Assembly: GCA_030680175.1 (NCBI GenBank)
Contig: JAUXWO010000025.1
Location: forward strand, 1-63,088
DNA length: 63,088 bases
DNA from: Vicinamibacterales bacterium
GTDB lineage: Bacteria; Acidobacteriota; Vicinamibacteria; Vicinamibacterales; UBA2999
Reading direction: 5' to 3'
In this document: positions 1 to 63,088 of the stretch, one piece after another
Numbering within the stretch: position 1 is the first letter of the stretch
Layout of the letters: each line of letters starts with the position of its first letter
The notes under the pieces: generated by a model
What the model was told of the DNA's origin: nothing
What the model saw: only the letters and a program-made list of their open reading frames with translations
The model's database searches: none
Translations under genes and position numbers: made by a program

Positions 1-10
1 AGGCGGGCGC

Positions 11-775
11 ATGATCGTCTGCCGGTCCGCCGAGGAGATCGATCGGCTCGCGCGGGTGAACGCCCTGGTGGCGCGCGTGCTTGCGGAGTTGAGGACGGTG
101 GTCGCGCCGGGCGTGACCACCGCGGACGTGGACGCCCTGGCCGAGCAGCGGCTGACCGAAGCCGGCGCGGTCCCTGCGTTCAAGGGATACCACGGGTTTC
201 CGGCCACCATCTGCGCCTCGGTGAACGAGCAGGTGGTCCACGGCATCCCGTCGGCGCGCAAGCTCGTCGAAGGCGACATCCTGTCGGTCGACCTCGGCGC
301 GAAGCTTGAGGGCTTCTACGGCGACAGCGCCGTGACCGTCCCGGTCGGGCGTATCAGCCGCGAAGCGGAGTCGCTGCTGGCGGTGACGGCCGAGGCGCTC
401 GAGGCGGCGCTGGGGGCGGTGAAGGCCGGCGCGCGCGTCTCGGATATCGGCGCCGCGGTGCAGGGGCACGTCGAGCGGCATGGGTTCTCGGTGGTGCGCG
501 AGTTCGTGGGCCACGGGATCGGCACGAAGCTCCACGAGGAGCCCCAGGTGCCGAACTACGGGCCGGGCGGCCGCGGGCCGCGCCTGGCGGAGGGGATGGT
601 CCTGGCGATCGAGCCCATGGTGAACATGGGCAAGGCGTCGGTGAAGGTCCTCGAAGACGGGTGGACGGCGGTGACGAAGGACGGGAGCCTGTCGGCCCAC
701 TTCGAACACACCGTGGTGGTGACGGCCGAGGGGTGCCGCGTGCTGACGCGGGCGCCGCAGGCGGTGGCCTCGTAG
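11..775 (+). CDS. map: Type I methionine aminopeptidase
   Basis: Cytosolic metalloprotease that removes the initiator methionine from new proteins. The 254-residue length is typical of the short type I enzyme. All metal-site motifs are visible: the His of VNEQVVHGIP, the two Asp in SVDLGAKLEGFYGDS, the His of FVGHGIGTKLHEEP, the Glu of LAIEPM and the Glu of AHFEHTVVV near the C-terminus. It opens the visible part of the spc/alpha ribosomal operon, where map normally sits between adk/secY and infA. Only five bases separate its stop from infA. The ATG lies 10 bases from the window edge, so the upstream context cannot be judged. Confidence 0.96.
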   Translation: MIVCRSAEEIDRLARVNALVARVLAELRTVVAPGVTTADVDALAEQRLTEAGAVPAFKGYHGFPATICASVNEQVVHGIPSARKLVEGDILSVDLGAKLEGFYGDSAVTVPVGRISREAESLLAVTAEALEAALGAVKAGARVSDIGAAVQGHVERHGFSVVREFVGHGIGTKLHEEPQVPNYGPGGRGPRLAEGMVLAIEPMVNMGKASVKVLEDGWTAVTKDGSLSAHFEHTVVVTAEGCRVLTRAPQAVAS

Positions 776-780
776 GGGCG

Positions 781-1011
781 ATGGCGGGCGACGACGCCCC
801 GGACCCGGCCGCGGCGCGGATGGCCGAGGGGGTGGTGGTGGCGCTGCTGCCGAGCCAGCTGGTGACGGTGGCGATCGACGCGCACCTCGTGACGGCGCAC
901 CTGGCGGGTCCGGTGCGGCGGAACTTCGTCCGGGTGCTGGTCGGAGATCGCGTGCGGGTGGCGCTGATGGCGGCCGATCGCACGCGCGGACGGATTGTCG
1001 AGAAGTTGTAG
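781..1011 (+). CDS. infA: Translation initiation factor IF-1
   Basis: Small OB-fold protein that binds the ribosomal A site during initiation with IF-2 and IF-3. The 76-residue product matches IF-1 through EGVVVALLPSQLVTVAID, VTAHLAG, RRNFVRVLVGDRVRV and the terminal RGRIVEKL. It is divergent from the common form, which has KMRKNYIRILTGDKV at the central motif. I chose the ATG at 781, just after map; an in-frame ATG at 820 would give a 63-residue protein starting closer to the usual IF-1 N-terminus, so the first 13 residues may be an extension or untranslated. Position between map and rpmJ supports the call. Confidence 0.9.
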   Translation: MAGDDAPDPAAARMAEGVVVALLPSQLVTVAIDAHLVTAHLAGPVRRNFVRVLVGDRVRVALMAADRTRGRIVEKL

Positions 1012-1026
1012 GCGAAGGGGCGAGCG

Positions 1027-1140
1027 ATGAAAGTGCGAGCGTCAGTCAAGCGGATGTGCACCAAATGCAAGGTCGTCCGCCGCCGCGGGGTGGTTCGGGT
1101 GATCTGCACGAACGCGAAGCACAAGCAGCGTCAAGGCTAG
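1027..1140 (+). CDS. rpmJ: 50S ribosomal protein L36
   Basis: A 37-residue protein starting [15 protein letters not shown] and ending AKHKQRQG. It is the zinc-ribbon form of L36: Cys11, Cys14, Cys27 and His32 form the expected C-x2-C...C-x4-H site. It stabilises 23S rRNA in the large subunit. It sits 15 bases after infA and before rpsM, the usual position in the spc/alpha operon. The last residues after the His differ slightly from the usual HKQRQG ending only in length. Confidence 0.95.
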
Positions 1141-1149
1141 AAGAATCTC

Positions 1150-1177
1150 AGATTGCAGATTGCAGATTGCAGATTGA
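1150..1177 (+). repeat. AGATTGC heptamer array (4 units)
   Basis: Three exact AGATTGC units and a fourth ending in A lie in the short rpmJ-rpsM gap. The same 7-mer recurs at 54295-54328, and in the opposite orientation (GCAATCT) at 43116-43143. The array lies upstream of a purine-rich stretch (GGAAGCGAG) that probably serves as the rpsM ribosome binding site. Confidence 0.85.
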
Positions 1178-1216
1178 AGGCTGCAGGCAATCTGAACGGG
1201 CGGAAGCGAGAAGCAT

Positions 1217-1591
1217 ATGGCACGTATTTCAGGCGTGGATCTGCCGCGGACCAAGCGAATCTCGGTCGGGCTCACTTACATCTTCGGCATCGGCGACCAT
1301 CGCGCGTCGGAGATTCTGACCGCCGCGGGCGTCGATGGCGCGGTGCGGGTGAAGGACCTGACGGAGGATGACGTGCGGAAGATCAGCCGCGTCATCGAAG
1401 AGCAGGGCCGCGTCGAGGGCGATCTCCGCAAGGAGATCTCGATGAACATCAAGCGGCTGATGGAAATCGGCAGCTATCGCGGGATGCGTCATCGCCGGAG
1501 CCTCCCCATGCACGGACAGCGGACGCGGACCAACGCGCGGACCCGCAAGGGCCCCCGCAAGGGCGCGGTTGCCAAGAAGAAGACGGTGTAA
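1217..1591 (+). CDS. rpsM: 30S ribosomal protein S13
   Basis: S13 sits in the head of the small subunit and contacts the P-site tRNA and the bridge to the 50S subunit. The 124-residue sequence begins [20 protein letters not shown] and carries the helix-hairpin-helix region and the basic tail ([28 protein letters not shown] split across the family's signature), ending AVAKKKTV. The length is normal. It is preceded by the heptamer array at 1150-1177, which is odd for a ribosomal operon, and followed by rpsK after three bases. Confidence 0.97.
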
Positions 1592-1594
1592 GCC

Positions 1595-2014
1595 ATGGCC
1601 AAGACTGAAGGCGCGAAAGACGCGGGCAAGAAGAAGAAGACGTTCAAGAAGCGCGGCGAGAAGCGCGTGGTGCACCACGGCCTCGCGCACATCCAGGCGT
1701 CGTTCAACAACACGCTCATCACCATCACCGATGCCGACGGCAACGTCGTCTCGTGGTCGAGCGCCGGGGCGATTGGCTTCAAGGGGTCGCGCAAGGGCAC
1801 GCCCTACGCCGCGACCCAGGCCGCGATGAACGCGGCGACGACCGCCAAGTCGTTCGGGATGCGCTCCTGCGAGGTGCTCGTCAAGGGGCCGGGGTCCGGC
1901 CGCGAGTCGGCGATCCGGGCGCTGCAGAACACCGGGATCGAGGTGAAGTCGATTCGCGACGTCACGCCCATCCCGCACAACGGCTGCCGGCCGCCGAAGC
2001 GGCGGCGCGTCTAG
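1595..2014 (+). CDS. rpsK: 30S ribosomal protein S11
   Basis: S11 forms part of the 30S platform and the mRNA exit region. The 139-residue product has a Lys-rich N-terminus (about residues 1-25), then the conserved core with [36 protein letters not shown] and the C-terminal [17 protein letters not shown], which is almost invariant in bacteria. It begins three bases after the rpsM stop and clearly belongs to the same transcript. The N-terminal extension of about 10 lysine-rich residues is slightly longer than in E. coli. Confidence 0.97.
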
Positions 2015-2057
2015 CATCGGCACGAACTGCCGGAAGGGCCCAGGACGGGCGCGGCCG

Positions 2058-2092
2058 GCGAACTGCGAATAGCGAATTGCGAACAGCGAACT
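2058..2092 (+). repeat. GCGAANN heptamer array (5 units)
   Basis: Five consecutive 7-mers: GCGAACT, GCGAATA, GCGAATT, GCGAACA, GCGAACT. The array ends seven bases before the rpsD ATG, where a Shine-Dalgarno sequence would normally be. A related array (16292-16325) sits in the same position before pilT. No other purine-rich ribosome binding site is visible between the array and the start codon. Confidence 0.85.
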
Positions 2093-2099
2093 AACGACT

Positions 2100-2726
2100 A
2101 TGGCTCGATATACCGGACCCGTCTGCCGCCTCTGCCGCCGTGAAGGCATGAAGCTCTTCCTGAAGGGGGAGCGCTGCTACACGGAGAAGTGCGCGATCGA
2201 GAAGCGCAACACGCCCCCCGGCCAGCATGGCCGGATGCGGCGGGCCAAGCTGGTCGGCTACGGCCTCCAGCTTCGCGAGAAGCAGAAGGTCAAGCGCATC
2301 TACGGCGTGCTCGAGGAGCAGTTCCGCAGCTACTTCGAGACGGCCGACCGCCAGCGCGGCATCACCGGCGAGACGCTGCTGCAGCTGCTGGAGCGCCGCC
2401 TCGACAACGCCGTCTACCGCCTCGGCTTCGCGACCTCGCGCGCCCAGGCCCGCCAGCTCGTGCGCCACGGCCACTTCCAGGTCAACGGCCGCAAGGTGGA
2501 CATCCCGAGCTACTCGCTCAAGTCGGGCGACGTGGTCACGGTGCGGACCGGCAGCCAGGCGAACGCCTCCATCCTGCATGCGATGGAAGAGGTGAAGGGC
2601 CGCGGGATTCCCGAGTGGCTGCGCCGCGAGGGGGACATGGGCGGCAAGGTCGTCTCCATGCCGACCCGCGAGCAGATCAACCTGCCCGTGCAGGAACAGC
2701 TCATCGTCGAGCTCTACAGCAAGTAA
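2100..2726 (+). CDS. rpsD: 30S ribosomal protein S4
   Basis: Primary 16S rRNA-binding protein that nucleates 30S assembly and often autoregulates the alpha operon. The 208-residue product starts [16 protein letters not shown]. It is the zinc-binding form: Cys9, Cys12, Cys26 and Cys31 make a C-x2-C...C-x4-C cluster. The S4 RNA-binding domain follows ([20 protein letters not shown] to about residue 160), and the end is [11 protein letters not shown], the canonical terminus. The ATG has no clear Shine-Dalgarno sequence and is preceded by the GCGAANN array at 2058-2092. Confidence 0.97.
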
Positions 2727-2870
2727 GCCCGTCGCGGCGGCGGGGTCCCCCCGCGCCGCGACTTCGCGCGCCGTCCTCCAGCAGCTCGACGGACCTGCAG
2801 CGAGCGAGGATGGTGATTATCCGCAGGTCCGGAGGCCGGTCTGCCGGCCCATCGGCGAAAGGACAGTACG

Positions 2871-3848
2871 ATGCTCTGGAAAGGTTTTCAGCGTCCCAAG
2901 CGGCTCGAGTTCGAGCGCGAGACCCTCACGGACCGGTTCGGCCGGTTCTACGCGCAGCCCTTCGAGCGCGGCTTCGGCACGACCATCGGTAATGCGGTGC
3001 GCCGCGTGCTGCTGTCGTCGATTGAAGGCGCGGCCATCACGGCGGTCAAGATCGACGGCGTCCTGCACGAGTTCTCGCCGATCCCCGGCGTGGTCGAGGA
3101 TGCGACCGACATCATCCTCAACCTGAAGCAGATCCCGCTCAAGTGCCACGTCGACTACACGAAGACGCTGTACCTGCGCGTGGACAAGGCCGGCGCGGTG
3201 CGCGCGCGCGACCTCGAGGCGGACCCGGACATCGAGATCCTCGAGCCCGACGCCCACATCGCCACGGTGGCCGAGGGCGGCAAGCTGCACCTCGAGCTGC
3301 GCGTGCGCCGCGGCCGCGGCTACGTCTCGGCCGACAAGAACTTCGACGAGGACCTCGGCATCGGCTGGATTCCGATCGACGCCGTCCACTCGCCGGTCAA
3401 GAAGGTCAACTACCTCGTCGAGGCCGCGCGCCTCGGCCAGACGACCGACTACGACAAGCTCACGATCGACGTGTGGACCAACGGGTCGGTGACGCCCCGT
3501 GACGCCGTGTCGAACGCCGCGAAGCTGATTCGCGACCACCTGAACATCTTCATCAACCTCGAAGAGGTGGACGAACTCCCGGCCGACGCGCAGAGCGAGC
3601 AGCCGCGGGCGGGTGTGGCCAACGAGCATCTCGACAAGAGCGTCGAGGAACTGGAGCTTTCGGTTCGCTCCTACAATTGCCTCAAGAACGCGAATATCCG
3701 CACCATCCGGGAGCTCGTGGCCAAGACCGAGCCGGAGATGCTGAAGACGAAGAACTTCGGTCGCAAGTCGCTGAACGAGATCAAGGAGATCCTTCAGACG
3801 ATGGGCCTCGGCCTGGGCATGCGGCTCGACGCGTCCGCGCAGGACTAG
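2871..3848 (+). CDS. rpoA: RNA polymerase alpha subunit
   Basis: Alpha subunit of RNA polymerase. The N-terminal domain (about 1-235) dimerises and scaffolds beta and beta-prime; it shows [20 protein letters not shown] and [13 protein letters not shown]. The C-terminal domain (about 255-315) binds UP elements and activators; it shows [19 protein letters not shown] and the helix-hairpin-helix [18 protein letters not shown]. The 325-residue length is normal. It follows rpsD after a 144-base gap and precedes rplQ, the standard alpha-operon order. Confidence 0.98.
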
Positions 3849-3882
3849 CCGCCGGCGGGCACGACCGGACGAGGAATTCATC

Positions 3883-4482
3883 ATGAGACATCGAGTTGCA
3901 CACCGGAAGCTCGGCCGGACCACCGAGCACCGCATCGCCCTGCTGCGTAACCAGGCCGAAGCGCTCCTGCGTCACGAGCGCATCACCACGACCCTGCCCA
4001 AGGCGAAGGAGCTGCGCCCCTTCGTCGAGCGCCTGATCACGCTCGCCAAGCGCGGCGTGCAGGCCGCGGACCCGAAGGGCAAGACGCTCCACGCGCGCCG
4101 CATGGTGATGCGGGACGTCGTGAACGAGGACGTCGTCACGAAGCTGTTCGACCAGCTCGCGCCGCGTTTCATGGAGCGCCCCGGCGGCTACACGCGCATC
4201 CTCCGGCTCGGCGTTCGCCGCGGGGATGCGGCGGACGTCGCCCAGATCGAACTCGTCGGCAGCGAGTACGACCCGAGCAAGGCCGAGGCCGCGAAGGCCG
4301 CGGGCGACGGGGATGAGGGCGCGCCGAAGGCCCAGAAGAGCGTCGGTCAGCGCCTGAAGGCGGCCGCGGGCCGCATGCGCGGTGGCAAGAAGGACAGCGG
4401 CGGGGCCAAGACCAAGGCCAGCAAGCCCGCCCGCGGCGCCGCCAAGCAGACCTCGACGCCCCGCAAGGCCGGAGGCTCGTAG
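3883..4482 (+). CDS. rplQ: 50S ribosomal protein L17 with long basic tail
   Basis: L17 binds near the polypeptide exit of the large subunit. Residues 1 to about 120 are the conserved domain: [37 protein letters not shown], and [23 protein letters not shown]. From about residue 125 a low-complexity Ala/Lys/Gly-rich tail of roughly 75 residues follows, ending GGS, so the protein is 199 residues against about 120-130 in many bacteria. The GAGGAATTC stretch just before the ATG is a reasonable ribosome binding site. It is the last gene of the ribosomal operon and is followed by a GC-rich hairpin (4494-4516). Confidence 0.96.
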
Positions 4483-4493
4483 ACCGTTCGTGT

Positions 4494-4516
4494 GCCGGGG
4501 CCCCCGGGGCCCCGGC
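4494..4516 (+). terminator. GC-rich hairpin after rplQ
   Basis: A perfect 9-bp stem, GCCGGGGCC with GGCCCCGGC, around a CCCGG loop, 11 bases after the rplQ stop. It could terminate the ribosomal operon, but there is no T-run. It closely resembles the hairpin at 14197-14224, so it may instead be a copy of a small dispersed palindrome. Confidence 0.45.
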
Positions 4517-4550
4517 GCATGGCACTGGCCGTTCTGCCCCACCAGAACCC

Positions 4551-5189
4551 GTGAGTGTGCCCCTCGACCTGCCCCGCCTCTTCGGCAGCCTCGACATCTA
4601 CGTCTTCGACCAGATCCTGCGCGGCCGCATCGCGCCCGGCATGCGTGTGCTCGACGCCGGCTGCGGCTACGGGCGGAATCTCGTATACCTGCTGCAGGCC
4701 GGCGTGGACGTCTGCGCCGTCGATGCCAACGAGGACGCGGTCGCCTCGGTTCGGGAGTTCGCCGCGGCGGTGGCGCCCCACCTGCCGGCCACGAACTTCC
4801 GTGTCGAGCCCCTCGAGGCGATGTCCTTCCCCGACGCGCACGCCGACGTCGTCCTGAGCAGCGCCGTGCTGCACTTCGCGCGCGACGAGGCGCAGTTCGA
4901 CGCGATGCTCGGCGCCTGCTGGCGCGTGCTGCGGCCGGGCGGCCTGTTCGTCAGCCGGCTGGCCTCGTCGGACGGCGTCGAGGGCATCCGGCCGGTGGCC
5001 GGGCGGGTGGGCGTGCTGCCGGACGGGTCGACGCGGTATCTGGTCGATGCGGCCTACCTGCAGGGCCTCACCGCGCGCCTCGGCGGGACGCTGGACGATC
5101 CGCTCAAGACGACCATCGTTCATGGACAGCGCGCGATGGCGACCTGGGTGGTCCGCAAGGCGCCGTCCATGGCTGCTACCATCAGCTGA
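4551..5189 (+). CDS. Class I SAM-dependent methyltransferase
   Basis: A 212-residue Rossmann-fold methyltransferase of the UbiE/Methyltransf_11 kind. Motif I, the SAM-binding loop, is VLDAGCGYGRNLVYLLQAG at about residues 33-51. An acidic residue follows in VCAVDANEDAV, and motif IV-like DVVLSSAVLHFARDEAQF and the post-motif WRVLRPGGLFVSRL come next. The substrate cannot be told from sequence. Start chosen at GTG 4551; no strong ribosome binding site is visible. The stop is one base from the carbonic anhydrase ATG, so the two are probably co-transcribed, possibly by read-through from the ribosomal operon. Confidence 0.85.
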   Translation: MSVPLDLPRLFGSLDIYVFDQILRGRIAPGMRVLDAGCGYGRNLVYLLQAGVDVCAVDANEDAVASVREFAAAVAPHLPATNFRVEPLEAMSFPDAHADVVLSSAVLHFARDEAQFDAMLGACWRVLRPGGLFVSRLASSDGVEGIRPVAGRVGVLPDGSTRYLVDAAYLQGLTARLGGTLDDPLKTTIVHGQRAMATWVVRKAPSMAATIS

Positions 5190-5190
5190 C

Positions 5191-5799
5191 ATGCGTGACG
5201 AGCTGTTTGCCCGCAACCGCGCCTGGGCGCGCGCATTGACCGAGCGCGATCCCGATTTCTTTTCCCGCCTGTCGCACCAGCATGCGCCGGAGTACCTGTG
5301 GATCGGGTGTTCTGACAGCCGGGTCCCGGCCAACGACATCGTGGGACTCCTGCCGGGGGAGCTGTTCGTGCACCGCAACGTCGCGAACGTCGTGGTGCAC
5401 GCAGACCTCAATTGCCTGTCGGTGATTCAGTTCGCGGTGGAAGTGCTGAAGGTCAAGCACATCATCGTGTGCGGCCACTACGGATGCGGCGGCGTGCGGG
5501 CGGCGGTCGACGGCGGCCAGCACGGGCTGATCGACAACTGGCTGCGCCATGTGCAGGACGTGGCGCGGCAGCACGACACGGACCTCCACGCGCAGCCGAC
5601 CTTCGACGCGCAGGTGGACCGTCTGTGCGAGCTGAATGTGATCGAGCAGGCCCGCAACGTCGCCTACACGACGGTGGTGCAGGATGCCTGGGTGCAGGGC
5701 CAGGCCGTGTCGGTCCACGGCTGGATCTACCGCGTGAGCGACGGCCTGCTGCACGACCTCGGCGTGTGCTTCACCGGCCCCTCCGACCTCGTCCGCTAG
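5191..5799 (+). CDS. can: Beta-class carbonic anhydrase
   Basis: Interconverts CO2 and bicarbonate with a zinc ion. The 202-residue protein shows the complete beta-class site: Cys40, Asp42 and Arg44 in IGCSDSRVPANDIVGL, and His96 and Cys99 in VCGHYGCGGVRAAV. Spacing matches E. coli Can (C42, D44, H98, C101). The ATG at 5191 is chosen because it gives the canonical N-terminus (MRDELFARNRAWAR). It lies one base after the methyltransferase stop. The gene ends directly against the inverted-repeat element at 5800-5997. Confidence 0.96.
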   Translation: MRDELFARNRAWARALTERDPDFFSRLSHQHAPEYLWIGCSDSRVPANDIVGLLPGELFVHRNVANVVVHADLNCLSVIQFAVEVLKVKHIIVCGHYGCGGVRAAVDGGQHGLIDNWLRHVQDVARQHDTDLHAQPTFDAQVDRLCELNVIEQARNVAYTTVVQDAWVQGQAVSVHGWIYRVSDGLLHDLGVCFTGPSDLVR

Positions 5800-5997
5800 G
5801 AGGGGTCTGGCACCGTGACATCGGAATCGCAGCAGTTTCTGCGATCTGGCGCTGTGGAAAACTGGACAGGAAGTGTTTGAAGCGGGGGGCACCCCGCAAC
5901 TCATCTCGGCCCGTTTCTCGCCTCATCCCCAGCCACTTTTCCACAGCCCAGATCGCAGAAACTGCTGCGATTCCGATGTCACGGTGCCAGACCCCTC
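5800..5997. mobile_element. Long inverted-repeat element (MITE/REPIN-like)
   Basis: Two arms of 62 and 61 bases (5800-5861 and 5937-5997) are inverted copies that differ by a single inserted base, around a 75-base centre. The arm begins GAGGGGTCTGGCACCGTG, and each arm holds its own small hairpin, ATCGCAG/CTGCGAT. The centre contains the small hairpin GCGGGG-GGCA-CCCCGC. The element exactly fills the space between the stop codons of the convergent can and EF-G-like genes. No ORF or transposase lies inside, so it would be non-autonomous. It may also act as a bidirectional terminator. Confidence 0.8.
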
Positions 5998-8094
5998 TCA
6001 GGCCTCTTCTTCGACGGCGTGGCCCCGTTCGGCCTTGGCCGCTGCGATGATCTTCGGCTGGAGGTGCGTGGGCACCTCGTCGTAGTGGGAGTACTCCATC
6101 TGGTACGACCCGCGCCCGCCGGTGACGGAGGTGAGGTGCTGCTCGTAGGTGAGCATCTCCGACATCGGCACCTGCGCGCGGATGACCGTCATGGCGCCGC
6201 GCGTGTCCATGCCGGCGATGCGTCCCCGGCGGCTGTTGAGGTCGCCCATGAGGTCGCCCGCGAAGTCGCTCGGAGCGTAGACCTCCACCGTCATCACGGG
6301 CTCGAGCAGCGTCGGCCGCGCCTTCGACATCGCATCCTTGAAGGCCAGCGAGCCGGCCGTCTTGAACGACAGCTCATTCGAGTCGACGTCGTGGTACTGC
6401 CCGTCGTACAGCGTCACGCGGATGTCCACGACGGGGCAGCCCGCAAGATAGCCGCGCAGTCGTGACTCCTGGACGCCCTTCTCGACCGCCGGGATGAACC
6501 CGCGCGGAATCGAGCCGCCGAAGATCTCGTCCACGAATTCGAACTCGCTGCCGCGGGGCAGCGGCTCCATCCGGATCTTGCAGTCGCCGAACTGGCCGTG
6601 GCCGCCGGTCTGCTTCTTGTGGCGTCCGTGGGCCTCCACCTTGGCCGTGATGGTTTCGCGGTAGGCGATGCGCGGCGGTTTGAGGTTCACCTCGACGCCG
6701 AAGCGCCGTTTCAGCTTCGCGACGGTGACCTCGATATGGAGCTGGCCCTGGCCGGCGAGCAGCAACTCACCCGTCTGCGGGTCGCGCATGTAGCGGATGG
6801 TCCCGTCCTCCTCCTCGAGGCGGTGCATCGCGGTGCTGATCTTGTCCTCGTCGCCGCGGCTCTTGGGCTCGATGGCGTACGAGAGCACGGGGTCGGGAAA
6901 TACGATGGGCGCAAACGTCAGTCCGGCGGCCTTGTCGGCCAGCGTGTCGTTGGTGCGCGTGTCCTTGAGTTTGGCCACGGCGCCGAGGTCGCCGGCCTTG
7001 ATCTCGGGCACGTTCGCGGCCGTCTTGCCCTGCATCACCATCAGGTGGCCGAGCCGCTCCGGGTTGTCGCGGGTCGCATTGCGGGCCGAGGTGTCGGCCG
7101 TGAGCGTGCCCTGGTAGACGCGGAACATCGTGATGCGCCCGGCGAACTGGTCGGCCACCGTCTTCCAGACGAACGCCGCGTACGGCGCGCCCTCGTCGGC
7201 GGCGCGCGACACGACGGCGCCGGCCTCGTCCACGGCGGTGAACGGCCGCGCCGCGGGTGAGGGGAGGTAGGCGAGGATCGCGTCGAGCACGGGCTGGACG
7301 CCGATGTTCTCGAGCCCCGACGCGCAGACCAGCGGGAAGAGGCGGCCCGCGGCCGTGGCGCTCACGAGCCCGCTGGCCAGTTCCTCCTGCGTCAACGTTC
7401 CCGCGTCGAAGAACCGCTCCATCAACTGCTCGTCGGCCTCGGCCACCATCTCGATCAGCGTGTCGCGCGCGGCGGCGGCGGCCCCGGCCATCTCCGGAGG
7501 GATGTCCCCCTCGGTCATCGTGCCCGCGCCATCGCCGCTGAAGCGGCAGGCCTTCATGCGGACGAGGTCGACGACGCCGGCAAAGGCCTTCTCCTCGCCG
7601 ATGGGCAGCTGGATCGGGATGATGGTGCGGTGGCAGGACTGGCGGAGCGACTCCAGCGTCCGTTCCAGGGAGGCGCGCTCACGGTCGAGGCGGCTCAGGA
7701 CGACGAGGCGCGGGAGGCCGAGCTCATGCGCCGCCGCCCACGCCTTCTCCGTCTGCACCTCGGCGCCGGACACGGCGTCCACGACGACCAGGGCGGCGTC
7801 GGCGACGCGCAGGCCCGAGCGGACCTCGGCGAAGAAGTTGCCGAAGCCGGGCGTATCGATGAGGTTGATCTTCTGCTTGTTCCACTCCGCGTAGGCGAGG
7901 CTGGCGGAGAGCGTGTGCTTGCGGGCGACTTCTTCGTCGTCGTAGTCGGTGACGGTGGTGCCGTCGTCGACCTTGCCCAGCCGGTTGACCATCCCGGCAT
8001 CGAAGAGCATGGCCGACACGAGCTGCGTCTTGCCGCAGCCCCCGTGACCGACGACGGCCACGTTGCGGATGCTGGCGGCGTCGTAGACCTTCAT
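5998..8094 (-). CDS. EF-G-like translational GTPase (FusA2 type)
   Basis: A 698-residue protein with the full EF-G layout: G domain, domain II, and the III-IV-V region (GHGQFGDCKIRMEPLPRG, FVDEIFGGSIPRGFIPAVEKG). It is not canonical EF-G. The P-loop is GHGGCGKT (16-23) rather than AHIDAGKT. The G3 motif is DTPGF (80-84), with Phe where the catalytic His normally is. G4 is SRLD (134-137) instead of NKMD. This places it with the secondary EF-G paralogues (FusA2 or EF-G-like); the role could be ribosome recycling, stress or something else. A good promoter lies at 8138-8166. Confidence 0.85.
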   Translation of the reverse strand: MKVYDAASIRNVAVVGHGGCGKTQLVSAMLFDAGMVNRLGKVDDGTTVTDYDDEEVARKHTLSASLAYAEWNKQKINLIDTPGFGNFFAEVRSGLRVADAALVVVDAVSGAEVQTEKAWAAAHELGLPRLVVLSRLDRERASLERTLESLRQSCHRTIIPIQLPIGEEKAFAGVVDLVRMKACRFSGDGAGTMTEGDIPPEMAGAAAAARDTLIEMVAEADEQLMERFFDAGTLTQEELASGLVSATAAGRLFPLVCASGLENIGVQPVLDAILAYLPSPAARPFTAVDEAGAVVSRAADEGAPYAAFVWKTVADQFAGRITMFRVYQGTLTADTSARNATRDNPERLGHLMVMQGKTAANVPEIKAGDLGAVAKLKDTRTNDTLADKAAGLTFAPIVFPDPVLSYAIEPKSRGDEDKISTAMHRLEEEDGTIRYMRDPQTGELLLAGQGQLHIEVTVAKLKRRFGVEVNLKPPRIAYRETITAKVEAHGRHKKQTGGHGQFGDCKIRMEPLPRGSEFEFVDEIFGGSIPRGFIPAVEKGVQESRLRGYLAGCPVVDIRVTLYDGQYHDVDSNELSFKTAGSLAFKDAMSKARPTLLEPVMTVEVYAPSDFAGDLMGDLNSRRGRIAGMDTRGAMTVIRAQVPMSEMLTYEQHLTSVTGGRGSYQMEYSHYDEVPTHLQPKIIAAAKAERGHAVEEEA

Positions 8095-8137
8095 GGCGCT
8101 ATCCTCCCGCGGGACGTGATAAAGCCGTTACAGCCGC

Positions 8138-8166
8138 ATCATATACGTGACGGTCCCCCAGGCCAA
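8138..8166 (-). promoter_or_regulatory. Sigma-70-type promoter for the EF-G-like gene
   Basis: On the minus strand, TTGGCC (8161-8166) and TATGAT (8138-8143) are separated by exactly 17 bases. The expected start of transcription is near 8131, giving a leader of about 37 bases that contains GGGAGG before the ATG at 8094. Confidence 0.6.
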
Positions 8167-8186
8167 ACCAGCACGGCCGGCGCGCG

Positions 8187-8352
8187 GACGTACAAACACG
8201 AAGGACACGAAGGCCACGAAGACATCAAGAATGCGGGGAGAAACACGTGCGGCAACGGCTCACAGCAAGCCGAGAAGCGGCAACCGCCAACCAGAGGCAC
8301 ACGCGAAACCACGGGGCCTTCGTGACCTTCGTGTCCTTCGTGTTTGTCCGTG
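8187..8352. repeat. CACGAAGG paired-arm element, copy A
   Basis: Left arm 8187-8221 reads GACGTACAAACACGAAGGACACGAAGGCCACGAAG in pieces of the 9-mer CACGAAGGN. The right arm (8318-8352) is its inverted copy with two changes. About 95 bases lie between them with no gene. This is one of six copies in the window (the others start at 24807, 28791, 42831, 52118 and 55388), all intergenic. Translated, the arms give spurious YKHEGHEGHEG or FVTFVSFVFV peptides. Confidence 0.85.
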
Positions 8353-8364
8353 ACTGCGTTGGTC

Positions 8365-9657
8365 CTACTCGTAGCGCAGCGCTTCGATGGGGTCGAGGCG
8401 GGAGGCGCGCCAGGCGGGGAGCATGCCGAAGAAGATGCCCACGGCGGCCGAGAAGCCGAGGCCGAGGGCAAACGACCACCAGGGCAGCGAGATGGGGAAG
8501 CCCGAGGCCATGTTGACCAGCAGGCCGATCGCGCTGCCGCAGATGATGCCGATCACGCCCCCGATGCTCGTCAGCACCACCGCCTCGACGAGGAACTGGA
8601 ACAGGATCTCCCCGCGCCTGGCGCCAATCGCCTTCCGGACGCCGATCTCCCGGGTCCGCTCGGTCACCGTGATCGTCATGATCGCCATCACGCCGATGCC
8701 GCCGACCATCAGGGCGATCGACGAGATGACGACGAGCGAGAGCAGCACGGCCTGGGAGATCTGCTCCCACACCTGCAGAATGGCGTCCTGCGTGACGAGG
8801 TCGAAGTCGTTCGGCTGGTCCAGCGTCAGGCCGTGCCGGATGCGCATGATCTCCTCGACCTCGCGCATCGCGTCGTCGCGCGACACCCACTCGTGGGGCA
8901 CCACGGCGATCATGGCGCTGATGCCGCCGAAACGGCCCGGCGCCTGCGCCTTCTCCGATCCGAACTGCTTGCGGAAGGCCGTGTACGGGATGAAGACGAA
9001 GTCGTCCTGTCCGAGCCCGAACCCGCCGGCGCTCGGCCGCTGGCCGACGACGCCGACCACCGTGTACTCCACGGCGCCGATGCGCACGCGCTTGCCGATC
9101 GGATCCAGGCCGCTCTTGAGGAACAGGGCCTCGTACGGGCCGTAGCCGATGACGGCCACGTTGCGCCGCCGGTCGACTTCCTGGGCCGTGATGGACCGTC
9201 CGATGACGATCTTGGCGAAGTTCACGTCGACGTACGCTTCGCTCGCGCCGAACACGACCATCGGCTGGGTGCGCTGGCCCCGGTAGAAGATGCGCTCCTG
9301 GGTCGGGTTGCCGCCGGCGCCGAGCCATGTGTCGACCAGCCCCACGGTCGTGGCCAGGCGCTTGATGGCCTCGCCGTCGTCGACGGTCAGGTGCGGGCGG
9401 CGGAGCAGGTCCGTGAACGCCGCGCCGGACGAGAAGCTGAGCGCGCCGAACCGCTGCACGAAGATCGTCTTCGGCCCGAGCTCCATGATCGACGCCCGCA
9501 GCGATTCGTCGAAGCCGCGGATGAGCGACGTCATGCCGACGATCGACGTGATGCCGATGACGATGCCCAGCACGGTCAGCGCCGAGCGCATCTTGCTGGC
9601 GCGGAGCGTGTCCAGCGCCATGATGGCCGTTTCCTTCAGCAGCGCGAAGCGCATCAT
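8365..9657 (-). CDS. MacB-like ABC transporter permease (FtsX fold)
   Basis: A 430-residue permease with one N-terminal membrane segment (about 20-42, SALTVLGIVIGITSIVGMTS), a large periplasmic MacB-PCD domain (about 45-290) and three C-terminal membrane segments with the FtsX signature ERTREIGVRKAIGARRGEILFQFL. It ends WRASRLDPIEALRYE, a family hallmark. Such subunits work in tripartite export of peptides, lipids or antibiotics. It has no ATPase domain. I chose the ATG at 9657 because it overlaps the upstream stop as ATGA; 9654 is also possible. It is the last gene of the 12988-8365 operon. Confidence 0.9.
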   Translation of the reverse strand: MMRFALLKETAIMALDTLRASKMRSALTVLGIVIGITSIVGMTSLIRGFDESLRASIMELGPKTIFVQRFGALSFSSGAAFTDLLRRPHLTVDDGEAIKRLATTVGLVDTWLGAGGNPTQERIFYRGQRTQPMVVFGASEAYVDVNFAKIVIGRSITAQEVDRRRNVAVIGYGPYEALFLKSGLDPIGKRVRIGAVEYTVVGVVGQRPSAGGFGLGQDDFVFIPYTAFRKQFGSEKAQAPGRFGGISAMIAVVPHEWVSRDDAMREVEEIMRIRHGLTLDQPNDFDLVTQDAILQVWEQISQAVLLSLVVISSIALMVGGIGVMAIMTITVTERTREIGVRKAIGARRGEILFQFLVEAVVLTSIGGVIGIICGSAIGLLVNMASGFPISLPWWSFALGLGFSAAVGIFFGMLPAWRASRLDPIEALRYE

Positions 9658-10877
9658 TCCCTCCGGAGCGCTTCGATCGGGTCGAGCATCGACGCGCGCC
9701 GTGCCGGATACCAGCCGAAGAACAGGCCCACGAGCCCGGTGATGATCACGCCGATCGCCACCGACCACAGCTCGACCGCCGCCGGCAGCGGCGTCACGGC
9801 GGCCAGCCCCCTGGCGAAGAGCGCGCCGAGCGCGATGCCGAGCACCCCGCCCGTGAGCGACAGGGTGATCGACTCGGTCAGCACCTGCGACATGATGTCG
9901 CGGCGTTTCGCGCCGAGCGCCTTGCGCAGCCCGATCTCGCGCGTCCGCTCGCTCACCACCATCAGCATGATGTTCATGATCACGATGCCGCCGACGACCA
10001 GCGACAGCGCGACGACGCCGACCAGCACCGCGGCGATGCCGGCCGTGGCCTGGTTGTAGATGTCGAGCACCGAGTCCGAGGCGATGATGCCGAAGTTGTC
10101 GTCCTCGGCGGGGGAGAGCCCGCGCTCGACGCGCAGCGCCACGCGGGCCTCGTCGCGCGCCAGGGCGACCAGCGACGCGTGGCGCGGCAGCACGAGCAGC
10201 TGCAGCGACTGCCGCGAGCCGAAGAGCTTCTGGTACTGGCCGAGCGGGATCACCACGAACTCGTCGAGCGAGTTGCCGAAGATCGCGCCCTTCTTCTCGC
10301 TGACGCCGACGACGCGGAACTGGAGGCCCGCGACGCGGATCAGCTTGTCGAGCGGATCGGCGGGGCCGAACAGCCGGTCGGCCACCTGCCAGCCGATGAT
10401 GGCCACCGGCCGGTGGCGCTGGATCTCGAACGGGCTGATCATGCGGCCGCGTTCGGCGTTGAACGTCGAGAAGTCGACGTAGGCCTCGGTGACGCCCTGC
10501 ACCTGGACGGACTGCAGTTCCTCGCTGCGATACGCCACGGTCGTGCGCTGCTGCGCCTGCGCCATGACCGACTGGATCGCGGTGCCGAACCGCTTGATCG
10601 AGGCCGCCTCGTCGAGCGTGATCCGCGGGTTGTTGCGCTGGCGGTCCGCCTCGTCCTGGTTGCGCGTGATGCCCGTGCGCTGGATCGTGAAGGCATCAGC
10701 CCCCAGATCCGACAGGATCGCGTTCGAGACGGCGCCGTTGACGCCGGTGATGAGCGCGACCACCGTGATGATCGACGACACGGCGACGATGTTGCCCAGC
10801 AGCGTGAGCAGCGATCGCAGCTTGTTGGCCCAGATGGAGGCCAGTGCGAGCTTCACGGATTCGAAGATCTGGGTCAT
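9654..10877 (-). CDS. MacB-like ABC transporter permease, second subunit
   Basis: A 407-residue paralogue of the next gene with the same plan: TM1 about 20-42 (SLLTLLGNIVAVSSIITVVA), MacB-PCD periplasmic domain, then three TM segments containing VSERTREIGLRKALGAKRRDIM. It ends RRASMLDPIEALRRE. The two permeases probably form a heterodimer, since they are translationally coupled by an ATGA overlap. No NBD is encoded here, so the ATPase must be elsewhere. It starts 27 bases after the fusion-protein stop. Confidence 0.9.
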   Translation of the reverse strand: MTQIFESVKLALASIWANKLRSLLTLLGNIVAVSSIITVVALITGVNGAVSNAILSDLGADAFTIQRTGITRNQDEADRQRNNPRITLDEAASIKRFGTAIQSVMAQAQQRTTVAYRSEELQSVQVQGVTEAYVDFSTFNAERGRMISPFEIQRHRPVAIIGWQVADRLFGPADPLDKLIRVAGLQFRVVGVSEKKGAIFGNSLDEFVVIPLGQYQKLFGSRQSLQLLVLPRHASLVALARDEARVALRVERGLSPAEDDNFGIIASDSVLDIYNQATAGIAAVLVGVVALSLVVGGIVIMNIMLMVVSERTREIGLRKALGAKRRDIMSQVLTESITLSLTGGVLGIALGALFARGLAAVTPLPAAVELWSVAIGVIITGLVGLFFGWYPARRASMLDPIEALRRE

Positions 10878-10904
10878 GTCGGCCGGTCCGCCTCGCCCCG
10901 CGGC

Positions 10905-12260
10905 CTACCGCCGGGTGCCGGGTGTCTGCACCCGCACCTGGTCGCCGTCGAACATGTTGCGCACCGAGTCGAACGGCCCGGTGATCACCTGGTCGCCTTC
11001 GCTCAGGCCCTCGAGCACCTCGAAGTGGCGCTCGCCGGCAATCCCGACCTGCACGGGCACGAACGTCGCGCGGCCCTCGCGGATCAGGAAGACGCCCTCG
11101 ATCTCCCGCCGCGTGTGGCCCGGCGGCAGCGACGGCGCGACGGCCGGCGCGGCCGGCGCCGCCGACGGCCGGCCCCAGCGTGACGTGGGCGCCGGCCGCT
11201 CGCGCGGCACGAGCGTCCCCTGCGCGTCGTACTCCTGCTCGCGAATCGTCAGCGCCTGGATGGGCACCGACACCGCGCTGTCGCGCGTGGCCGTCGTGAT
11301 CTCGGCCGTGCACGTGAAGCCCGGCCGCACGTCCGGCACCTCGTCCTCGATCGTCACGACGACCTTGAAGTTCGTGGCGGTACGCGCCCCGGTCGCCTGC
11401 TGCCCGGCCGCCTGGATCGGGCTGTTGCCGATCTCGGTGACCCGGCCCCGGAAGCTGCGGTTCGGAATCGCGTCGATCGTGACGCGCGCCTCCTGTCCGA
11501 TCTGCACGAGTGGAATGTCCGTCTCGTCGACCTCGACCTGCGCCTCGATCACCGACATGTCGGCCACCGTCAGCAGCACGGTGCCGGGATTGTTCATCGT
11601 GCCGGTCACGACGTTCTCGCCCTCCTCGATGTTGCGACGCGTCACGATGCCGTCGAAGGGGGACTCGAATCGCACCTGCGCCAGATTGTGCCGGCTGCTG
11701 GCCAGGCCGGCTTCCTGCTGCCGCAGCTGCTGCTCGCGTGTCTGAATCTCCTGCTCGCGCGCCTTCAGGTCGCTCTCGCGGATGTCGACCTCCGCCACGG
11801 CCTTCTCGAGCTGCTCGCGCGTCGTCAGGCCGGCTTCCCAGAGATCCTGCTGGCGCTTGAGCGACTGCCGTGCGAGGTCCAGGTTGGCCTGCGCGCTCTG
11901 GATCTGCGTGCGCGCCTGCTGGAGCCCCGTGCGCGCCCCGGCGACGGCCGCCTCGTCGCGCTGGACCGCCGTGGCGGCGTTGACCGGATCGATCTGCAGC
12001 AGGAACTGGCCCGCCGTCACGCGGTCGCCTTCGTTCACGCCGAGACGCGTCACGCGGCCCATCGACTGGGCGCTGATGTTCACCGACCGCCGCGGTTCGA
12101 GCTTGCCCGACGCGGAGACCAGCGCCTCCAGCGTGCGCCGGTCCACCGACTCGGCCGAGACGAGCGTGCCCTCCTCGCGCTTCGAGGCGAAGTACGAGGC
12201 CGCGCCGCCGCCGATGACGAGGATCGCGATGAGGATGAGGAGCCACTTCCTGCGAAACAC
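10905..12260 (-). CDS. MacA/HlyD-family periplasmic membrane fusion protein
   Basis: A 451-residue adaptor linking an inner-membrane transporter to the outer membrane. It has an N-terminal membrane anchor (about 5-23), a lipoyl-like domain (SGKLEPRRSVNISAQSMGRV and the later RFESPFDGIVTRRNIEEGE), an intervening coiled-coil hairpin of about 90 residues rich in Gln and Arg, and a beta-barrel/MPD part ending in GDQVITGPFDSVRN. A Pro/Ala-rich insert sits at about residues 350-375. The GTG at 12260 is chosen because AGGAGG lies nine bases upstream. It follows the Yip1-like gene by two bases and precedes the two permeases: a MacA-MacB arrangement. Confidence 0.9.
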   Translation of the reverse strand: MFRRKWLLILIAILVIGGGAASYFASKREEGTLVSAESVDRRTLEALVSASGKLEPRRSVNISAQSMGRVTRLGVNEGDRVTAGQFLLQIDPVNAATAVQRDEAAVAGARTGLQQARTQIQSAQANLDLARQSLKRQQDLWEAGLTTREQLEKAVAEVDIRESDLKAREQEIQTREQQLRQQEAGLASSRHNLAQVRFESPFDGIVTRRNIEEGENVVTGTMNNPGTVLLTVADMSVIEAQVEVDETDIPLVQIGQEARVTIDAIPNRSFRGRVTEIGNSPIQAAGQQATGARTATNFKVVVTIEDEVPDVRPGFTCTAEITTATRDSAVSVPIQALTIREQEYDAQGTLVPRERPAPTSRWGRPSAAPAAPAVAPSLPPGHTRREIEGVFLIREGRATFVPVQVGIAGERHFEVLEGLSEGDQVITGPFDSVRNMFDGDQVRVQTPGTRR

Positions 12261-12262
12261 CG

Positions 12263-12988
12263 TTACGACCCTCCTGTCAGACCCACGACCAGCGCCGCCA
12301 CCGCGGCGAGGACGAAGTACGCGGCGACCAGCCGCACGAACCACCCCCGCGACGGACGGGCCGTCACGAGGCCAAGACCCACGGCCAGCAGCCAGAGCCA
12401 CCAGAGCCCGAACAGGTCGATCGAGCCCAGCCACAGCGCCAGGGCCGTGCCCTCCTCGACCATCGGCACGAGCGCCGCGACGTTCGACGCGCCCGTCAGC
12501 GACTCCCGCCCGTAGTGCAGCGGGGTGGCCACCAGTTGCTGCAGCACCAGCGCCACGTTGGCGTGCGTCACGACGGCCAGCACCTGGCGGAACGAGACCG
12601 GCGCCCCGTGCCGCCGGGCCGCCGCGAGGAGTCCGAGGGCCACCGCCAGCGTCACGGGCGGGAGCAACCACACGCGCCCGCCGCTCGTCAGATACGTCAG
12701 CACCGGCGGCTGGGCCTGCCACCCCTCATACGTGGCATCGTCCACCTCGCCGCCGAACGCCTCCACGATCCGCACCCGCTCGTCCACCAGGGCTTGCTGG
12801 CCGACGGGCGTGGACAGCAGGGCGCCGGCAGCGCCCGCCCACAGCAGGAGGCCCGCCAGCCACACCGTCGCCCAGGCGCCATGCGCGATGGCCGCCGTCA
12901 GGGTCGGGGTCGGGCGGACGACCATTCCGGTCAGCCGCCAGGGGAGGGCAGGCAGCCTGTCGCCGGCGTCAGCGCGCCGGGCCGTCAT
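12263..12988 (-). CDS. Yip1-like multi-pass membrane protein
   Basis: A 241-residue membrane protein with about five hydrophobic segments, at roughly 33-57, 108-125, 135-155, 182-205 and 215-237. A soluble loop of about 45 residues (EAFGGEVDDATYEGWQ) follows the first segment. This layout, with the FRQVLAVVTHANVALVLQQL stretch, resembles Yip1-domain proteins often found beside acidobacterial export operons. The match is by shape and I cannot assign a function. It is the first gene of the operon, and its stop lies two bases from the fusion-protein start, so they are translated together. Confidence 0.6.
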   Translation of the reverse strand: MTARRADAGDRLPALPWRLTGMVVRPTPTLTAAIAHGAWATVWLAGLLLWAGAAGALLSTPVGQQALVDERVRIVEAFGGEVDDATYEGWQAQPPVLTYLTSGGRVWLLPPVTLAVALGLLAAARRHGAPVSFRQVLAVVTHANVALVLQQLVATPLHYGRESLTGASNVAALVPMVEEGTALALWLGSIDLFGLWWLWLLAVGLGLVTARPSRGWFVRLVAAYFVLAAVAALVVGLTGGS

Positions 12989-13152
12989 GGGGCGGGAATC
13001 GTCGTGTCACGGGCGTGGATGTCCTGTAAATCCTTTCAACTCTATACGAAGGACGGACTGGGACGGGTTCCTTGACTTCTGTGACAAATCGCTGACACGA
13101 TGACGGTTCCTGCCCTATTTCCAAGACCTTTTCTGTAATCACCCCACCAGTT

Positions 13153-14196
13153 ATGACACCGAGACCGTTCGGCGCCGCCGGCCTCATGCTCTGGATTCTG
13201 GCCGGGATTCCCGGTACGGCTGCCGCGCAGGGTGCGGAACCGGGCAGCCGTGCGCAGGGGATGGCTGGCGCGTTCGTTGCTGTGGCCGACGACGCGTCGG
13301 CGGTCTATTGGAACCCGGCGGGCCTGGGCGGCGCGGTCGTGGTCGGCGGCATTTTGGACCTGTTCCGTGGGCACGGGGAGCCCGAGGGGGCGCCGGCCAA
13401 CGCCGCGCCAGGGGCCGAGGCTGGCGAGGCCAGGGGCACCCTGTTTGCGGTGGCCCTGCCGCAGATCGGACTGAGCCATTACCGCCTTCGGCACTGGGGG
13501 GTGACGGCCAGCCCTGCAGGTCTGCCTGCCGGGAGCCGAGAAATAGAGGGCCGGGAGGTGTCGTTCCAGTCCGTGGAGACCCGGCACCTCGGTCTGACGC
13601 TCGTGCAGTCCCTCGCCGACGGGGTCGTCGTCGGGACCACCCTGCGGCTCGTCAGCGGCGGGGCCGGAGCCGGTGGCGGCCAGCGGACCGGCGGATGGTC
13701 CGCCCTGGTCGACGAGGCAGATGGGCTCGAGACCGGCACGGCACGGCACGTCGACCTGGACGCCGGGTTGATGGTGGGTACCGGCCCCGTCCGGATGGGG
13801 CTGGTCGTGCATAATTTGCGCGAGCCGACCCTGGCGATGGGGGAGGGGGAGAGTACGATCACGTTGGAGCGCCGTGCCCGGGTGGGCCTGGCGTATGGCC
13901 CGGGCTGGCCGGGCCGCTCGCGGTGGATCGTGGCGGTGGACACGGACCTGACGCGTCAGGCGGCCGCCGGCGGCGAGCGCCGCGACGTGGCGGCGGGCGT
14001 GGAGGCGTGGGGGTTCAGCCACCGCATCGGCGTGCGCGGCGGGATGCGGGCGAGCACGGCGGGTGATGCGCGGCCCGTGGGATCGGTCGGCGTCAGCCTC
14101 GGGCTGACGGCCTCGCTGTTCGTCGACGCGCACGTATCGGCCGGCCGCGACGGCGCGGACCGGGGCTGGAGTGTTGGGGGAAGAGTCGTTTACTAA
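13153..14196 (+). CDS. Outer-membrane beta-barrel protein (PorV/TraF-like)
   Basis: A 347-residue protein with a signal peptide (about 1-25, ending TAAAQ) and then GSRAQGMAGAFVAVADDASA followed by VYWNPAGL. That motif marks the FadL/PorV/TraF_2 group of outer-membrane proteins. The rest is amphipathic beta-strand with alternating hydrophobic residues, ending in VGGRVVY, a plausible barrel-terminal aromatic. It is divergent from the export operon and directly upstream of pilB, but separated from it by a hairpin, so membership in the pilus operon is uncertain. The ligand is unknown. Confidence 0.72.
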   Translation: MTPRPFGAAGLMLWILAGIPGTAAAQGAEPGSRAQGMAGAFVAVADDASAVYWNPAGLGGAVVVGGILDLFRGHGEPEGAPANAAPGAEAGEARGTLFAVALPQIGLSHYRLRHWGVTASPAGLPAGSREIEGREVSFQSVETRHLGLTLVQSLADGVVVGTTLRLVSGGAGAGGGQRTGGWSALVDEADGLETGTARHVDLDAGLMVGTGPVRMGLVVHNLREPTLAMGEGESTITLERRARVGLAYGPGWPGRSRWIVAVDTDLTRQAAAGGERRDVAAGVEAWGFSHRIGVRGGMRASTAGDARPVGSVGVSLGLTASLFVDAHVSAGRDGADRGWSVGGRVVY

Positions 14197-14224
14197 GTGC
14201 CGGGGCACCCAGGCGCCCCGGCAC
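14197..14224 (+). terminator. GC-rich hairpin before pilB
   Basis: A perfect 10-bp stem, GTGCCGGGGC with GCCCCGGCAC, around an 8-base loop, starting right at the stop codon of the outer-membrane gene. There is no T-run. It is nearly the same sequence as the hairpin after rplQ (4494-4516). Confidence 0.5.
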
Positions 14225-14255
14225 CTCGGCCCTTGAGGGAAGTCACCAGAGTCTT

Positions 14256-16016
14256 ATGCCCGTTCGCATTGGCGAGTTGCTCCTCAAAGAGAAGCGGATC
14301 ACCGCGGAGCAGCTCCAGGAAGCGCTGACGTATCAACGGACGCACGGGGGCAAGCTCGGGGCCAACCTCGTGAAGATGGGGTACGTGAAGGACGAGGAGA
14401 TCACCGCGCTGCTGTCGAAGCAGTACGGGGTCCCGTCGATTGCGCTTGCCCAGTTCGAGATCGACCCGGCCGTCATCAAGCTCGTCCCCGCCGAGACGGC
14501 GCAGAAGTACCAGATCATCCCGCTCAGCCGCGCCGGCGCGACGCTGACGATCGCGATGACGGACCCGACCAACGTGTTCGCCATGGACGACGTGAAGTTC
14601 ATGACGGGCTACAACGTCGAGCCGGTCGTGGCGTCCGAGACGGCGGTCATCGACGCGATCCAGAAGTACTACGGCGCCGCGGCGCCGAAGGCATCGGCGG
14701 CGTCCGCCGCGCCGCCGGGCGAGAGCGCGCTCGAACTGGCCTCGCGGACGCTCGACGAGATGCCGCTCATCGAGACGGGCGACGTCGAGGTGATGGAGGA
14801 CCTCGAGGAGATCAGCGCCGACATGCTCGCCCGGCAGGGCGAGGAGGCGCCGGTCATCAAGCTCGTGAACGTGCTGCTGATGTCGGCCATCTCGAAGGGG
14901 GCGAGCGACATCCACATCGAGCCGTACGAGAAGGAATACCGCGTCCGGTACCGCGTGGACGGCATCCTCTACAACATCATGAGCCCGCCGCTCAAGATGC
15001 GCGACGCCATCACCTCGCGCATCAAGATCATGGCGAAGCTCGACATCGCCGAGAAGCGGCTGCCGCAGGACGGCCGCATCAAGCTGCGCTTCAGCGACGC
15101 CGGCAAGACGACGGAGATCGACTTCCGCGTGTCGTGCCTGCCGACGCTCTTCGGCGAGAAGATCGTGATGCGCCTGCTCGACAAGTCGAAGCTCATGCTC
15201 GACATGACGAAGCTCGGCTTCGAGAGCGAGTCGCTGCGCAAGCTGGAGACCGCCATCCTGAAGCCGTGGGGCATGGTGCTCGTGACGGGGCCGACCGGCA
15301 GCGGCAAGACCAACACGCTCTATTCGTCGATCTCGCGCATCAACACGCCCGAGACCAACATCATGACCGCCGAGGACCCGGTCGAGTTCAACCTCGTCGG
15401 GGTCAACCAGGTCCAGGTCCGCGAGAACATCGGCCTGAACTTCGCCGCCGCGCTTCGCAGCTTCCTCCGCCAGGACCCGAACATCATCCTCGTCGGCGAG
15501 ATCCGCGACTTCGAGACGGCCGAGATCGCGGTGAAGGCCGCGCTTACGGGCCACCTCGTGCTGTCGACGCTGCACACCAACGACGCGCCGAGCACGATCA
15601 ACCGGTTGATGAACATGGGCATCGAGCCGTTCCTCGTGGCCAGCTCGCTGAACCTCGTGTGCGCCCAGCGCCTCGTCCGCCGCATCTGCACGAACTGCAA
15701 GGTGCCGCACGACGAGCCGCCGCCGGCCCTGATGCAGATCGGCTTCTCGCAGGAAGAGGCGCAGGCCGTCGTGCCCCAGAAGGGCAACGGCTGCGACAAG
15801 TGCAACAAGACCGGCTACAAGGGCCGCGTCGGCTTGTACGAGGTGATGGAGATCACCGACGAACTGCGGGAGCTCATCCTGGTCGGCGCCTCCGCCCTGG
15901 AACTGCGCCGCAAGGCCGTCGAGGAAGGCATGATCACGCTCCGCGGCAGCGGCCTCCGCAAGATCAAGGACGGGGTCACGACGATTGAAGAGGTTGTGAG
16001 GGAGACGGTGAAGTAG
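14256..16016 (+). CDS. pilB: Type IV pilus assembly ATPase PilB
   Basis: Hexameric ATPase that drives pilus extension at the inner membrane. The 586 residues hold an N-terminal MshEN/T2SSE_N domain (RIGELLLKEKRITAEQLQEA, LGANLVKMGYVKDEE), a kind known to bind cyclic di-GMP in some members. The GspE core follows: Walker A GPTGSGKT (345-352), Asp box, Walker B ILVGEIRDFETAEIA, His box GHLVLSTLHTNDAPSTINRL, and the tetracysteine zinc motif CTNCK...CDKCNKTGYKGR. It begins the pil locus. A 315-base repeat-filled gap follows before pilT. Confidence 0.97.
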   Translation: MPVRIGELLLKEKRITAEQLQEALTYQRTHGGKLGANLVKMGYVKDEEITALLSKQYGVPSIALAQFEIDPAVIKLVPAETAQKYQIIPLSRAGATLTIAMTDPTNVFAMDDVKFMTGYNVEPVVASETAVIDAIQKYYGAAAPKASAASAAPPGESALELASRTLDEMPLIETGDVEVMEDLEEISADMLARQGEEAPVIKLVNVLLMSAISKGASDIHIEPYEKEYRVRYRVDGILYNIMSPPLKMRDAITSRIKIMAKLDIAEKRLPQDGRIKLRFSDAGKTTEIDFRVSCLPTLFGEKIVMRLLDKSKLMLDMTKLGFESESLRKLETAILKPWGMVLVTGPTGSGKTNTLYSSISRINTPETNIMTAEDPVEFNLVGVNQVQVRENIGLNFAAALRSFLRQDPNIILVGEIRDFETAEIAVKAALTGHLVLSTLHTNDAPSTINRLMNMGIEPFLVASSLNLVCAQRLVRRICTNCKVPHDEPPPALMQIGFSQEEAQAVVPQKGNGCDKCNKTGYKGRVGLYEVMEITDELRELILVGASALELRRKAVEEGMITLRGSGLRKIKDGVTTIEEVVRETVK

Positions 16017-16331
16017 AGCGCGCAGAATCTGGTGATCTGGCGATCTCGTGATGTGGTGATCTGGATGTGCGATGTGCGATGTGGCGATCTATCTCCTGAT
16101 CTTGTGACCTGATCTTTCGATCTGATCTTTCGATCTGATCTGAGCCGAGAGCCGAGAGCCGAGAGCCGAGAGCCGAGAGCCGAGAGCCGAGAGCTGAGAG
16201 CTGAGAGCCGACAGCCGACAGCCGAGAGCCGACAGCCGAGAGCTGAGAGCTGAGAGCCGACAGCCGACAGCCGAAAGCTGTTCGCCAGTGAGCGACCAGC
16301 GAAGAACGAGAGCGAAGAGCGAACAGTACCT
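16017..16331. repeat. pilB-pilT gap filled with short tandem repeats
   Basis: No gene is present. From 16020 to 16141 the sequence is a patchwork of GATCT and GATGTG words, including two copies of a 13-mer, GATCTTTCGATCT. From 16143 to 16275 there are 19 consecutive 7-mers of consensus AGCYGAS. From 16292 to 16325 there are five units of the GCGAANN family, one of them shortened. This last array ends six bases before the pilT ATG. No promoter or terminator is evident. Confidence 0.9.
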
Positions 16332-17471
16332 ATGGCCACCCTCCCCGAACTCTTGAAGATGACCGTCGAGCGCAGCGGGTCGGACCTGCACCTCTCGATC
16401 GGGACGCCGCCGCAGGTGCGGGTCCATGGCGAGCTCGAGCGGCTGCCCGACTTCCCCGAGCTCACGCCGTCCGACACCAAGGCGCTGGCCTACAGCGTGC
16501 TCACCGACGCCCAGAAGAAGCGGTTCGAGGAGACGCTCGAGCTCGACTTCTCGTTCGGCATCCGCGGGTTGGCGCGGTTTCGCTGCAATCTGTTCAACCA
16601 GCGCGGCGCGGTCTCCGCGGTCTACCGCCTGATTCCCGAGCAGATCAAGAACTTCGCCGAGCTCGGCCTGCCGCCGGTCATCGCCAAGCTGGCCGAGCGC
16701 CCGCGCGGGCTCGTGCTCGTGACGGGGCCGACCGGCAGCGGCAAGTCGACGACGCTGGCCTCGATGATCGACAAGATCAACCAGGAGCGCCACGGGCACA
16801 TCCTCACCATCGAGGACCCGATCGAGTACCTGCACCCGCACAAGGGCTGCCTCGTCAACCAGCGCGAGGTGCACAGCGACACGCAGAGCTTCACGGCCGC
16901 CCTCCGTGCCGCCCTCCGCGAAGATCCCGACATCGTCCTCATCGGCGAGATGCGCGACCTCGAGACGGTGGAGGCCGCGCTCCGGATCGCGGAGACGGGC
17001 CACCTGACGTTCGGCACGCTGCACACCAACTCGGCGTCGCAGACCATCAACCGCATCATCGACGTCTTCCCCGCGCACCAGCAGTCGCAGATCCGGACCC
17101 AGCTCTCGCTCGTGCTGGAAGGCATCATCTGCCAGGCGCTGCTGCCGAAGGCGGGACAGCCGGGCCGCGCGGTCGCGCTCGAGATCCTCGTGCCGACGCC
17201 GGGCATCCGCAACCTGATCCGCGAGGACAAGGTGCACCAGATCTACTCGGCCATGCAGACCGGCCAGGAAAAGATGGGCATGCAGACGATGAACCAGTCG
17301 CTGGCCACGCTGGTGCAGCGGCGGCTGGTGACGGTCGATACGGCGATGTCGGCCTCGTCGAACCGCGACGAGTTGCAGGAGATGATCACCCGCGGGGCCG
17401 GCGTCGTGCAGGGCGCGGGCATGGGGCGTCCGGGGATGGCCCCCGGGACGCGGCCGCCCGCCGGGCGGTAG
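16332..17471 (+). CDS. pilT: Type IV pilus retraction ATPase PilT
   Basis: Hexameric ATPase that depolymerises pili, powering twitching motility. The 379-residue sequence shows the PilT N-domain (MTVERSGSDLHLSIGTPPQ), Walker A GPTGSGKS (132-139), Asp box, Walker B DIVLIGEMRDLETVEAAL, His box GHLTFGTLHTNSASQTINRI and the PilT-specific AIRNLIRE-type motif, here PGIRNLIREDKVHQI. A Gly/Pro-rich tail of about 35 residues follows. No classical Shine-Dalgarno sequence precedes the ATG; the GCGAANN array occupies that place. pilC follows after 56 bases. Confidence 0.97.
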   Translation: MATLPELLKMTVERSGSDLHLSIGTPPQVRVHGELERLPDFPELTPSDTKALAYSVLTDAQKKRFEETLELDFSFGIRGLARFRCNLFNQRGAVSAVYRLIPEQIKNFAELGLPPVIAKLAERPRGLVLVTGPTGSGKSTTLASMIDKINQERHGHILTIEDPIEYLHPHKGCLVNQREVHSDTQSFTAALRAALREDPDIVLIGEMRDLETVEAALRIAETGHLTFGTLHTNSASQTINRIIDVFPAHQQSQIRTQLSLVLEGIICQALLPKAGQPGRAVALEILVPTPGIRNLIREDKVHQIYSAMQTGQEKMGMQTMNQSLATLVQRRLVTVDTAMSASSNRDELQEMITRGAGVVQGAGMGRPGMAPGTRPPAGR

Positions 17472-17527
17472 ACGGCTGGATGACGTGAGGCTCCCCCCCG
17501 GGACCTGACATTCGGGAGACGGCCGAC

Positions 17528-18748
17528 ATGGCACAATTCGCCTTCTCGGGACGCACGCGCGCCGGCGAGACGATCAACGGCGAGCGGATGGGCGACACGA
17601 TGGACGCGGTGATCGCCGCGCTTCGGCGCGAGCAGATCCTCGTCACCAAGATCACCCCCGTGGCGGGACGGGCCGCGGCCGCGGCGCCGAAGAAGAAGCT
17701 GCGCGCGAGGAGCGTGCCGGCGAAGAATCTCGCCGTGTTCACCCGCCAGTTCTCCGTGATGATCGACGCGGGCCTGCCCCTCGTGCAGTGCCTCGACATC
17801 CTGGGCAACCAGGAGGACAACAAGCACTTCTCGCAGGTCATCCTGCAGACCCGCACCGACGTCGAGGGCGGCGCGTCGCTGGCCGACGCGATGAAGAAGC
17901 ACCCGAAGACGTTCGACACCCTCTACTCGAACATGATCGCGGCCGGCGAGGCCGGCGGCATCCTCGACACCATTCTGAAGCGGCTGGCCGTCTACATCGA
18001 GAAGTCGGTCAAGCTGAAGGGGCAGGTCAAGTCGGCGATGATCTACCCGGTCGCCGTCGTCGTGATCGCGGCCGTGGTCGTCGGCGTGATTCTCTGGAAG
18101 GTCATCCCGACCTTCGCCCAGCTCTTCGAGGGCCTCGGCGCGCAGCTGCCGCTGCCGACGCGTGTCGTCATCGCGCTCAGCAACAACCTCGTCAGCTACA
18201 TGCCGTTCCTGATCGTCGGGAGCGTCGTGTTCTCGTTCGTCTTCAACCGGTACTACGCGACCGAGGGCGGGCGCCGCGTCGTCGACGGCGCGATGCTGAA
18301 GCTGCCGATCCTCGGCGGCATCCTGCGGAAGATCGCCGTCGCCCGGTTCTGCCGCACCCTGTCGACGCTGATGGCCTCGGGCGTGCCGATTCTCGACGGC
18401 CTCGACATCACGGCGCGCACCTCCGGCAACTCCGTCATCGAGGATGCCATCCTCGTGACGCGCACGAGCATCGAGCGCGGCGAGACCATTGCGGATCCGC
18501 TGCGCCAGACCGGTGTGTTCCCGAGCATGGTCGTGCAGATGATCGGCGTCGGCGAGGCCACCGGCGCGCTCGACACGATGCTGGCGAAGATCGCCGACTT
18601 CTACGAAGAAGAGGTCGACACGGCGGTCGCCGGCATGCTGACGCTGCTCGAACCGGTGATGATCGCCTTCCTCGGCGGCGTCGTCGGCGGCATCGTCATC
18701 GCGATGTACATGCCCATCTTCGACCTCATCAGCCAGCTGGCTGGATGA
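17528..18748 (+). CDS. pilC: Type IV pilus platform protein PilC
   Basis: Polytopic inner-membrane protein of the GspF family that couples PilB/PilT to pilin insertion. It has 406 residues and the usual two repeated T2SSF domains: LAVFTRQFSVMIDAGLPLVQ with TFDTLYSNMIAAGEAGGILD, and RFCRTLSTLMASGVPILDGL with MVVQMIGVGEATGALDTML. Three membrane helices lie at about 175-195, 222-242 and 375-395. The stop codon overlaps the pilS ATG as ATGA, so the kinase is translationally coupled to the platform. Confidence 0.97.
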   Translation: MAQFAFSGRTRAGETINGERMGDTMDAVIAALRREQILVTKITPVAGRAAAAAPKKKLRARSVPAKNLAVFTRQFSVMIDAGLPLVQCLDILGNQEDNKHFSQVILQTRTDVEGGASLADAMKKHPKTFDTLYSNMIAAGEAGGILDTILKRLAVYIEKSVKLKGQVKSAMIYPVAVVVIAAVVVGVILWKVIPTFAQLFEGLGAQLPLPTRVVIALSNNLVSYMPFLIVGSVVFSFVFNRYYATEGGRRVVDGAMLKLPILGGILRKIAVARFCRTLSTLMASGVPILDGLDITARTSGNSVIEDAILVTRTSIERGETIADPLRQTGVFPSMVVQMIGVGEATGALDTMLAKIADFYEEEVDTAVAGMLTLLEPVMIAFLGGVVGGIVIAMYMPIFDLISQLAG

Positions 18749-20433
18749 CCGATCAGGCGCGGCCGCTCCGGCAGCAGCTCGCGATGCAGGTGGCCGTCCG
18801 CCTGACCGTCGCGACGCTGCTGCTCGGATCGGCGGTCGTGGTGCTGGTGCGGACGCCGGGCGTCGTGCCGGTCAACCCGTTCTTCTACCTCATCGGGTTC
18901 GTCTACGCGTCGAGCCTCATCTTCGCCGCCACCCTCCGCTACGCCGACCGCCGGCCGTGGATCGCCGACCTGCACTTCGCGCTCGACGCGCTGGTGGTCT
19001 CGGCGTTCATCTACTTCACCGGCGGCATCACCAGCTTCTTCGCCGTGCTCTATGGGCTGCCCATCGTGGCGGCGGCCGTCGTGCAGCTCCGGCGGGGCAG
19101 CCTCCAGGTGGCCACGCTGAGCGCCATCCTGTACGTCGGACTCGTCCTCGCGCAGTACCTGCAGGCCACGGGCAACCTCGACGGCATCTGGGTGATGACG
19201 GAGCTCGATGAACTGCCGAATGCCCGCGTTGCGCAGTACACCGTGGCCATCAACGTCGGCGCCTTCTTCGCGGTGGCGCTGCTGGCGGGATCGCTCGCCG
19301 AGGGCCGGCGCCGCGCCGACGTGCGGCTCGTGCAGGCGTCGGCCGCGATGGCCGACCTGCAGGCGTTCAGCCAGCACGTGGTCGACAACATGGTGAGCGG
19401 CGTGGCCAGCGCCGACGCCGCGCAGCGGCTGCTGACCTTCAACCGGTCGGCCACCACGATCACCGGGGTGCCGGCCGGCCGCGCGGTCGGACAGCTCGTG
19501 GCCGACGTGCTGCAGCTGCCGACGGCCTTCGCGGCGGGCCTCGAGCAGGGGCTGGAGGTGTCGCGGACCCGCCGCGCGGACTACGAGTTCCGCCGTCCCG
19601 ACGGCGACGTGATCGACCTCGGCCTCTCGGTGACCCTCCTGCCGCTGCCCGACGGCGGACGCGGCTTCCTCTTCACCTTCCAGGACGTCACCGATCTCCG
19701 CCGGCTCGAGCGCAACAACCGGCTCCAGCAGCGCCTCGCCGCCGTCGGCGAGATGGCCGCCGGCATCGCGCACGAGATCCGCAACCCGCTCGCCTCGATG
19801 TCCGGGTCCATGCAGGTGCTGCGGCACGAGCTGCCGCTCTCGGAGGAGCAGGGGCAGCTGATGGACATCGTGCTGCGCGAGTCGGACCGTCTGAACGACA
19901 CCATCAAGTCGTTCCTCGCCTACGCGCGCCCGCAGCAGTTCGCGGTGCGCCCCCTCGACCTGCGCCGCGCCGTGCAGGACGCGGCCACGCTCCTGCGCAA
20001 CAGCCCCGAGGTGCTGGCCTCGCACACGATTGACGTGGATGTGCCGGCCGAGGCCGTCACGATCGAGGCCGACGAGAACCAGATCAGGCAGATCGTCTGG
20101 AACCTGGCCACCAACGGGCTGCGGGCCATGCCGGCCGGCGGGCGCCTCCTGCTGTTCGTCGCCCTCGCGCCGCCCTGGGGCGACACCCCCGCCGAGGCGC
20201 GGTTCGGCGTGGCCGACGAGGGCACGGGCATCCCCGCCGACGAGATCGAGGCGATCTTCCAGCCGTTCCGGGCCACCTTCTCGGGCGGCACGGGCCTCGG
20301 CCTCGCCGTCGTGCACCGGATCGTGAGCGACTACAATGGCCGCATCGAGGTGCAGTCGGAAGTGGGCCGCGGCACGCGGGTCACCGTGCACTTCCCGGTC
20401 ATCTCCACCCGCCGGGCGGCGGTGGACGGCTAG
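18745..20433 (+). CDS. pilS: Sensor histidine kinase PilS
   Basis: Membrane sensor of the PilS/PilR system that controls pilin transcription. It has 562 residues: six hydrophobic segments within about 20-205, a PAS domain (about 215-320), HisKA with phospho-acceptor His343 in GIAHEIRNPLASMSGSMQVL, and an HATPase_c domain with the N box (NQIRQIVWNLATNGLRAMPA) and G boxes GVADEGTGIP and GGTGLGLAVV. The start at 18745 overlaps pilC by four bases; an upstream open frame exists, but its sequence is the pilC shadow. The regulator pilR follows after 12 bases. Confidence 0.95.
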   Translation: MTDQARPLRQQLAMQVAVRLTVATLLLGSAVVVLVRTPGVVPVNPFFYLIGFVYASSLIFAATLRYADRRPWIADLHFALDALVVSAFIYFTGGITSFFAVLYGLPIVAAAVVQLRRGSLQVATLSAILYVGLVLAQYLQATGNLDGIWVMTELDELPNARVAQYTVAINVGAFFAVALLAGSLAEGRRRADVRLVQASAAMADLQAFSQHVVDNMVSGVASADAAQRLLTFNRSATTITGVPAGRAVGQLVADVLQLPTAFAAGLEQGLEVSRTRRADYEFRRPDGDVIDLGLSVTLLPLPDGGRGFLFTFQDVTDLRRLERNNRLQQRLAAVGEMAAGIAHEIRNPLASMSGSMQVLRHELPLSEEQGQLMDIVLRESDRLNDTIKSFLAYARPQQFAVRPLDLRRAVQDAATLLRNSPEVLASHTIDVDVPAEAVTIEADENQIRQIVWNLATNGLRAMPAGGRLLLFVALAPPWGDTPAEARFGVADEGTGIPADEIEAIFQPFRATFSGGTGLGLAVVHRIVSDYNGRIEVQSEVGRGTRVTVHFPVISTRRAAVDG

Positions 20434-20445
20434 CGCGAACGACCC

Positions 20446-21843
20446 ATGGCAGACGACACCCCCCAGGCGCGCGTCCTCGTCGTCGACGATGAACGGTCGA
20501 TGCGCGAGATGCTGTCGATCGTGCTGAAGCGCGAGGGGTACCACGTGACCGCCGCCGACAACGGGACCGCCGCGGTGGCCGTGCTCGAGCGGGAGCCGGT
20601 GGACGTGCTGCTGTCCGACATCCGGATGCCCGACCTGAGCGGCGTCGAGGTGCTCCGCGCCGCCAAGGCGGCCAACCCCGGCATCATCGGCATCATGATG
20701 ACCGCCTTCGCCTCGAAGGAGAGCGCGGTGGAGGCCATGCGCCTCGGGGCCGTGGACTACCTCGACAAGCCCTTCAACGTCGACGAGTTGAAGCTGAAGA
20801 TCCGGCAGCACCTCGAGAAGGAGGAGCTGCGGCGCGAGAACGTCCGCCTCAAGGCCGTCCTCAACCAGCCCCACGCGGCCTTCGGCATCGTCGGGCGCAG
20901 CCAGCCCATGCTGGAGCTCTTCCAGCTCGTCGAGACCATCGGGCGCACCAACAGCACCGTCCTCATCACGGGGGAGTCGGGCACCGGCAAGGAACTGGTG
21001 GCGCGCGCCATTCACTTCCAGTCGCTCCGGCGCGATCGCCCGTTCGTCGCGGTCAACTGCGGCGCGCTCACCGAGACGCTGCTCGAGTCGGAGCTCTTCG
21101 GCCACGTGCGGGGCGCCTTCACCGGCGCCGAGACGAACAAGAAGGGGCTCGTCGAACTCGCCGACAAGGGGACCATCTTCCTCGACGAGATCGGCGAGAT
21201 GAGCCCGACCATGCAGGTGAAGGTGCTGCGGGTGCTGCAGGAACGGCAGTTCCGGCGGGTGGGCGGCGCGGAGGAGACGGCCGCCGACATCCGCGTCATT
21301 GCGGCCACGCACCGCGACCTGGCCAAGCTCGTCGCGGACGAGAAGTTCCGCGAGGACCTGTACTACCGCCTCAGCGTGATTCCCATTCACCTGCCGCCCC
21401 TGCGCGAGCGGTGCGAGGACATCCCGATGCTCGCGGCGCACTTCCTCGAGAAGCACGCGCGCGAGATGGGGAAGGCCGTCACCGCGGTGTCGCAGGCGGC
21501 ACTCGAACTGCTGCAGGCCTACCCGTGGCCCGGCAACGTCCGGGAACTGGAGAACGTCATCGAGCGGGCGGTCGCGCTCGAGAAGACGCCCGTGGTGCTG
21601 CCGGAGACGCTGCCCGCCCATCTGCGCCGCGGCGAGCCGGCAACGCCAATGGCCTCGTCACGGGGGGAGGAGGCCCTGCCCGAGGCCGGCTTCAACCTCG
21701 AGGCACATCTCCACGAAATCGAGCGCACCCACCTCGAACGTGCCCTCAAGCAGGCGGGCGGCGTGCAGGTCCGTGCCGCCGAATTGCTCGGCCTCTCGTT
21801 CCGCCAGTTCCGCTACCTCGCCAAGAAGTACGGCCTGCGGTAG
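20446..21843 (+). CDS. pilR: Sigma-54 response regulator PilR
   Basis: NtrC-family activator of 465 residues. The receiver domain (about 8-125) has phospho-acceptor Asp58 in LLSDIRMPDLSG. The AAA+ domain has Walker A GESGTGKE (176-183), the sigma-54 contact loop GAFTGA (223-228) and Walker B GTIFLDEIGEM. The C-terminal Fis-type helix-turn-helix is at about 425-465 (QVRAAELLGLSFRQFRYLAK). It is expected to act on the sigma-54 promoter at 22038-22053 upstream of pilA, 195 bases downstream of its own stop. Confidence 0.96.
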   Translation: MADDTPQARVLVVDDERSMREMLSIVLKREGYHVTAADNGTAAVAVLEREPVDVLLSDIRMPDLSGVEVLRAAKAANPGIIGIMMTAFASKESAVEAMRLGAVDYLDKPFNVDELKLKIRQHLEKEELRRENVRLKAVLNQPHAAFGIVGRSQPMLELFQLVETIGRTNSTVLITGESGTGKELVARAIHFQSLRRDRPFVAVNCGALTETLLESELFGHVRGAFTGAETNKKGLVELADKGTIFLDEIGEMSPTMQVKVLRVLQERQFRRVGGAEETAADIRVIAATHRDLAKLVADEKFREDLYYRLSVIPIHLPPLRERCEDIPMLAAHFLEKHAREMGKAVTAVSQAALELLQAYPWPGNVRELENVIERAVALEKTPVVLPETLPAHLRRGEPATPMASSRGEEALPEAGFNLEAHLHEIERTHLERALKQAGGVQVRAAELLGLSFRQFRYLAKKYGLR

Positions 21844-21911
21844 GCGGACGGTCCGCCGCGCCATGCGCGCCCTCCGCGAGAGCCCCTCCTGACAACGAAT
21901 GCCACCTCGGC

Positions 21912-21930
21912 AGTGACACGACTTGTCACT
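21912..21930. promoter_or_regulatory. Candidate activator site upstream of pilA (distal dyad)
   Basis: AGTGACA and TGTCACT form a perfect 7-bp inverted repeat with a CGACT spacer. It lies about 135-150 bases before the predicted pilA start of transcription, a distance fitting an NtrC-type enhancer. The TGTC half-site recalls the TGTC core reported for Pseudomonas PilR. This is an inference only. Confidence 0.35.
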
Positions 21931-21976
21931 CCCGGGCTGGTTCGCATGCCATCGACGGGGCTTCCGGGCCGGTTGT

Positions 21977-22015
21977 AATGCCGTAAGTGACTGCAAATAA
22001 TTGACTTACGGCATT
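21977..22015. promoter_or_regulatory. Perfect 12-bp dyad upstream of pilA
   Basis: AATGCCGTAAGT (21977-21988) and ACTTACGGCATT (22004-22015) are exact inverted copies with a 15-base AT-rich spacer. The dyad ends 22 bases before the -24 element of the sigma-54 promoter. It could bind PilR or another regulator, or form a terminator-like hairpin after pilR; there is no T-run. Confidence 0.45.
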
Positions 22016-22037
22016 GCCTTGGCTGGTGATGGTGATT

Positions 22038-22053
22038 TGGCACCGGGGTTGCT
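22038..22053 (+). promoter_or_regulatory. Sigma-54 promoter of pilA
   Basis: TGGCAC, five bases, then TTGCT: an exact match to the -24/-12 consensus, with GG at 22039-22040 and GC at 22051-22052 separated by ten bases. Transcription should start near 22063. The leader then carries a perfect 9-bp hairpin, GACGCCGCC/GGCGGCGTC (22072-22097), and an AAGGAAAGAGG ribosome binding site before the ATG at 22172. It is fed by PilS/PilR immediately upstream. Confidence 0.88.
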
Positions 22054-22171
22054 CTAGGGAGAGCCATCGGGGACGCCGCCGCAGAGTGGGCGGCGTCGCC
22101 AGGACGAACACGCGAACCCGAGCATCGAACGAGTTCAGACACCACGTCACAGACAAGGAAAGAGGCACATC

Positions 22172-22735
22172 ATGCGTATCCGCGACACCAAGGGTTTCAC
22201 CCTCATCGAGCTGCTGATCGTCGTGGCCATCATCGGCATCATCGCCGCCATCGCCGTCCCCGGGCTGCTCCGCGCCCGCATGTCGGGCAACGAGGCGTCG
22301 GCCATCGGCTCGCTGCGCGCCATCAACAGCTCGCAGCAGGCGTTCTCGTCGAGCTGCGCGAACGGCTTCTACGCGTCGGAACTGTCGCAGCTGGCGGTGG
22401 CGCCCGGCGGCACGGGCGCGCCCTTCATCAGCCCTGACCTCGGCGCTGGTGCGCCGGACGTCGTCAAGAGCGGCTACACGATCGAGATGAACGGCGGCGC
22501 GGACGGCGATGCGGGCACCGAGGACTCGTGCAGCCAGGCCGATGGCGGCCCCGCGGCGGCCGACTTGATCAGCTCCTACTACGCGTTCGCCGACCCGGTC
22601 ACGGAAGGCTCGACGGGCGTGCGCTTCTTCTACACGAACACGCTGGGCACCATCTACTTCGACTCGGCCACGCTGTCGGCCGAGACCGCGGGCAACGACG
22701 CGCCGGCGGTGGCCACGGGCGGCCCGCTGCAGTAA
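22172..22735 (+). CDS. pilA: Type IVa major pilin PilA (first copy)
   Basis: A 187-residue prepilin: leader MRIRDTKG, cleaved before FTLIELLIVVAIIGIIAA, with the invariant Glu5 of mature pilins. The hydrophobic helix continues to about residue 35. The C-terminal head has two cysteines, Cys62 and Cys120, a likely disulfide. PilD (28009-28773) should cleave it and PilB polymerise it. A sigma-54 promoter at 22038 and a hairpin terminator at 22761-22789 bound the gene. It is nearly the same as the next gene; the two differ mostly in the head. Confidence 0.96.
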   Translation: MRIRDTKGFTLIELLIVVAIIGIIAAIAVPGLLRARMSGNEASAIGSLRAINSSQQAFSSSCANGFYASELSQLAVAPGGTGAPFISPDLGAGAPDVVKSGYTIEMNGGADGDAGTEDSCSQADGGPAAADLISSYYAFADPVTEGSTGVRFFYTNTLGTIYFDSATLSAETAGNDAPAVATGGPLQ

Positions 22736-22760
22736 GCCACAGACCGCCGCACGAACCCTG

Positions 22761-22797
22761 CGGGGGTGGGGGGACATCCCTCACCCCCGTTTGGTTT
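22761..22797 (+). terminator. Rho-independent terminator after pilA copy 1
   Basis: CGGGGGTG (22761-22768) pairs with CACCCCCG (22782-22789), and a T-rich tail, TTTGGTTTG, follows. Since the second pilin lies just beyond, it may set the ratio of the two pilin messages. Confidence 0.7.
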
Positions 22798-22874
22798 GTA
22801 CAGGCCGGCGATGCGCCCGCTCCGGCGCCGCCTGAGGCGGCACCGCCCCCCCGGCAGGAACAAGGAGGCACGAC

Positions 22875-23438
22875 ATGCGCCCGGGAAGCACCAGAGGCTT
22901 CACCCTCATCGAGTTGCTGATTGTCGTCGCCATCATCGGGATCATCGCGGCCATCGCGGTGCCCGGCCTGCTTCGCGCCCGCATGTCCGGGAACGAAGCG
23001 TCCGCGATTGCGTCGCTGCGCGCCATCAACAGCTCGCAGCAGGCGTTCCACTCCGGGTGCGGAAACGGCTTCTACGCCTCGGAGCTGTCACAGCTGGCGG
23101 TGGTCCCCGGCGGGACGGGGCCCCCCTTCATCAGCCCCGACCTGGGCGCGGGCGCGCCGAGCGTGATCAAGAGCGGCTACACGATTCAGATGAGCGCGGC
23201 CACGGACGGCGAAGCCGGCCAGGCGGATTCGTGCAGTCAGCCGGATGGCGGTCCGGCGGCCGCCGATCTGATCAGCGCCTACTACGTGTTCGCCGACCCG
23301 GTGACCGAGGGGTCCACGGGGGTGCGGTTCTTCTACACGAACACGCTCGGCACCGTCTACTTCGACTCGGCCACGCTGTCGGCCGAGACCGCGGGCCACT
23401 CCACGCCGGCGGTCGTCACGGGCGGCCCGCTCCAGTAA
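22875..23438 (+). CDS. Type IVa pilin (second, tandem copy)
   Basis: A 187-residue paralogue of the preceding pilin, with leader MRPGSTRG and cleavage before FTLIELLIVVAIIGIIAA. Cys62 and Cys120 are conserved at the same positions. Most of the head is the same; differences cluster around residues 60-65 and 105-120 (SAATDGEAGQADSC versus NGGADGDAGTEDSC). It has its own strong ribosome binding site (AAGGAGG, eight bases before ATG) but no separate sigma-54 promoter that I can see, so it depends on read-through of the 22761 terminator or a promoter I cannot recognise. Confidence 0.93.
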   Translation: MRPGSTRGFTLIELLIVVAIIGIIAAIAVPGLLRARMSGNEASAIASLRAINSSQQAFHSGCGNGFYASELSQLAVVPGGTGPPFISPDLGAGAPSVIKSGYTIQMSAATDGEAGQADSCSQPDGGPAAADLISAYYVFADPVTEGSTGVRFFYTNTLGTVYFDSATLSAETAGHSTPAVVTGGPLQ

Positions 23439-23482
23439 GCGCGCCGGCCCGTTCGCGTGTACGGATGAGGCCGAACCTTAGG

Positions 23483-23488
23483 TAGAAT
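23483..23488 (+). promoter_or_regulatory. -10 element suggesting a leaderless VKOR message
   Basis: TAGAAT lies seven bases before the ATG at 23496, so transcription would begin at or beside the start codon. No Shine-Dalgarno sequence is present (the bases between are CCCTCCC). No good -35 hexamer is seen 17 bases upstream, so this is a weak call. Confidence 0.35.
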
Positions 23489-23495
23489 CCCTCCC

Positions 23496-24767
23496 ATGGC
23501 ACGCCGTACCCCCGTCAGCTCCCCGCCCGCGGCCCCGGCCGCCCCGTCCGGTCCCCTGCGTCTTGGCTGGCTCGCCGGCTTCGCCGCGCTTGGCCTGGCG
23601 GCCGCGTCTTCGTCGACGTGGGTGCACTACCAGATCATCAAGGACCCCAACTACTCGGGCTTCTGCGACATCAACAGCACCTTCAGCTGTGCGCAGGCCT
23701 ACACGAGCCAGTACGGGGCCATCGCCGGCGTGCCGGTCGCGCTGATCGGCGCGCTCTTCTTCCTGTTCGTGCTCGGGCTGCTCGCGATCGGCCAGCAGTC
23801 GCCCTCGTCGCGGCAGAACCTGCCGGGCTACATCTTCGCGCTCTCGACCGTGGGGCTCGCCGCGATCCTCTACTTCGCTTATGCCTCGTTCTTCGTCCTG
23901 AAGGCGATCTGCCTGCTCTGCGTGGCGACGTACGTGGCGGTGACGGGGCTCTTCATCGTGTCGGGGAGCGCGACGAAGTTCCCGATGAGCACGCTCGGCA
24001 GGCGCGCCAGCCGGGACTTCACTCTCTTGACCCAGGCGCCGCTCGGCATGGCGGCGGCGGCGGCGTTCGTGGCGCTGGCGGCCGGGTCGATCCTGTGGTT
24101 CCCGACCTCGGGGATGACGGTCGCCTCGGCGCCGCAGACGGCGGCCGGCGCGGCGCCGGCGAGCGCGTCGCTCACACCGAATCAGATCGCCGAGCTCGAG
24201 CGCTTCCTCGAGGCCCAGCCGCGTGTCCAGGTGAACGTCCCCGGCACGACGGCGCCCGTCGTCGTCCTCAAGTTCAACGACTATCAGTGCCCGGCGTGCG
24301 GCCAGACGTACCAGGAGTACCGCGGCGTGCTCGCGCGCTACGCCAGCGAGCAGCCGGGGGTGCTGGACTTCCAGGCCCGCGACTACCCGCTCGAAGGCGA
24401 GTGCAACAGCTTCGCGCCCGGCGGCTCGCATTCGGGCGCCTGCGAGGCGGCCGTGGCCGTGCGACTGGCGCGCGAACAGGGCAAGGCCGAGGCGATGGAG
24501 ATGTGGCTCTATTCGAACCAGCCGCTGCTGAACCCGGAGAGCGTGCGGCAGGCGGCGCGTGACGTGGGCGGCGTGACCGACTTCGATGCGCGCTATCCGG
24601 CGATGCTGGAGCTCGTGAAGGCGGACATCGCGCTCGGGGGCCAGCTGGACGTGCGCGGCACGCCCACGTTCTTCATGAACGGCCTGCGCCTGCCCGGCCT
24701 GCGCGCCGAGTTCTTCGACGCGGCGATCCAGTGGGAGCTGCGGCGGGTCCGCGCGGCGGGCGAGTAG
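23496..24767 (+). CDS. VKOR-DsbA fusion, periplasmic disulfide-forming enzyme
   Basis: A 423-residue fusion of a vitamin K epoxide reductase domain, which passes electrons to quinone as DsbB does, and a DsbA-like thioredoxin domain. The VKOR part has four or five membrane helices, the loop cysteines Cys57 and Cys65 and the active CxxC, CLLC (139-142). After another helix and an Ala-rich linker, the thioredoxin domain carries CPAC (265-268) and the cis-proline loop VRGTPTFFMNG. The two parts together introduce disulfides into secreted proteins. It sits between the two-cysteine pilins and the PilH-like transporter. Confidence 0.93.
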   Translation: MARRTPVSSPPAAPAAPSGPLRLGWLAGFAALGLAAASSSTWVHYQIIKDPNYSGFCDINSTFSCAQAYTSQYGAIAGVPVALIGALFFLFVLGLLAIGQQSPSSRQNLPGYIFALSTVGLAAILYFAYASFFVLKAICLLCVATYVAVTGLFIVSGSATKFPMSTLGRRASRDFTLLTQAPLGMAAAAAFVALAAGSILWFPTSGMTVASAPQTAAGAAPASASLTPNQIAELERFLEAQPRVQVNVPGTTAPVVVLKFNDYQCPACGQTYQEYRGVLARYASEQPGVLDFQARDYPLEGECNSFAPGGSHSGACEAAVAVRLAREQGKAEAMEMWLYSNQPLLNPESVRQAARDVGGVTDFDARYPAMLELVKADIALGGQLDVRGTPTFFMNGLRLPGLRAEFFDAAIQWELRRVRAAGE

Positions 24768-24806
24768 CGGCGGCGAGACGCACGAACGCGAGACGTACAA
24801 CAACGA

Positions 24807-24999
24807 GACGTACAAACACGAAGAACACGAAGGCCACGAAGACGCCACCCGGCGCGAGGCCCAACATCAGGTACCTTCTGATGCCAGCTCCTGCCGTAGT
24901 AGTGACGCCGTGCTCGCTCGAATCGTTTGAGGTGCGGCTGTTAGTGGCCTGACTTGTGTGGCCTTCGTGGCCTTCGTGTCCTTCGTGTTTGTACGTGTC
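24807..24999. repeat. CACGAAGG paired-arm element, copy B
   Basis: Left arm 24807-24841 and inverted right arm 24963-24999 enclose about 120 bases without a gene, in the gap between the VKOR-DsbA gene and the ABC ATPase. The left arm reads AAGAACACG where the right implies AAGGACACG. A short extra copy of GAGACGTACAA precedes the left arm at 24790. Confidence 0.85.
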
Positions 25000-25015
25000 T
25001 GCCCGATAAGCGTTT

Positions 25016-25969
25016 ATGGCGGCGATTGAGACCGAGGCGCTCACCAAGGACTTTCCGATTGGCTTCTGGCGGCCGCGGCCGTACCGCGCGCTGGAGTCCC
25101 TGACGCTCTCGGTCGGGGAGGGCGAGGTCTTCGGCTTCCTGGGGCCGAACGGCGCCGGCAAGAGCACCACGCTCAAGCTGCTGATGCAGCTCCTCTATCC
25201 GACGAGCGGCACCGCGCGCATCCTGGGCCGGCCCGTGGGTGACGTCTCGGTCAAGCGCCGGCTGGGTTTCCTGCCCGAGCACCCCTACTTCTACGACTAC
25301 CTGACCTCGGAGGAACTGCTCACGTACTTCGCGAGCCTCTTCGGCTATCACGGCGAGGACCGGCGCCGCCGCGTCGCCGCCGTGCTCGACGAGGTGGGCC
25401 TCGGCGCCGAGCGCCGGCTGAAGCTCCGGCAGTGCTCCAAGGGGATGGTGCAGCGTGTCGGGCTGGCACAGGCCATCCTGAACGAGCCCGAGGTCATCTT
25501 CCTCGACGAACCGATGTCCGGACTCGACCCGCTGGGACGCCGCGACGTGCGCCAGCTCATGCTCCGGCTGCGCGCGCGCGGCTGCACCGTGTTCTTCAGC
25601 TCGCACATCCTCGCGGACGCCGAGGCGCTCTGCAGCCAGGTGGCCATCCTCGCGCAGGGCCGGCTGCGCGCACAGGGCCGGCTGTCGGAGCTGCTGGCGT
25701 TCGAGTTGAAAGGCTGGGAACTCGTCGTGTCGGACCTGGCCGCCGACCGCCGGGCCGCGCTCGAGTCGCGTGGCGTGCGGATCACGCACATCGATCACGA
25801 CCGGTGCACGCTGGAGCTGCCGGCCACGCCCGGCCCCGAGGCCCTCGTGCATGAGCTTGCGGGCGGCGGCGCCCGCGTCGTCTCGCTGATGCCGGTGCGC
25901 GACACGCTCGAGGACCTGTTCGTCCGCGAGGTGGCGGCCGGCGGGCGCCGCGACACGGAGGGCCTCTGA
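25016..25969 (+). CDS. ABC transporter ATP-binding protein (PilH-like)
   Basis: A 317-residue ATPase of the ABC-2 exporter type: Walker A GPNGAGKS (around residue 44), Q-loop region, a C-loop reading RQCSKGMVQRVGLAQAI (KGM in place of SGG), Walker B VIFLDEPMSGLDPLG and the H-loop SSHILADAEAL. The C-terminal 80 residues are the accessory domain typical of this group. Its place, after pilA and just before a permease and pilD, matches pilH in the Myxococcus xanthus pil cluster as I recall it, where the transporter is needed for pilus biogenesis. The stop overlaps the permease ATG by one base. Confidence 0.9.
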   Translation: MAAIETEALTKDFPIGFWRPRPYRALESLTLSVGEGEVFGFLGPNGAGKSTTLKLLMQLLYPTSGTARILGRPVGDVSVKRRLGFLPEHPYFYDYLTSEELLTYFASLFGYHGEDRRRRVAAVLDEVGLGAERRLKLRQCSKGMVQRVGLAQAILNEPEVIFLDEPMSGLDPLGRRDVRQLMLRLRARGCTVFFSSHILADAEALCSQVAILAQGRLRAQGRLSELLAFELKGWELVVSDLAADRRAALESRGVRITHIDHDRCTLELPATPGPEALVHELAGGGARVVSLMPVRDTLEDLFVREVAAGGRRDTEGL

Positions 25970-26775
25970 TGCGGGCCATCCTCCTCGTTGCCGGCGCGGT
26001 GTTCCGGGAGTCGGTGCGCGACCGCGTGCCCTACAGCCTGGTCGCCTTCGCGGTGATCCTCATGGCGGCCTCGTACCTCATCAGCCAGCTGACGGCCGGG
26101 CAGGACCTGAAGATCATCAAGGACCTCGGGCTGGCCTCGATGTCGATCTTCGGGCTGCTCATCGCCGTCTTCATCGGCATCGGCCTCGTGGCCAAGGAAG
26201 TGGAGCGGCGCAGCATCTTCGCGCTGCTCGTCAAGCCGATGTCGCGGGACCAGTTCCTCATCGGCAAGTACCTCGGGCTGGTGCTGACGCTCATCGCCAA
26301 CCTCGGCGCGATGACCGTGGCCTACTACCTCGTGCTCGGCTACACCGAGCTCACGACGCACGTCTCGATCAAGGCCGGGTGGCCCGCGCCGGCGGTCGAT
26401 CCGCGGCTGCTCCTGGCGATTGGGATGATCCTGGCGGAGCTGATGGTCGTGACGGCCGTGGCGCTCTTCTTCTCGACGTTCTCGAGCCCGCTGCTCGCGA
26501 CGCTGCTCACCCTCGGCCTGTGGACCGCGGGGCACTTCAACGCGGACCTGCGCAACTTCGGCGCCGTCGTCGAATCCGAGGTGGCCGCCGGCATCGCCCT
26601 CGGGCTCTACTACCTGCTGCCCAACCTCGCACCGTTCGATATCAAGGCCGAGGTCGTGCACGGCGTGCCCGTCGCCTGGTCGCATCTCGGCCTGACGCTG
26701 GCCTATGCCGCGGTGTACATCGCGGCGCTGCTCACGACGGCGGTGCTCGTGTTCCGCCGCCGCGATTTCAAGTAG
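25969..26775 (+). CDS. ABC-2 type permease (PilI-like)
   Basis: A 268-residue integral membrane partner of the ATPase, with six hydrophobic segments at about 5-30, 55-75, 100-125, 140-165, 175-195 and 240-262. It belongs to the ABC-2 permease group (SIFGLLIAVFIGIGLVAKEV, FALLVKPMSRDQFLIGKY). The substrate is unknown. It is translationally coupled to the ATPase (TGATG). By position it corresponds to pilI of Myxococcus. The gene ends just before the composite repeat element at 26805-27066. Confidence 0.85.
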   Translation: MRAILLVAGAVFRESVRDRVPYSLVAFAVILMAASYLISQLTAGQDLKIIKDLGLASMSIFGLLIAVFIGIGLVAKEVERRSIFALLVKPMSRDQFLIGKYLGLVLTLIANLGAMTVAYYLVLGYTELTTHVSIKAGWPAPAVDPRLLLAIGMILAELMVVTAVALFFSTFSSPLLATLLTLGLWTAGHFNADLRNFGAVVESEVAAGIALGLYYLLPNLAPFDIKAEVVHGVPVAWSHLGLTLAYAAVYIAALLTTAVLVFRRRDFK

Positions 26776-26804
26776 TGTCTGTGATTCGGAATGGAACCAC
26801 GGGT

Positions 26805-27066
26805 GTATCCGCAGATTACGCAGATTACGCAGATTACGCACCGCTGCGCCGCCTCGCGCGGGGCGGCCAGAGGCCGCCACGGTGTGGGCGGACGGGCCGG
26901 GAGATGAGCCATCCAGATCGCGCAGTGATGGTTCATCTCCCGGCCCGTCCACCCACACCGCAGCCGCCGGTCTCCGACCGGCGCCCGCGCGAGTCGGCCG
27001 GCGACGAGCAACACCGCATTGCTCCTCTGTGTCTTCTGCGTAATCCGCGTAATCTGCGGATGATTC
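26805..27066. repeat. ATTACGCAG paired-arm element with internal long hairpin
   Basis: Outer arms: left 26805-26840 has three and a half units of the 9-mer GCAGATTAC, and right 27032-27066 is the inverted form with some changes. Inside lies a 34-bp inverted repeat (26880-26913 with 26927-26960) with two mismatches, flanked by two smaller hairpins, GGCGGCC/GGCCGCC (26862-26878) and GCCGG/CCGGC (26966-26982). No gene is inside. It makes up most of the 307-base gap between the permease and the next gene. Confidence 0.85.
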
Positions 27067-27082
27067 GTCTTTGGCCACTCGC

Positions 27083-28009
27083 ATGTTGCCCATAGCCCTA
27101 CGCAACTGGACGCTCGGTCTCGTCATCGTGGTGCTGCTGTCGGCGTCCGTGGCGCTGCAGGTGGCGCGCGATCGGGTGTGGCAGCCGTACACGCCGGAGC
27201 GCGCCGTGCTCTGGATTCAGTCGAGCGACGTGGCCGGGCGGCTGGCCCTGTCCTTTGATGCGCTCGCGGCGGACGTCTACTGGATTCGCGCGGTGCTCTT
27301 CTACGGCAGCACGCGCCTGGCGCCGGAGGAGACGCGCAACTTCGAAGCCCTGCACCCGCTGCTCGAGCTGACGACCGGCCTGGATCCCCGCTTCAAGGTG
27401 GCGTACCGGTTCGGCGCGCTGTTTCTCACGGAGCCGGCGCCCTACGGCCCGAACCGTCCCGACCAGGCCATCGCGCTCCTCGAGCGCGGGCTTGCCTTCG
27501 ACCCGACCGTCTGGGAGTACATGCACGACATCGGCTTCGTCCACTACTGGTGGACCGGCGACTATCAGGCGGCGGCCGAGTGGTTCTACAAGGCCGCCGA
27601 TGCGCCCAATGCCGGGACGTGGCTGCGCCCGCTTGCCGCGGCGACGCTGCTCAAGGGCGGCGATCGCGAGTCGTCACGTGTGCTCTGGCGGCAGATGTAC
27701 GAGTCGGCGGACGCCGACTGGATCCGCCGCAACGCGGAACGCGCGTTGCGCCAGATCGACGCGCGTGACGCCATCGACCAGCTCGAGGCGCTCGTCGACC
27801 GGTTCGAGGCCGCCAACGGCCGGCGGCCGTCGGGCTGGCAGGATTTGGCCGGACGCGGGGGCCTGCGCGGCGTGCCGCTCGACCCGGCGGGCACACCCTA
27901 CGTGCTCGATCCGGCGACCGGCCGCGTGACCGTCTCGCGCGACTCGCCGCTCTGGCCGCTCCCGGATGAGCCGCCCGCGAGGCCGGCGCCGCCGGCGGGG
28001 CCGGCCTGA
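27083..28009 (+). CDS. Membrane-anchored helical protein of the pilus locus
   Basis: A 308-residue protein with an N-terminal membrane anchor (about 8-28, TLGLVIVVLLSASVALQVA) and a long helical domain with tetratricopeptide-like pairs: FEALHPLLELTTGLDPRFKV, QAIALLERGLAFDPTVWEY and DYQAAAEWFYKAADAPNA. The final 60 residues are Pro/Gly-rich with a DPAGTPYVLDPATGRV segment. I do not recognise a named family. Its position between the PilI-like permease and pilD resembles that of an accessory pilus-biogenesis protein. ATG 27083 is preferred over TTG 27071. It is coupled to pilD by a TGATG overlap. Confidence 0.75.
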   Translation: MLPIALRNWTLGLVIVVLLSASVALQVARDRVWQPYTPERAVLWIQSSDVAGRLALSFDALAADVYWIRAVLFYGSTRLAPEETRNFEALHPLLELTTGLDPRFKVAYRFGALFLTEPAPYGPNRPDQAIALLERGLAFDPTVWEYMHDIGFVHYWWTGDYQAAAEWFYKAADAPNAGTWLRPLAAATLLKGGDRESSRVLWRQMYESADADWIRRNAERALRQIDARDAIDQLEALVDRFEAANGRRPSGWQDLAGRGGLRGVPLDPAGTPYVLDPATGRVTVSRDSPLWPLPDEPPARPAPPAGPA

Positions 28010-28773
28010 TGCCGCCGCCCATCATCGCGCTGGCGTTCCTGTTCGGGCTGATCGTCGGCAGCTTCCTGAACGTCTGCATCCACCGCCTGCCGCGCGGGCA
28101 GTCGCTGGTGCATCCGCCGTCCACGTGCCCGTCCTGCCAGCGGCGCCTGCGCTGGCGCGACAACGTGCCGGTCATCAGCTGGGTGCTGCTCCGCGCGCGC
28201 TGCGGCCAGTGCGGCGAGCCCATCTCCGCGCGGTACCCGATCGTCGAGCTCACGACGGGCGTGCTCTTCGCGCTCGTCGCCGCCATCACGCCCGACCCGG
28301 TCCTCGCGGCGAGCCACCTGATCTTCACCGCCGCGCTGATTGTGCTGTTCGCCATCGATCTCGAGCATCAGATCCTGCCGAACGTGATCACGCTGCCGGG
28401 CATCGTCGCCGGCTTCCTGTTCGCCTTGGTCACGCCGGTCGGGTGGCTCGACTCGCTGCTCGGCATCCTGCTCGGCGGGGGCATCCTGTACGCGATTGCC
28501 GCGGGGTACTATGCGGTCCGGAAGGAGGAAGGCCTCGGGATGGGCGACGTGAAGATGCTCGCCATGATCGGCGCGTTCCTCGGCTGGCAGGCCGTGCTGA
28601 TCACGCTGGTGCTGGCGTCGGTGTCGGGCTCGATCATCGGCGTCGGGATGATCGCGGCCAGCCGCGGCAGCATGAAGTACGCGCTGCCGTTCGGCACGTT
28701 CCTCGCAATGGGCGCCTTCGCCGCAATGACCATCGGCCAGCCCCTGCTCGAGTGGTACATGAGCTTTTATTGA
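28009..28773 (+). CDS. pilD: Prepilin peptidase / N-methyltransferase PilD
   Basis: Aspartic membrane protease that cleaves prepilin leaders and methylates the new N-terminal Phe. The 254-residue sequence has the N-terminal methylation domain with the zinc-binding pairs CPSC and CGQC, then the peptidase with the two catalytic Asp: one in LFAIDLEHQILPN and one in GMGDVKMLAM (GxGDxK motif). About seven membrane helices are visible. All pilins and pseudopilins in this locus depend on it. It is the last gene of the pilB-to-pilD block. Confidence 0.97.
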   Translation: MPPPIIALAFLFGLIVGSFLNVCIHRLPRGQSLVHPPSTCPSCQRRLRWRDNVPVISWVLLRARCGQCGEPISARYPIVELTTGVLFALVAAITPDPVLAASHLIFTAALIVLFAIDLEHQILPNVITLPGIVAGFLFALVTPVGWLDSLLGILLGGGILYAIAAGYYAVRKEEGLGMGDVKMLAMIGAFLGWQAVLITLVLASVSGSIIGVGMIAASRGSMKYALPFGTFLAMGAFAAMTIGQPLLEWYMSFY

Positions 28774-28790
28774 GTGCGCTCCACCTGAGC

Positions 28791-28944
28791 ACGTACAAAA
28801 CACGAAGGACACGAAGGCCACGAAGGATGCAGAAGGGTCCCGGGTTCTCTCAAGACTTCTTCGCCAGGGACGCTGCCTTTGAAATCTCCAACTGACTTGT
28901 ATTCGGATCTCTTCGGGGCCCTCGTGTCCTTCGTGTTTGTACGT
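28791..28944. repeat. CACGAAGG paired-arm element, copy C
   Basis: Left arm 28791-28825 is intact. The right arm 28911-28944 is partly decayed (CTTCGGGGCCCTCGTGTCC). They enclose about 85 bases with no gene, between pilD and the histidine kinase. Confidence 0.8.
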
Positions 28945-28971
28945 CTCTTGTGCGTGACGTGATCTGATCTG

Positions 28972-30228
28972 ATGCCGCCGATTACTCCCGCCGGATACGC
29001 GTTCATCGGACTCACCGCGATTGTCGCGGTGCTGGTGGCGATCCTTGTGTTTGCCGTGCTGCGCTTTGCCAGTGCGGCGCGCGATACGCGACGGCACGGC
29101 AGCGGGTCGATGGAGACGGCGCTGCTGTCGGCGGCGCTCCAGGAGGCGGTCTCGAAGCTCAAGGCGCAGGAGCAGGCCAACCGCGCCCGCGCCGAGGCCT
29201 CCGAGCGGCTCAGCGAGCAGATCGTCGCCGGCCTCACCTCCGGCCTCCTCCTCGTCGGCGTGGAGGGCGACGTGCGCATCCTCAACCCGGCCGCGCGGCG
29301 CATCCTCGGGCTGCAGGACGCGGCGCTGCCGGCGCCGTGGGCCTCGCTGCTCGGCCCCTGGCCCGCGCTGGCCGGCGTCGTCGGCGAGGGCCTGCGCAGC
29401 GGCACCCCCATCATCCGTCGCGCCGTGTCGGTCGGCACACCAGCCCGTCCGCTGCACCTCGGCGTAACCGTCTCGCCACTGGCCGAAGCCGGCGTGACGG
29501 GACAGGGCGCGATCTGCCTCTTCTCCGACCTGACCTCCGTCGTCGCGCTCGAGGAGCAGCTGCGCATGAAGGAGGCGCTGGCGCGGCTCGGCGAGCTCAC
29601 GGCGGGCCTCGCACACGAGTTCCGGAACGGCCTCGCCACCATCCACGGCTACGCCCGCCTGCTCGACCCGGCCACGCTCGAGGAGCCGGAGCGAACCTAC
29701 GTGCAAGGACTCCGCGACGAGACGACCGCGCTTGGCGAGGTCGTGCACAACTTCCTCAACTTCGCGAAGCCGCAGCCGCTGACGCTCGTCCCGCTGGATC
29801 TGCAGGCGGTGGTCGCCCGGGCCGCGGAGGACGCCGGCTCGGATGCGGTGCGCATCGCGGTGGCGGGACCATTTGGCGAGGTCGAGGGCGACGAGGTCCT
29901 GCTGCGGCAGGCCTTCTCCAACCTCATCCGTAACGCCGTCGAGGCGTGCCAGGCGGCGGGCGTCGCGCCCGTCGTCGAGGTCGTGGGGGAGGCGGGTGGC
30001 GCCGACGCGTGGGTGTGCGTCACGGTCCGCGACAACGGCCCCGGATTCGCCCCCGACGCACTGGAGCGGGCCTTCCAGCCGTTCTTCACCACCAAGGCGT
30101 CCGGGACCGGCCTCGGCCTCGCGCTGGTCCAGAAGATCGTCGTCACCCACAACGGCCGGGTCTGGGCGACGCCCGGGGCCGGCGGGGGCGCCGAAGTCCA
30201 CGTCCAGCTGCCGCGGCCCCGCGGCTAG
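28972..30228 (+). CDS. NtrB-like sensor histidine kinase
   Basis: A 418-residue kinase with an N-terminal membrane anchor (about 9-32), a coiled linker, a PAS domain (about 80-190, NPAARRILGLQDAALPAP), HisKA with His215 in GLAHEFRNGLATIHGYARLL, and an HATPase_c domain (RQAFSNLIRNAVEACQAAG, VRDNGPGFAP, GTGLGLALVQKIV). It is distinct from PilS. No regulator gene follows directly; the closest unpaired one is the NtrC-like gene at 37272, on the far side of the minor-pilin modules. No clear ribosome binding site precedes the ATG. Confidence 0.92.
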   Translation: MPPITPAGYAFIGLTAIVAVLVAILVFAVLRFASAARDTRRHGSGSMETALLSAALQEAVSKLKAQEQANRARAEASERLSEQIVAGLTSGLLLVGVEGDVRILNPAARRILGLQDAALPAPWASLLGPWPALAGVVGEGLRSGTPIIRRAVSVGTPARPLHLGVTVSPLAEAGVTGQGAICLFSDLTSVVALEEQLRMKEALARLGELTAGLAHEFRNGLATIHGYARLLDPATLEEPERTYVQGLRDETTALGEVVHNFLNFAKPQPLTLVPLDLQAVVARAAEDAGSDAVRIAVAGPFGEVEGDEVLLRQAFSNLIRNAVEACQAAGVAPVVEVVGEAGGADAWVCVTVRDNGPGFAPDALERAFQPFFTTKASGTGLGLALVQKIVVTHNGRVWATPGAGGGAEVHVQLPRPRG

Positions 30229-30335
30229 TGGAGTGTCGTCGACGATCTACTACCGGGCCGCCCGTTGGGCGGCCCGCAGAATCGCGGCTGAGCAAAGGCC
30301 CTGGTAGTACCTCTTCAGTCGATACACTCCACTAG
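30225..30335. mobile_element. Small inverted-repeat element at the kinase stop codon
   Basis: CTAGTGGAGTGT (30225-30236) and ACACTCCACTAG (30324-30335) are perfect inverted ends, and the similarity continues imperfectly for about 38 bases inward. The centre is a perfect 9-bp hairpin, GGGCCGCCC-GTT-GGGCGGCCC (30255-30275). The kinase TAG stop (30226-30228) lies inside the left end. The 111-base length and absence of an ORF suggest a MITE-like element, and it could serve as a terminator. Confidence 0.75.
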
Positions 30336-30472
30336 TCCCCTGTTCCCGGGGCGGCCTCCCGCCGACAATTCCGTCAGGCAGTGTTCCATCACGGGACAGC
30401 GTGTGGGGGGCAATTCATGGATTCCGGCCTGATTTCGCGAGTCAGGCCGCTCCCGGTCGCTTCCAGCGGGAG

Positions 30473-30488
30473 TGGTCTGCCTCTTGCT
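30473..30488 (+). promoter_or_regulatory. Sigma-54-like promoter of the first minor-pilin module
   Basis: TGGTCT, five bases, TTGCT: GG (30474-30475) and GC (30486-30487) are exactly ten bases apart. The 12 bases TTGCTCTAGGGA are identical to those of the pilA promoter. The predicted start of transcription (about 30498) is only two or three bases before the GTG at 30501, which would leave no room for a leader, so the role of this site needs an explanation. Confidence 0.55.
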
Positions 30489-30500
30489 CTAGGGACAGTC

Positions 30501-31028
30501 GTGAGAACCGAACGCGGCTTCACGATCATCGAGTTGCTGGTGGTGCTCGGCCTGATCACCGTCATTGCCGGCATCTCCGTGCCGGTGTTCATCGAGTCGT
30601 CGGCCCGCAACCGGGTCTGGACGGCGGCCGAATCCGTCGGCGCCAACGTCCGGCAGGCCCGTCTGCGCGCCGTCAGCCGGAACCGGACGTTTCGCGTCGC
30701 GTTCAACTGCCCGCGGCCGGGCAGCCTGCGTGTGCTTGTCGTGACCGGCGACGCGCTCGTGGACGACGCCGAGGACCGTTGCGACACCTATCTGGTGGCC
30801 GAAGGCGACGGCGGCGAGATCACCATGCCGCAGGGCGTGACGTTCGGCGACGTGCCGACGCTCGAGGTGAGCCCGCGCGGGCTATTCACGGCGATCGGCG
30901 GTGCGGTGCCGCAGATCATCACCGTCACCAACGGCGACATGGTCCGCATCGTCCGCGTCTCGGCGGCTGGCCAGGTCGCCCTCCAGGCGGAAGGCGACGA
31001 AGTGATTAACGATGAAGAAGAACCGTAA
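30501..31028 (+). CDS. FimT/GspH-like minor pilin
   Basis: A 175-residue pseudopilin with leader MRTERG and cleavage before FTIIELLVVLGLITVIAG, keeping Glu5. The body fits the GspH/FimT family: RNRVWTAAESVGANVRQARL and AVSRNRTFRVAFNCP. FimT-type minor pilins help prime pilus assembly and in some bacteria bind DNA. I chose the GTG at 30501 because it gives the standard short leader; an in-frame ATG at 30417 would give an abnormally long one. It begins a module of five overlapping genes. Confidence 0.88.
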   Translation: MRTERGFTIIELLVVLGLITVIAGISVPVFIESSARNRVWTAAESVGANVRQARLRAVSRNRTFRVAFNCPRPGSLRVLVVTGDALVDDAEDRCDTYLVAEGDGGEITMPQGVTFGDVPTLEVSPRGLFTAIGGAVPQIITVTNGDMVRIVRVSAAGQVALQAEGDEVINDEEEP

Positions 31029-31431
31029 CGACAGCGGATTCACGCTCGTCGAGGTGCTCGTGGCGATGCTTGTCTTCACCGTGGGCATCATCGCGCTGGC
31101 GCAGCTCATGGCCGTGACGATGCAGATGCAGGCGCACGGGCGGAACCAGACGTCCGCCGTCCGGCTGGCGCAGGACAAGCTCGATCAGTTGATGTCGCTC
31201 AACTTCGACACGTCGGCCGAGGTGCAGATCACTGGCGAGAACTCGCTCGACGAGAACATCGACAATTACTTCGACACCGACATCCAGGGCTACACGCGGC
31301 GGTGGCTCATCGAGGCGGGGCCGGACGGTAATGCCGACCTCCGCCAGATCACGATCCGCGTGATTCCCGACGTCCAGGACCGCCGGACGGCCACGCCGTT
31401 CGAGCTGATGTCGATCATCCGGCGATGGTAG
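31012..31431 (+). CDS. PilV-like minor pilin
   Basis: A 139-residue prepilin with leader MKKNRNDSG and cleavage before FTLVEVLVAMLVFTVGIIAL, where Glu5 is present. The VEVLVAMLVFTVGIIALAQL stretch is typical of the PilV/type IV pilus modification group. It overlaps the FimT-like gene by 17 bases, a sign of tight co-translation. It is probably part of the tip complex that starts pilus assembly together with the next two proteins. Confidence 0.87.
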   Translation: MKKNRNDSGFTLVEVLVAMLVFTVGIIALAQLMAVTMQMQAHGRNQTSAVRLAQDKLDQLMSLNFDTSAEVQITGENSLDENIDNYFDTDIQGYTRRWLIEAGPDGNADLRQITIRVIPDVQDRRTATPFELMSIIRRW

Positions 31432-32102
31432 CCATGCAGACGATCCACCGACGCACACGCCTGGCCACCGACGAACGCGGCTTCACGCTGGCCGAGTTGA
31501 TGGTTGCCACCGTCGTCTCGATGATGGTGCTCGGCGGCGCCGTGGCGCTGACCTCGCAGGTGCAGAACGGCTACCGCCGCCAGATGGAGGACGCCACCGC
31601 CATCCAGGAGGCCCGGTACGCCCTCGACTGGCTGGGACGGCTGATTCGCGGCGCCGGCAACAACCCGTACGGCGTGGAAACGACGGACTGCCCCGATTTG
31701 CTGACCCCGATCCGGGCGATCGAGCTGGACCCGAACGACGACGGTGTCGACGACGATATCCGTATCCAGGCCGACAACAACCCGACCGACGGCGTGTTCG
31801 GGGGGACGGTCGGCGCCTGCGACCAGGCGAACGAGGACGTCACCATCTGGCTCGACAGGGACAACAGCGTCATCGTATTCCTCGACAACAACCTCGGCGG
31901 CGCCGCGACGGTGCGGACGGACCAGGTGATCGACGACCTGCGGTTCATCTACCGCAGCCCCGAGCGCAACATCACGGCCGACCCGGAGGACGTGGCCTAC
32001 GTGGAAGTGCAGATCACGGTCCGGACAAGAACCGCCGACCCTGCCACGGGCGCGCCGGTCACACGCACGTTGACCCAGGAATTCCGCGTACGGGGACGAT
32101 AG
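31425..32102 (+). CDS. PilW-like minor pilin
   Basis: A 225-residue prepilin with a leader of about 19 residues ending DERG, cleavage before FTLAELMVATVVSMMVLGG and Glu5. The following ARYALDWLGRLIRGAGNNPY is the hallmark of PilW-type proteins. The mature head contains an acidic segment, DPNDDGVDDDIR, that could bind calcium. Either ATG 31425 or 31434 may be the start; the first overlaps the previous stop by seven bases. It is the third gene of the first module. Confidence 0.87.
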   Translation: MVAMQTIHRRTRLATDERGFTLAELMVATVVSMMVLGGAVALTSQVQNGYRRQMEDATAIQEARYALDWLGRLIRGAGNNPYGVETTDCPDLLTPIRAIELDPNDDGVDDDIRIQADNNPTDGVFGGTVGACDQANEDVTIWLDRDNSVIVFLDNNLGGAATVRTDQVIDDLRFIYRSPERNITADPEDVAYVEVQITVRTRTADPATGAPVTRTLTQEFRVRGR

Positions 32103-32104
32103 CC

Positions 32105-33511
32105 ATGACAAACGAACACATGCATGCGGGGAGACGGTCGGAGCGGGGGATGGCCCTGATCATGGTCCTGCTGCTGCTGGCTGTCGTGTCGGCGCTCGCT
32201 ACCGGCCTCACCATGAACGGCCAGATGGAGGTGGCGATGGCTGGCAACGAGGCTACGTACGCCGGCGCGCGCGCGGCCGCGGAGGCCGGCATGAACCGGG
32301 CGATCGCGGGCATCGTCGCCAACACGACCGACGACCTGCTGACCACCTTCAACGACACCGGCGACGCCTCGTTTCTGCTAACCGAAGCCCCGCCGTACAC
32401 GATCGGGTCGAGCGGCCAGTACTCGTACGTGATCGAGATCTTCGACGACGACGACCCCGTGTTGTACCCGATGGCGCTGACGGAGGCGCAGTTGACGGCG
32501 ATGGGGGAAGACGGCGATCCCCTGACCAACATCAACGAGCGCATGATCCTGCGCGTGACTGGTCTCGGCCCCAACGGGACGGTGGTCCGCGTGGGCCGCA
32601 TCCTGGAGTCGAACGTCAACACCGAGACCAGTACGACCACGACGACGACGATTACCAATCCGGCATTGCTCGTGGCCGGTGACCTGTCCATTTCCGGGAG
32701 TATCGACATCACGGGCTCCAGGGGGAACGTGCATGCCAACGGGGACATGACGATCAGCGGCGGAGGCTGGAGCATTTCCGGCGATGCGACCGCCGCGGGG
32801 ACGTTCACCGCGGGGCAGGACAACACCGGCGGCGTGCAGGGCGGGGGCCGGCCGAGCGTGACCGTGCCCCACATCGACGCCAATGACTACCTCGAACTGG
32901 CGACCCACATCCTGCACGCCGACGGCACGTTGACCACCGTGGCAGGCGCACCCGCCTGCACCCTGGTGAACTGCGGCTGGTCGTTCTCGGGCGGCACGTG
33001 GAGCATCACCGGCAACGGCAACGGGGCGGCGGACTCCGGGACGTTCTTCGTCGAGGGCAACGCCACCATCTCCGGCAATCCGAGCGCGGGCGGCACCGGG
33101 CAGAACCGGGTGGCGCTGCCGCTGTCGGTGATCGCCACCGGTTCGATCCAGGTGACGGGCACGCCCACGCTCCGGCCCCACAACGGCCTGGCGCTCCAGT
33201 TCGTGACCAACGGAGACCTCGTGGTCTCGGGTAACGCCGACCTCGACAACACCATCGTGGAAGGCCAGAGCCTCGTGCGCGAGCAGATCCTGATCAGCGG
33301 CAACCCGGACCTGCGCGGCCAGATCATCGTGCAGGATTTTCGGGACTGTGGGGACAGCTGCTCGAGCGTGGTGACCGCGAACGCCATCACCGGCAACATG
33401 GGCATCATCTACGATGGGTCGTTCGGCGATCTCATCAGCGAGGAAACGACGACGGTGACGGGCCCGACGACCTACTTCAATAACATCGTCGGCTGGATCG
33501 AGGGGATGTGA
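32105..33511 (+). CDS. PilX-like protein with beta-helix-like C-terminal domain
   Basis: A 468-residue protein. The N-terminus has the PilX pattern, RGMALIMVLLLLAVVSALAT, without a standard G-F cleavage site but with the helix and the AAAEAGMNRAI segment. After about residue 190 the chain becomes repetitive: LSISGSIDITGS, DMTISGGGWSISGDA, SWSITGNGNG-type turns, NATISGNPSAGG, SIQVTGTPTL, LVVSGNADLDNT and LISGNPDL. This looks like a beta-solenoid, recalling DUF7305 or bactofilin-like folds. A tip adhesin or structural cap is plausible. Pairs of Cys lie at ACTLVNCG and DCGDSC. Confidence 0.82.
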   Translation: MTNEHMHAGRRSERGMALIMVLLLLAVVSALATGLTMNGQMEVAMAGNEATYAGARAAAEAGMNRAIAGIVANTTDDLLTTFNDTGDASFLLTEAPPYTIGSSGQYSYVIEIFDDDDPVLYPMALTEAQLTAMGEDGDPLTNINERMILRVTGLGPNGTVVRVGRILESNVNTETSTTTTTTITNPALLVAGDLSISGSIDITGSRGNVHANGDMTISGGGWSISGDATAAGTFTAGQDNTGGVQGGGRPSVTVPHIDANDYLELATHILHADGTLTTVAGAPACTLVNCGWSFSGGTWSITGNGNGAADSGTFFVEGNATISGNPSAGGTGQNRVALPLSVIATGSIQVTGTPTLRPHNGLALQFVTNGDLVVSGNADLDNTIVEGQSLVREQILISGNPDLRGQIIVQDFRDCGDSCSSVVTANAITGNMGIIYDGSFGDLISEETTTVTGPTTYFNNIVGWIEGM

Positions 33512-34053
33512 GTGTGACCGGTTGGAAACTCGCGACAGCCGCCCTGGGGCTGCTGTGCGTCGTGACGCCCGCCGCATCGCAGTCGCTGGCAGACGTCGCG
33601 AAGAAGGAACAGGCGCGCCGCGAGGCCGTGGCCGGAGCGGGGAAGGTCTACACAAACGGGGACCTGACCCCGGACCCCATGGGCACGGCTGCGGCAGAGC
33701 CCGGCGTCGTGGCTCCTGTGAGTGAGCCCGCGGAGGAAGCCGGCGCCGCGGCCGTTCCTGCCGCCGACCCGGCCGAGCCGGGTGCGGTCGACCCCGCGGC
33801 CACCGAGCCGGGTCCCAGGCTCGACGAGGCGTATTGGCGCCGACAGGTGGCGTCCCGCCGCGCGAGGGTCGAGGAGGCGCGCGAGAAGCTCGCGCGCGTG
33901 TCGGGCCCGTCCGAAGGCAACGAACGGCAACTGGCAAGGGTGGCCGAGCTGAAGGCAACTGCGGAAGGCGTTCTTGCCAGGGCCGAGGCGTCTCTGGCGG
34001 CGCTCGAGCGGGAAGCGCGAACCCTTGGGGTGCCGGAGGCCTGGATTCGGTAG
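33508..34053 (+). CDS. Secreted coiled-coil protein with GKVYTN motif (copy 1)
   Basis: A 181-residue protein with a signal peptide (about 1-24, ending TPAASQ), the motif SLADVAKKEQARREAVAGAG followed by KVYTNGDLTPDP, an Ala/Pro/Glu-rich linker, and a C-terminal helical, probably coiled-coil region ending GVPEAWIR. I recognise no described function, although similar KVYTN-containing proteins occur in Acidobacteriota as I recall. Its GTG overlaps the PilX-like stop (GTGA). A clear paralogue closes the second minor-pilin module (36742), so it probably works with the minor pilins in the periplasm. Confidence 0.75.
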   Translation: MSVTGWKLATAALGLLCVVTPAASQSLADVAKKEQARREAVAGAGKVYTNGDLTPDPMGTAAAEPGVVAPVSEPAEEAGAAAVPAADPAEPGAVDPAATEPGPRLDEAYWRRQVASRRARVEEAREKLARVSGPSEGNERQLARVAELKATAEGVLARAEASLAALEREARTLGVPEAWIR

Positions 34054-34085
34054 GCGCGGCCAGTCATCACTTGTCAGTTCAACGG

Positions 34086-34106
34086 GGCGCGCGAATTCTG
34101 CGCGCC
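34086..34106 (+). terminator. Hairpin after the first minor-pilin module
   Basis: GGCGCGC and GCGCGCC form a perfect 7-bp stem around GAATTCT, 33 bases after the GKVYTN gene stop. There is no T-run. A second GGCGCGC-type word follows at 34119. It may separate the two minor-pilin transcripts. Confidence 0.35.
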
Positions 34107-34212
34107 TCCTCCTGGCGAGGCGCGCAGGTCTTGCGCCCTCTGCACAAACCCTTCCAAACTCACCACCCGGCCACCAGCTATCTGGCGGAGGGTTGCGCGC
34201 GTACGGAGCCTG

Positions 34213-34228
34213 TGGAACGCCACTTGCG
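34213..34228 (+). promoter_or_regulatory. Sigma-54 promoter of the second minor-pilin module
   Basis: TGGAAC, five bases, TTGCG, with GG (34214-34215) and GC (34226-34227) ten bases apart. The predicted start near 34238 leaves a 19-base leader with the strong ribosome binding site AAGGAGG before the ATG at 34257, so the geometry is good. Confidence 0.72.
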
Positions 34229-34256
34229 CTGATCTCCTCCCGTCAAGGAGGGGGGC

Positions 34257-34775
34257 ATGAGGGCGACGGAGCGCGGATTCTCGATGGTGGAGGCCAGCGT
34301 GGCCACGGCGCTCGTGGCCGGCACGCTGATGATGGCGGCGCGCTGGGTGGTGGACGGCGCGCAGGTGAGCGCGCGGAGCGGCACGGCGTCGGTGGCGGCG
34401 GTGCTGGCCGCGCACAAGCTCGAGCAGTTGCGCGCGCTGCGTTGGACCGTCGATACGCTCGGCGTGCGGCGGGCCGACCTCGCGGCCGACACGGCCGTGG
34501 ATCCACCCACGGCGGGCGGCGGCCTGGGGCTGAGCGTGTCGCCGCCAGGCACGCTCGACGCCGATGTCCCCGGCTACGTCGACTTCGTCACCGCGGCCGC
34601 GCGTCCAGTGTCCACGCGCGTGGGCGCCGCCTACGTGCGCCGCTGGGCCATCACGCCGCTGGCCTTTGCCCCCGATGACGCCGTCCTGATCGACGTGTGC
34701 GTTGCGCCGGCATCCTCACACGCCGCCTCAGAGGCCGTGTGCACGGCGGGCGTGCGCACGCGGGGGACGCGATGA
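34257..34775 (+). CDS. PilV-like minor pilin, second module
   Basis: A 172-residue prepilin with leader MRATERG and cleavage before FSMVEASVATALVAGTLMMA, retaining Glu5. The head is short and Ala-rich and has two Cys near the C-terminus (DVCVAPAS and EAVCTAG), a possible disulfide. It is the second-module counterpart of the gene at 31012. The stop overlaps the next ATG (ATGA), and the gene is preceded by the sigma-54 promoter at 34213. Confidence 0.82.
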   Translation: MRATERGFSMVEASVATALVAGTLMMAARWVVDGAQVSARSGTASVAAVLAAHKLEQLRALRWTVDTLGVRRADLAADTAVDPPTAGGGLGLSVSPPGTLDADVPGYVDFVTAAARPVSTRVGAAYVRRWAITPLAFAPDDAVLIDVCVAPASSHAASEAVCTAGVRTRGTR

Positions 34776-35965
34776 CCGGCGCGGCGCAGGGCGAGCGCCA
34801 TCACCCACACGCGGGCTTCACCGCCATCGAACTCCTGATCTCGATGGCGATCATGCTCGTCGTGGGCGCGTCGGCGCTGGCGCTGGTCGCGCCGCTCCGC
34901 GCGCTCTTCGACGCCGCGTCGGCGACGGCCGATCTCAGCCAGCGGCTGCGCGCGGGCGCGGCGGTGCTGTCGCGGGATCTCGCCAGCGCGGGAAGCGGCC
35001 TCGTCGCGGTCGACGAGCACGGCGGATTCGGATCGCTGCTGCCGGCGGTCCTGCCCGACACGCTGCCGGCCGTTGGGGGCAGCGCCGCGCCTGTCGCGTT
35101 TCGTCCGTCGACGCTGACGATGCTTTCCGTCCCGCCGTCCGCGGCGCAGGCGACGCTGGCGGCCGGCGTGACGGGCCTTGTGGACCCACTCATGCTCAGC
35201 CCGACACCGTTCTGTGCCGGGGCACTCGCCGCGTGCGGCTTCAGCGCGGGGACGCCGCTCGTGGTCTTCGACGAGATGGGGGCGTGGGATCTCGTGACGG
35301 TGTCCAGCGTGAACGACGCGGTGCGCGGGGTGTGGCACGTCGCGACCCCGCGGACCCAGCCGTACCCCGCGGGCGCCATCGTGGCGCGCATCGCCCGCCG
35401 CACGTATGCCGTGCGCGAGGATGCGGCGACCGGCGCCCTGAGCCTCACGCGCGACGAGGGCGGCGGCGCGGCCCAGACGATGATCGACTTCGTCGCCGGC
35501 TTCGAGGTGGAACTGCTCGGGACACCGCAGCCGCCCCTCGTGCGCGCCGTCGACGACGAGGGCTGGAGTTGGACGACGTATGGGCCGCCGCCGCCGCCGA
35601 TCGGGCACGGCGCGGGTGCGTGGCCCGACGGCGAGAACTGCGTGTTCGCCCGCTCAGCGGAGGCGGCGCCCGTGCCGCGGCTCGCCACGCTCGGGGCTGG
35701 GCATGCGCTCGTGCCGCTGGCCGAGGCCGAGCTCACCGATGGCCCCTGGTGTCCGGATGCGCTGGCCGCCCGGCGGTACGACGCCGACCTGCTGCGCGTG
35801 CGCCAGGCCGTGATCACGCTGCGCGTGCAGGTCGCCTCCACCATGTTGCGCGGACCTGCCGGTGCGCTGTTCGCCAGAGGGGGCACCGGACGAAGCCGCG
35901 TGCGGGTGCCCGACCGCGAGGTCCGCTTCGCCGTTACCCCACGCAGTCTGGGGGCAGAGCGATGA
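34772..35965 (+). CDS. PilW-like minor pilin, second module
   Basis: A 397-residue prepilin. The leader MTGAAQGERHHPHAG is 15 residues, with cleavage before FTAIELLISMAIMLVVGASA and Glu5 present. LSQRLRAGAAVLSRDLASAG resembles the PilW segment of the first module. The head is large (over 350 residues) with Cys at FCAGALAACGF, NCVFARS and WCPDAL. Start at 34772 is set by the ATGA overlap; an upstream in-frame ATG at 34697 would add 25 residues and is unlikely. It is the counterpart of the gene at 31425. Confidence 0.8.
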   Translation: MTGAAQGERHHPHAGFTAIELLISMAIMLVVGASALALVAPLRALFDAASATADLSQRLRAGAAVLSRDLASAGSGLVAVDEHGGFGSLLPAVLPDTLPAVGGSAAPVAFRPSTLTMLSVPPSAAQATLAAGVTGLVDPLMLSPTPFCAGALAACGFSAGTPLVVFDEMGAWDLVTVSSVNDAVRGVWHVATPRTQPYPAGAIVARIARRTYAVREDAATGALSLTRDEGGGAAQTMIDFVAGFEVELLGTPQPPLVRAVDDEGWSWTTYGPPPPPIGHGAGAWPDGENCVFARSAEAAPVPRLATLGAGHALVPLAEAELTDGPWCPDALAARRYDADLLRVRQAVITLRVQVASTMLRGPAGALFARGGTGRSRVRVPDREVRFAVTPRSLGAER

Positions 35966-36627
35966 CGCTCGTGCTCACGCTCTCCGGGCTCTTCAGCGCC
36001 CTCGGCCTCGCGCTCGTGCTGAACCTCACGCTCGAGCGCCTGCTGCTCGCCAACGCCCGCGAGGCATCCTCCCTCCTGACCGCCGCGGAGTCGGCGCTCG
36101 AGGCGGGCCTGCACGATCTTGGCGCGCAGCCGACGTGGGAGACGGCGCTCGCTGGCGCCCGCGTGTCGGCGTTCTCGGACGGCGTGGCCGCCGGGACGCG
36201 GACGATGGCGGCGGGGGAGACCATCGACCTCGGCGAGTCGACAGCGCAGGCCATGTGCGGGCGGTCGAGTTGCGGTGAGCCGCATATCGTGGCGGTCACG
36301 GCCGCGCGTCCGTGGGGGGCGGCCAACCCGCGGTGGCGCTTGTTCGCGTGGGGCCGGGCGTCGGCGCTCGCTGGAGCGGGGTGGCCTGCCGATCCGTACC
36401 TGCTCGTCTGGGTGGCCGACGATCCGATGGACGAGGACGGGGATCCCGCGCGCGATGCGCCGGCGGGCGCTGCCGGACACGGCGTGGTGCTGCTCCGTGC
36501 CGAGGCGCGTGGCCGTCGCGGCGCCAGGGCCGTGATCGAGGTGGTGGCGCGTGACCGCTGCGCGACAGCCGCCCCGGGGCCCTGCGTTCCGGGCATTCGT
36601 GTGCAATCGTGGCGTGTCGTGGAGTGA
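35962..36627 (+). CDS. PilX-like protein, second module
   Basis: A 221-residue protein with an N-terminal hydrophobic helix (about 3-25, LVLTLSGLFSALGLALVLNL) and the SSLLTAAESALEAGLHDLGA segment, which parallels the PilX-like protein of the first module. It has no canonical prepilin site. The body has Cys pairs at MCGRSSCG and RDRCATAAPGPCVPG. It lacks the repetitive solenoid of the first-module counterpart. Start set by the ATGA overlap at 35962. It is the counterpart of the gene at 32105. Confidence 0.72.
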   Translation: MTLVLTLSGLFSALGLALVLNLTLERLLLANAREASSLLTAAESALEAGLHDLGAQPTWETALAGARVSAFSDGVAAGTRTMAAGETIDLGESTAQAMCGRSSCGEPHIVAVTAARPWGAANPRWRLFAWGRASALAGAGWPADPYLLVWVADDPMDEDGDPARDAPAGAAGHGVVLLRAEARGRRGARAVIEVVARDRCATAAPGPCVPGIRVQSWRVVE

Positions 36628-36741
36628 ACGGTGGCTTGACCCGCGGCCCCCGCGGGCGTACTCTCGAACAAGACGGCTGGCCCCTCCCCAGCCCTGAGCG
36701 ATCCGGGCGTCTCGACCCGCGACCGCTCGAAGGTGAATGCA

Positions 36742-37271
36742 ATGATCCGACTGGTTCTGGCCCTCGTGCTGCTCGTGGCGGCGCCGTTGGCCGTGTCGGC
36801 TCAGCCGCTGGCCGAGGTGGCCCGTCTGGAGGCCGAACGCCGCAAGGCCGTGGCGGCGCCCGGCAAGGTCTACACCAACGACAACCTGCGTCCCGACACG
36901 TTCACGCCGGCCCCGCTGGCGGCGCCCGTGGACCCGGCGGCTCCGGCCGCCGCGGCCGAGGCGCCGGCCGGGCAGGATCCCCCGCGGGATCAGGCGTACT
37001 GGAGCGGACGCATCGCCGCGGCGCGCGCCGACCTGCAGCGCAGCCAGATGTTCGCGCAGGCGCTGCAGAGCCGCATCAACGGGCTGAACGCCGACTTCGT
37101 CAACCGCGACGACCCCTTCCAGCGCGCGCAGATTGCCGACGATCGCGACAAGGCCCTCGCGGAGCTCGAGCGCGTCAACACCGAGATCCAGAACCAGAGC
37201 AAGGCCATCGCCGACATCCAGGACGAGGCGCGTCGGGCGGGCGTGCCGCCCGGCTGGCTGCGCGACCCGTC

Positions 37272-37275
<4 letters not shown>
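36742..37275 (+). CDS. Secreted coiled-coil protein with GKVYTN motif (copy 2)
   Basis: A 177-residue protein with a signal peptide (about 1-20, ending AVSAQ), then PLAEVARLEAERRKAVAAPG followed by KVYTNDNLRPDT, a Pro/Ala linker and a C-terminal coiled-coil region (about 95-165, LQRSQMFAQALQSRINGLNA and LAELERVNTEIQNQSKAIAD), ending GVPPGWLRDPS. It is a paralogue of 33508-34053, aligning at both ends. ATG 36742 is preferred because AAGGTG lies six bases upstream; GTG 36733 is possible. The stop overlaps the TTG of the response regulator. Confidence 0.75.
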
Positions 37276-38672
<1,397 letters not shown>

Positions 38673-38678
38673 CCGCTG

Positions 38679-39767
38679 CTACGCCTGCCGGACCCCGATC
38701 TCCCGCAGCGCCGCGCGCAGCTCCTTCGGCGTCACATCCGTCAGCGTCGTCGTCTTGCCCACGCCGGTGGAGGCGATGAAGTGGAGCGTGCCGGCCACCA
38801 CCTTCTTGTCGCGGCTGACCGCCGCGACGAGCTCCTTCCGCGACAGATCGACGACGGGCGGCAGCGGGCCGAGGGCGGCGATCAGCGCGCGGATGCGGTC
38901 GCGGAGCTCCGGCGGGGTCACCCCGCGCGCCACGCCGATCGCCAGCGCGCCCAGCATCCCGTACGCGACGGCCTCGCCGTGCCGGAAGCGCCGGTAGCGC
39001 GTGACGGCTTCGAGCGCATGCCCGATGGTGTGGCCGAAGTTCAGCGTGCGACGGAGGCCGGACTCGCGTTCATCCGCCGACACGACATCCGCCTTCACGG
39101 TGCACGAGGCGGCGACGATGCGCTGCAGGGCGTCGGGCTGGCGGGCGAAGAGGGCGGGCAGGTGCGCCTCGAGGTCGGCGAGGATCGCGTCGCTCGCGAT
39201 GACGCCGTACTTCACCACCTCGTAGAGCCCCGCGCGGAACTCGCGGCGGGGCAGCGTGCCGAGCACCTCGGGGTCGATCGCGACGAGGCTCGGCGCATGG
39301 AACGCGCCGATCAGGTTCTTGCCGAGCGGATGGTTCACCCCCACCTTGCCGCCGATCGCGCTATCGACCTGCGCCAGCAGCGTCGTCGGCACCTGCACGA
39401 GCCGCACGCCACGGAGGTAGGTGGCGGCGGCAAAGCCGACGAGGTCGCCGATGACCCCGCCGCCCGCGGCGACGACCACCGCGGAGCGGTCGGCGCCCGC
39501 GCGGATGAGCGCCTCGTAGACGCGGCTGACCGTCTGGAGCGACTTCGCGCGTTCGCCGTCGGGGACGAGAATCGGCTCGCGTTCGGTGCCGAGGCGCGCG
39601 AGCAGCGGCCCGTGGAGCGCGTGGATCACCGGGCTCGTGACGAGGAAGCGGCGCGGGCCGAGGCCGGCCTCCGTCAACCGATCGGGCAGGGTCGTGAGCA
39701 GCCGCGGCGCGATGACGACGGGGTAGGCGCCCGCGCCGGCGGCCACCTCGATACGAGTGGGCGTCAT
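38679..39767 (-). CDS. aroB: 3-dehydroquinate synthase
   Basis: Second enzyme of the shikimate pathway; it makes 3-dehydroquinate from DAHP with NAD and a divalent metal. The 362-residue sequence has the NAD loop GGGVIGDLVGFAAATYLRG, LLAQVDSAIGGKVGVNHPLG, EVVKYGVI, and the metal ligands in LRRTLNFGHTIGHALE and the upstream Glu. ATG at 39767 gives the family N-terminus; a much longer open frame upstream is an antisense shadow of nadB. It is divergent from nadB with a 24-base gap, so the two share a compact promoter region. Confidence 0.96.
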   Translation of the reverse strand: MTPTRIEVAAGAGAYPVVIAPRLLTTLPDRLTEAGLGPRRFLVTSPVIHALHGPLLARLGTEREPILVPDGERAKSLQTVSRVYEALIRAGADRSAVVVAAGGGVIGDLVGFAAATYLRGVRLVQVPTTLLAQVDSAIGGKVGVNHPLGKNLIGAFHAPSLVAIDPEVLGTLPRREFRAGLYEVVKYGVIASDAILADLEAHLPALFARQPDALQRIVAASCTVKADVVSADERESGLRRTLNFGHTIGHALEAVTRYRRFRHGEAVAYGMLGALAIGVARGVTPPELRDRIRALIAALGPLPPVVDLSRKELVAAVSRDKKVVAGTLHFIASTGVGKTTTLTDVTPKELRAALREIGVRQA

Positions 39768-39791
39768 GGGCAGGTGGTAGGATAACACCCG

Positions 39792-41363
39792 GTGCAGGTC
39801 GCGACCGATTTCCTCATCATCGGCAGCGGCATCGCCGGCCTCAGGGCCGCCGCGGACCTCGCGGCGCTCGGCGATGTCCTCATCCTCACGAAGGCCGACG
39901 AACCCGCCGAGACGAACACCGGCTACGCGCAGGGCGGCATCGCCGTGGCCCTTGGGCCGGACGACTCGCCGGCGCTCCATGCGGCCGATACCCTCGCGGC
40001 CGGCGACGGCCTGTGCGACGAGGCGGCCGTGTCGGTGCTGGTCGGCGAGGGGCCGCGCTACGTGCGCGAGCTGTCCGAGTGGGGGGTCCGCTTCGACGGC
40101 GAGGCGGATGGCGCCCTCGCGTTCGGGCGCGAGGCGGCCCACTCGGTCCGGCGCGTGCTGCATGCGCGGGATGCCACGGGCCGCGAGATCGCGCGTGCGC
40201 TGTGGGCGCGTGTCTCCGCGCTCCCCCGCGTGCGCTTCCGGGCGGGGGCGCGCGCCATCGAGGTGATCGTGCGCGACGGCGTGGCCTGCGGCGCGCGGTT
40301 CATCGAGCACGGACGGATCGGGGAGGTGCGCGCGCGCGCGACGCTCCTGGCCACCGGCGGCGCCGGGCAGGTCTTCCTCGAGACCAGCAACCCGCCCATT
40401 GCCACCGGTGACGGTGTCACGCTGGCGTGGTACGCCGGGGCACGCGTCGCGGATCTCGAGTTCGTGCAGTTCCATCCCACCGTGCTCGCGGTCGAGGGCC
40501 GGCCGCGGTTCCTCCTCTCGGAGGCGCTCCGCGGGGAAGACGCCCACCTGCTGAATGCGGCGGGCGAGCGCTTCATGACCCGCTACGAGCCGGCCGGGGA
40601 GCTGGCGGCGCGCGACCTGGTCTCCCGCGCCATCGCGCGCGAGGCGCGGCGGACCGGCGCCCCGATCTACCTGTCGATGGCGCACCTCGATGCGGCGTGG
40701 GTCCACGACCGCTTCCCGAACATCGCCGCCGCCTGCCGGGCGGCCGGCCTCGACCTGGCGCGGGACCGCATTCCGGTGAGCCCGGCCGCGCACTATGCCA
40801 TGGGGGGCGTCGAGACGGACCTCTGGGCGCGCACGAGCGTGCCCGGCCTCTTCGCGGCGGGGGAGGCGGCCTGCACGGGCGTCCACGGCGCCAATCGCCT
40901 CGCCAGCAACTCGCTGCTCGAGGGCCTCGTGTTCGGCGCACGTGCCGCCATCGCCATGGCCACGCCACCGCAGGCCGGCGGCCTGACCCACGGCCGGGTG
41001 GATGCGGCCGCCCTCCGGCCCGTGGCGGCCACCGACGTCCCCGACGAGCGTGCCCTCCGGACCCTGATGTGGCACGACGTCGGCCTCGTCCGGGAGCGGG
41101 CCGCGCTCGACGCCGCCGTGCCAGTCCTCGAGGGCTGGCGGCGGGCCGCGCGAGCCGCCTGGCGCCTGGCGGAGGCCGACCCGGCGCTCTGGCGTCTCGT
41201 CAGCCTCTCGACCGTGGGCGCCCTCGTGGCCCGGGGCGCGCTGCGCCGCGAGGAGAGCCGGGGCGGGCACTACCGCGCCGACTTTCCGCGCCGGGACGAT
41301 GTACACTGGCAAATTCATATCGTCGAGAGAGGCCATGTCGAAGCAGAAGCCCCAGAGCAGTGA
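39792..41363 (+). CDS. nadB: L-aspartate oxidase
   Basis: FAD enzyme that oxidises L-aspartate to iminoaspartate, the first step of NAD biosynthesis. It has 523 residues, with the FAD motif GSGIAGLRAAADLA near the N-terminus, NTGYAQGGIAVALGPDDSP, HSVRRVLHARDATG, and the substrate/FAD site SPAAHYAMGGVETDL with FAAGEAACTGVHGANRLASN. GTG start at 39792. nadA and nadC are not in the window. The last 29 bases overlap proS in another frame, so the C-terminal residues are constrained by two reading frames. Confidence 0.95.
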   Translation: MQVATDFLIIGSGIAGLRAAADLAALGDVLILTKADEPAETNTGYAQGGIAVALGPDDSPALHAADTLAAGDGLCDEAAVSVLVGEGPRYVRELSEWGVRFDGEADGALAFGREAAHSVRRVLHARDATGREIARALWARVSALPRVRFRAGARAIEVIVRDGVACGARFIEHGRIGEVRARATLLATGGAGQVFLETSNPPIATGDGVTLAWYAGARVADLEFVQFHPTVLAVEGRPRFLLSEALRGEDAHLLNAAGERFMTRYEPAGELAARDLVSRAIAREARRTGAPIYLSMAHLDAAWVHDRFPNIAAACRAAGLDLARDRIPVSPAAHYAMGGVETDLWARTSVPGLFAAGEAACTGVHGANRLASNSLLEGLVFGARAAIAMATPPQAGGLTHGRVDAAALRPVAATDVPDERALRTLMWHDVGLVRERAALDAAVPVLEGWRRAARAAWRLAEADPALWRLVSLSTVGALVARGALRREESRGGHYRADFPRRDDVHWQIHIVERGHVEAEAPEQ

Positions 41364-42798
41364 CGCCTTCGTCACCGAGATCACACCCCAGTCCACCGAC
41401 TTCTCCCGCTGGTATCTGGACATCGTCCGGAAGGCGGAGCTGGCCGATTACTCGCCCGTCAAGGGCTGCATGGTCATCCGCCCCTATGGCTACGCCATCT
41501 GGGAGCTGATCCAGCAGCAGCTCGATCAGCGGTTCAAGGCGACCGGCCACGTCAACGCGTACTTCCCGCTGTTCGTGCCCGAGAGCCTCCTGCTGAAGGA
41601 GGCCGACCACGTCGAGGGCTTCGCGCCGCAGGTGGCCTGGGTCACCAAGGGCGGCACCGAGGAGCTCGACGAGCGGCTGGCCATCCGTCCGACGTCCGAG
41701 ACGATCATCGGCGTGATGTACCAGAAGTGGATCCAGTCGTGGCGCGACCTGCCCGTCCTCATCAACCAGTGGGCGAACGTCGTCCGGTGGGAGAAGGTGA
41801 CGCGGCCGTTCCTGCGGACGACCGAGTTCCTCTGGCAGGAGGGCCACACCGCGCACGAGACCGAGGCCGAGGCCGAGGAGGAGACGCGGAAGATCCTGGC
41901 GCTCTACAAGGAGTTTGCCGAGAACGTGCTGGCGATGCCGGTCGTCGACGGGCAGAAGAGCTCCAGCGAGAAGTTCGCGGGCGCCTCGCGCACGTACTCG
42001 ATCGAGGCCCTGATGGGCGACGGGCGAGCGCTGCAGGCGGGCACCTCGCACAACCTCGGGCAGAACTTCGCCAAGGCGTTCGAGATCCAGTTCCAGGGCC
42101 GCGACAAGACGCTGCAGCACGTGTGGACGACGTCATGGGGCGTGTCGACGCGGCTCATCGGCGGCGTCATCATGACGCACGGCGACGACAGCGGGCTGAT
42201 CCTGCCGCCGCGCGTGGCGCCCTGGCAGGTCGTGATCGTGCCCATCCCGCGCGGCAACTGGCAGGAGACCGTCCTGCCGAAGTGCCAGGAGATCCGCGAT
42301 CAGCTGACGGCGGCTGGCATCCGCGTCCGGCTCGACGCCGACGAGAGCCAGACGCCGGGGTGGAAGTTCGCGGAGTACGAGATGCGCGGCGTGCCGCTGC
42401 GGCTCGAGATCGGCCCGAAGGACATCGAGAAGGCGTCGGTGTTCGCGGCGCGGCGCGACACGCGCGCCAAGCAGTCGATCCCGATGGAGGGGCTGCCGGC
42501 GGCCATCACGGCGCTGCTCGACGAGATCCAGGTGAACCTGCTCGCGCGGGCGCGGCAGTTCCGCGAGGAGCACACCTCGACGACGGATTCGTATGAGGAG
42601 TTCCAGCGGATCATGGAAGGCCGTCCCGGCTTCGTGATCGCGCCCTGGTGCGAGTCGGACGCGTGCGAGGCGGCGATCAAGGCCGAGACGCAGGCGACGA
42701 TCCGCAACATCCCGTTCGGGTCGGCGCCGCCCACGGCGCCGTGCCTGAAGTGCGGCCAGCCGGCCACGGTCAGCGCCTGGTTCGCCAAGTCCTACTGA
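41335..42798 (+). CDS. proS: Prolyl-tRNA synthetase (type 3, archaeal/eukaryal-like)
   Basis: Charges tRNA-Pro with proline. At 487 residues it lacks the bacterial editing insertion and belongs to the shorter class II form also found in archaea and eukaryotes. Motifs: RPTSETIIGVMYQKW, the class II motif 2 region WANVVRWEKVTRPFLRTTEF, GTSHNLGQNFAKAF, and motif 3 STRLIGGVIMTHGDDSGLIL. A Cys-rich C-terminal part (WCESDACEAA, CLKCGQPA) may bind zinc. Start at 41335 is preceded by GAGAGAGG. It is followed by the repeat element at 42831 and a strong terminator. Confidence 0.95.
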   Translation: MSKQKPQSSDAFVTEITPQSTDFSRWYLDIVRKAELADYSPVKGCMVIRPYGYAIWELIQQQLDQRFKATGHVNAYFPLFVPESLLLKEADHVEGFAPQVAWVTKGGTEELDERLAIRPTSETIIGVMYQKWIQSWRDLPVLINQWANVVRWEKVTRPFLRTTEFLWQEGHTAHETEAEAEEETRKILALYKEFAENVLAMPVVDGQKSSSEKFAGASRTYSIEALMGDGRALQAGTSHNLGQNFAKAFEIQFQGRDKTLQHVWTTSWGVSTRLIGGVIMTHGDDSGLILPPRVAPWQVVIVPIPRGNWQETVLPKCQEIRDQLTAAGIRVRLDADESQTPGWKFAEYEMRGVPLRLEIGPKDIEKASVFAARRDTRAKQSIPMEGLPAAITALLDEIQVNLLARARQFREEHTSTTDSYEEFQRIMEGRPGFVIAPWCESDACEAAIKAETQATIRNIPFGSAPPTAPCLKCGQPATVSAWFAKSY

Positions 42799-42830
42799 GA
42801 CGTACGATCTGCTGACACGTAAGATCCGCT

Positions 42831-43027
42831 GACACGTACAAACACGAAGCACACGAAGGCCACGAAGGGCCTGTAAGTCCAACGTGCCTCCTTGACTCGG
42901 GGCCCGCAATGACGGACGAACTGAGACCTTCGTGGCCGGCTCTGGTTTCCCGCTCACAGTGGCAAGAAGCAGAGCTGAATGTTCTGGCCCCTTCGTGGCC
43001 TTCGTGTGCTTCGTGTTTGTACGTGTC
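42831..43027. repeat. CACGAAGG paired-arm element, copy D (perfect arms)
   Basis: Left arm 42831-42869 and right arm 42989-43027 are perfect inverted copies over 39 bases, including the AAGCACACG variant in both. Two 17-base units (ACGTACGATCTGCTGAC and ACGTAAGATCCGCTGAC) precede the left arm. The 119 bases between the arms hold no gene. Confidence 0.9.
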
Positions 43028-43055
43028 AGGTGAAGAGGTTCGGTCTGGCAAAAGA

Positions 43056-43093
43056 AAAAGGGCGGGGGTTCCTACTGGAACCCCCGCCCTTTT
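43056..43093. terminator. Bidirectional rho-independent terminator
   Basis: A perfect 17-bp stem (43056-43072 with 43077-43093) with a TACT loop, flanked by A-runs on one side and T-runs on the other. It lies between the convergent proS and OmpA-like genes and should stop transcription from both directions. Confidence 0.93.
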
Positions 43094-43115
43094 GTGTTGT
43101 GCGCTCCTCAGACTC

Positions 43116-43143
43116 GCAATCTGCAATCTGCAGTCTGCAATCC
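43116..43143 (-). repeat. GCAATCT heptamer array (4 units)
   Basis: GCAATCT, GCAATCT, GCAGTCT, GCAATCC: four consecutive 7-mers that are the reverse complement of the AGATTGC family at 1150 and 54295. The array lies 13 bases after the stop of the minus-strand OmpA-like gene. Confidence 0.85.
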
Positions 43144-43156
43144 GAGATGGCGATAG

Positions 43157-44794
43157 CTACTGCATGCGGATCGTGAGGGCCGTGCGGCGGTTGAGCCGGC
43201 GCGTTTCCTCACGGGCGTTGTCGTGCTTCGGCCGTTCCTCGCCGTAGCTCACGGTCTGGAGACGGTCGGCGCTGATGCCGCGGCTGACCAGGTAGTCCCG
43301 CACCGAGACGGCGCGGCGCTCGCCGAGGGCCAGGTTGTACTCGGCCGTGCCGATGCTGCAGGTGTGCCCCTCGAGCGTGAGCCGGAGGGCGGTATCCTCG
43401 GTCATCGCCTTGACGGCGTCATCGAGCAGGCGCGTCGCTTCGGCCCGCAGCGAGTAGCGGTCGAAGTCGAAGTGCACGTCCTCGAAGTTGTACTCCTGGC
43501 GTGCCGGACGGACGACCTGAATCGTCACGGTGTCGGTCGCGGTGCCGCCCTTGCCGTCGTCCACGGTCACGGTGACCGGCACGGCGCCTTCCTGCATGGG
43601 GGCGGTCCAGGGCGTCTGACGGTTGCCGGCGTTGCCGAACGAACCCGTCGGGGCACTCCACTTGTAGGCGAGCGTGTCGCCGTCGGGGTCCTGCGCATCG
43701 GCGGTCACGGTGGACGCCTTGCCGACCTCAACCGTGCAGGGCTCGCAGCGTGCCGTCACGGTCGGCGGCCTGTTGGCCGGCGGCGGCGGCGGCGGCGGGG
43801 GCGGCGGAGCCGGCGGCACGAACACGCGCACGCCGGGGTGGTAGCCGATCCGGAACTGGAAGCCGAAGCGGTCGCCTTCCTTGAAGTTGAAGTCGGGGTA
43901 GAGCTGATCCTTTTCGGTGTTCAGCCCGGCGCTGATGCCGGCGCCGAAGAACACCCCGCCCCGCGTCTGGTACTGGGCGCCGAGGAAGGCGTCGATCGGG
44001 GCCGCGATGTCCCAGCGCGCCGGCAGCGAGGTCGGCGGCGGGGGGAAGATGGCGATGACCGGACGGCTGCTCGTCGCTTCCTTGTCGAAGTAGTTCTCGC
44101 CGGTGATTTCGGCGAACACCCGGAAGGCGTTGCGGGACGGCGTGGAGATACCGGCGCCCCAGCGCAGGCCGTTGCTGAGCGTGATGTCGTCGGGGTTGCC
44201 CCTGACGATCATGCCGACGTAGCCGGCCAGTTCGACCGGCTCCATCTCACGGCTCACGATGGCGTCGACCATGAAGTCCGGCTTGCCGGTGGCCACGCCC
44301 TTGTCGGTGTCGCCCGTCGGGACCTTCACCATGCCGCGCAGCGCGAACGCCGCGGGCTGGTTGCGGCCCTGTGAGGTCAGGTTCACCTTGGCGCCGACCA
44401 CCATGTCGCCGACCGCCTGGGCCCACCGATTGTTGATCAGCGGGTAGTCCATGGGCGTGCCGTCGATGGCCATCGGCTGGCGTGCCGCGATGCGGCGCAC
44501 CACGTTGAAGCTGCCGAAGAGCTCGGCGCGGTCGCCGAGGCCGACGGCAATCGTGCCGGTGAAGTCCGAGATGTCGGACTGCGCCTCGGTCCGGTCGAAG
44601 TTGACCCGGTAGGCCGAGACGCTGATCTTCTTCGCGGGCAGGACTTCGGCCGTGGGGACGAACCAGAGACCCGTGTCGCCCAGGAACGTGGCCCCCGCCG
44701 GACGCGTGTCGCTGTTCTGAGCATGCGTGACGGTGGGAGAGGCAAGACATGCCGCTAGCGCGAGACCCGCGGCTAGGTGGCGGAAAGACATCAT
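43157..44794 (-). CDS. Outer-membrane protein: beta-barrel, Ig/PKD-like and OmpA domains
   Basis: A 545-residue protein. Signal peptide about 1-25 (ending THAQ). Residues about 30-320 look like an outer-membrane beta-barrel. A Pro-rich linker (about 325-340) leads to an Ig/PKD-like domain (TVTARCEPCTVEVGKASTVT, ADAQDPDGDTLAYKW). The C-terminal 120 residues are an OmpA peptidoglycan-binding domain (HFDFDRYSLRAEATRLLDDA, GHTCSIGTAEYNLALGERRA). It likely ties the outer membrane to the cell wall. The ribosome binding site GGAGG lies in a small hairpin, TGGAG-GTTAG-CTCCA on the minus strand, next to the ATG at 44794. Confidence 0.87.
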   Translation of the reverse strand: MMSFRHLAAGLALAACLASPTVTHAQNSDTRPAGATFLGDTGLWFVPTAEVLPAKKISVSAYRVNFDRTEAQSDISDFTGTIAVGLGDRAELFGSFNVVRRIAARQPMAIDGTPMDYPLINNRWAQAVGDMVVGAKVNLTSQGRNQPAAFALRGMVKVPTGDTDKGVATGKPDFMVDAIVSREMEPVELAGYVGMIVRGNPDDITLSNGLRWGAGISTPSRNAFRVFAEITGENYFDKEATSSRPVIAIFPPPPTSLPARWDIAAPIDAFLGAQYQTRGGVFFGAGISAGLNTEKDQLYPDFNFKEGDRFGFQFRIGYHPGVRVFVPPAPPPPPPPPPPANRPPTVTARCEPCTVEVGKASTVTADAQDPDGDTLAYKWSAPTGSFGNAGNRQTPWTAPMQEGAVPVTVTVDDGKGGTATDTVTIQVVRPARQEYNFEDVHFDFDRYSLRAEATRLLDDAVKAMTEDTALRLTLEGHTCSIGTAEYNLALGERRAVSVRDYLVSRGISADRLQTVSYGEERPKHDNAREETRRLNRRTALTIRMQ

Positions 44795-44922
44795 ATGGAG
44801 CTAACCTCCAAAGTTAGGCGAATTCAACTGACCTCATCAAAGTACAGCTGCCCGAGTGGGAAGTCAAACAAAACCGCCGGAACTGTGCTGAAATGAACAG
44901 GTTCCGGGGATCCCGGGGGCGA

Positions 44923-45789
44923 TCAGGGGGCCGGTTCCGGCTCCGCGTCGGCGCCCTTCTTCCCGAAGAGCCAGGCCACCCCGATGCTGATGAAATACAG
45001 CACGATCATGGGCGCCGCCATGATGACCTGGACCACCATGCTCCCATCCGGGGTGACCACGGCGGCCACGATGAAGATGATCAGGATGGCGTACTTGATG
45101 TTCTTGACCAGGAACCGCGCCGTCACCAGGCCGAGCTTCGCCAGGACGAAGATCAGCATCGGCATCTGGAAGACCAGCCCGAGCGCCAGCAGCAGCTTCA
45201 CGTAGAGCCCGAACACGGGCTCGATCCGCGGCGTGAACGTCATGTACTCGTTCGAGAAGCTGGCGAAGAAGTGCCACGCGGCGGGGAACAGCACGAAGTG
45301 CGAGAAGGCCGCGCCGCTGATGAACAGCCCCGATCCGATCAGCACGAAGGGCACCGCCAGCCGCTTCTCGTTGGCGTACAGCCCCGGCGCGATGAAGAGC
45401 CACACCTGCCACATGATGTAGGGCGAGGCCAGCAGCAGCCCGCTCACCGCCGCGACCTTGATGTAGATGAAGAACGCTTCGGTCGGTTCGGTGTAGATGA
45501 ACGACCCGCCCGGCACCTCCGCGACGAGCCGCGCGTAGACGAACGCGTGGATGGGCTCGATGAAGGCGAAGGCGACGAGGAAGCCGAGCAGCAGGCCGAC
45601 GACCGAGCGCGTGATGCGCTTGCGCAGCTCGTCGAGGTGCTCGAGGAACGTCATCCCGCCCTCGGGCGGATCCTCGTCGGACGGATCCTCCGGGGGATCG
45701 GGATCCGCGGGGACGGGAATCGCGGCGGCGGCGGGGACGACGGCGGGCCGCTCGTCGGCGTCGCCGGCTGGAAATGGAACGAGCGCCAT
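44923..45789 (-). CDS. tatC: Twin-arginine translocase subunit TatC
   Basis: Core receptor of the Tat system, which exports folded proteins. The 288-residue sequence has an unusual acidic, Pro-rich N-terminal extension of about 45 residues (PADPDPPEDPSDEDPPEGG) before the standard start MTFLEHLDELRKRITRS. Six membrane helices follow, with the conserved SPYIMWQVWLFIAPGLYANE, and TPDGSMVVQVIMAAPMIVLY. It is second in a tatA-tatC operon, 39 bases after tatA. If the internal ATG at the MTFLEHL position is used, the protein is a normal 243 residues. Confidence 0.95.
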   Translation of the reverse strand: MALVPFPAGDADERPAVVPAAAAIPVPADPDPPEDPSDEDPPEGGMTFLEHLDELRKRITRSVVGLLLGFLVAFAFIEPIHAFVYARLVAEVPGGSFIYTEPTEAFFIYIKVAAVSGLLLASPYIMWQVWLFIAPGLYANEKRLAVPFVLIGSGLFISGAAFSHFVLFPAAWHFFASFSNEYMTFTPRIEPVFGLYVKLLLALGLVFQMPMLIFVLAKLGLVTARFLVKNIKYAILIIFIVAAVVTPDGSMVVQVIMAAPMIVLYFISIGVAWLFGKKGADAEPEPAP

Positions 45790-45828
45790 GTATTGGTGCG
45801 GGTGACGGAAAGCGGGTGGCCCGGCGGC

Positions 45829-46149
45829 CTACCCGCGGCTGTCGGCGCCGCGCGACACGGTTTCGGGCACGGCGGTGTCCGCCGGGGCGGCCTCGGCGGG
45901 CTCGTCGGCCTTCGGGGCCTCGGCGGCCTTCGGGGCCTCGGTCGTCTGCGCGGCCTTTTCCCGGGCTTCCTTCTGCTCCTCCAGCTTGATTTCCTGTTCG
46001 AGCGAGTTCTGCAGGTCGTGCGAGGCGCGCTTGAACTCGTTCAGGCTCCGGCCGAGCGACTTGCCCAGCTCGGGCAGCTTGCGGGGGCCGAAGATGATCA
46101 AGGCGATCACCAGGATGATGACCAGCTCCGGCATGCCAACGGGTCCCAT
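45829..46149 (-). CDS. tatA: Twin-arginine translocase subunit TatA/TatB
   Basis: A 106-residue protein with a single N-terminal membrane helix (PELVIILVIALIIFGPRKLP), the FGP hinge, an amphipathic helix (ELGKSLGRSLNEFKRASHDL), and a long Ala/Pro/Glu-rich soluble tail. Forms the pore or adaptor ring with TatC. The sequence does not settle TatA versus TatB; with only one such gene beside tatC it may do both jobs. The promoter is at 46241-46269. Confidence 0.92.
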   Translation of the reverse strand: MGPVGMPELVIILVIALIIFGPRKLPELGKSLGRSLNEFKRASHDLQNSLEQEIKLEEQKEAREKAAQTTEAPKAAEAPKADEPAEAAPADTAVPETVSRGADSRG

Positions 46150-46240
46150 ATCGAACGCTCCTGCGCCACGCCTCCGGCTGAACCGGGACGGCGGGCGTCT
46201 ATAACCGCAGAGGAACCAACAGGTTCACGAGAATCTTCCC

Positions 46241-46269
46241 AGTATAGGAACGCATCCGTCACAGGTCAA
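46241..46269 (-). promoter_or_regulatory. Sigma-70-type promoter of tatA-tatC
   Basis: On the minus strand, TTGACC (46264-46269) and TATACT (46241-46246) with an exact 17-base spacer, both 5/6 matches to consensus. The predicted start is near 46234, giving a leader of about 85 bases before the tatA ATG. Confidence 0.72.
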
Positions 46270-46332
46270 GGAACCGGTCCCACCCCGGGGCGCGCGTTGC
46301 GACCCCCTGGGCGATCGGAGTAGGATTCGACC

Positions 46333-47952
46333 ATGCGCAGTTTCAGGTCCGCGTCCGTGGCCATCCTGGCCGTCGTGTTGTCCGCGGTGCTGGGCGGGGT
46401 GTACGGGCAGGGCGCGCTCGCCACCGACGACCGCATCCCCCAGCACTACCGCGCGTTCACCGCGGCCCTGAGCGCGATCGAAGCCGGCTATGCCGAGCCG
46501 GTCGAGACCGATCAGCTCGTCTACGGCGCCATCAACGGCATGCTCCAGACGCTCGACCCGCACTCGAGCTTCATGGACCCGCGCACCTACGCGCGGATGC
46601 GCGAACGCCAGGAGCAGCGCTACTACGGCCTCGGCATCACCATCCTCGTCGTCGACGGCGACATCACCGTCGTGCAGCTCTTCGAAGGGTCGCCCGCCTA
46701 CGGCCAGGGCATCCGCCGCGGCGACGTGATCGCGCGCATCGAGGGCGAAGACACCAAGGGGTGGACGAGCGACGACGCCGTGCGCCGGCTGCGCGGGCCG
46801 CGCGGGACGTTCGTGAACATCTCGCTCCGCCGCACCGGCATCGAGGCGCTGATCGACCTCGCCGTGATGCGCGACGAGATCACGATGTCGAGCATCCCGG
46901 CCGCGTTCATGGCCGACGATCGCACCGCGTTCATCCGCATCGAGGACTTCGCCGAGCACACCGACGACGAACTCGGCCGCGCGCTCGACACGCTGGCCCG
47001 GCAGGGCATGCGGCAGGTCGTGCTCGACCTGCGCAACAACCCCGGCGGCCAGCTCGATCAGGCCATCCGCATCTCGAACCGCTTCCTGCGCCGCGGCGAC
47101 ATGATCGTCTACACGCGCGGCCGCGTGCCGAACTCCGATCAGGACTACCGCGCCACCCGTCCGAGCAGCTTCACGGACCTGCCCGTCATCGTCATGGTGA
47201 ACCGCAACAGCGCGAGCGCCTCCGAGATTGTGGCGGGCGCGCTGCAGGATCACGACCGCGCGCTGATTGTCGGCGAGACGACGTTCGGCAAGGCGCTCGT
47301 GCAGTCGATCTACCGCGTGAGCCAGGGCGCGGGCCTCGCGCTGACGACGGCGCAGTACTACACGCCCGCGGGGCGGCTGATCCAGCGGCCCTGGGACGGC
47401 ACGTTCGACGAGTACTTCACCTACGGCATGCGCGACCAGCAGGAGGCCCCGCATGCGCCCGAGCAGATGAAGCTGACGACCGGCGGCCGCAAGGTCTACA
47501 GCGGCGGCGGCATCGAGCCCGATGCGCGGATCGAGGGCCAGGTCGAAGGGTTCTCGCCGACGCGGTTCGCGCGGACGATCTACGCCCGGCAGCTCTTCGC
47601 CGCGTTCGCCGAGCCGTTCTCCGCGCGTGGTGACGCGCGCCCGGGCGCCCAGGGGCCGACGCGCAAGCTCGTCGACCCCGGCTTCGCCGTCGACGAGGCG
47701 ATGGTGCGCGACTTCCGCGCGTTCCTCGAGACGCGCCGCGTCCGCATCGACGAGGACGCCTTCGCCAGGGATGAGGACTTCATCAAGGCGATGATCCGCT
47801 TCGAGATCGAGCTGGCGCTCTTCGGGATCGGCGAGGCCCGCAAGAACCTCATCCTGGCCGATCCGCAGGCGCGCCACGCCCTGACGCTCTTCGGTGAGGC
47901 CCGGCAGTTGTCGGAACTCTCGCGCAGCCGAACCGCCAAAGTCGGTCAATAG
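46333..47952 (+). CDS. S41 family C-terminal processing peptidase
   Basis: Periplasmic serine protease with a PDZ domain (539 residues). An N-terminal signal/anchor (about 10-28) is followed by the CTP fold: LDPHSSFMDPRTYARMRERQ, the PDZ region GLGITILVVDGDITVVQLFE with GSPAYGQGIRRGDVIARIEG, and the catalytic part, with the nucleophile Ser in VNRNSASASEIVAGALQDHD and the Lys in GETTFGKALVQSIYRVS. The C-terminal 120 residues are helical. The substrate is unknown. It is divergent from tatA. It precedes the long smc leader. Confidence 0.93.
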   Translation: MRSFRSASVAILAVVLSAVLGGVYGQGALATDDRIPQHYRAFTAALSAIEAGYAEPVETDQLVYGAINGMLQTLDPHSSFMDPRTYARMRERQEQRYYGLGITILVVDGDITVVQLFEGSPAYGQGIRRGDVIARIEGEDTKGWTSDDAVRRLRGPRGTFVNISLRRTGIEALIDLAVMRDEITMSSIPAAFMADDRTAFIRIEDFAEHTDDELGRALDTLARQGMRQVVLDLRNNPGGQLDQAIRISNRFLRRGDMIVYTRGRVPNSDQDYRATRPSSFTDLPVIVMVNRNSASASEIVAGALQDHDRALIVGETTFGKALVQSIYRVSQGAGLALTTAQYYTPAGRLIQRPWDGTFDEYFTYGMRDQQEAPHAPEQMKLTTGGRKVYSGGGIEPDARIEGQVEGFSPTRFARTIYARQLFAAFAEPFSARGDARPGAQGPTRKLVDPGFAVDEAMVRDFRAFLETRRVRIDEDAFARDEDFIKAMIRFEIELALFGIGEARKNLILADPQARHALTLFGEARQLSELSRSRTAKVGQ

Positions 47953-47977
47953 ACCGAACTTGCTCCAGCGCAGTCTC

Positions 47978-48006
47978 TTGGGGTGCCTACCCCAAAATAT
48001 TGGGGT
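47978..48006 (+). promoter_or_regulatory. Three-arm alternative hairpin before smc
   Basis: TTGGGGT (47978-47984), ACCCCAA (47989-47995), TTGGGGT (48000-48006). The middle arm can pair perfectly with either neighbour across a 4-base loop (GCCT or AATA), so two mutually exclusive hairpins are possible. It lies 25 bases after the protease stop and just upstream of the smc promoter; it could be a terminator or a protein-binding dyad. Confidence 0.6.
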
Positions 48007-48018
48007 CCCAGTTAGGTC

Positions 48019-48047
48019 TTGCCACAACCCGTGGCGCTTGTTAGACT
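48019..48047 (+). promoter_or_regulatory. Sigma-70-type promoter of smc
   Basis: TTGCCA (48019-48024) and TAGACT (48042-48047) separated by exactly 17 bases. The expected start is near 48054, giving a leader of about 240 bases before the smc ATG at 48293. The rest of this 340-base gap is GC-rich with several short self-complementary stretches and no gene that I can support. Confidence 0.6.
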
Positions 48048-48292
48048 GACCCCCGTTCAGGCCAGTTCCGGGGAACGCTGCCCGCCGGGCGGCGGGGGCT
48101 GGCCGTCGGTCCGTTGTCGTTTCACTCCCTCCGCTTCGTCTCTGGAGCGTTTTCGAGCGATCCGAGCCGCTCTCGACGTCCGTGGCGTCGGCCCCTGTGG
48201 CCGGCCCGGGACCGTATGGGCAGGCCGGGACCGGTGCGAATCCGGGTGAGGGAAACGACGGCGTCGTCAGGTCCACGAAGGGGACGCCTGCA

Positions 48293-51200
48293 ATGCGCCT
48301 CGAACGCCTCGAGATTTCCGGTTTCAAGTCCTTCTCCGATCGCTCGGAGCTCGCCTTCGACGGGGGCGTCACCGCCATCGTCGGCCCGAACGGGTGCGGC
48401 AAGAGCAACGTGGCGGATGCCCTCACCTGGGTCCTCGGCGAGCAGAGCGCGAAGAGCCTGCGCGGCGAGAAGATGGAAGACATCATCTTCAGCGGCAGCG
48501 ATGCGCGGAAGGCCACCGGCGCCGCCGAGGTCAAGCTGCGGCTGAGTGGCGTGGCGCTGCCGCCGGCCGCCGAGCGGGAAGCCGAGGCGGCGTCCGCCGT
48601 CCCTGGGCCGAACGGCAACGGCCATGGGAACGGCAACGGTCATGGGAACGGCAACGGCCATCTGCCCGGGACCTACGTCGTCGACCTCGTCGAGGCCGCG
48701 ACGCGTGAAGTGGAAGTCACGCGCCGTCTGTACCGCTCCGGCGAGAGCGAGTACCTGATCGACGGGCAGCACTGCCGCCTGCGCGACATCCACGAGCTGC
48801 TGATGGACACGGGCCTCGGGGCGAAGGCCTACGCGATCATCGAGCAGGGCAAGATCGGGATGATCCTGAGCTCGCGCCCGACCGATCGCCGGCACCTCAT
48901 CGAGGAAGCCGCGGGCATCACGAAGTACAAGGCGCGCCGGCGCGCCGCCGAGCTGAAGCTCGAGGCGGCCCAGCTGAACCTGACGCGCGTCGACGACATC
49001 GTCTACGAGGTCGAGAAGCAGCGCGGCACGCTCAAGCGGCAGGCCGCCAAGGCGCGGCGCTACAAGAAGCTGCGCGACGAGCTGCGGCGCTGGGAGAAGG
49101 TGCTCTTCGCACGGCGGTACCGCCACCTGGGCGAGGCCATCGAGTCGGCGCGCGCGCGCCTGACCGATGCCCGCGAGCAGGAGTCGATCTCGTCGGCGCG
49201 GCTGGCCGAGGTCGAGACCGAGCTGGCGCGCCTCCGGATCGAGCTGGCCGAGGCGGAGTCCGCGGCGGCGACGGTGCGCGGACAGGCGCATACGCGCGAG
49301 CTCGAGATCGAGCGGCGGCAGCAGCAGATCGCGCTCGACCGGCAGCAGGGCGAGATGCTCGAGCGCCGGAGTGCCGAGCTCGACGCCGAACGGCAGGCGC
49401 TCGAGGCGCGCCGCGAGCCGGAGCGCGTGCAGCTCGAGGAGCGCCGGGCCGCGGCTGGGGCGGCCGATCGCGCCCGCGAGGAGGCCGCGGGCGTCGCGGC
49501 GGCGGCAGCCGAGGAGTATGCGCGCGCCCAGCGCGGCATCGAGGCGGTCGAGCACGACGTCGAGCGCGCGCGCCAGGAAGTCTACGCGGTGATGAACACC
49601 GTCACGGCCCTGAACGCCGCCGTGGCGGCGGCCGGCGCCCAGCGCGACCGGGCGGCCGAAGCGCTGTCGCGCCTCGACGCCGAGGCGTCCGACCTGCGCA
49701 CCGAGCATGCGCGGGCGTCGGCGGCGCGGGTGGCCGCGACCGAGGGCCTGCGCCGGGCGCAGGACGAACTGGAAAGCGCGCGCGTGGCGCGCGTGGCGCG
49801 CGAGTCGGAGCTGGCGAGCGCCCGGATCGAACACGAGTGGCGCGCCCGTGATGTGCGCGCCCGCGAGCACGACCTCGCCGGCATGACGGCGCGCCTCACC
49901 TCGCTCGAGGAACTGGATGCGCACCGCGCGGGCTACGGCGATGCCGCGAAGCTCGTGCTCGCCCAGGCCAACGGCCAGGTGAACCAGCTCGGCGCGCTCG
50001 CCGACTTCGTCGAGGTCGAGCCGCGCTACGAGCGGGCCGTCGAGGCGTGCCTGGGCGACCTGCTCCAGCACGTGATCGTCGCCCGTCACGCCCACGCGCG
50101 CGCCGGCCTCGAGTTCGTGCGCCAGGAAGGCGCCGGCCGGTGCGGCTTCATCGTCGTTGACGAGCCGGAGATGCCGGGCGCGTCCGCCCACACGGCCGAG
50201 GCGATGGGGGCCGCCGGTGTACGCCTCTCGAGCGTGATGCGGCTGCACGGGCCCTACCGCGACGCCCTGCAGGCGGCGATCGGCGAGGCCTGGATCGTGG
50301 ACACCTACGACGAGGCGGCGCGGCTGGCCGGGCGCACGCCCCTCACCGTCGCCACGCTCGACGGCGACGTGTTCCCGGGCGCCCGCGTGGTGACCGGCGG
50401 CGGCAAGGCCGAGTCGCGCGGCATCCTCGCGACCAAGCGCGAGATCAAGGATCTGCGCGAGCGCGTGGCGGCCGAGCGCGCCGCGCTCGAGCGGCTGGCG
50501 GAGGAGACGGCGACCTTCGAGCAGGCCATCGCGCATGCGACGGCCGCGATCGCCGCCCTGACCGGAGAGCTGCACCGCCAGGAGAAGGCCATCGTCGGCG
50601 TCGAGGCGCAGCTGCAGCGCGCCGGCGACGACGAAGCCAGGCTCGCGCAGCGCGCCGAGCTCGTCGCCTCGGAGACGCGCCGCGTGCAGGAGGAGATTGC
50701 CGGCCTCGACGCGCGGCAGGCCGAGGCGCGCGAGTCGATCGACCGGCTGGCCGGCGACAAGGCGGCCGCCGACACGCTGCTCGCCGAGGCGCAGCAGCGG
50801 CTGTTCAATGCGCGCGAGGCGGCCGAGGCGTTGAGCCAGGCGGCCGCCGAGGCGCGGGCGACCGCGGCGGGCCTGGTCGAGCGGAGCGCCGCCGCCGCCG
50901 CCGAGGTGCAGCGCCTCGAGGATACGGCCCGCGATCTCGAGCGCCGCGTCGAGGCGTGCGGCCGCGACCTCCAGCTCATGCGCGACCAGCGCGAGCGCCT
51001 GCTGGCCGCGGTGGCCGACGGCGAGCGCCTGATGGACGAAGACGTCCGGGTCCTGGGCACCCTCCGTGAGGAGATGCACCTGGCCGACGACGAGACGCTG
51101 ATCCTCAAGTCGAGGGTCGAGCGCCAGGACGAGACCATTCGCGACGCGCGGCGCGCGCTCGACGCCGTCCGCGCGCTGACCGCGGAACTCGACGTGACCC

Positions 51201-52093
51201 GCGCTACCGCCGAAGCGGACCTCGCGCACCTCGCCCAGCAGTGCGAGGAGGCCGTGCAGGCGACGCTCGACGAGGTGGCCGTCGAGGTGGAGCAGATGGA
51301 GGCGGACGGACTCGTCGAGCCCGACGCGCGCGCCATTCGCGCCGAGGAGCCCGACGAGGACGCGGAGGACGAGCCCGCCGTGACGGCGGCCGCGGACGGC
51401 GACGAGGCCGGTGCGGCCACCGACGACACGGAGGCCGCGCCGGTGATGCGCATGACCGCCGAGGAGGCGATCGTGGCGCTCAAGGCCAAGATCGAGCGCC
51501 TCGGCCCGGTGAACATCCTCGCCATCGAGCAGTTCGACGAGCTCGAGACGCGCCACCTGTTCCTGACCACCCAGCGCCAGGACCTGCTCGATGCGATCGC
51601 GCAGACCAACGAGGCGATCAAGCGCATCGACGAGACGACCCACGCGCGGTTCCGCGAGGCGTTCTCGGTGATCAACACCAACTTCCAGGAGGCGTTTGCG
51701 ACGCTCTTCGGCGGGGGCAAGGCCGGCATCACCCTGCTCGACGAGAACGACCCCCTCGAGAGCGGCATCGACATCGTCGCCTCGCCCCCGGGCAAGCGCC
51801 TCCAGAGCGTGATGCTGCTGTCGGGCGGAGAGAAGGCCCTCACGGCGATCGCGCTGATGTTCGCGATCTTCCGCTACAAGCCGAGTCCGTTCTGCCTGCT
51901 GGACGAAATCGACGCGCCGCTCGACGATGCCAACATCGGCCGGTTCGTCGAGATGCTCCGGAGCATGATGGACCGGACGCAGTTCATCATCATCACGCAC
52001 AACCGGAAGACGATGGAGATCGCCAACCGGCTGTACGGGGTGACGATGGAGGAGCCGGGCGTCTCGAAGCTGATCTCGATTCAGCTGAACTAG
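48293..52093 (+). CDS. smc: Chromosome segregation ATPase SMC
   Basis: Condensin-type ATPase of 1266 residues: N-terminal head with Walker A GPNGCGKS (31-38), long coiled coil, hinge (around 540-680, ACLGDLLQHVIVA and FPGARVVTGGG), returning coil, and C-terminal head with signature LSGGEKAL (1176-1183) and Walker B CLLDEIDAPLDDANI. Two oddities: a three-fold NGNGHG insertion at about 107-124 in the head, encoded by three 18-base repeats, and an acidic insertion at about 1010-1060 (PDEDAEDEP). ATG 48293 gives the usual MRLERLEISGFKSF start; a frame 37 codons longer exists, but it begins with low-complexity residues. scpA/scpB are not in the window. Confidence 0.96.
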   Translation: MRLERLEISGFKSFSDRSELAFDGGVTAIVGPNGCGKSNVADALTWVLGEQSAKSLRGEKMEDIIFSGSDARKATGAAEVKLRLSGVALPPAAEREAEAASAVPGPNGNGHGNGNGHGNGNGHLPGTYVVDLVEAATREVEVTRRLYRSGESEYLIDGQHCRLRDIHELLMDTGLGAKAYAIIEQGKIGMILSSRPTDRRHLIEEAAGITKYKARRRAAELKLEAAQLNLTRVDDIVYEVEKQRGTLKRQAAKARRYKKLRDELRRWEKVLFARRYRHLGEAIESARARLTDAREQESISSARLAEVETELARLRIELAEAESAAATVRGQAHTRELEIERRQQQIALDRQQGEMLERRSAELDAERQALEARREPERVQLEERRAAAGAADRAREEAAGVAAAAAEEYARAQRGIEAVEHDVERARQEVYAVMNTVTALNAAVAAAGAQRDRAAEALSRLDAEASDLRTEHARASAARVAATEGLRRAQDELESARVARVARESELASARIEHEWRARDVRAREHDLAGMTARLTSLEELDAHRAGYGDAAKLVLAQANGQVNQLGALADFVEVEPRYERAVEACLGDLLQHVIVARHAHARAGLEFVRQEGAGRCGFIVVDEPEMPGASAHTAEAMGAAGVRLSSVMRLHGPYRDALQAAIGEAWIVDTYDEAARLAGRTPLTVATLDGDVFPGARVVTGGGKAESRGILATKREIKDLRERVAAERAALERLAEETATFEQAIAHATAAIAALTGELHRQEKAIVGVEAQLQRAGDDEARLAQRAELVASETRRVQEEIAGLDARQAEARESIDRLAGDKAAADTLLAEAQQRLFNAREAAEALSQAAAEARATAAGLVERSAAAAAEVQRLEDTARDLERRVEACGRDLQLMRDQRERLLAAVADGERLMDEDVRVLGTLREEMHLADDETLILKSRVERQDETIRDARRALDAVRALTAELDVTRATAEADLAHLAQQCEEAVQATLDEVAVEVEQMEADGLVEPDARAIRAEEPDEDAEDEPAVTAAADGDEAGAATDDTEAAPVMRMTAEEAIVALKAKIERLGPVNILAIEQFDELETRHLFLTTQRQDLLDAIAQTNEAIKRIDETTHARFREAFSVINTNFQEAFATLFGGGKAGITLLDENDPLESGIDIVASPPGKRLQSVMLLSGGEKALTAIALMFAIFRYKPSPFCLLDEIDAPLDDANIGRFVEMLRSMMDRTQFIIITHNRKTMEIANRLYGVTMEEPGVSKLISIQLN

Positions 52094-52117
52094 CGATCGA
52101 GCGGGCCGGCGCCCGAT

Positions 52118-52221
52118 TACGGACAAACACGAAGGACACGAAGGCCACGAAGCATTCGACTCACTGGGGCGACCCCGACAAGCCTTCGTGGCCTTCGTGT
52201 GCTTCGTGTTTGGTACGTGCC
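52118..52221. repeat. CACGAAGG paired-arm element, copy E
   Basis: Left arm 52118-52152 and right arm 52182-52221 with only about 30 bases between, the shortest copy. The arms differ at one position in the second unit (GGACAC versus GCACAC). It lies between smc and the lipoprotein gene. Confidence 0.85.
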
Positions 52222-52282
52222 AGGTGAACCCTGGGCGGAGCGGCTCCGTATCTCTCTGAAGAACCCCAAGGAGGCCCGCACC

Positions 52283-53125
52283 ATGCGCCTGAAGACCCCG
52301 TCGCGGCTGGCCCGTCTGCTTCCCCTCCTGGCCCTGGCCGCGGCCCTGGCCGCCTGCGACGTCAGCGTGGGCGAGGGCGGCTTCAACGTCGGCATGGTGT
52401 CTGGACGGGCCCAGGACCAGTGGACCCGGTCCTACACGCTGGCCGCCGGCGGCCGGCTCGAGATCATCAACACCAACGGCCGCATCGTGGCCGAGGCCAG
52501 CGAGGGCCCCGCCGTCGAGGTGACGGCCGAGCGGGTGGCCAAGGCCGCCTCCGACGAGGGCGCCCGTGACCTGCTCACCCGCATCGAGATGCGCGAGGAG
52601 GCCGGCGACGCGCGCGTCCGCATCGAGACGCGCGGCCCCTCGACCCGCGGCTTCGGTGGCTACGAGGTGACCTACACCATCAAGGTCCCGAACGGGGTCC
52701 ACGTGGACCTGCGGACCGTCAACGGCGGCGTGCGCCTGACGGGCCTCCAGGGCGAGGTGCGGGCCACCACCACCAACGGCGGCGTCGTCGGCCGGGCCCT
52801 GCGCTCGCAGCACGTCGAGGGCCGGGTGACCAACGGCGGCGTCGACGTGGAACTCCTGACGCCGCTCGGCGCCGAGGGCCACGTGGAGCTGGGCAGCACG
52901 AATGGCGGCGTCCGTCTCACGCTGCCCGCCGACAGCCGGGCCGCGGTGTCCGCGCGCGCCGTCAACGGCGGCGTGACCGTGGACAACCTCTCACTCACCA
53001 TCGCGGGCGAGCAGTCGCGCCGCCGCGTCGAGGGCACGCTGAATGGCGGCGGTGCCCGCATCGAGCTCTCGACGGTCAACGGCGGCGTGCGGATGACGGG
53101 CACCCAGGGCACGCCCCCCGTTTGA
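52283..53125 (+). CDS. DUF4097-type lipoprotein with NGGV repeats
   Basis: A 280-residue predicted lipoprotein: signal MRLKTPSRLARLLPLLALAA then LAAC, with lipidation at Cys of LAACDVSV. The body has a right-handed beta-solenoid pattern typical of DUF4097/DUF4098: LEIINTNGRIVAEASEG, then a series of NGG turns (VNGGVRLTG, TNGGVVGRA, TNGGVDVEL, TNGGVRLTL, VNGGVTVDN, LNGGGARIE, VNGGVRMTG). The function of the family is not established. AAGGAGG lies nine bases before ATG 52283. An M48 protease follows after 34 bases. Confidence 0.85.
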   Translation: MRLKTPSRLARLLPLLALAAALAACDVSVGEGGFNVGMVSGRAQDQWTRSYTLAAGGRLEIINTNGRIVAEASEGPAVEVTAERVAKAASDEGARDLLTRIEMREEAGDARVRIETRGPSTRGFGGYEVTYTIKVPNGVHVDLRTVNGGVRLTGLQGEVRATTTNGGVVGRALRSQHVEGRVTNGGVDVELLTPLGAEGHVELGSTNGGVRLTLPADSRAAVSARAVNGGVTVDNLSLTIAGEQSRRRVEGTLNGGGARIELSTVNGGVRMTGTQGTPPV

Positions 53126-53159
53126 ACTTTTCCCGTCGACCTGCCATGATCGCCGCGGC

Positions 53160-54281
53160 GTGAACGAAGACAAGGCCACCCGCTACCATCGGCTCCGGCG
53201 CCGGGCCGATCTTCTGGCCCTCGGGGCCGTGGGCAGCGTGCTGGCCGGGCTCGTCGCCAGCGGCGCGGTGTTCCGGCTGCGCGAAGTCTCGGCGGTCCTC
53301 GGCGAGCTGCTCCCCGGGATCGAAGGCGACGCCGCGACCGTTGTCGTCATGGCCACCGTCCTGTTCCTGCTCGTGCAGGCCCTTGAACTCCCGTTCGCGT
53401 GGTACCAGGGCTTCTCCCTCGAACATCGCTACGGCCTCGCCACGGTATCGGCCCGCCACTGGATCGCGGATCACCTGAAGGGCGCCGCGCTGAGCGTGGC
53501 GTTCGGGGTCGCGGCGGCCTCGGCCGTCTACGCGCTCCTGCGCGCCACGCCGGACTGGTGGTGGGCGTGGGCCGCGCTGCTGGCGTTCGTGGCGCTGGTG
53601 GCGGTGACGCAGCTGGCGCCGGTCGTCCTGTTGCCGCTCTTCTATCGCTTCACGCCCCTCGACCGCCCCGCGCTGGCCGCGCGCCTGCATGCGCTCGGCG
53701 CCCGCACGCGCCTCCCGGTGGCCGGCGTCTACGAGTGGCAGGTGAGCGGCCACACGCGCAAGGCGAACGCGGCGCTGGCCGGTCTCGGCCGCACGCGCCG
53801 CATCCTGCTGTCGGACACGCTGCTGGCCGGCTACTCGGACGATGAGATCGAGGTGGTGCTCGCGCACGAGCTCTCGCATCACGTCCATCACGACCTGTGG
53901 CGGATGATGGCGCTGCAGGCGGTGATGATCGCGGGCGGCTTCCTCGCCGCGCATGCCGTGCTCGGCACATGGGCGGAGGCGATCGGGCTGCGCGGGGCCG
54001 CCGATCCCGCGGGCCTGGCGCTGCTGCTGCTCGTGGCCGGGGCGTGGGCCGGGGCGTGGCTGCCGATCCTCAACGCCGCGTCCCGCGCGCACGAGCGGCG
54101 CGCCGACCGCTTCGCGCTCGAGCTGACACGGAATCCGGCGGCGTTCATCTCCGCAATGCGCCGGCTCGGCCAGCAGAACATGGCCGAGGACGACCCGCCG
54201 CCGCTCGCCGCCTGGCTGTTCCACTCGCACCCCACGGTCCGCGCCCGCATCCAGGCCGCGCTCACGTGGGAGGCGCGGTAG
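53160..54281 (+). CDS. M48 family metalloprotease (Ste24-like)
   Basis: A 373-residue membrane zinc protease of the Ste24/CAAX-protease type. The zinc site is HELSH in VVLAHELSHHVHHDLW, with the third ligand Glu downstream in AHERRADRFALELTRNPAAF. About six or seven hydrophobic segments surround it, and an N-terminal part shows the Ste24 pattern (ELPFAWYQGFSLEHRYGLAT). In bacteria it probably takes part in membrane protein quality control. GTG start at 53160 is inferred from the frame; no strong ribosome binding site is seen. Confidence 0.92.
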   Translation: MNEDKATRYHRLRRRADLLALGAVGSVLAGLVASGAVFRLREVSAVLGELLPGIEGDAATVVVMATVLFLLVQALELPFAWYQGFSLEHRYGLATVSARHWIADHLKGAALSVAFGVAAASAVYALLRATPDWWWAWAALLAFVALVAVTQLAPVVLLPLFYRFTPLDRPALAARLHALGARTRLPVAGVYEWQVSGHTRKANAALAGLGRTRRILLSDTLLAGYSDDEIEVVLAHELSHHVHHDLWRMMALQAVMIAGGFLAAHAVLGTWAEAIGLRGAADPAGLALLLLVAGAWAGAWLPILNAASRAHERRADRFALELTRNPAAFISAMRRLGQQNMAEDDPPPLAAWLFHSHPTVRARIQAALTWEAR

Positions 54282-54294
54282 GGGAGTAGGGAGA

Positions 54295-54386
54295 ATTGCA
54301 GATTGCAGATTGCAGATTGCAGATTGCATTCGCCGAAAGCCGAAAGCCGACAGCCGACAGCCGGCAGCCGGCAGCCGACAGCCGGC
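54295..54386. repeat. Two adjacent heptamer arrays
   Basis: 54295-54328 has about five ATTGCAG units (the AGATTGC family, shifted). It is directly followed at 54331-54386 by eight 7-mers of consensus AGCCGRC, the family seen between pilB and pilT. The two families joined in the same gap before the GDPD gene show that they travel or expand in the same kind of site. Confidence 0.85.
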
Positions 54387-54440
54387 AGAGGTTACATCAT
54401 CGTCAACGGGGGCTGTCATGCTGAGCGGCGGAGGATGTTC

Positions 54441-55385
54441 ATGCGCCAGTGCGTTGTCGCCGTGGCTCTCGCCGCCGTTGCCATGACCGGGTGTTCCGGG
54501 ACGCCGTCTCCGCCGGCTGCCGCCGACGCGCCGTCTCCGCGGAAGGTCAACGTGGCGCACCGCGGGGCGTCGGCGTACGCGCCAGAGCACACGCGGCCGG
54601 CCTACCGGCTCGCCATCGAGCAGGGCGCGGACTTCGTCGAGCAGGACCTCGCCGTCACCAGGGACGGCATCCTCATCAGCCTGCACGATGCGAGCCTCGA
54701 GCGGACGACGAACGTCGAGGAGGTCTTCCCCGACCGGTTCACCGAGCTGACCGACCAGGGGCAGACGCGGAGGGTCTGGCTTGCCAACGACTTCACGCTC
54801 GCCGAGATCAAGCAGCTCGATGCCGGTGGCTGGTTCGGTCCGGAGTTCGCCGGCGAGCAGGTGCTGACGTTTGACGAGGCCATCGCGGAGATCAGGGGGA
54901 AGGCCGGGCTCTTCCCCGAGTTGAAGGCGCCGGAGCTCTACGCCGAGCGCGGCGTCGACGTCGAGGGGCTCGTGGCCGAGGCGCTCGATCGCCACGGGCT
55001 GCGCGGGCCGGGGGCGGATCCCGGCACGCCCGTCATCCTGCAGACGTTCAGCGAGGCGACGGCCAGGTCGCTCGTGGCGAAGGCCATCGGCGTGCCCGTG
55101 GTGCTGCTGATCAGCAACCCGGACGGGTGGGACACGCCGGCGATCGTGGCCGGGTGGAAGGCGGCCGGCATCCACGGCATCGGTCCCGCGAAGCAGATCC
55201 TCCTGAAGCGCCCCGAACTCGTGCAGTGGGCGCACGAGGCCGGCCTGACGGTCACCCCGTACACCTTCCGCGCCTCGGACACCGGCACGTTCCCGGACGT
55301 GACCGCGGAGATGGCCCACTTCCTCGACACCCTCGGCGTCGACGCGCTCTTCACCGACAACCCCGACCTGTTCCCGCGCCGCTGA
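54441..55385 (+). CDS. Lipoprotein glycerophosphodiester phosphodiesterase
   Basis: Hydrolyses glycerophosphodiesters to glycerol-3-phosphate and an alcohol. The 314-residue protein has a lipoprotein signal ending VAMTGC and a TIM-barrel GDPD domain: AHRGASAYAPEHTRPAY (HRG and the PEHT metal ligand), the EQDLAVTRDGILISLHD (E-x-D and the second His), then FPELKAP and the terminal LFTDNPDLF. ATG 54441 is chosen because GGAGG lies six bases upstream; ATG 54435 would put it too close. The gene is in the usual place for a membrane-lipid scavenging enzyme. Confidence 0.92.
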   Translation: MRQCVVAVALAAVAMTGCSGTPSPPAAADAPSPRKVNVAHRGASAYAPEHTRPAYRLAIEQGADFVEQDLAVTRDGILISLHDASLERTTNVEEVFPDRFTELTDQGQTRRVWLANDFTLAEIKQLDAGGWFGPEFAGEQVLTFDEAIAEIRGKAGLFPELKAPELYAERGVDVEGLVAEALDRHGLRGPGADPGTPVILQTFSEATARSLVAKAIGVPVVLLISNPDGWDTPAIVAGWKAAGIHGIGPAKQILLKRPELVQWAHEAGLTVTPYTFRASDTGTFPDVTAEMAHFLDTLGVDALFTDNPDLFPRR

Positions 55386-55387
55386 CT

Positions 55388-55607
55388 ACGTACAAAAGAC
55401 CTACAAAACACGAAGGACACGAAGGTCACGAAGAAACGGGGTCAATTCAAGGATCCAGTTCCGAACTGGGTCTTTGAGTTTGAACCTTCTTGGTGCGTCT
55501 TCGTCTCTTCCCGCCTCCGCTCGCCTTAGTCTCAGGCGAGCTTCGGCGAGGTCACGCCGTAGCGGCCTCCGGCCGCGGAGGCGGACGTGTTCTTCGTGTT
55601 TGTACGT
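55388..55607. repeat. CACGAAGG paired-arm element, copy F (degraded)
   Basis: The left arm (55388-55434) has an insertion, CAAAAGACCTA, and reads AAGGTCACG in the third unit. The right arm is reduced to one unit (TTCTTCGTGTTTGTACGT, 55590-55607). A hairpin GCTCGCCT/AGGCGAGC lies inside at about 55521-55543. The element ends three bases before the stop of the minus-strand cupredoxin gene. Confidence 0.7.
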
Positions 55608-55609
55608 GA

Positions 55610-55969
55610 TCAGCGCGGATTGACGATCAGCACGCCGCGCATCTCGGCGCAGCGGGGGTCGGACGTGAGGTTGCAGTAGAACTCGAAGCGGCCCGCCTGA
55701 TCGGCGCGGAACTCGAAGGTGATGGACTGGCCGCCGGCGGCGCGCTTGATGATGCGGTAGGCGTCGAGCGCGAAGCTGTGGGGGCGGGCCTCGCTCTGGA
55801 GGGTGATGCGGACCAGGTCGTCCTGGGACACCTCGATGCGGTTCGGCGTGAACTGGTAGTCCGCCGCCACGATCGTGAACGCGCGGCGGTTGGGCGCCTG
55901 CTCCTGCGCCGCGGCGGTGGCGGGCAGCGCCATCACGAACAACAGGACGGCCGCCAGACAGGTCTTCAT
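55610..55969 (-). CDS. Periplasmic cupredoxin-like protein
   Basis: A 119-residue protein with a signal peptide (about 1-22, ending TAAAQ) and a Cupredoxin_1 fold: AADYQFTPNRIEVSQDDLVR, then RPHSFALDAY with a candidate His ligand, and GRFEFYCNLTSDPRCAEMRG with a candidate Cys and Met. The usual His two or three residues before the Met is a Cys here, so it may not be a normal type 1 or CuA site. ATG 55969 is the start; the longer upstream frame translates the heptamer array at 55986. The protein may shuttle electrons or bind copper. Confidence 0.75.
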   Translation of the reverse strand: MKTCLAAVLLFVMALPATAAAQEQAPNRRAFTIVAADYQFTPNRIEVSQDDLVRITLQSEARPHSFALDAYRIIKRAAGGQSITFEFRADQAGRFEFYCNLTSDPRCAEMRGVLIVNPR

Positions 55970-55985
55970 CGCTCGATTGTAGAAC

Positions 55986-56069
55986 GGGGAGTGGGTGGTG
56001 GGGAGTGGGGAGTGGGGAGTGGGGGATGGGTGGTGGGTGGTGGGGGGTGGGGGGTGGGTGGTGGGGGTT
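55986..56069. repeat. G-rich heptamer array (12 units), left arm
   Basis: Twelve exact 7-base units from GGGGAGT, GGGTGGT, GGGGGGT and close variants, 16 bases upstream (minus strand) of the cupredoxin ATG. The inverted C-rich array lies at 56128-56169. The motif resembles the cyanobacterial STRR1-type repeat. Confidence 0.9.
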
Positions 56070-56127
56070 GTCAGCAACCAGCTATCGGCGACCAGCTCGG
56101 CCTCCAGCTGAGAAGCTGATCGCTGCC

Positions 56128-56169
56128 ACTACCCACTACCCACTCCCCACTACCCACTACCCACTCCCC
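56128..56169. repeat. C-rich heptamer array (6 units), right arm
   Basis: Units ACTACCC, ACTACCC, ACTCCCC, ACTACCC, ACTACCC, ACTCCCC: the reverse complement of the G-rich family at 55986. The 58 bases between the arrays contain several CAGCT/AGCTG words and could form a cruciform. Confidence 0.9.
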
Positions 56170-56173
56170 ACTA

Positions 56174-56213
56174 CACGACGAAGGGCCGGCCTTGCGGCCG
56201 GCCCTTCGTCGTG
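56174..56213 (-). terminator. Perfect 18-bp hairpin after pnp
   Basis: 56174-56191 pairs perfectly with 56196-56213 around TTGC, 17 bases past the pnp stop. There is no long T-run, but the stem is strong. It probably ends the pnp transcript. Confidence 0.8.
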
Positions 56214-56230
56214 TGTGGTCGCTGCGAGGG

Positions 56231-58342
56231 CTACGTCGTCGGCGCGGCCGGGGCCGCGCCCTCTTCCTGCAGCAGGGCCTTGCGGCTCAGGCGGATCTTG
56301 CCGGTGGGGTCGATGTTGATGACCTTCACCAGGACCTGCTGGCCTTCCTTCAGCTCGTCCCGCACGTCCTTCACGCGATGGTTCGCGATCTCGGAGACGT
56401 GGAGCAGGCCGTCGGTGCCCGGCATGATCTCGACGAACGCGCCGAAGTCGGTGATGCGCTGCACCTTGCCGAGGTAGGTCTTGTTCAGCTCCGGCGTCGC
56501 CGTGAGCTCCTGGATGATGCCGATGGCCTTGGCGGCCGCCGCCTCGTCCGCCGACGCCACGTTCACGAGCCCATCGTCCTCGACGTCGATCTTGACGCCC
56601 GTGCGCTCGATGATCGACCGGATCATCTTGCCGCCGGGCCCGATGACGTCGCGGATCTTGTCGACCGGGATGCGGATCGAGACGATCCGGGGCGCGTAGG
56701 TCGAGATGCTCTGCCGATGGCCGGGGAGGGCCGCCTGCATCTTCTCGAGGATGTGCAGCCGGCCGGCGCGCGCCTGCGTGAGCGCCGCGCGCATGATCTC
56801 GGACGAGATGCCCGACACCTTGATGTCCATCTGCAGCGACGTGATGCCGTTGGCGGTGCCGGCCACCTTGAAGTCCATGTCGCCGAAGTGATCCTCGGCG
56901 CCGGCGATGTCCGACAGCACCGCGTACTTCCCGGTGGACTCGTTGATGATGAGGCCCATCGCCACGCCGGCCACCGGCGCCTTGAGCGGCACGCCCGCAT
57001 CCATCATCGCCAGCGAGCCGCCGCAGACCGTTGCCATCGACGAGCTGCCGTTCGACTCGAGGATGTCCGACACGATGCGGACGGTGTAGGGGAACTGATC
57101 CTCGGGCGGCATCATCGGCGCGAGCGCGCGTTCGGCGAGGGCGCCGTGGCCGATCTCACGCCGGCCGGGGCCGCGGAGGAACTTCACCTCGCCGACCGAG
57201 AAGGGCGGGAAGTTGTAGTGGAGCATGAAGCGCTTCCACAGCTCGCCGTCCACCATCTCGATCTTCTGCTGGTCGTCGGCGGTGCCGAGCGTCGCCGTGA
57301 CGAGCGCCTGCGTCTCGCCGCGGGTGAACACCGACGAGCCGTGCACGCGCGGGAGCACGGTGTTCTCGATGGTGATGGGGCGGATCTCGTCGAACTTGCG
57401 GCCGTCGAGCCGGATGCCGCGCTCGAGGATCTCGTCGCGCAGGATCTGCTCCTGCAGCCCGCTGAAGATGCCCTTGGCCTCGCCCTTGCGGCCGGCCTGA
57501 TCCTCGGGCAGCGTCTTGACGAAGTCCTTGAACACGCGGTCGACCGTGGCGTAGTTCACGAGCTTGCCGCGGATGCGCATGGCGTTCGTGAGCGGCTCGA
57601 ACGTCTGCTCGCGCACCGTCTGCGCGAACGCCGCATCCACCGTCACTTCCGGCGCCGGCAGCTTCTCGCGTCCGGCGTCCTTCGCCAGGGCGTCGATCGT
57701 GTCGCAGATGGCCTTGATGGCGGTGTGCGCGACCTCGAGGGCCTCGACCACTTCGTCTTCCGTCACCTCGTTGGCGCCGGCTTCGACCATCACGATGCCG
57801 TCCTTGCTGCCCGCGACGAGCAGGTCCAGGCGGCTCTGCTTGCGCTGCGGGAAGGTCGGGTTGACGACGAACTGTCCGTCAACGTGGCCCACGCGGACGC
57901 CGGCGATCGTCTTCTCGAAGGGCATCTCCGACAACGCCAGTGCCGCCGACGCGCCCGTGATCGCCAGGACGTCCGAGTCGTGCTCGGTGTCGGCCGAGAT
58001 CACGAAGCCGATGATCTGCGTCTCGAAGTTCCAGCCGGCCGGGAAGAGCGGACGGATCGGCCGGTCGATGAGCCGGCAGGTCAGCACTTCCTTCTCGGTG
58101 GGCTTGCCCTCGCGCTTGAAGAACCCGCCCGGGATGCGGCCCGACGCGTAGGTGTTCTCGCGGTAATCCACCGTCAGCGGCAGGAAGTCGATGCCTTCAC
58201 GGGCGCTCGACGCGTGGCAGGCCGTGACGAGCACCATGGTGTCGCCCTGGCGGACCACCACGGCCCCGTCGGCCTGCTTGGCCAGGCGGCCGGTCTCGAT
58301 CGACAGCGTGTGCTGCCCGACCTGTACTTCACGTTTGTGCAT
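56231..58342 (-). CDS. pnp: Polynucleotide phosphorylase
   Basis: Phosphorolytic 3'-to-5' exoribonuclease and degradosome component. The 703-residue product has two RNase PH domains, with the catalytic core DIAGAEDHFGDMDFKVAGTA, then a KH domain (IRIPVDKIRDVIGPGGKMIR) and an S1 domain (YLGKVQRITDFGAFVEIMPG). It is the normal length with a short Ala/Pro tail. It follows rpsO, separated by a 20-bp palindrome (58409-58428), the classic rpsO-pnp arrangement. It starts 88 bases after the rpsO stop. Confidence 0.98.
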   Translation of the reverse strand: MHKREVQVGQHTLSIETGRLAKQADGAVVVRQGDTMVLVTACHASSAREGIDFLPLTVDYRENTYASGRIPGGFFKREGKPTEKEVLTCRLIDRPIRPLFPAGWNFETQIIGFVISADTEHDSDVLAITGASAALALSEMPFEKTIAGVRVGHVDGQFVVNPTFPQRKQSRLDLLVAGSKDGIVMVEAGANEVTEDEVVEALEVAHTAIKAICDTIDALAKDAGREKLPAPEVTVDAAFAQTVREQTFEPLTNAMRIRGKLVNYATVDRVFKDFVKTLPEDQAGRKGEAKGIFSGLQEQILRDEILERGIRLDGRKFDEIRPITIENTVLPRVHGSSVFTRGETQALVTATLGTADDQQKIEMVDGELWKRFMLHYNFPPFSVGEVKFLRGPGRREIGHGALAERALAPMMPPEDQFPYTVRIVSDILESNGSSSMATVCGGSLAMMDAGVPLKAPVAGVAMGLIINESTGKYAVLSDIAGAEDHFGDMDFKVAGTANGITSLQMDIKVSGISSEIMRAALTQARAGRLHILEKMQAALPGHRQSISTYAPRIVSIRIPVDKIRDVIGPGGKMIRSIIERTGVKIDVEDDGLVNVASADEAAAAKAIGIIQELTATPELNKTYLGKVQRITDFGAFVEIMPGTDGLLHVSEIANHRVKDVRDELKEGQQVLVKVINIDPTGKIRLSRKALLQEEGAAPAAPTT

Positions 58343-58408
58343 GGAAAGCCTCTTGCGGGGTCACGTTCCCCAGTGTGCGAACTACAGAAAATTGGCGGCA
58401 GTGCCACT

Positions 58409-58428
58409 CGGCACGGCTAGCCGTGCCG
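58409..58428. promoter_or_regulatory. Perfect 20-bp palindrome between rpsO and pnp
   Basis: CGGCACGGCTAGCCGTGCCG is self-complementary over its whole length and lies three bases past the rpsO stop (minus strand). In E. coli this junction holds a leaky terminator and an RNase III hairpin; the hairpin here could act as either. Confidence 0.75.
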
Positions 58429-58430
58429 GG

Positions 58431-58700
58431 CTACTTGCGGATGCCCAGGCGCTTGATGAGCTCGGCGTAGCGCGACGTGTCCTTGCTCTTCAAGTAATCC
58501 AGCAGGCGGCGCCGCTGGCCGACGAGCTTCAGCAGGCCGCGCCGCGAATGATGGTCCTTCGCGTGGGTCTTGAAGTGCTCGGTCAGGTAGGTAATGCGTT
58601 CGCTCAGGATCGCGACCTGCACCTCGGGGGACCCGGTGTCCGACCCGTGCGTGCGGTAGCTGTCGATGAGCTCGGTCTTCTTGTCTTTCGTGAGAGCCAC
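58431..58700 (-). CDS. rpsO: 30S ribosomal protein S15
   Basis: Early-binding 30S protein that organises the central domain of 16S rRNA. The 89-residue length is exact for the family. Conserved parts: [40 protein letters not shown] and [20 protein letters not shown], ending RLGIRK. It lies between truB and pnp, the usual bacterial order. An AGGAC stretch precedes the ATG. Confidence 0.97.
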
Positions 58701-58795
58701 AGTCTGTCCTCCACGTACGGCCGAGAACGGGGTTCACCCCGGCGTTCCAAGCCGCCGTATGCGTCTATCTGGCACTGGCCAAAAGACTTTTGATG

Positions 58796-59698
58796 TTAGC
58801 GCAAAACGATGGACGGGTGCAAAAAACCAGCGGCGGCGGGGGTCGCCAGCGCCACCAGGGCCCCGTCCGGCCCCAGGAGCTGAATCGGTCCGGGACCCGA
58901 CGGTGGCGGCCCGGCGAAGTCGGCCGGGCCGACGTCCTGCCCGTGGCCGACGCGCTCGAGCCCCCGCGGGGTGAGCGATACCGCCGAGGCGTCCGGCAGC
59001 AGCCGTTCGAGCGGCTGGAGGAGGCCCGCGAGTGCCGGCCGCTCTTCGGGCCGGAGCCGGTCGAAGGGGACCGCCTGGGCCAGCGTGAACGCCCCGGCCC
59101 GTGTCCGCCGGAGCCCTGCGAGGTGCGCGCCGGTCCCGAGCACGGCCCCAAGATCGTGGGCGAGCGACCGTACGTAGAAGCCGGCCGACGCGCGCACGGT
59201 CAGGCACGCACGGTCGCCGTCCCACCCGGTCAACTCCAGCGCCTCGACCGTCACGGTGACCGGCGCCGGCGTCACGGCTTCGTCACGACGCGCCCGCGCG
59301 TACGCCCGCTCGCCGTCCACCTTCTTGGCCGAGTAGGCCGGTGGCGTCTGCGCGAACGTGCCCCGGAACCCCGCCAGCGCCGCCTCCACGGCCTCCGCCG
59401 TCGGCCGCCGTCCGGTCTCCTCCGTCACGGCGCCGGCCGCGTCGTAGGTGTCGGTGGCACGGCCAAAGGCGACGATCGCGTCGTACTCCTTGGTCGACGC
59501 GCTCAGGAACTGCGCGAGCCGCGTGGCCTTGCCGACGACGAGCGGGAGCACACCGGTGGCGAGCGGGTCGAGGGTGCCGGTATGGCCCACGCGCGGCGTG
59601 CCGAGCGCGCGGCGCGCGCGCGCGACGACGTCGTGGGAGGTCATCCCCGACGGCTTGTCGACGACGAGGACGCCGTGGGGCTGGGGGGACTCGCTCAT
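58796..59698 (-). CDS. truB: tRNA pseudouridine-55 synthase
   Basis: Makes pseudouridine 55 in the T-loop of tRNAs. The 300-residue sequence has VDKPSGMTSHDVVARARR and the active-site motif VGHTGTLDPLATGVLPLVVG, with the catalytic Asp. AYSAKKVDGERAYARAR and GFYVRSLAHDLGAVLG follow. A C-terminal PUA-like portion ends LHPSIVLR. ATG at 59698 overlaps the nrnA stop by four bases (ATGA); the much longer open frame upstream is the nrnA antisense-frame shadow. Confidence 0.96.
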   Translation of the reverse strand: MSESPQPHGVLVVDKPSGMTSHDVVARARRALGTPRVGHTGTLDPLATGVLPLVVGKATRLAQFLSASTKEYDAIVAFGRATDTYDAAGAVTEETGRRPTAEAVEAALAGFRGTFAQTPPAYSAKKVDGERAYARARRDEAVTPAPVTVTVEALELTGWDGDRACLTVRASAGFYVRSLAHDLGAVLGTGAHLAGLRRTRAGAFTLAQAVPFDRLRPEERPALAGLLQPLERLLPDASAVSLTPRGLERVGHGQDVGPADFAGPPPSGPGPIQLLGPDGALVALATPAAAGFLHPSIVLR

Positions 59699-60675
59699 GC
59701 CGTCGCGGCGGCGCGGTCCACCGCCTCGGCGGCCAGGGCCAGGAAGGCCGCCTGGACGGTGGCGAGGTCGCCCGACGCGCCGCAGCCGGCCGCATTGCGG
59801 TGCCCGCCGCCCCCGTGCGCCTTCGCGATGGCGCCGATGTCGGTCGCGCCCTTCGACCGCAGGCTGATCCGGTAGTCGCCGGGCGCGACCTCCTTGAGGA
59901 ACAGCACCGCCTGGATGTCCTTCACCGTCAGCGGGAAGTTGATGAGGCCCTCGGTGTCGTCGTAGGTGCCCCCCGCCTCGGCCGCCATCGCCGGCGTGAT
60001 CGTGAGCATCGCGACCCGGCCCGAGGCGTCGAGCCGCATGCCGGCCAGCACCGCGCCCCACAGCTTCACGCGCGCGAGGCTGCCGCTGTCGTAATGCGTG
60101 CGCGCGATCCACTGCGGATCGGCCCCCGCCGCGACCGCGCGGCCGGCGATCTCGTACGTGCGCGGCGTGAGATGCGAGAAGTGGAACGAGCCCGTGTCGG
60201 TCAGGATCGCCAGGTAGATGTGCGTCGCCATCTCCGGCGACAGCGGCACGCCGAGCCGCTCGATCAGCGTGAACGCCTGCTCGCCGCACGCGGCGGCCGA
60301 CTCGTCGATCCAGTTCTCGACGCCGTAGGCGGTGTTGCCGGGATGATGATCGATGTTGACGACCGGCGACCGGTCGAGCCCCGCGACGCCCGTGCGCGCC
60401 AGCGTGCTGCACTCCATGACGATCGCGGCGTCGTACGCCTCGTCGACGGCCGTGGCGATCCGGATCCCGTCCACGCCGGGAAAGGGCTGGAGGTAGGGCG
60501 CGGGGAGGTCGGCCATCACCATGTGCGCGTCCTTGCCGAGCGCGCGCAGGGCGTAGACCATGGCCAGGCCCGATCCGATGGCGTCACCATCGGGCCGTTC
60601 ATGCGACGAGACGATGAAGCGGTGGCCGTCGTGCAGGCGGGCGGCGATGGGCGCCAGCGGGTCAGGACTGCTCAT
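59695..60675 (-). CDS. nrnA: DHH/DHHA1 phosphoesterase, NrnA-like
   Basis: Nano-RNase/pAp phosphatase that degrades short RNA oligonucleotides. The 326-residue sequence has the DHH motifs SSHERPDGDAIGSGLAMVY and NIDHHPGNTAYG, then YLAILTDTGSFHFSHLTPRT, and the DHHA1 Gly-rich signature AHGGGGHRNAAGCGASG. It sits between rbfA and truB, a position seen in many Gram-positive and some Gram-negative genomes. The first 14 bases overlap the end of rbfA. Confidence 0.95.
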   Translation of the reverse strand: MSSPDPLAPIAARLHDGHRFIVSSHERPDGDAIGSGLAMVYALRALGKDAHMVMADLPAPYLQPFPGVDGIRIATAVDEAYDAAIVMECSTLARTGVAGLDRSPVVNIDHHPGNTAYGVENWIDESAAACGEQAFTLIERLGVPLSPEMATHIYLAILTDTGSFHFSHLTPRTYEIAGRAVAAGADPQWIARTHYDSGSLARVKLWGAVLAGMRLDASGRVAMLTITPAMAAEAGGTYDDTEGLINFPLTVKDIQAVLFLKEVAPGDYRISLRSKGATDIGAIAKAHGGGGHRNAAGCGASGDLATVQAAFLALAAEAVDRAAATA

Positions 60676-61105
60676 CTGGTGTGGGCGCCGGCGGGGGTGC
60701 CGGGGCGGGGGCGGCCTCGTCGTCCGGGGGCAGCTCCCCGCGGGCGATGCGCGCCTCCTTCTCGGCCTGCAGGTCGGCCAGGATCTGCTCGACGCGTTCC
60801 TGCGCGGCCGTGGCCTCGTCGAATTGGAACTGCACCTCGGGCACCCGCCGGAGCGACATCCGGCCGCTCAGCAGGTGCCGCACGAACGGCGCCGCGCGGG
60901 CGAGCGCCTTCTCGGTGCGGTCGCGCTCGGCGCGGTCGCCGATGAGCGTCCAGTAGGCGCGCGCGAGCGACAGATCGCCCGTCACCTTGACGCGGGTGAT
61001 CGTCACGAGGCCGATCCGGGGATCGCTGACCTCGGTGGCCAGCATCTGGCTCAGCTCCTCGCGGATCTGCTCGGCGATGCGTTCAACGCGGTGGGACAGG
61101 GCCAT
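60662..61105 (-). CDS. rbfA: Ribosome-binding factor A
   Basis: Cold-shock assembly factor that binds the 30S subunit and helps mature the 16S 5' end. The 147-residue sequence has the KH-type core (MALSHRVERIAEQIREELSQ, EVSDPRIGLVTITRVKVTGD, HLLSGRMSLRRVPEVQFQFD). The last 30 residues are an Ala/Pro/Asp-rich tail not found in the shortest homologues. It begins three bases after the infB stop and overlaps nrnA by 14 bases. Confidence 0.95.
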   Translation of the reverse strand: MALSHRVERIAEQIREELSQMLATEVSDPRIGLVTITRVKVTGDLSLARAYWTLIGDRAERDRTEKALARAAPFVRHLLSGRMSLRRVPEVQFQFDEATAAQERVEQILADLQAEKEARIARGELPPDDEAAPAPAPPPAPTPDEQS

Positions 61106-61108
61106 GGG

Positions 61109-63088
61109 CTACAGCTTGGCCGCGACGCGCTCCATCTTGAAGATCTCGATGACGTCGCCGACCTTCACGTCGTTGTAGCCCTGCAGCCCGATGCCGCACT
61201 CGAAGCCCGTCTTCACTTCGCTGACGTCGTCCTTGAAGCGGCGGAGCGAGGCGAGCTTGCCCTCCCAGATGACGACGTTGTCGCGGAGCAGGCGCGCCTG
61301 GGCGTCGCCCGACCGCACGATCCGGCCCTCGCTGACCATGCAGCCCGCGATGGTGCCGATCTTCGGGACCTTGAACGTCTCGCGCACCTGGGCGGCGCCG
61401 ACGCGCGCTTCCTTGAAGGTCGGGTCGAGCAGGCCCGCCATCGCGGCCTTCATCTCGTCGGTCACCGTGTAGATGACCGAGTGGCTGCGGATGTCCACCT
61501 GCTCGCGCTCGGCCACGGCGGCCGCGTTGCGATCCGGGCGGACGTTGAAGCCGATGATGATCGCGTTGGACGCGGCCGCCAGCAGCACGTCCGACTCGTT
61601 GATGGCGCCCACCGCCGAGTGGATGATCTTGATCTTCACGCGTTCGTCCGACAGCTTGTCGAGCGTGTCGGCGAGCACTTCGGCCGAGCCCTGCACGTCG
61701 GCCTTGATGATGAGCGGCAGTTCCTTGATGCCGCCCACGGCCAGCTGCGCCTGAAGCGACTCGAGCGTGAGCCGTGCGCCCTTCGAGCCGAGCACGCGGT
61801 CCTTGGCCTGGCCCTGCCGGAACATGGCGATCTGGCGCGCCTTGGCCGGGTCCGAGACCGACTGGAACGAATCGCCCGGGGAGGGCAGCGACTCGAGGCC
61901 GAGCACCTCGACCGGCGTCGACGGCCCGGCGTGCTTCAGCTGACGGCCGCGGTCGTCGATGAGTGCGCGGACGCGCCCGGTCATCGACCCGGCAATCACG
62001 TGGTCGCCCACGTTGAGCGTGCCGTCCTGCACGAGGACCGTGGCGACGGGACCGCGGCCCCGATCGAGCTTGGTCTCGAGCACCGTGCCGACCGCCCCGC
62101 GCTTCGGGTTGGCCTTCAGCTCGCCGATCTCGGTGACGAGCAGGATCATCTCGAGCAGCAGGTCGAGGTTCTTCTTCTGCTTCGCCGAGACCTCGACGAA
62201 CACCGTCTGGCCGCCCCAGTCTTCCGGCATCAGGCCGAGCTCGGTGAGCTGGCGCTTGACCGTCTCGGGGTTGGCGTTCGGCTTGTCGATCTTGTTGACC
62301 GCCACGATGATCGGCACGTTGGCCGCCTTCGCGTGGTCGATCGCCTCGCGCGTCTGCGGCATCACGCCATCGTCCGCCGCCACCACGAGGATGACGACGT
62401 CGGTGACCTTCGAGCCGCGCGCGCGCATGAGCGTGAACGCTTCGTGACCGGGCGTGTCGAGGAAGACGATCTGCTTGCCCTTGCCGACCGGCACGAGGTA
62501 CGCGCCGATGTGCTGGGTGATGCCGCCCGCCTCGCGCTCGGCGACGGTCGTCTCGCGGATCGCATCGAGCAGCGTCGTCTTGCCGTGGTCGACGTGCCCC
62601 ATGACCGTGACGACCGGCGCGCGCGGGATCAGATCCTCGGGATCCGACTGGTCCGTCTCCACCTGGGTCAGCTCTTCCTCGAAGCTGCGCGTCTCGATGT
62701 CGGCGCCGAAGTGGCGCGCGACCGACTTGGCCGTCTCGATGTCGATCGTCGAGTTGATCGTCATCATCAGGCGGCGATCGAGCAGCACCTTGAGCGCGTC
62801 CTTGACGCGCACGTCGAGCTTGTCGGCCAGGTCCTTCACGGTCATGCCCTCGGCGAGCGTGATCGTGCGGGTGACCGGCGGCAGCGCCACCGGCGGCGGC
62901 AGCGCCGGACGCTGCGTGGGCTGCGAGCGGCCCCCGCTGCGGCGCTGCGGCGAGCGGTTCTGGCCGGGCCGGTGCTGGAATGGCGGACGGCCGACGGCCG
63001 GCTGCGCCGGACGGATCGGCTGCGCCGGCAGCGGACGCGGGCCGCCGAGCATCGCGGGCGTCGTGCCCGTGGGCGGGCGCGGTCCCGG
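61109..63088 (-). CDS. infB: Translation initiation factor IF-2 (N-terminus beyond window)
   Basis: GTPase that places initiator tRNA on the 30S subunit and promotes subunit joining. The visible part has a Pro/Arg/Gln-rich N-terminal region, the IF2_N domain ([20 protein letters not shown]), the G domain ([20 protein letters not shown]), then domains II to IV ending [16 protein letters not shown]. The open frame continues without a stop to the end of the window, so the true start is outside. It is followed by rbfA, nrnA, truB, rpsO and pnp. Confidence 0.97.

Follow-up and report, generated by a model that had tools for sequence, protein, structure and literature searches.

The described repeats closest to the element analysed here are those that accompany RAYT-like transposases. 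TIRtrons, or TIRYTs, have been reported from Acidobacteria among others by Di Nocera and colleagues (2013, PMC3733652): a RAYT-like gene, whose product has an HUH motif and a tyrosine, lies within long terminal inverted repeats (TIRs), and the TIRs of some genomes make up repeat families of moderate abundance, many of whose members are dimers. REPINs are inverted doublets that form a long hairpin, are associated with a Y1 transposase and show compensatory changes on both sides (PMC3116915). Dimers of GTAG REPs are described as lying mostly at unidirectional and convergent junctions, in the convergent case no more than 20 bp from either stop; their ends often give a TAG stop, and both homodimers and heterodimers are on record (PMC3733652).

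We analysed a 63,088-nucleotide stretch of DNA from a Vicinamibacterales bacterium (contig JAUXWO010000025.1), referred to below as the window. From repeated copies, ends shared with a transposase gene, the co-occurrence of element and transposase, and a near-empty site in a relative, we conclude that the element at 5800-5997 is very probably a non-autonomous, REPIN-like TIR dimer of a RAYT/TIRYT (HUH-Y1 transposase) system.

The hairpin element and its site

The element and its neighbours are laid out as follows.

5191..5799, forward strand: carbonic anhydrase gene; its stop TAG abuts the element (start from a crude gene caller; longest open reading frame from 5047)
5800..5861, forward strand: left arm, 62 bases; foot GA followed by a GGGGTCTGGCACCGTGACATCG-type transposon end; RE type (defined below)
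5802..5820, forward strand: end word of 19 bases, GGGGTCTGGCACCGTGACA; exactly this word stands at both ends of the transposase element on contig C62 of the same genome
5862..5936, no strand: loop or spacer, 75 bases
5937..5997, reverse strand: right arm, 61 bases; repeats the left arm in inverted orientation and is likewise of RE type
5977..5995, reverse strand: end word of 19 bases, inverted
5998..8094, reverse strand: elongation factor G (EF-G) gene; its stop TGA abuts the element

The original prediction described a near-perfect 62/61 inverted repeat, its arms differing by one inserted base, that exactly fills the gap between two stop codons, and both points are confirmed. Fifty perfectly paired bases are followed by the extra left-arm base, C5850, and by 11 more perfectly paired bases; with the genes assigned by protein family scan, the gap between the carbonic anhydrase stop TAG (5797-5799) and the opposite-strand EF-G stop (5998-6000, TCA = TGA) is exactly 5800-5997. 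The sequence conserved in the family runs from the GGGG at 5802 to 5995, and the outer GA/TC is the variable foot. With two flanking bases included, the best inverted-repeat alignment is 66/65 bases long with 64 identities, the longest and top-scoring of the 28 copies described below. The element also heads the best 25 of the 72 inverted pairs in the window (at least 20 bases, arms at most 500 bases apart), where the perfect pair that follows it has arms of 41 bases. The RNA fold of 5790-6005 reaches -157.6 kcal/mol (z -16.5), whereas shuffled sequences average -76.2 and none of 200 does as well. In a REPIN each unit would have a palindromic core of its own; the window arms, folded singly, give stems of 7 bp at -9.0 and -8.1 kcal/mol, values without a shuffle control. 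Local alignment of the 71-base loop core found no convincing match in the DNA compared, the best score being 18 (without a shuffle control).

Copies and transposase genes in the same genome

The arm word GGGGTCTGGCACC occurs exactly 35+36 times in the genome (4.98 Mb, 143 contigs), and if up to one mismatch is allowed the counts rise to 41+44, where the reversed control gives 5+4. Examination of 52 loci gave 29 paired arrangements. Of these, the doublet on the downstream side of the transposase element (C62:98906-98979) is kept apart, which leaves 28 elements of 71-225 bases. These numbers are lower bounds, because only part of the first-look candidates was scored (40 of 52 in the initial repeat search, 150 of 3081 in the model search). 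A covariance model was built on 24 of the 28 paired copies, the other four (C62:102090, C24:25030, C62:67357 and C31:32725) being left out of the model and of the structure count as oddly sized. It recovers 27 of the 28, namely the 24 by construction together with C31:32723, C62:67355 and C24:25028, misses C62:102090 and finds five additional copies at contig ends. Nine contig ends carry more matches (C6, C22, C23, C40, C43, C49, C65, C101 and C102); the C101 end and the C22 start agree in their inner sequence and probably belong to a single element. Single arms stand inside contigs in at least six places (C128:26609, C52:11068, C39:34053, C39:87530, C44:22030 and C68:92546).

The complementary arms measure 33-66 bases in 27 of the 28 copies, around a 19-base conserved end, and 21 bases in the remaining one; in these long arms, and in numbering only tens of copies, the family differs from REPINs as described. 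It differs too in the foot, the GT[AG]G of REPINs and canonical REPs being mostly replaced by GGAG: GTAG stands at 9 and GGAG at 22 of 55 feet, and the window copy has GGAG and AGAG. In control DNA, G[TG]A precedes GGGG at 2.1% of 3901 sites. The sequence CTGT[T/G]GAA, from the left part of the transposase element, recurs inside 16 of the 28 elements, compared with 8 occurrences in 400 kb of control DNA.

Three Y1_Tnp genes are present in the genome. One, on C62 (L061:3271-3897, 208 aa), lies between two inverted, perfectly matching 19-base copies of the end word, from C62:98173 to 98979, an arrangement like that of the TIRtrons. The arm start had been likened to terminal words of REP-associated (Y1) families, and it is indeed the word that bounds this RAYT-like gene. 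The encoded protein matches Pfam Y1_Tnp (PF01797) at 47 bits, above the cut-off, NCBIfam REP_Tyr_transpos (NF047646) at 67 bits, below the curated cut-off of 80, and, weakly, the solved TnpA-REP structure 4er8 (E 0.0049). In an alignment of 32 transposases (this one, 29 from relatives and the two other Y1 proteins of the genome) N73 is conserved in 30 and H74, H76 and Y136 in 31 each, in keeping with the HUH motif and tyrosine of TIRYTs; Y136 would be the catalytic tyrosine. The end in this genome, GGGGTCTG, is one base off the GGGGWSAS shared by TIRs in PMC3733652, a mismatch that does not decide membership because that paper gives the motif for some TIRs only. In its sequence, and in the genome that carries it, the element differs from the TIRs published there.

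The second Y1 gene (L060:3543-4624, contig C142, genome G000, 329 aa) is enclosed by a different, 47-base perfect inverted repeat (GGGGTCAGATCTTGA...), whose word recurs in two control-DNA gaps (L174:17595 and L172:3425). A separate repeat family for this gene fits the published pattern of one repeat family per transposase (PMC6006769). Around the third (L062:3205-4317, contig C1) we found no convincing inverted ends, the best being 29 bases at 72%.

The suggestion that the element is non-autonomous and belongs to a Y1 system of the same genome is thus supported, on sequence grounds, by 28 copies and a transposase gene with the same ends. We propose that a single kind of end (GGGGTCTGGCACCGTGACATCG..., whose foot is G[T/G]AG-like in many of the copies), present twice in inverted orientation, would form a long hairpin in single-stranded DNA, and that the C62-encoded transposase most likely recognises this hairpin, cuts its foot with the HUH/Tyr site and pastes the element elsewhere, the presumed route being single-stranded transposition. 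The E. coli enzyme is reported to recognise single-stranded REP DNA and to cut it at the foot (PMC3733652, PMC6006769).

Distribution among relatives and placement at gene ends

We searched 59 genomes, of which the window's own is the sole member of its genus. The arm word GGGGTCTGGCACC occurs exactly in four of them, its own included, and once each in the other three, a level that the reversed control also reached. The structure model, with 54 candidates scored per genome under strict filters, matches six of the 59 at E <= 0.001: its own, G020, G024, G025, G028 and G029, with one place each in G020, G024 and G028. The five other than its own are exactly the five with the best transposase scores, and their element matches lie away from the transposase loci. 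By our arithmetic five random genomes of 58 would coincide in one draw in 4.6 million if kinship is ignored, and the figure is weaker in reality because G024 and G029 share a genus, as do G020 and G028.

Inverted ends scoring above the best of 20 shuffles were found at 24 of the 30 transposase loci inspected, own included. The closest transposase relative, in G025 (57%), has homologous but altered ends, GGGGCCTGGCACGGT; this word occurs exactly nine times in G025, twice as the transposase ends and twice as a pair 75 bases apart, and with two mismatches it shows a modest excess only (36+31 vs 22+23 for the reversed control). Element and transposase ends agree in G025 and also in G029 (CGGGACTGGCACCTTAACAT; ACGGGGACTGACCCCG), and in G024 the ends of the transposase at L116 match the elements in part. 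The best transposase of G028 (L117) has quite different ends, and a second one (L140) has GGGGTCTGTCACC ends that fit the elements; quite different ends also bound the best transposase of G020 (L118). The comparison covers the relatives' element loci other than L156 and L159. Beyond these genomes, the 19-base word has one exact match in genome_contigs, an unpaired arm in an Acidobacteria MAG, which is about chance level (roughly 2 expected for a 19-mer in 257 Gb, by our arithmetic); it has none in viral contigs and no match in plasmids, in collections that may omit the window's own or very near records.

We compared the EF-G junction at 30 loci, own included, which were the best among 55 genomes that had a match. 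The carbonic anhydrase neighbour is kept at four: the window, L089 (G033), L092 (G024) and L100 (G029). In L100 two bases separate the two stops, without an inverted repeat. In L089 and L092 the gap holds a short-word inverted repeat whose letters are unrelated to the window element (arms of 30 bases at 87% and 17 bases at 100%, respectively). Hairpins at this junction therefore vary between genera and species, or are missing; because the relatives belong to other genera, the 2-base gap serves as a proxy for an empty site. The element is accordingly neither unique in its genome nor kept at this locus by the relatives examined, the two observations that the original prediction had held would speak against it. 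The short-word repeats in the EF-G 3' gaps of L089 (1400-1479) and L092 (2003-2060) are inverted arrays of the word ATCTGAGATCTGA.

Among 27 classifiable copies, 17 lie between convergent, 8 between co-directional and 2 between divergent genes by a crude codon model, compared with 49, 257 and 43 of 349 control junctions (binomial p 6.5e-9 for the convergent excess). The control comprised the window, including the element's own junction, and 20 stretches of 20 kb; genes were called with a codon model trained on the open reading frames of the window, so the strands of weakly scored flanks are uncertain (e.g. C23:19357 left, C128 left, C82 right). At the 42 gene 3' ends adjoining copies, the stop comes before the element in 19, as on both sides of the window copy; it straddles the boundary as TA|G in 9, falls within the element in 13 and after it in 1, and the element supplies the stop at 22 of the 42. 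Ten of the 13 inside stops are a TGA at bases 15-17 of the end, giving the protein tail RGLAP; this deeper TGA (10 ends, against 9 for the boundary TAG) sets the family apart from GTAG REPs. Convergent placement beside stops and stops provided by the repeat ends are already published for those REPs (PMC3733652), and the pattern is therefore support rather than news.

In one copy (L048, C98:151552-151678) the right arm has T for G; the usual TGA is lost in the neighbour's frame, and the frame continues past the element.

Family scans covered 20 of the 22 element-stopped gene ends. The profiles are reached to their ends or nearly so in dUTPase (143/143), MurNAc-6-P etherase (290/291), IMPDH (345/345) and NuoN (519/524), and gross truncation of neighbours by the element is not seen where the scans bear on the C-terminus. 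For two of the 20 no family was assigned, and several matches, such as TPR repeats and a metallo-hydrolase that matches only in its first half, say nothing about the C-terminus.

The 17 of 27 copies at convergent junctions, the very stable fold and the presence of other fold-back families 3' of genes in this genome would also suit a host-maintained, immobile hairpin at convergent 3' ends, acting as a bidirectional terminator, an mRNA 3'-end stabiliser or a ribosome-stalling control; in E. coli, REPs that lie no more than 15 nt from a stop codon are reported to exert translational control by ribosome stalling (PMC12306157). The element has no T-run, however, and there are no terminator-like sites in 5600-6200; we reject an intrinsic terminator on this ground and consider a host-maintained hairpin unlikely as a whole, although a host 3'-end role could have been acquired after insertion. 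Under the transposition reading, the copies that persist would be those next to the 3' end of a gene, chiefly at convergent junctions, since they cause little damage there and can contribute a stop of their own; we propose that this survival reflects selection, helped by element-borne stops. Any effect of the element on transcription is one that we infer.

Other inverted-repeat families are present. Among control gaps of 40-500 bases, an inverted repeat scoring at least 20 is present in 11 of the 30 convergent ones (window element included), in 13 of the 131 between co-directional genes and in 1 of the 35 divergent ones, counts made without a shuffle control. A second family, with arms like ACGTACAAACACGAAGGACACGAAGGCCACGAAG, occurs in the window at 8167-8372, 24805-24999, 28798-28938, 42829-43029 (the 42829/42989 pair having 41 perfect bases) and 52124-52212; its words recur in control co-directional and convergent gaps and in none of the divergent gaps listed. 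More fold-back arrays of short words lie at 55985-56177 and 26807-27061 of the window and at L182:5636-5806 (GTGGGTAGTGGG; ATCCGCAGATTACGC).

Pairing of the arms and origin of the doublets

Of the 1198 cells in the 24-row alignment, 91.3% are paired and 104 unpaired. Cells changed on both sides number 111, against 37.4 in shuffles (0 of 500 as high) and at most 23 when the arms are slid by 1-3 columns, and private changes mirrored in both arms include C-G to G-C and A-U to U-A swaps. At positions 21-44 the arms of one copy are 0.854 identical, compared with 0.645 between copies (none of 10,000 permutations as high). Such strong covariation, together with two sub-threshold Rfam matches to long hairpins, could be taken for a conserved structured RNA gene. 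We regard this reading as extremely improbable: the matches are to miRNA-precursor families far under their gathering scores (69.7 vs 137; 67.2 vs 110), a long hairpin alone can raise such scores, 5600-6200 contains no promoter-like site, and the relatives examined do not keep the element at this locus. The Rfam matches themselves we set aside as long-hairpin artefacts below the gathering score.

The arms are of two kinds, which match the two ends of the transposase element: ACACG (LE) and ACATC (RE). Eighteen copies are RE/RE, eight LE/LE and two mixed, where 12.4 mixed would be expected (2 of 100,000 shuffles as low). We stress that the permutations for arm identity, covariation and LE/RE pairing take the copies as independent; copying of whole elements would violate this, and in that case a few founding events could give the same homodimer excess.

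If the C62 transposase element had given rise to a MITE through a simple internal deletion, the product would carry one LE and one RE arm. One of the two mixed copies fits this well: C62:102090-102314, 225 bp long and 3 kb from the transposase, whose arms are the best matches among 56 to the transposase element's ends, looks like a true deletion derivative. The remaining copies, the window's included, look instead like duplications of one transposon end. With 26 of the 28 copies LE/LE or RE/RE, the window copy among them, deletion is weakened as the origin of most copies, and we think it very unlikely to account for this one.

For the origin of the dimers we tentatively put forward a route to which we give a minor share of belief, namely that fold-back copying of one transposon end, and not an internal deletion in the parent, gave birth to the mini-elements or keeps them: a nicked end would fold back and be copied onto itself, yielding a perfect inverted duplication. 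If true, this would explain the LE/LE and RE/RE homodimers, the private changes mirrored in both arms, and the mirrored arms of the window copy beyond the usual 42-50 bases. The same outcome may have come from a few fold-back events followed by whole-element copying, from arm-to-arm conversion, or from compensatory changes under selection for pairing.

The result is a further RAYT/TIRYT system defined at the sequence level. It comes with a candidate cognate transposase, has diverged counterparts in sister genera and includes one copy with very long arms. The homodimer excess (26 of 28) opens the origin of inverted REP doublets to direct test. The window element would thus be an ordinary kind of bacterial repeat in an unusually clean copy, with a hint as to how doublets form.
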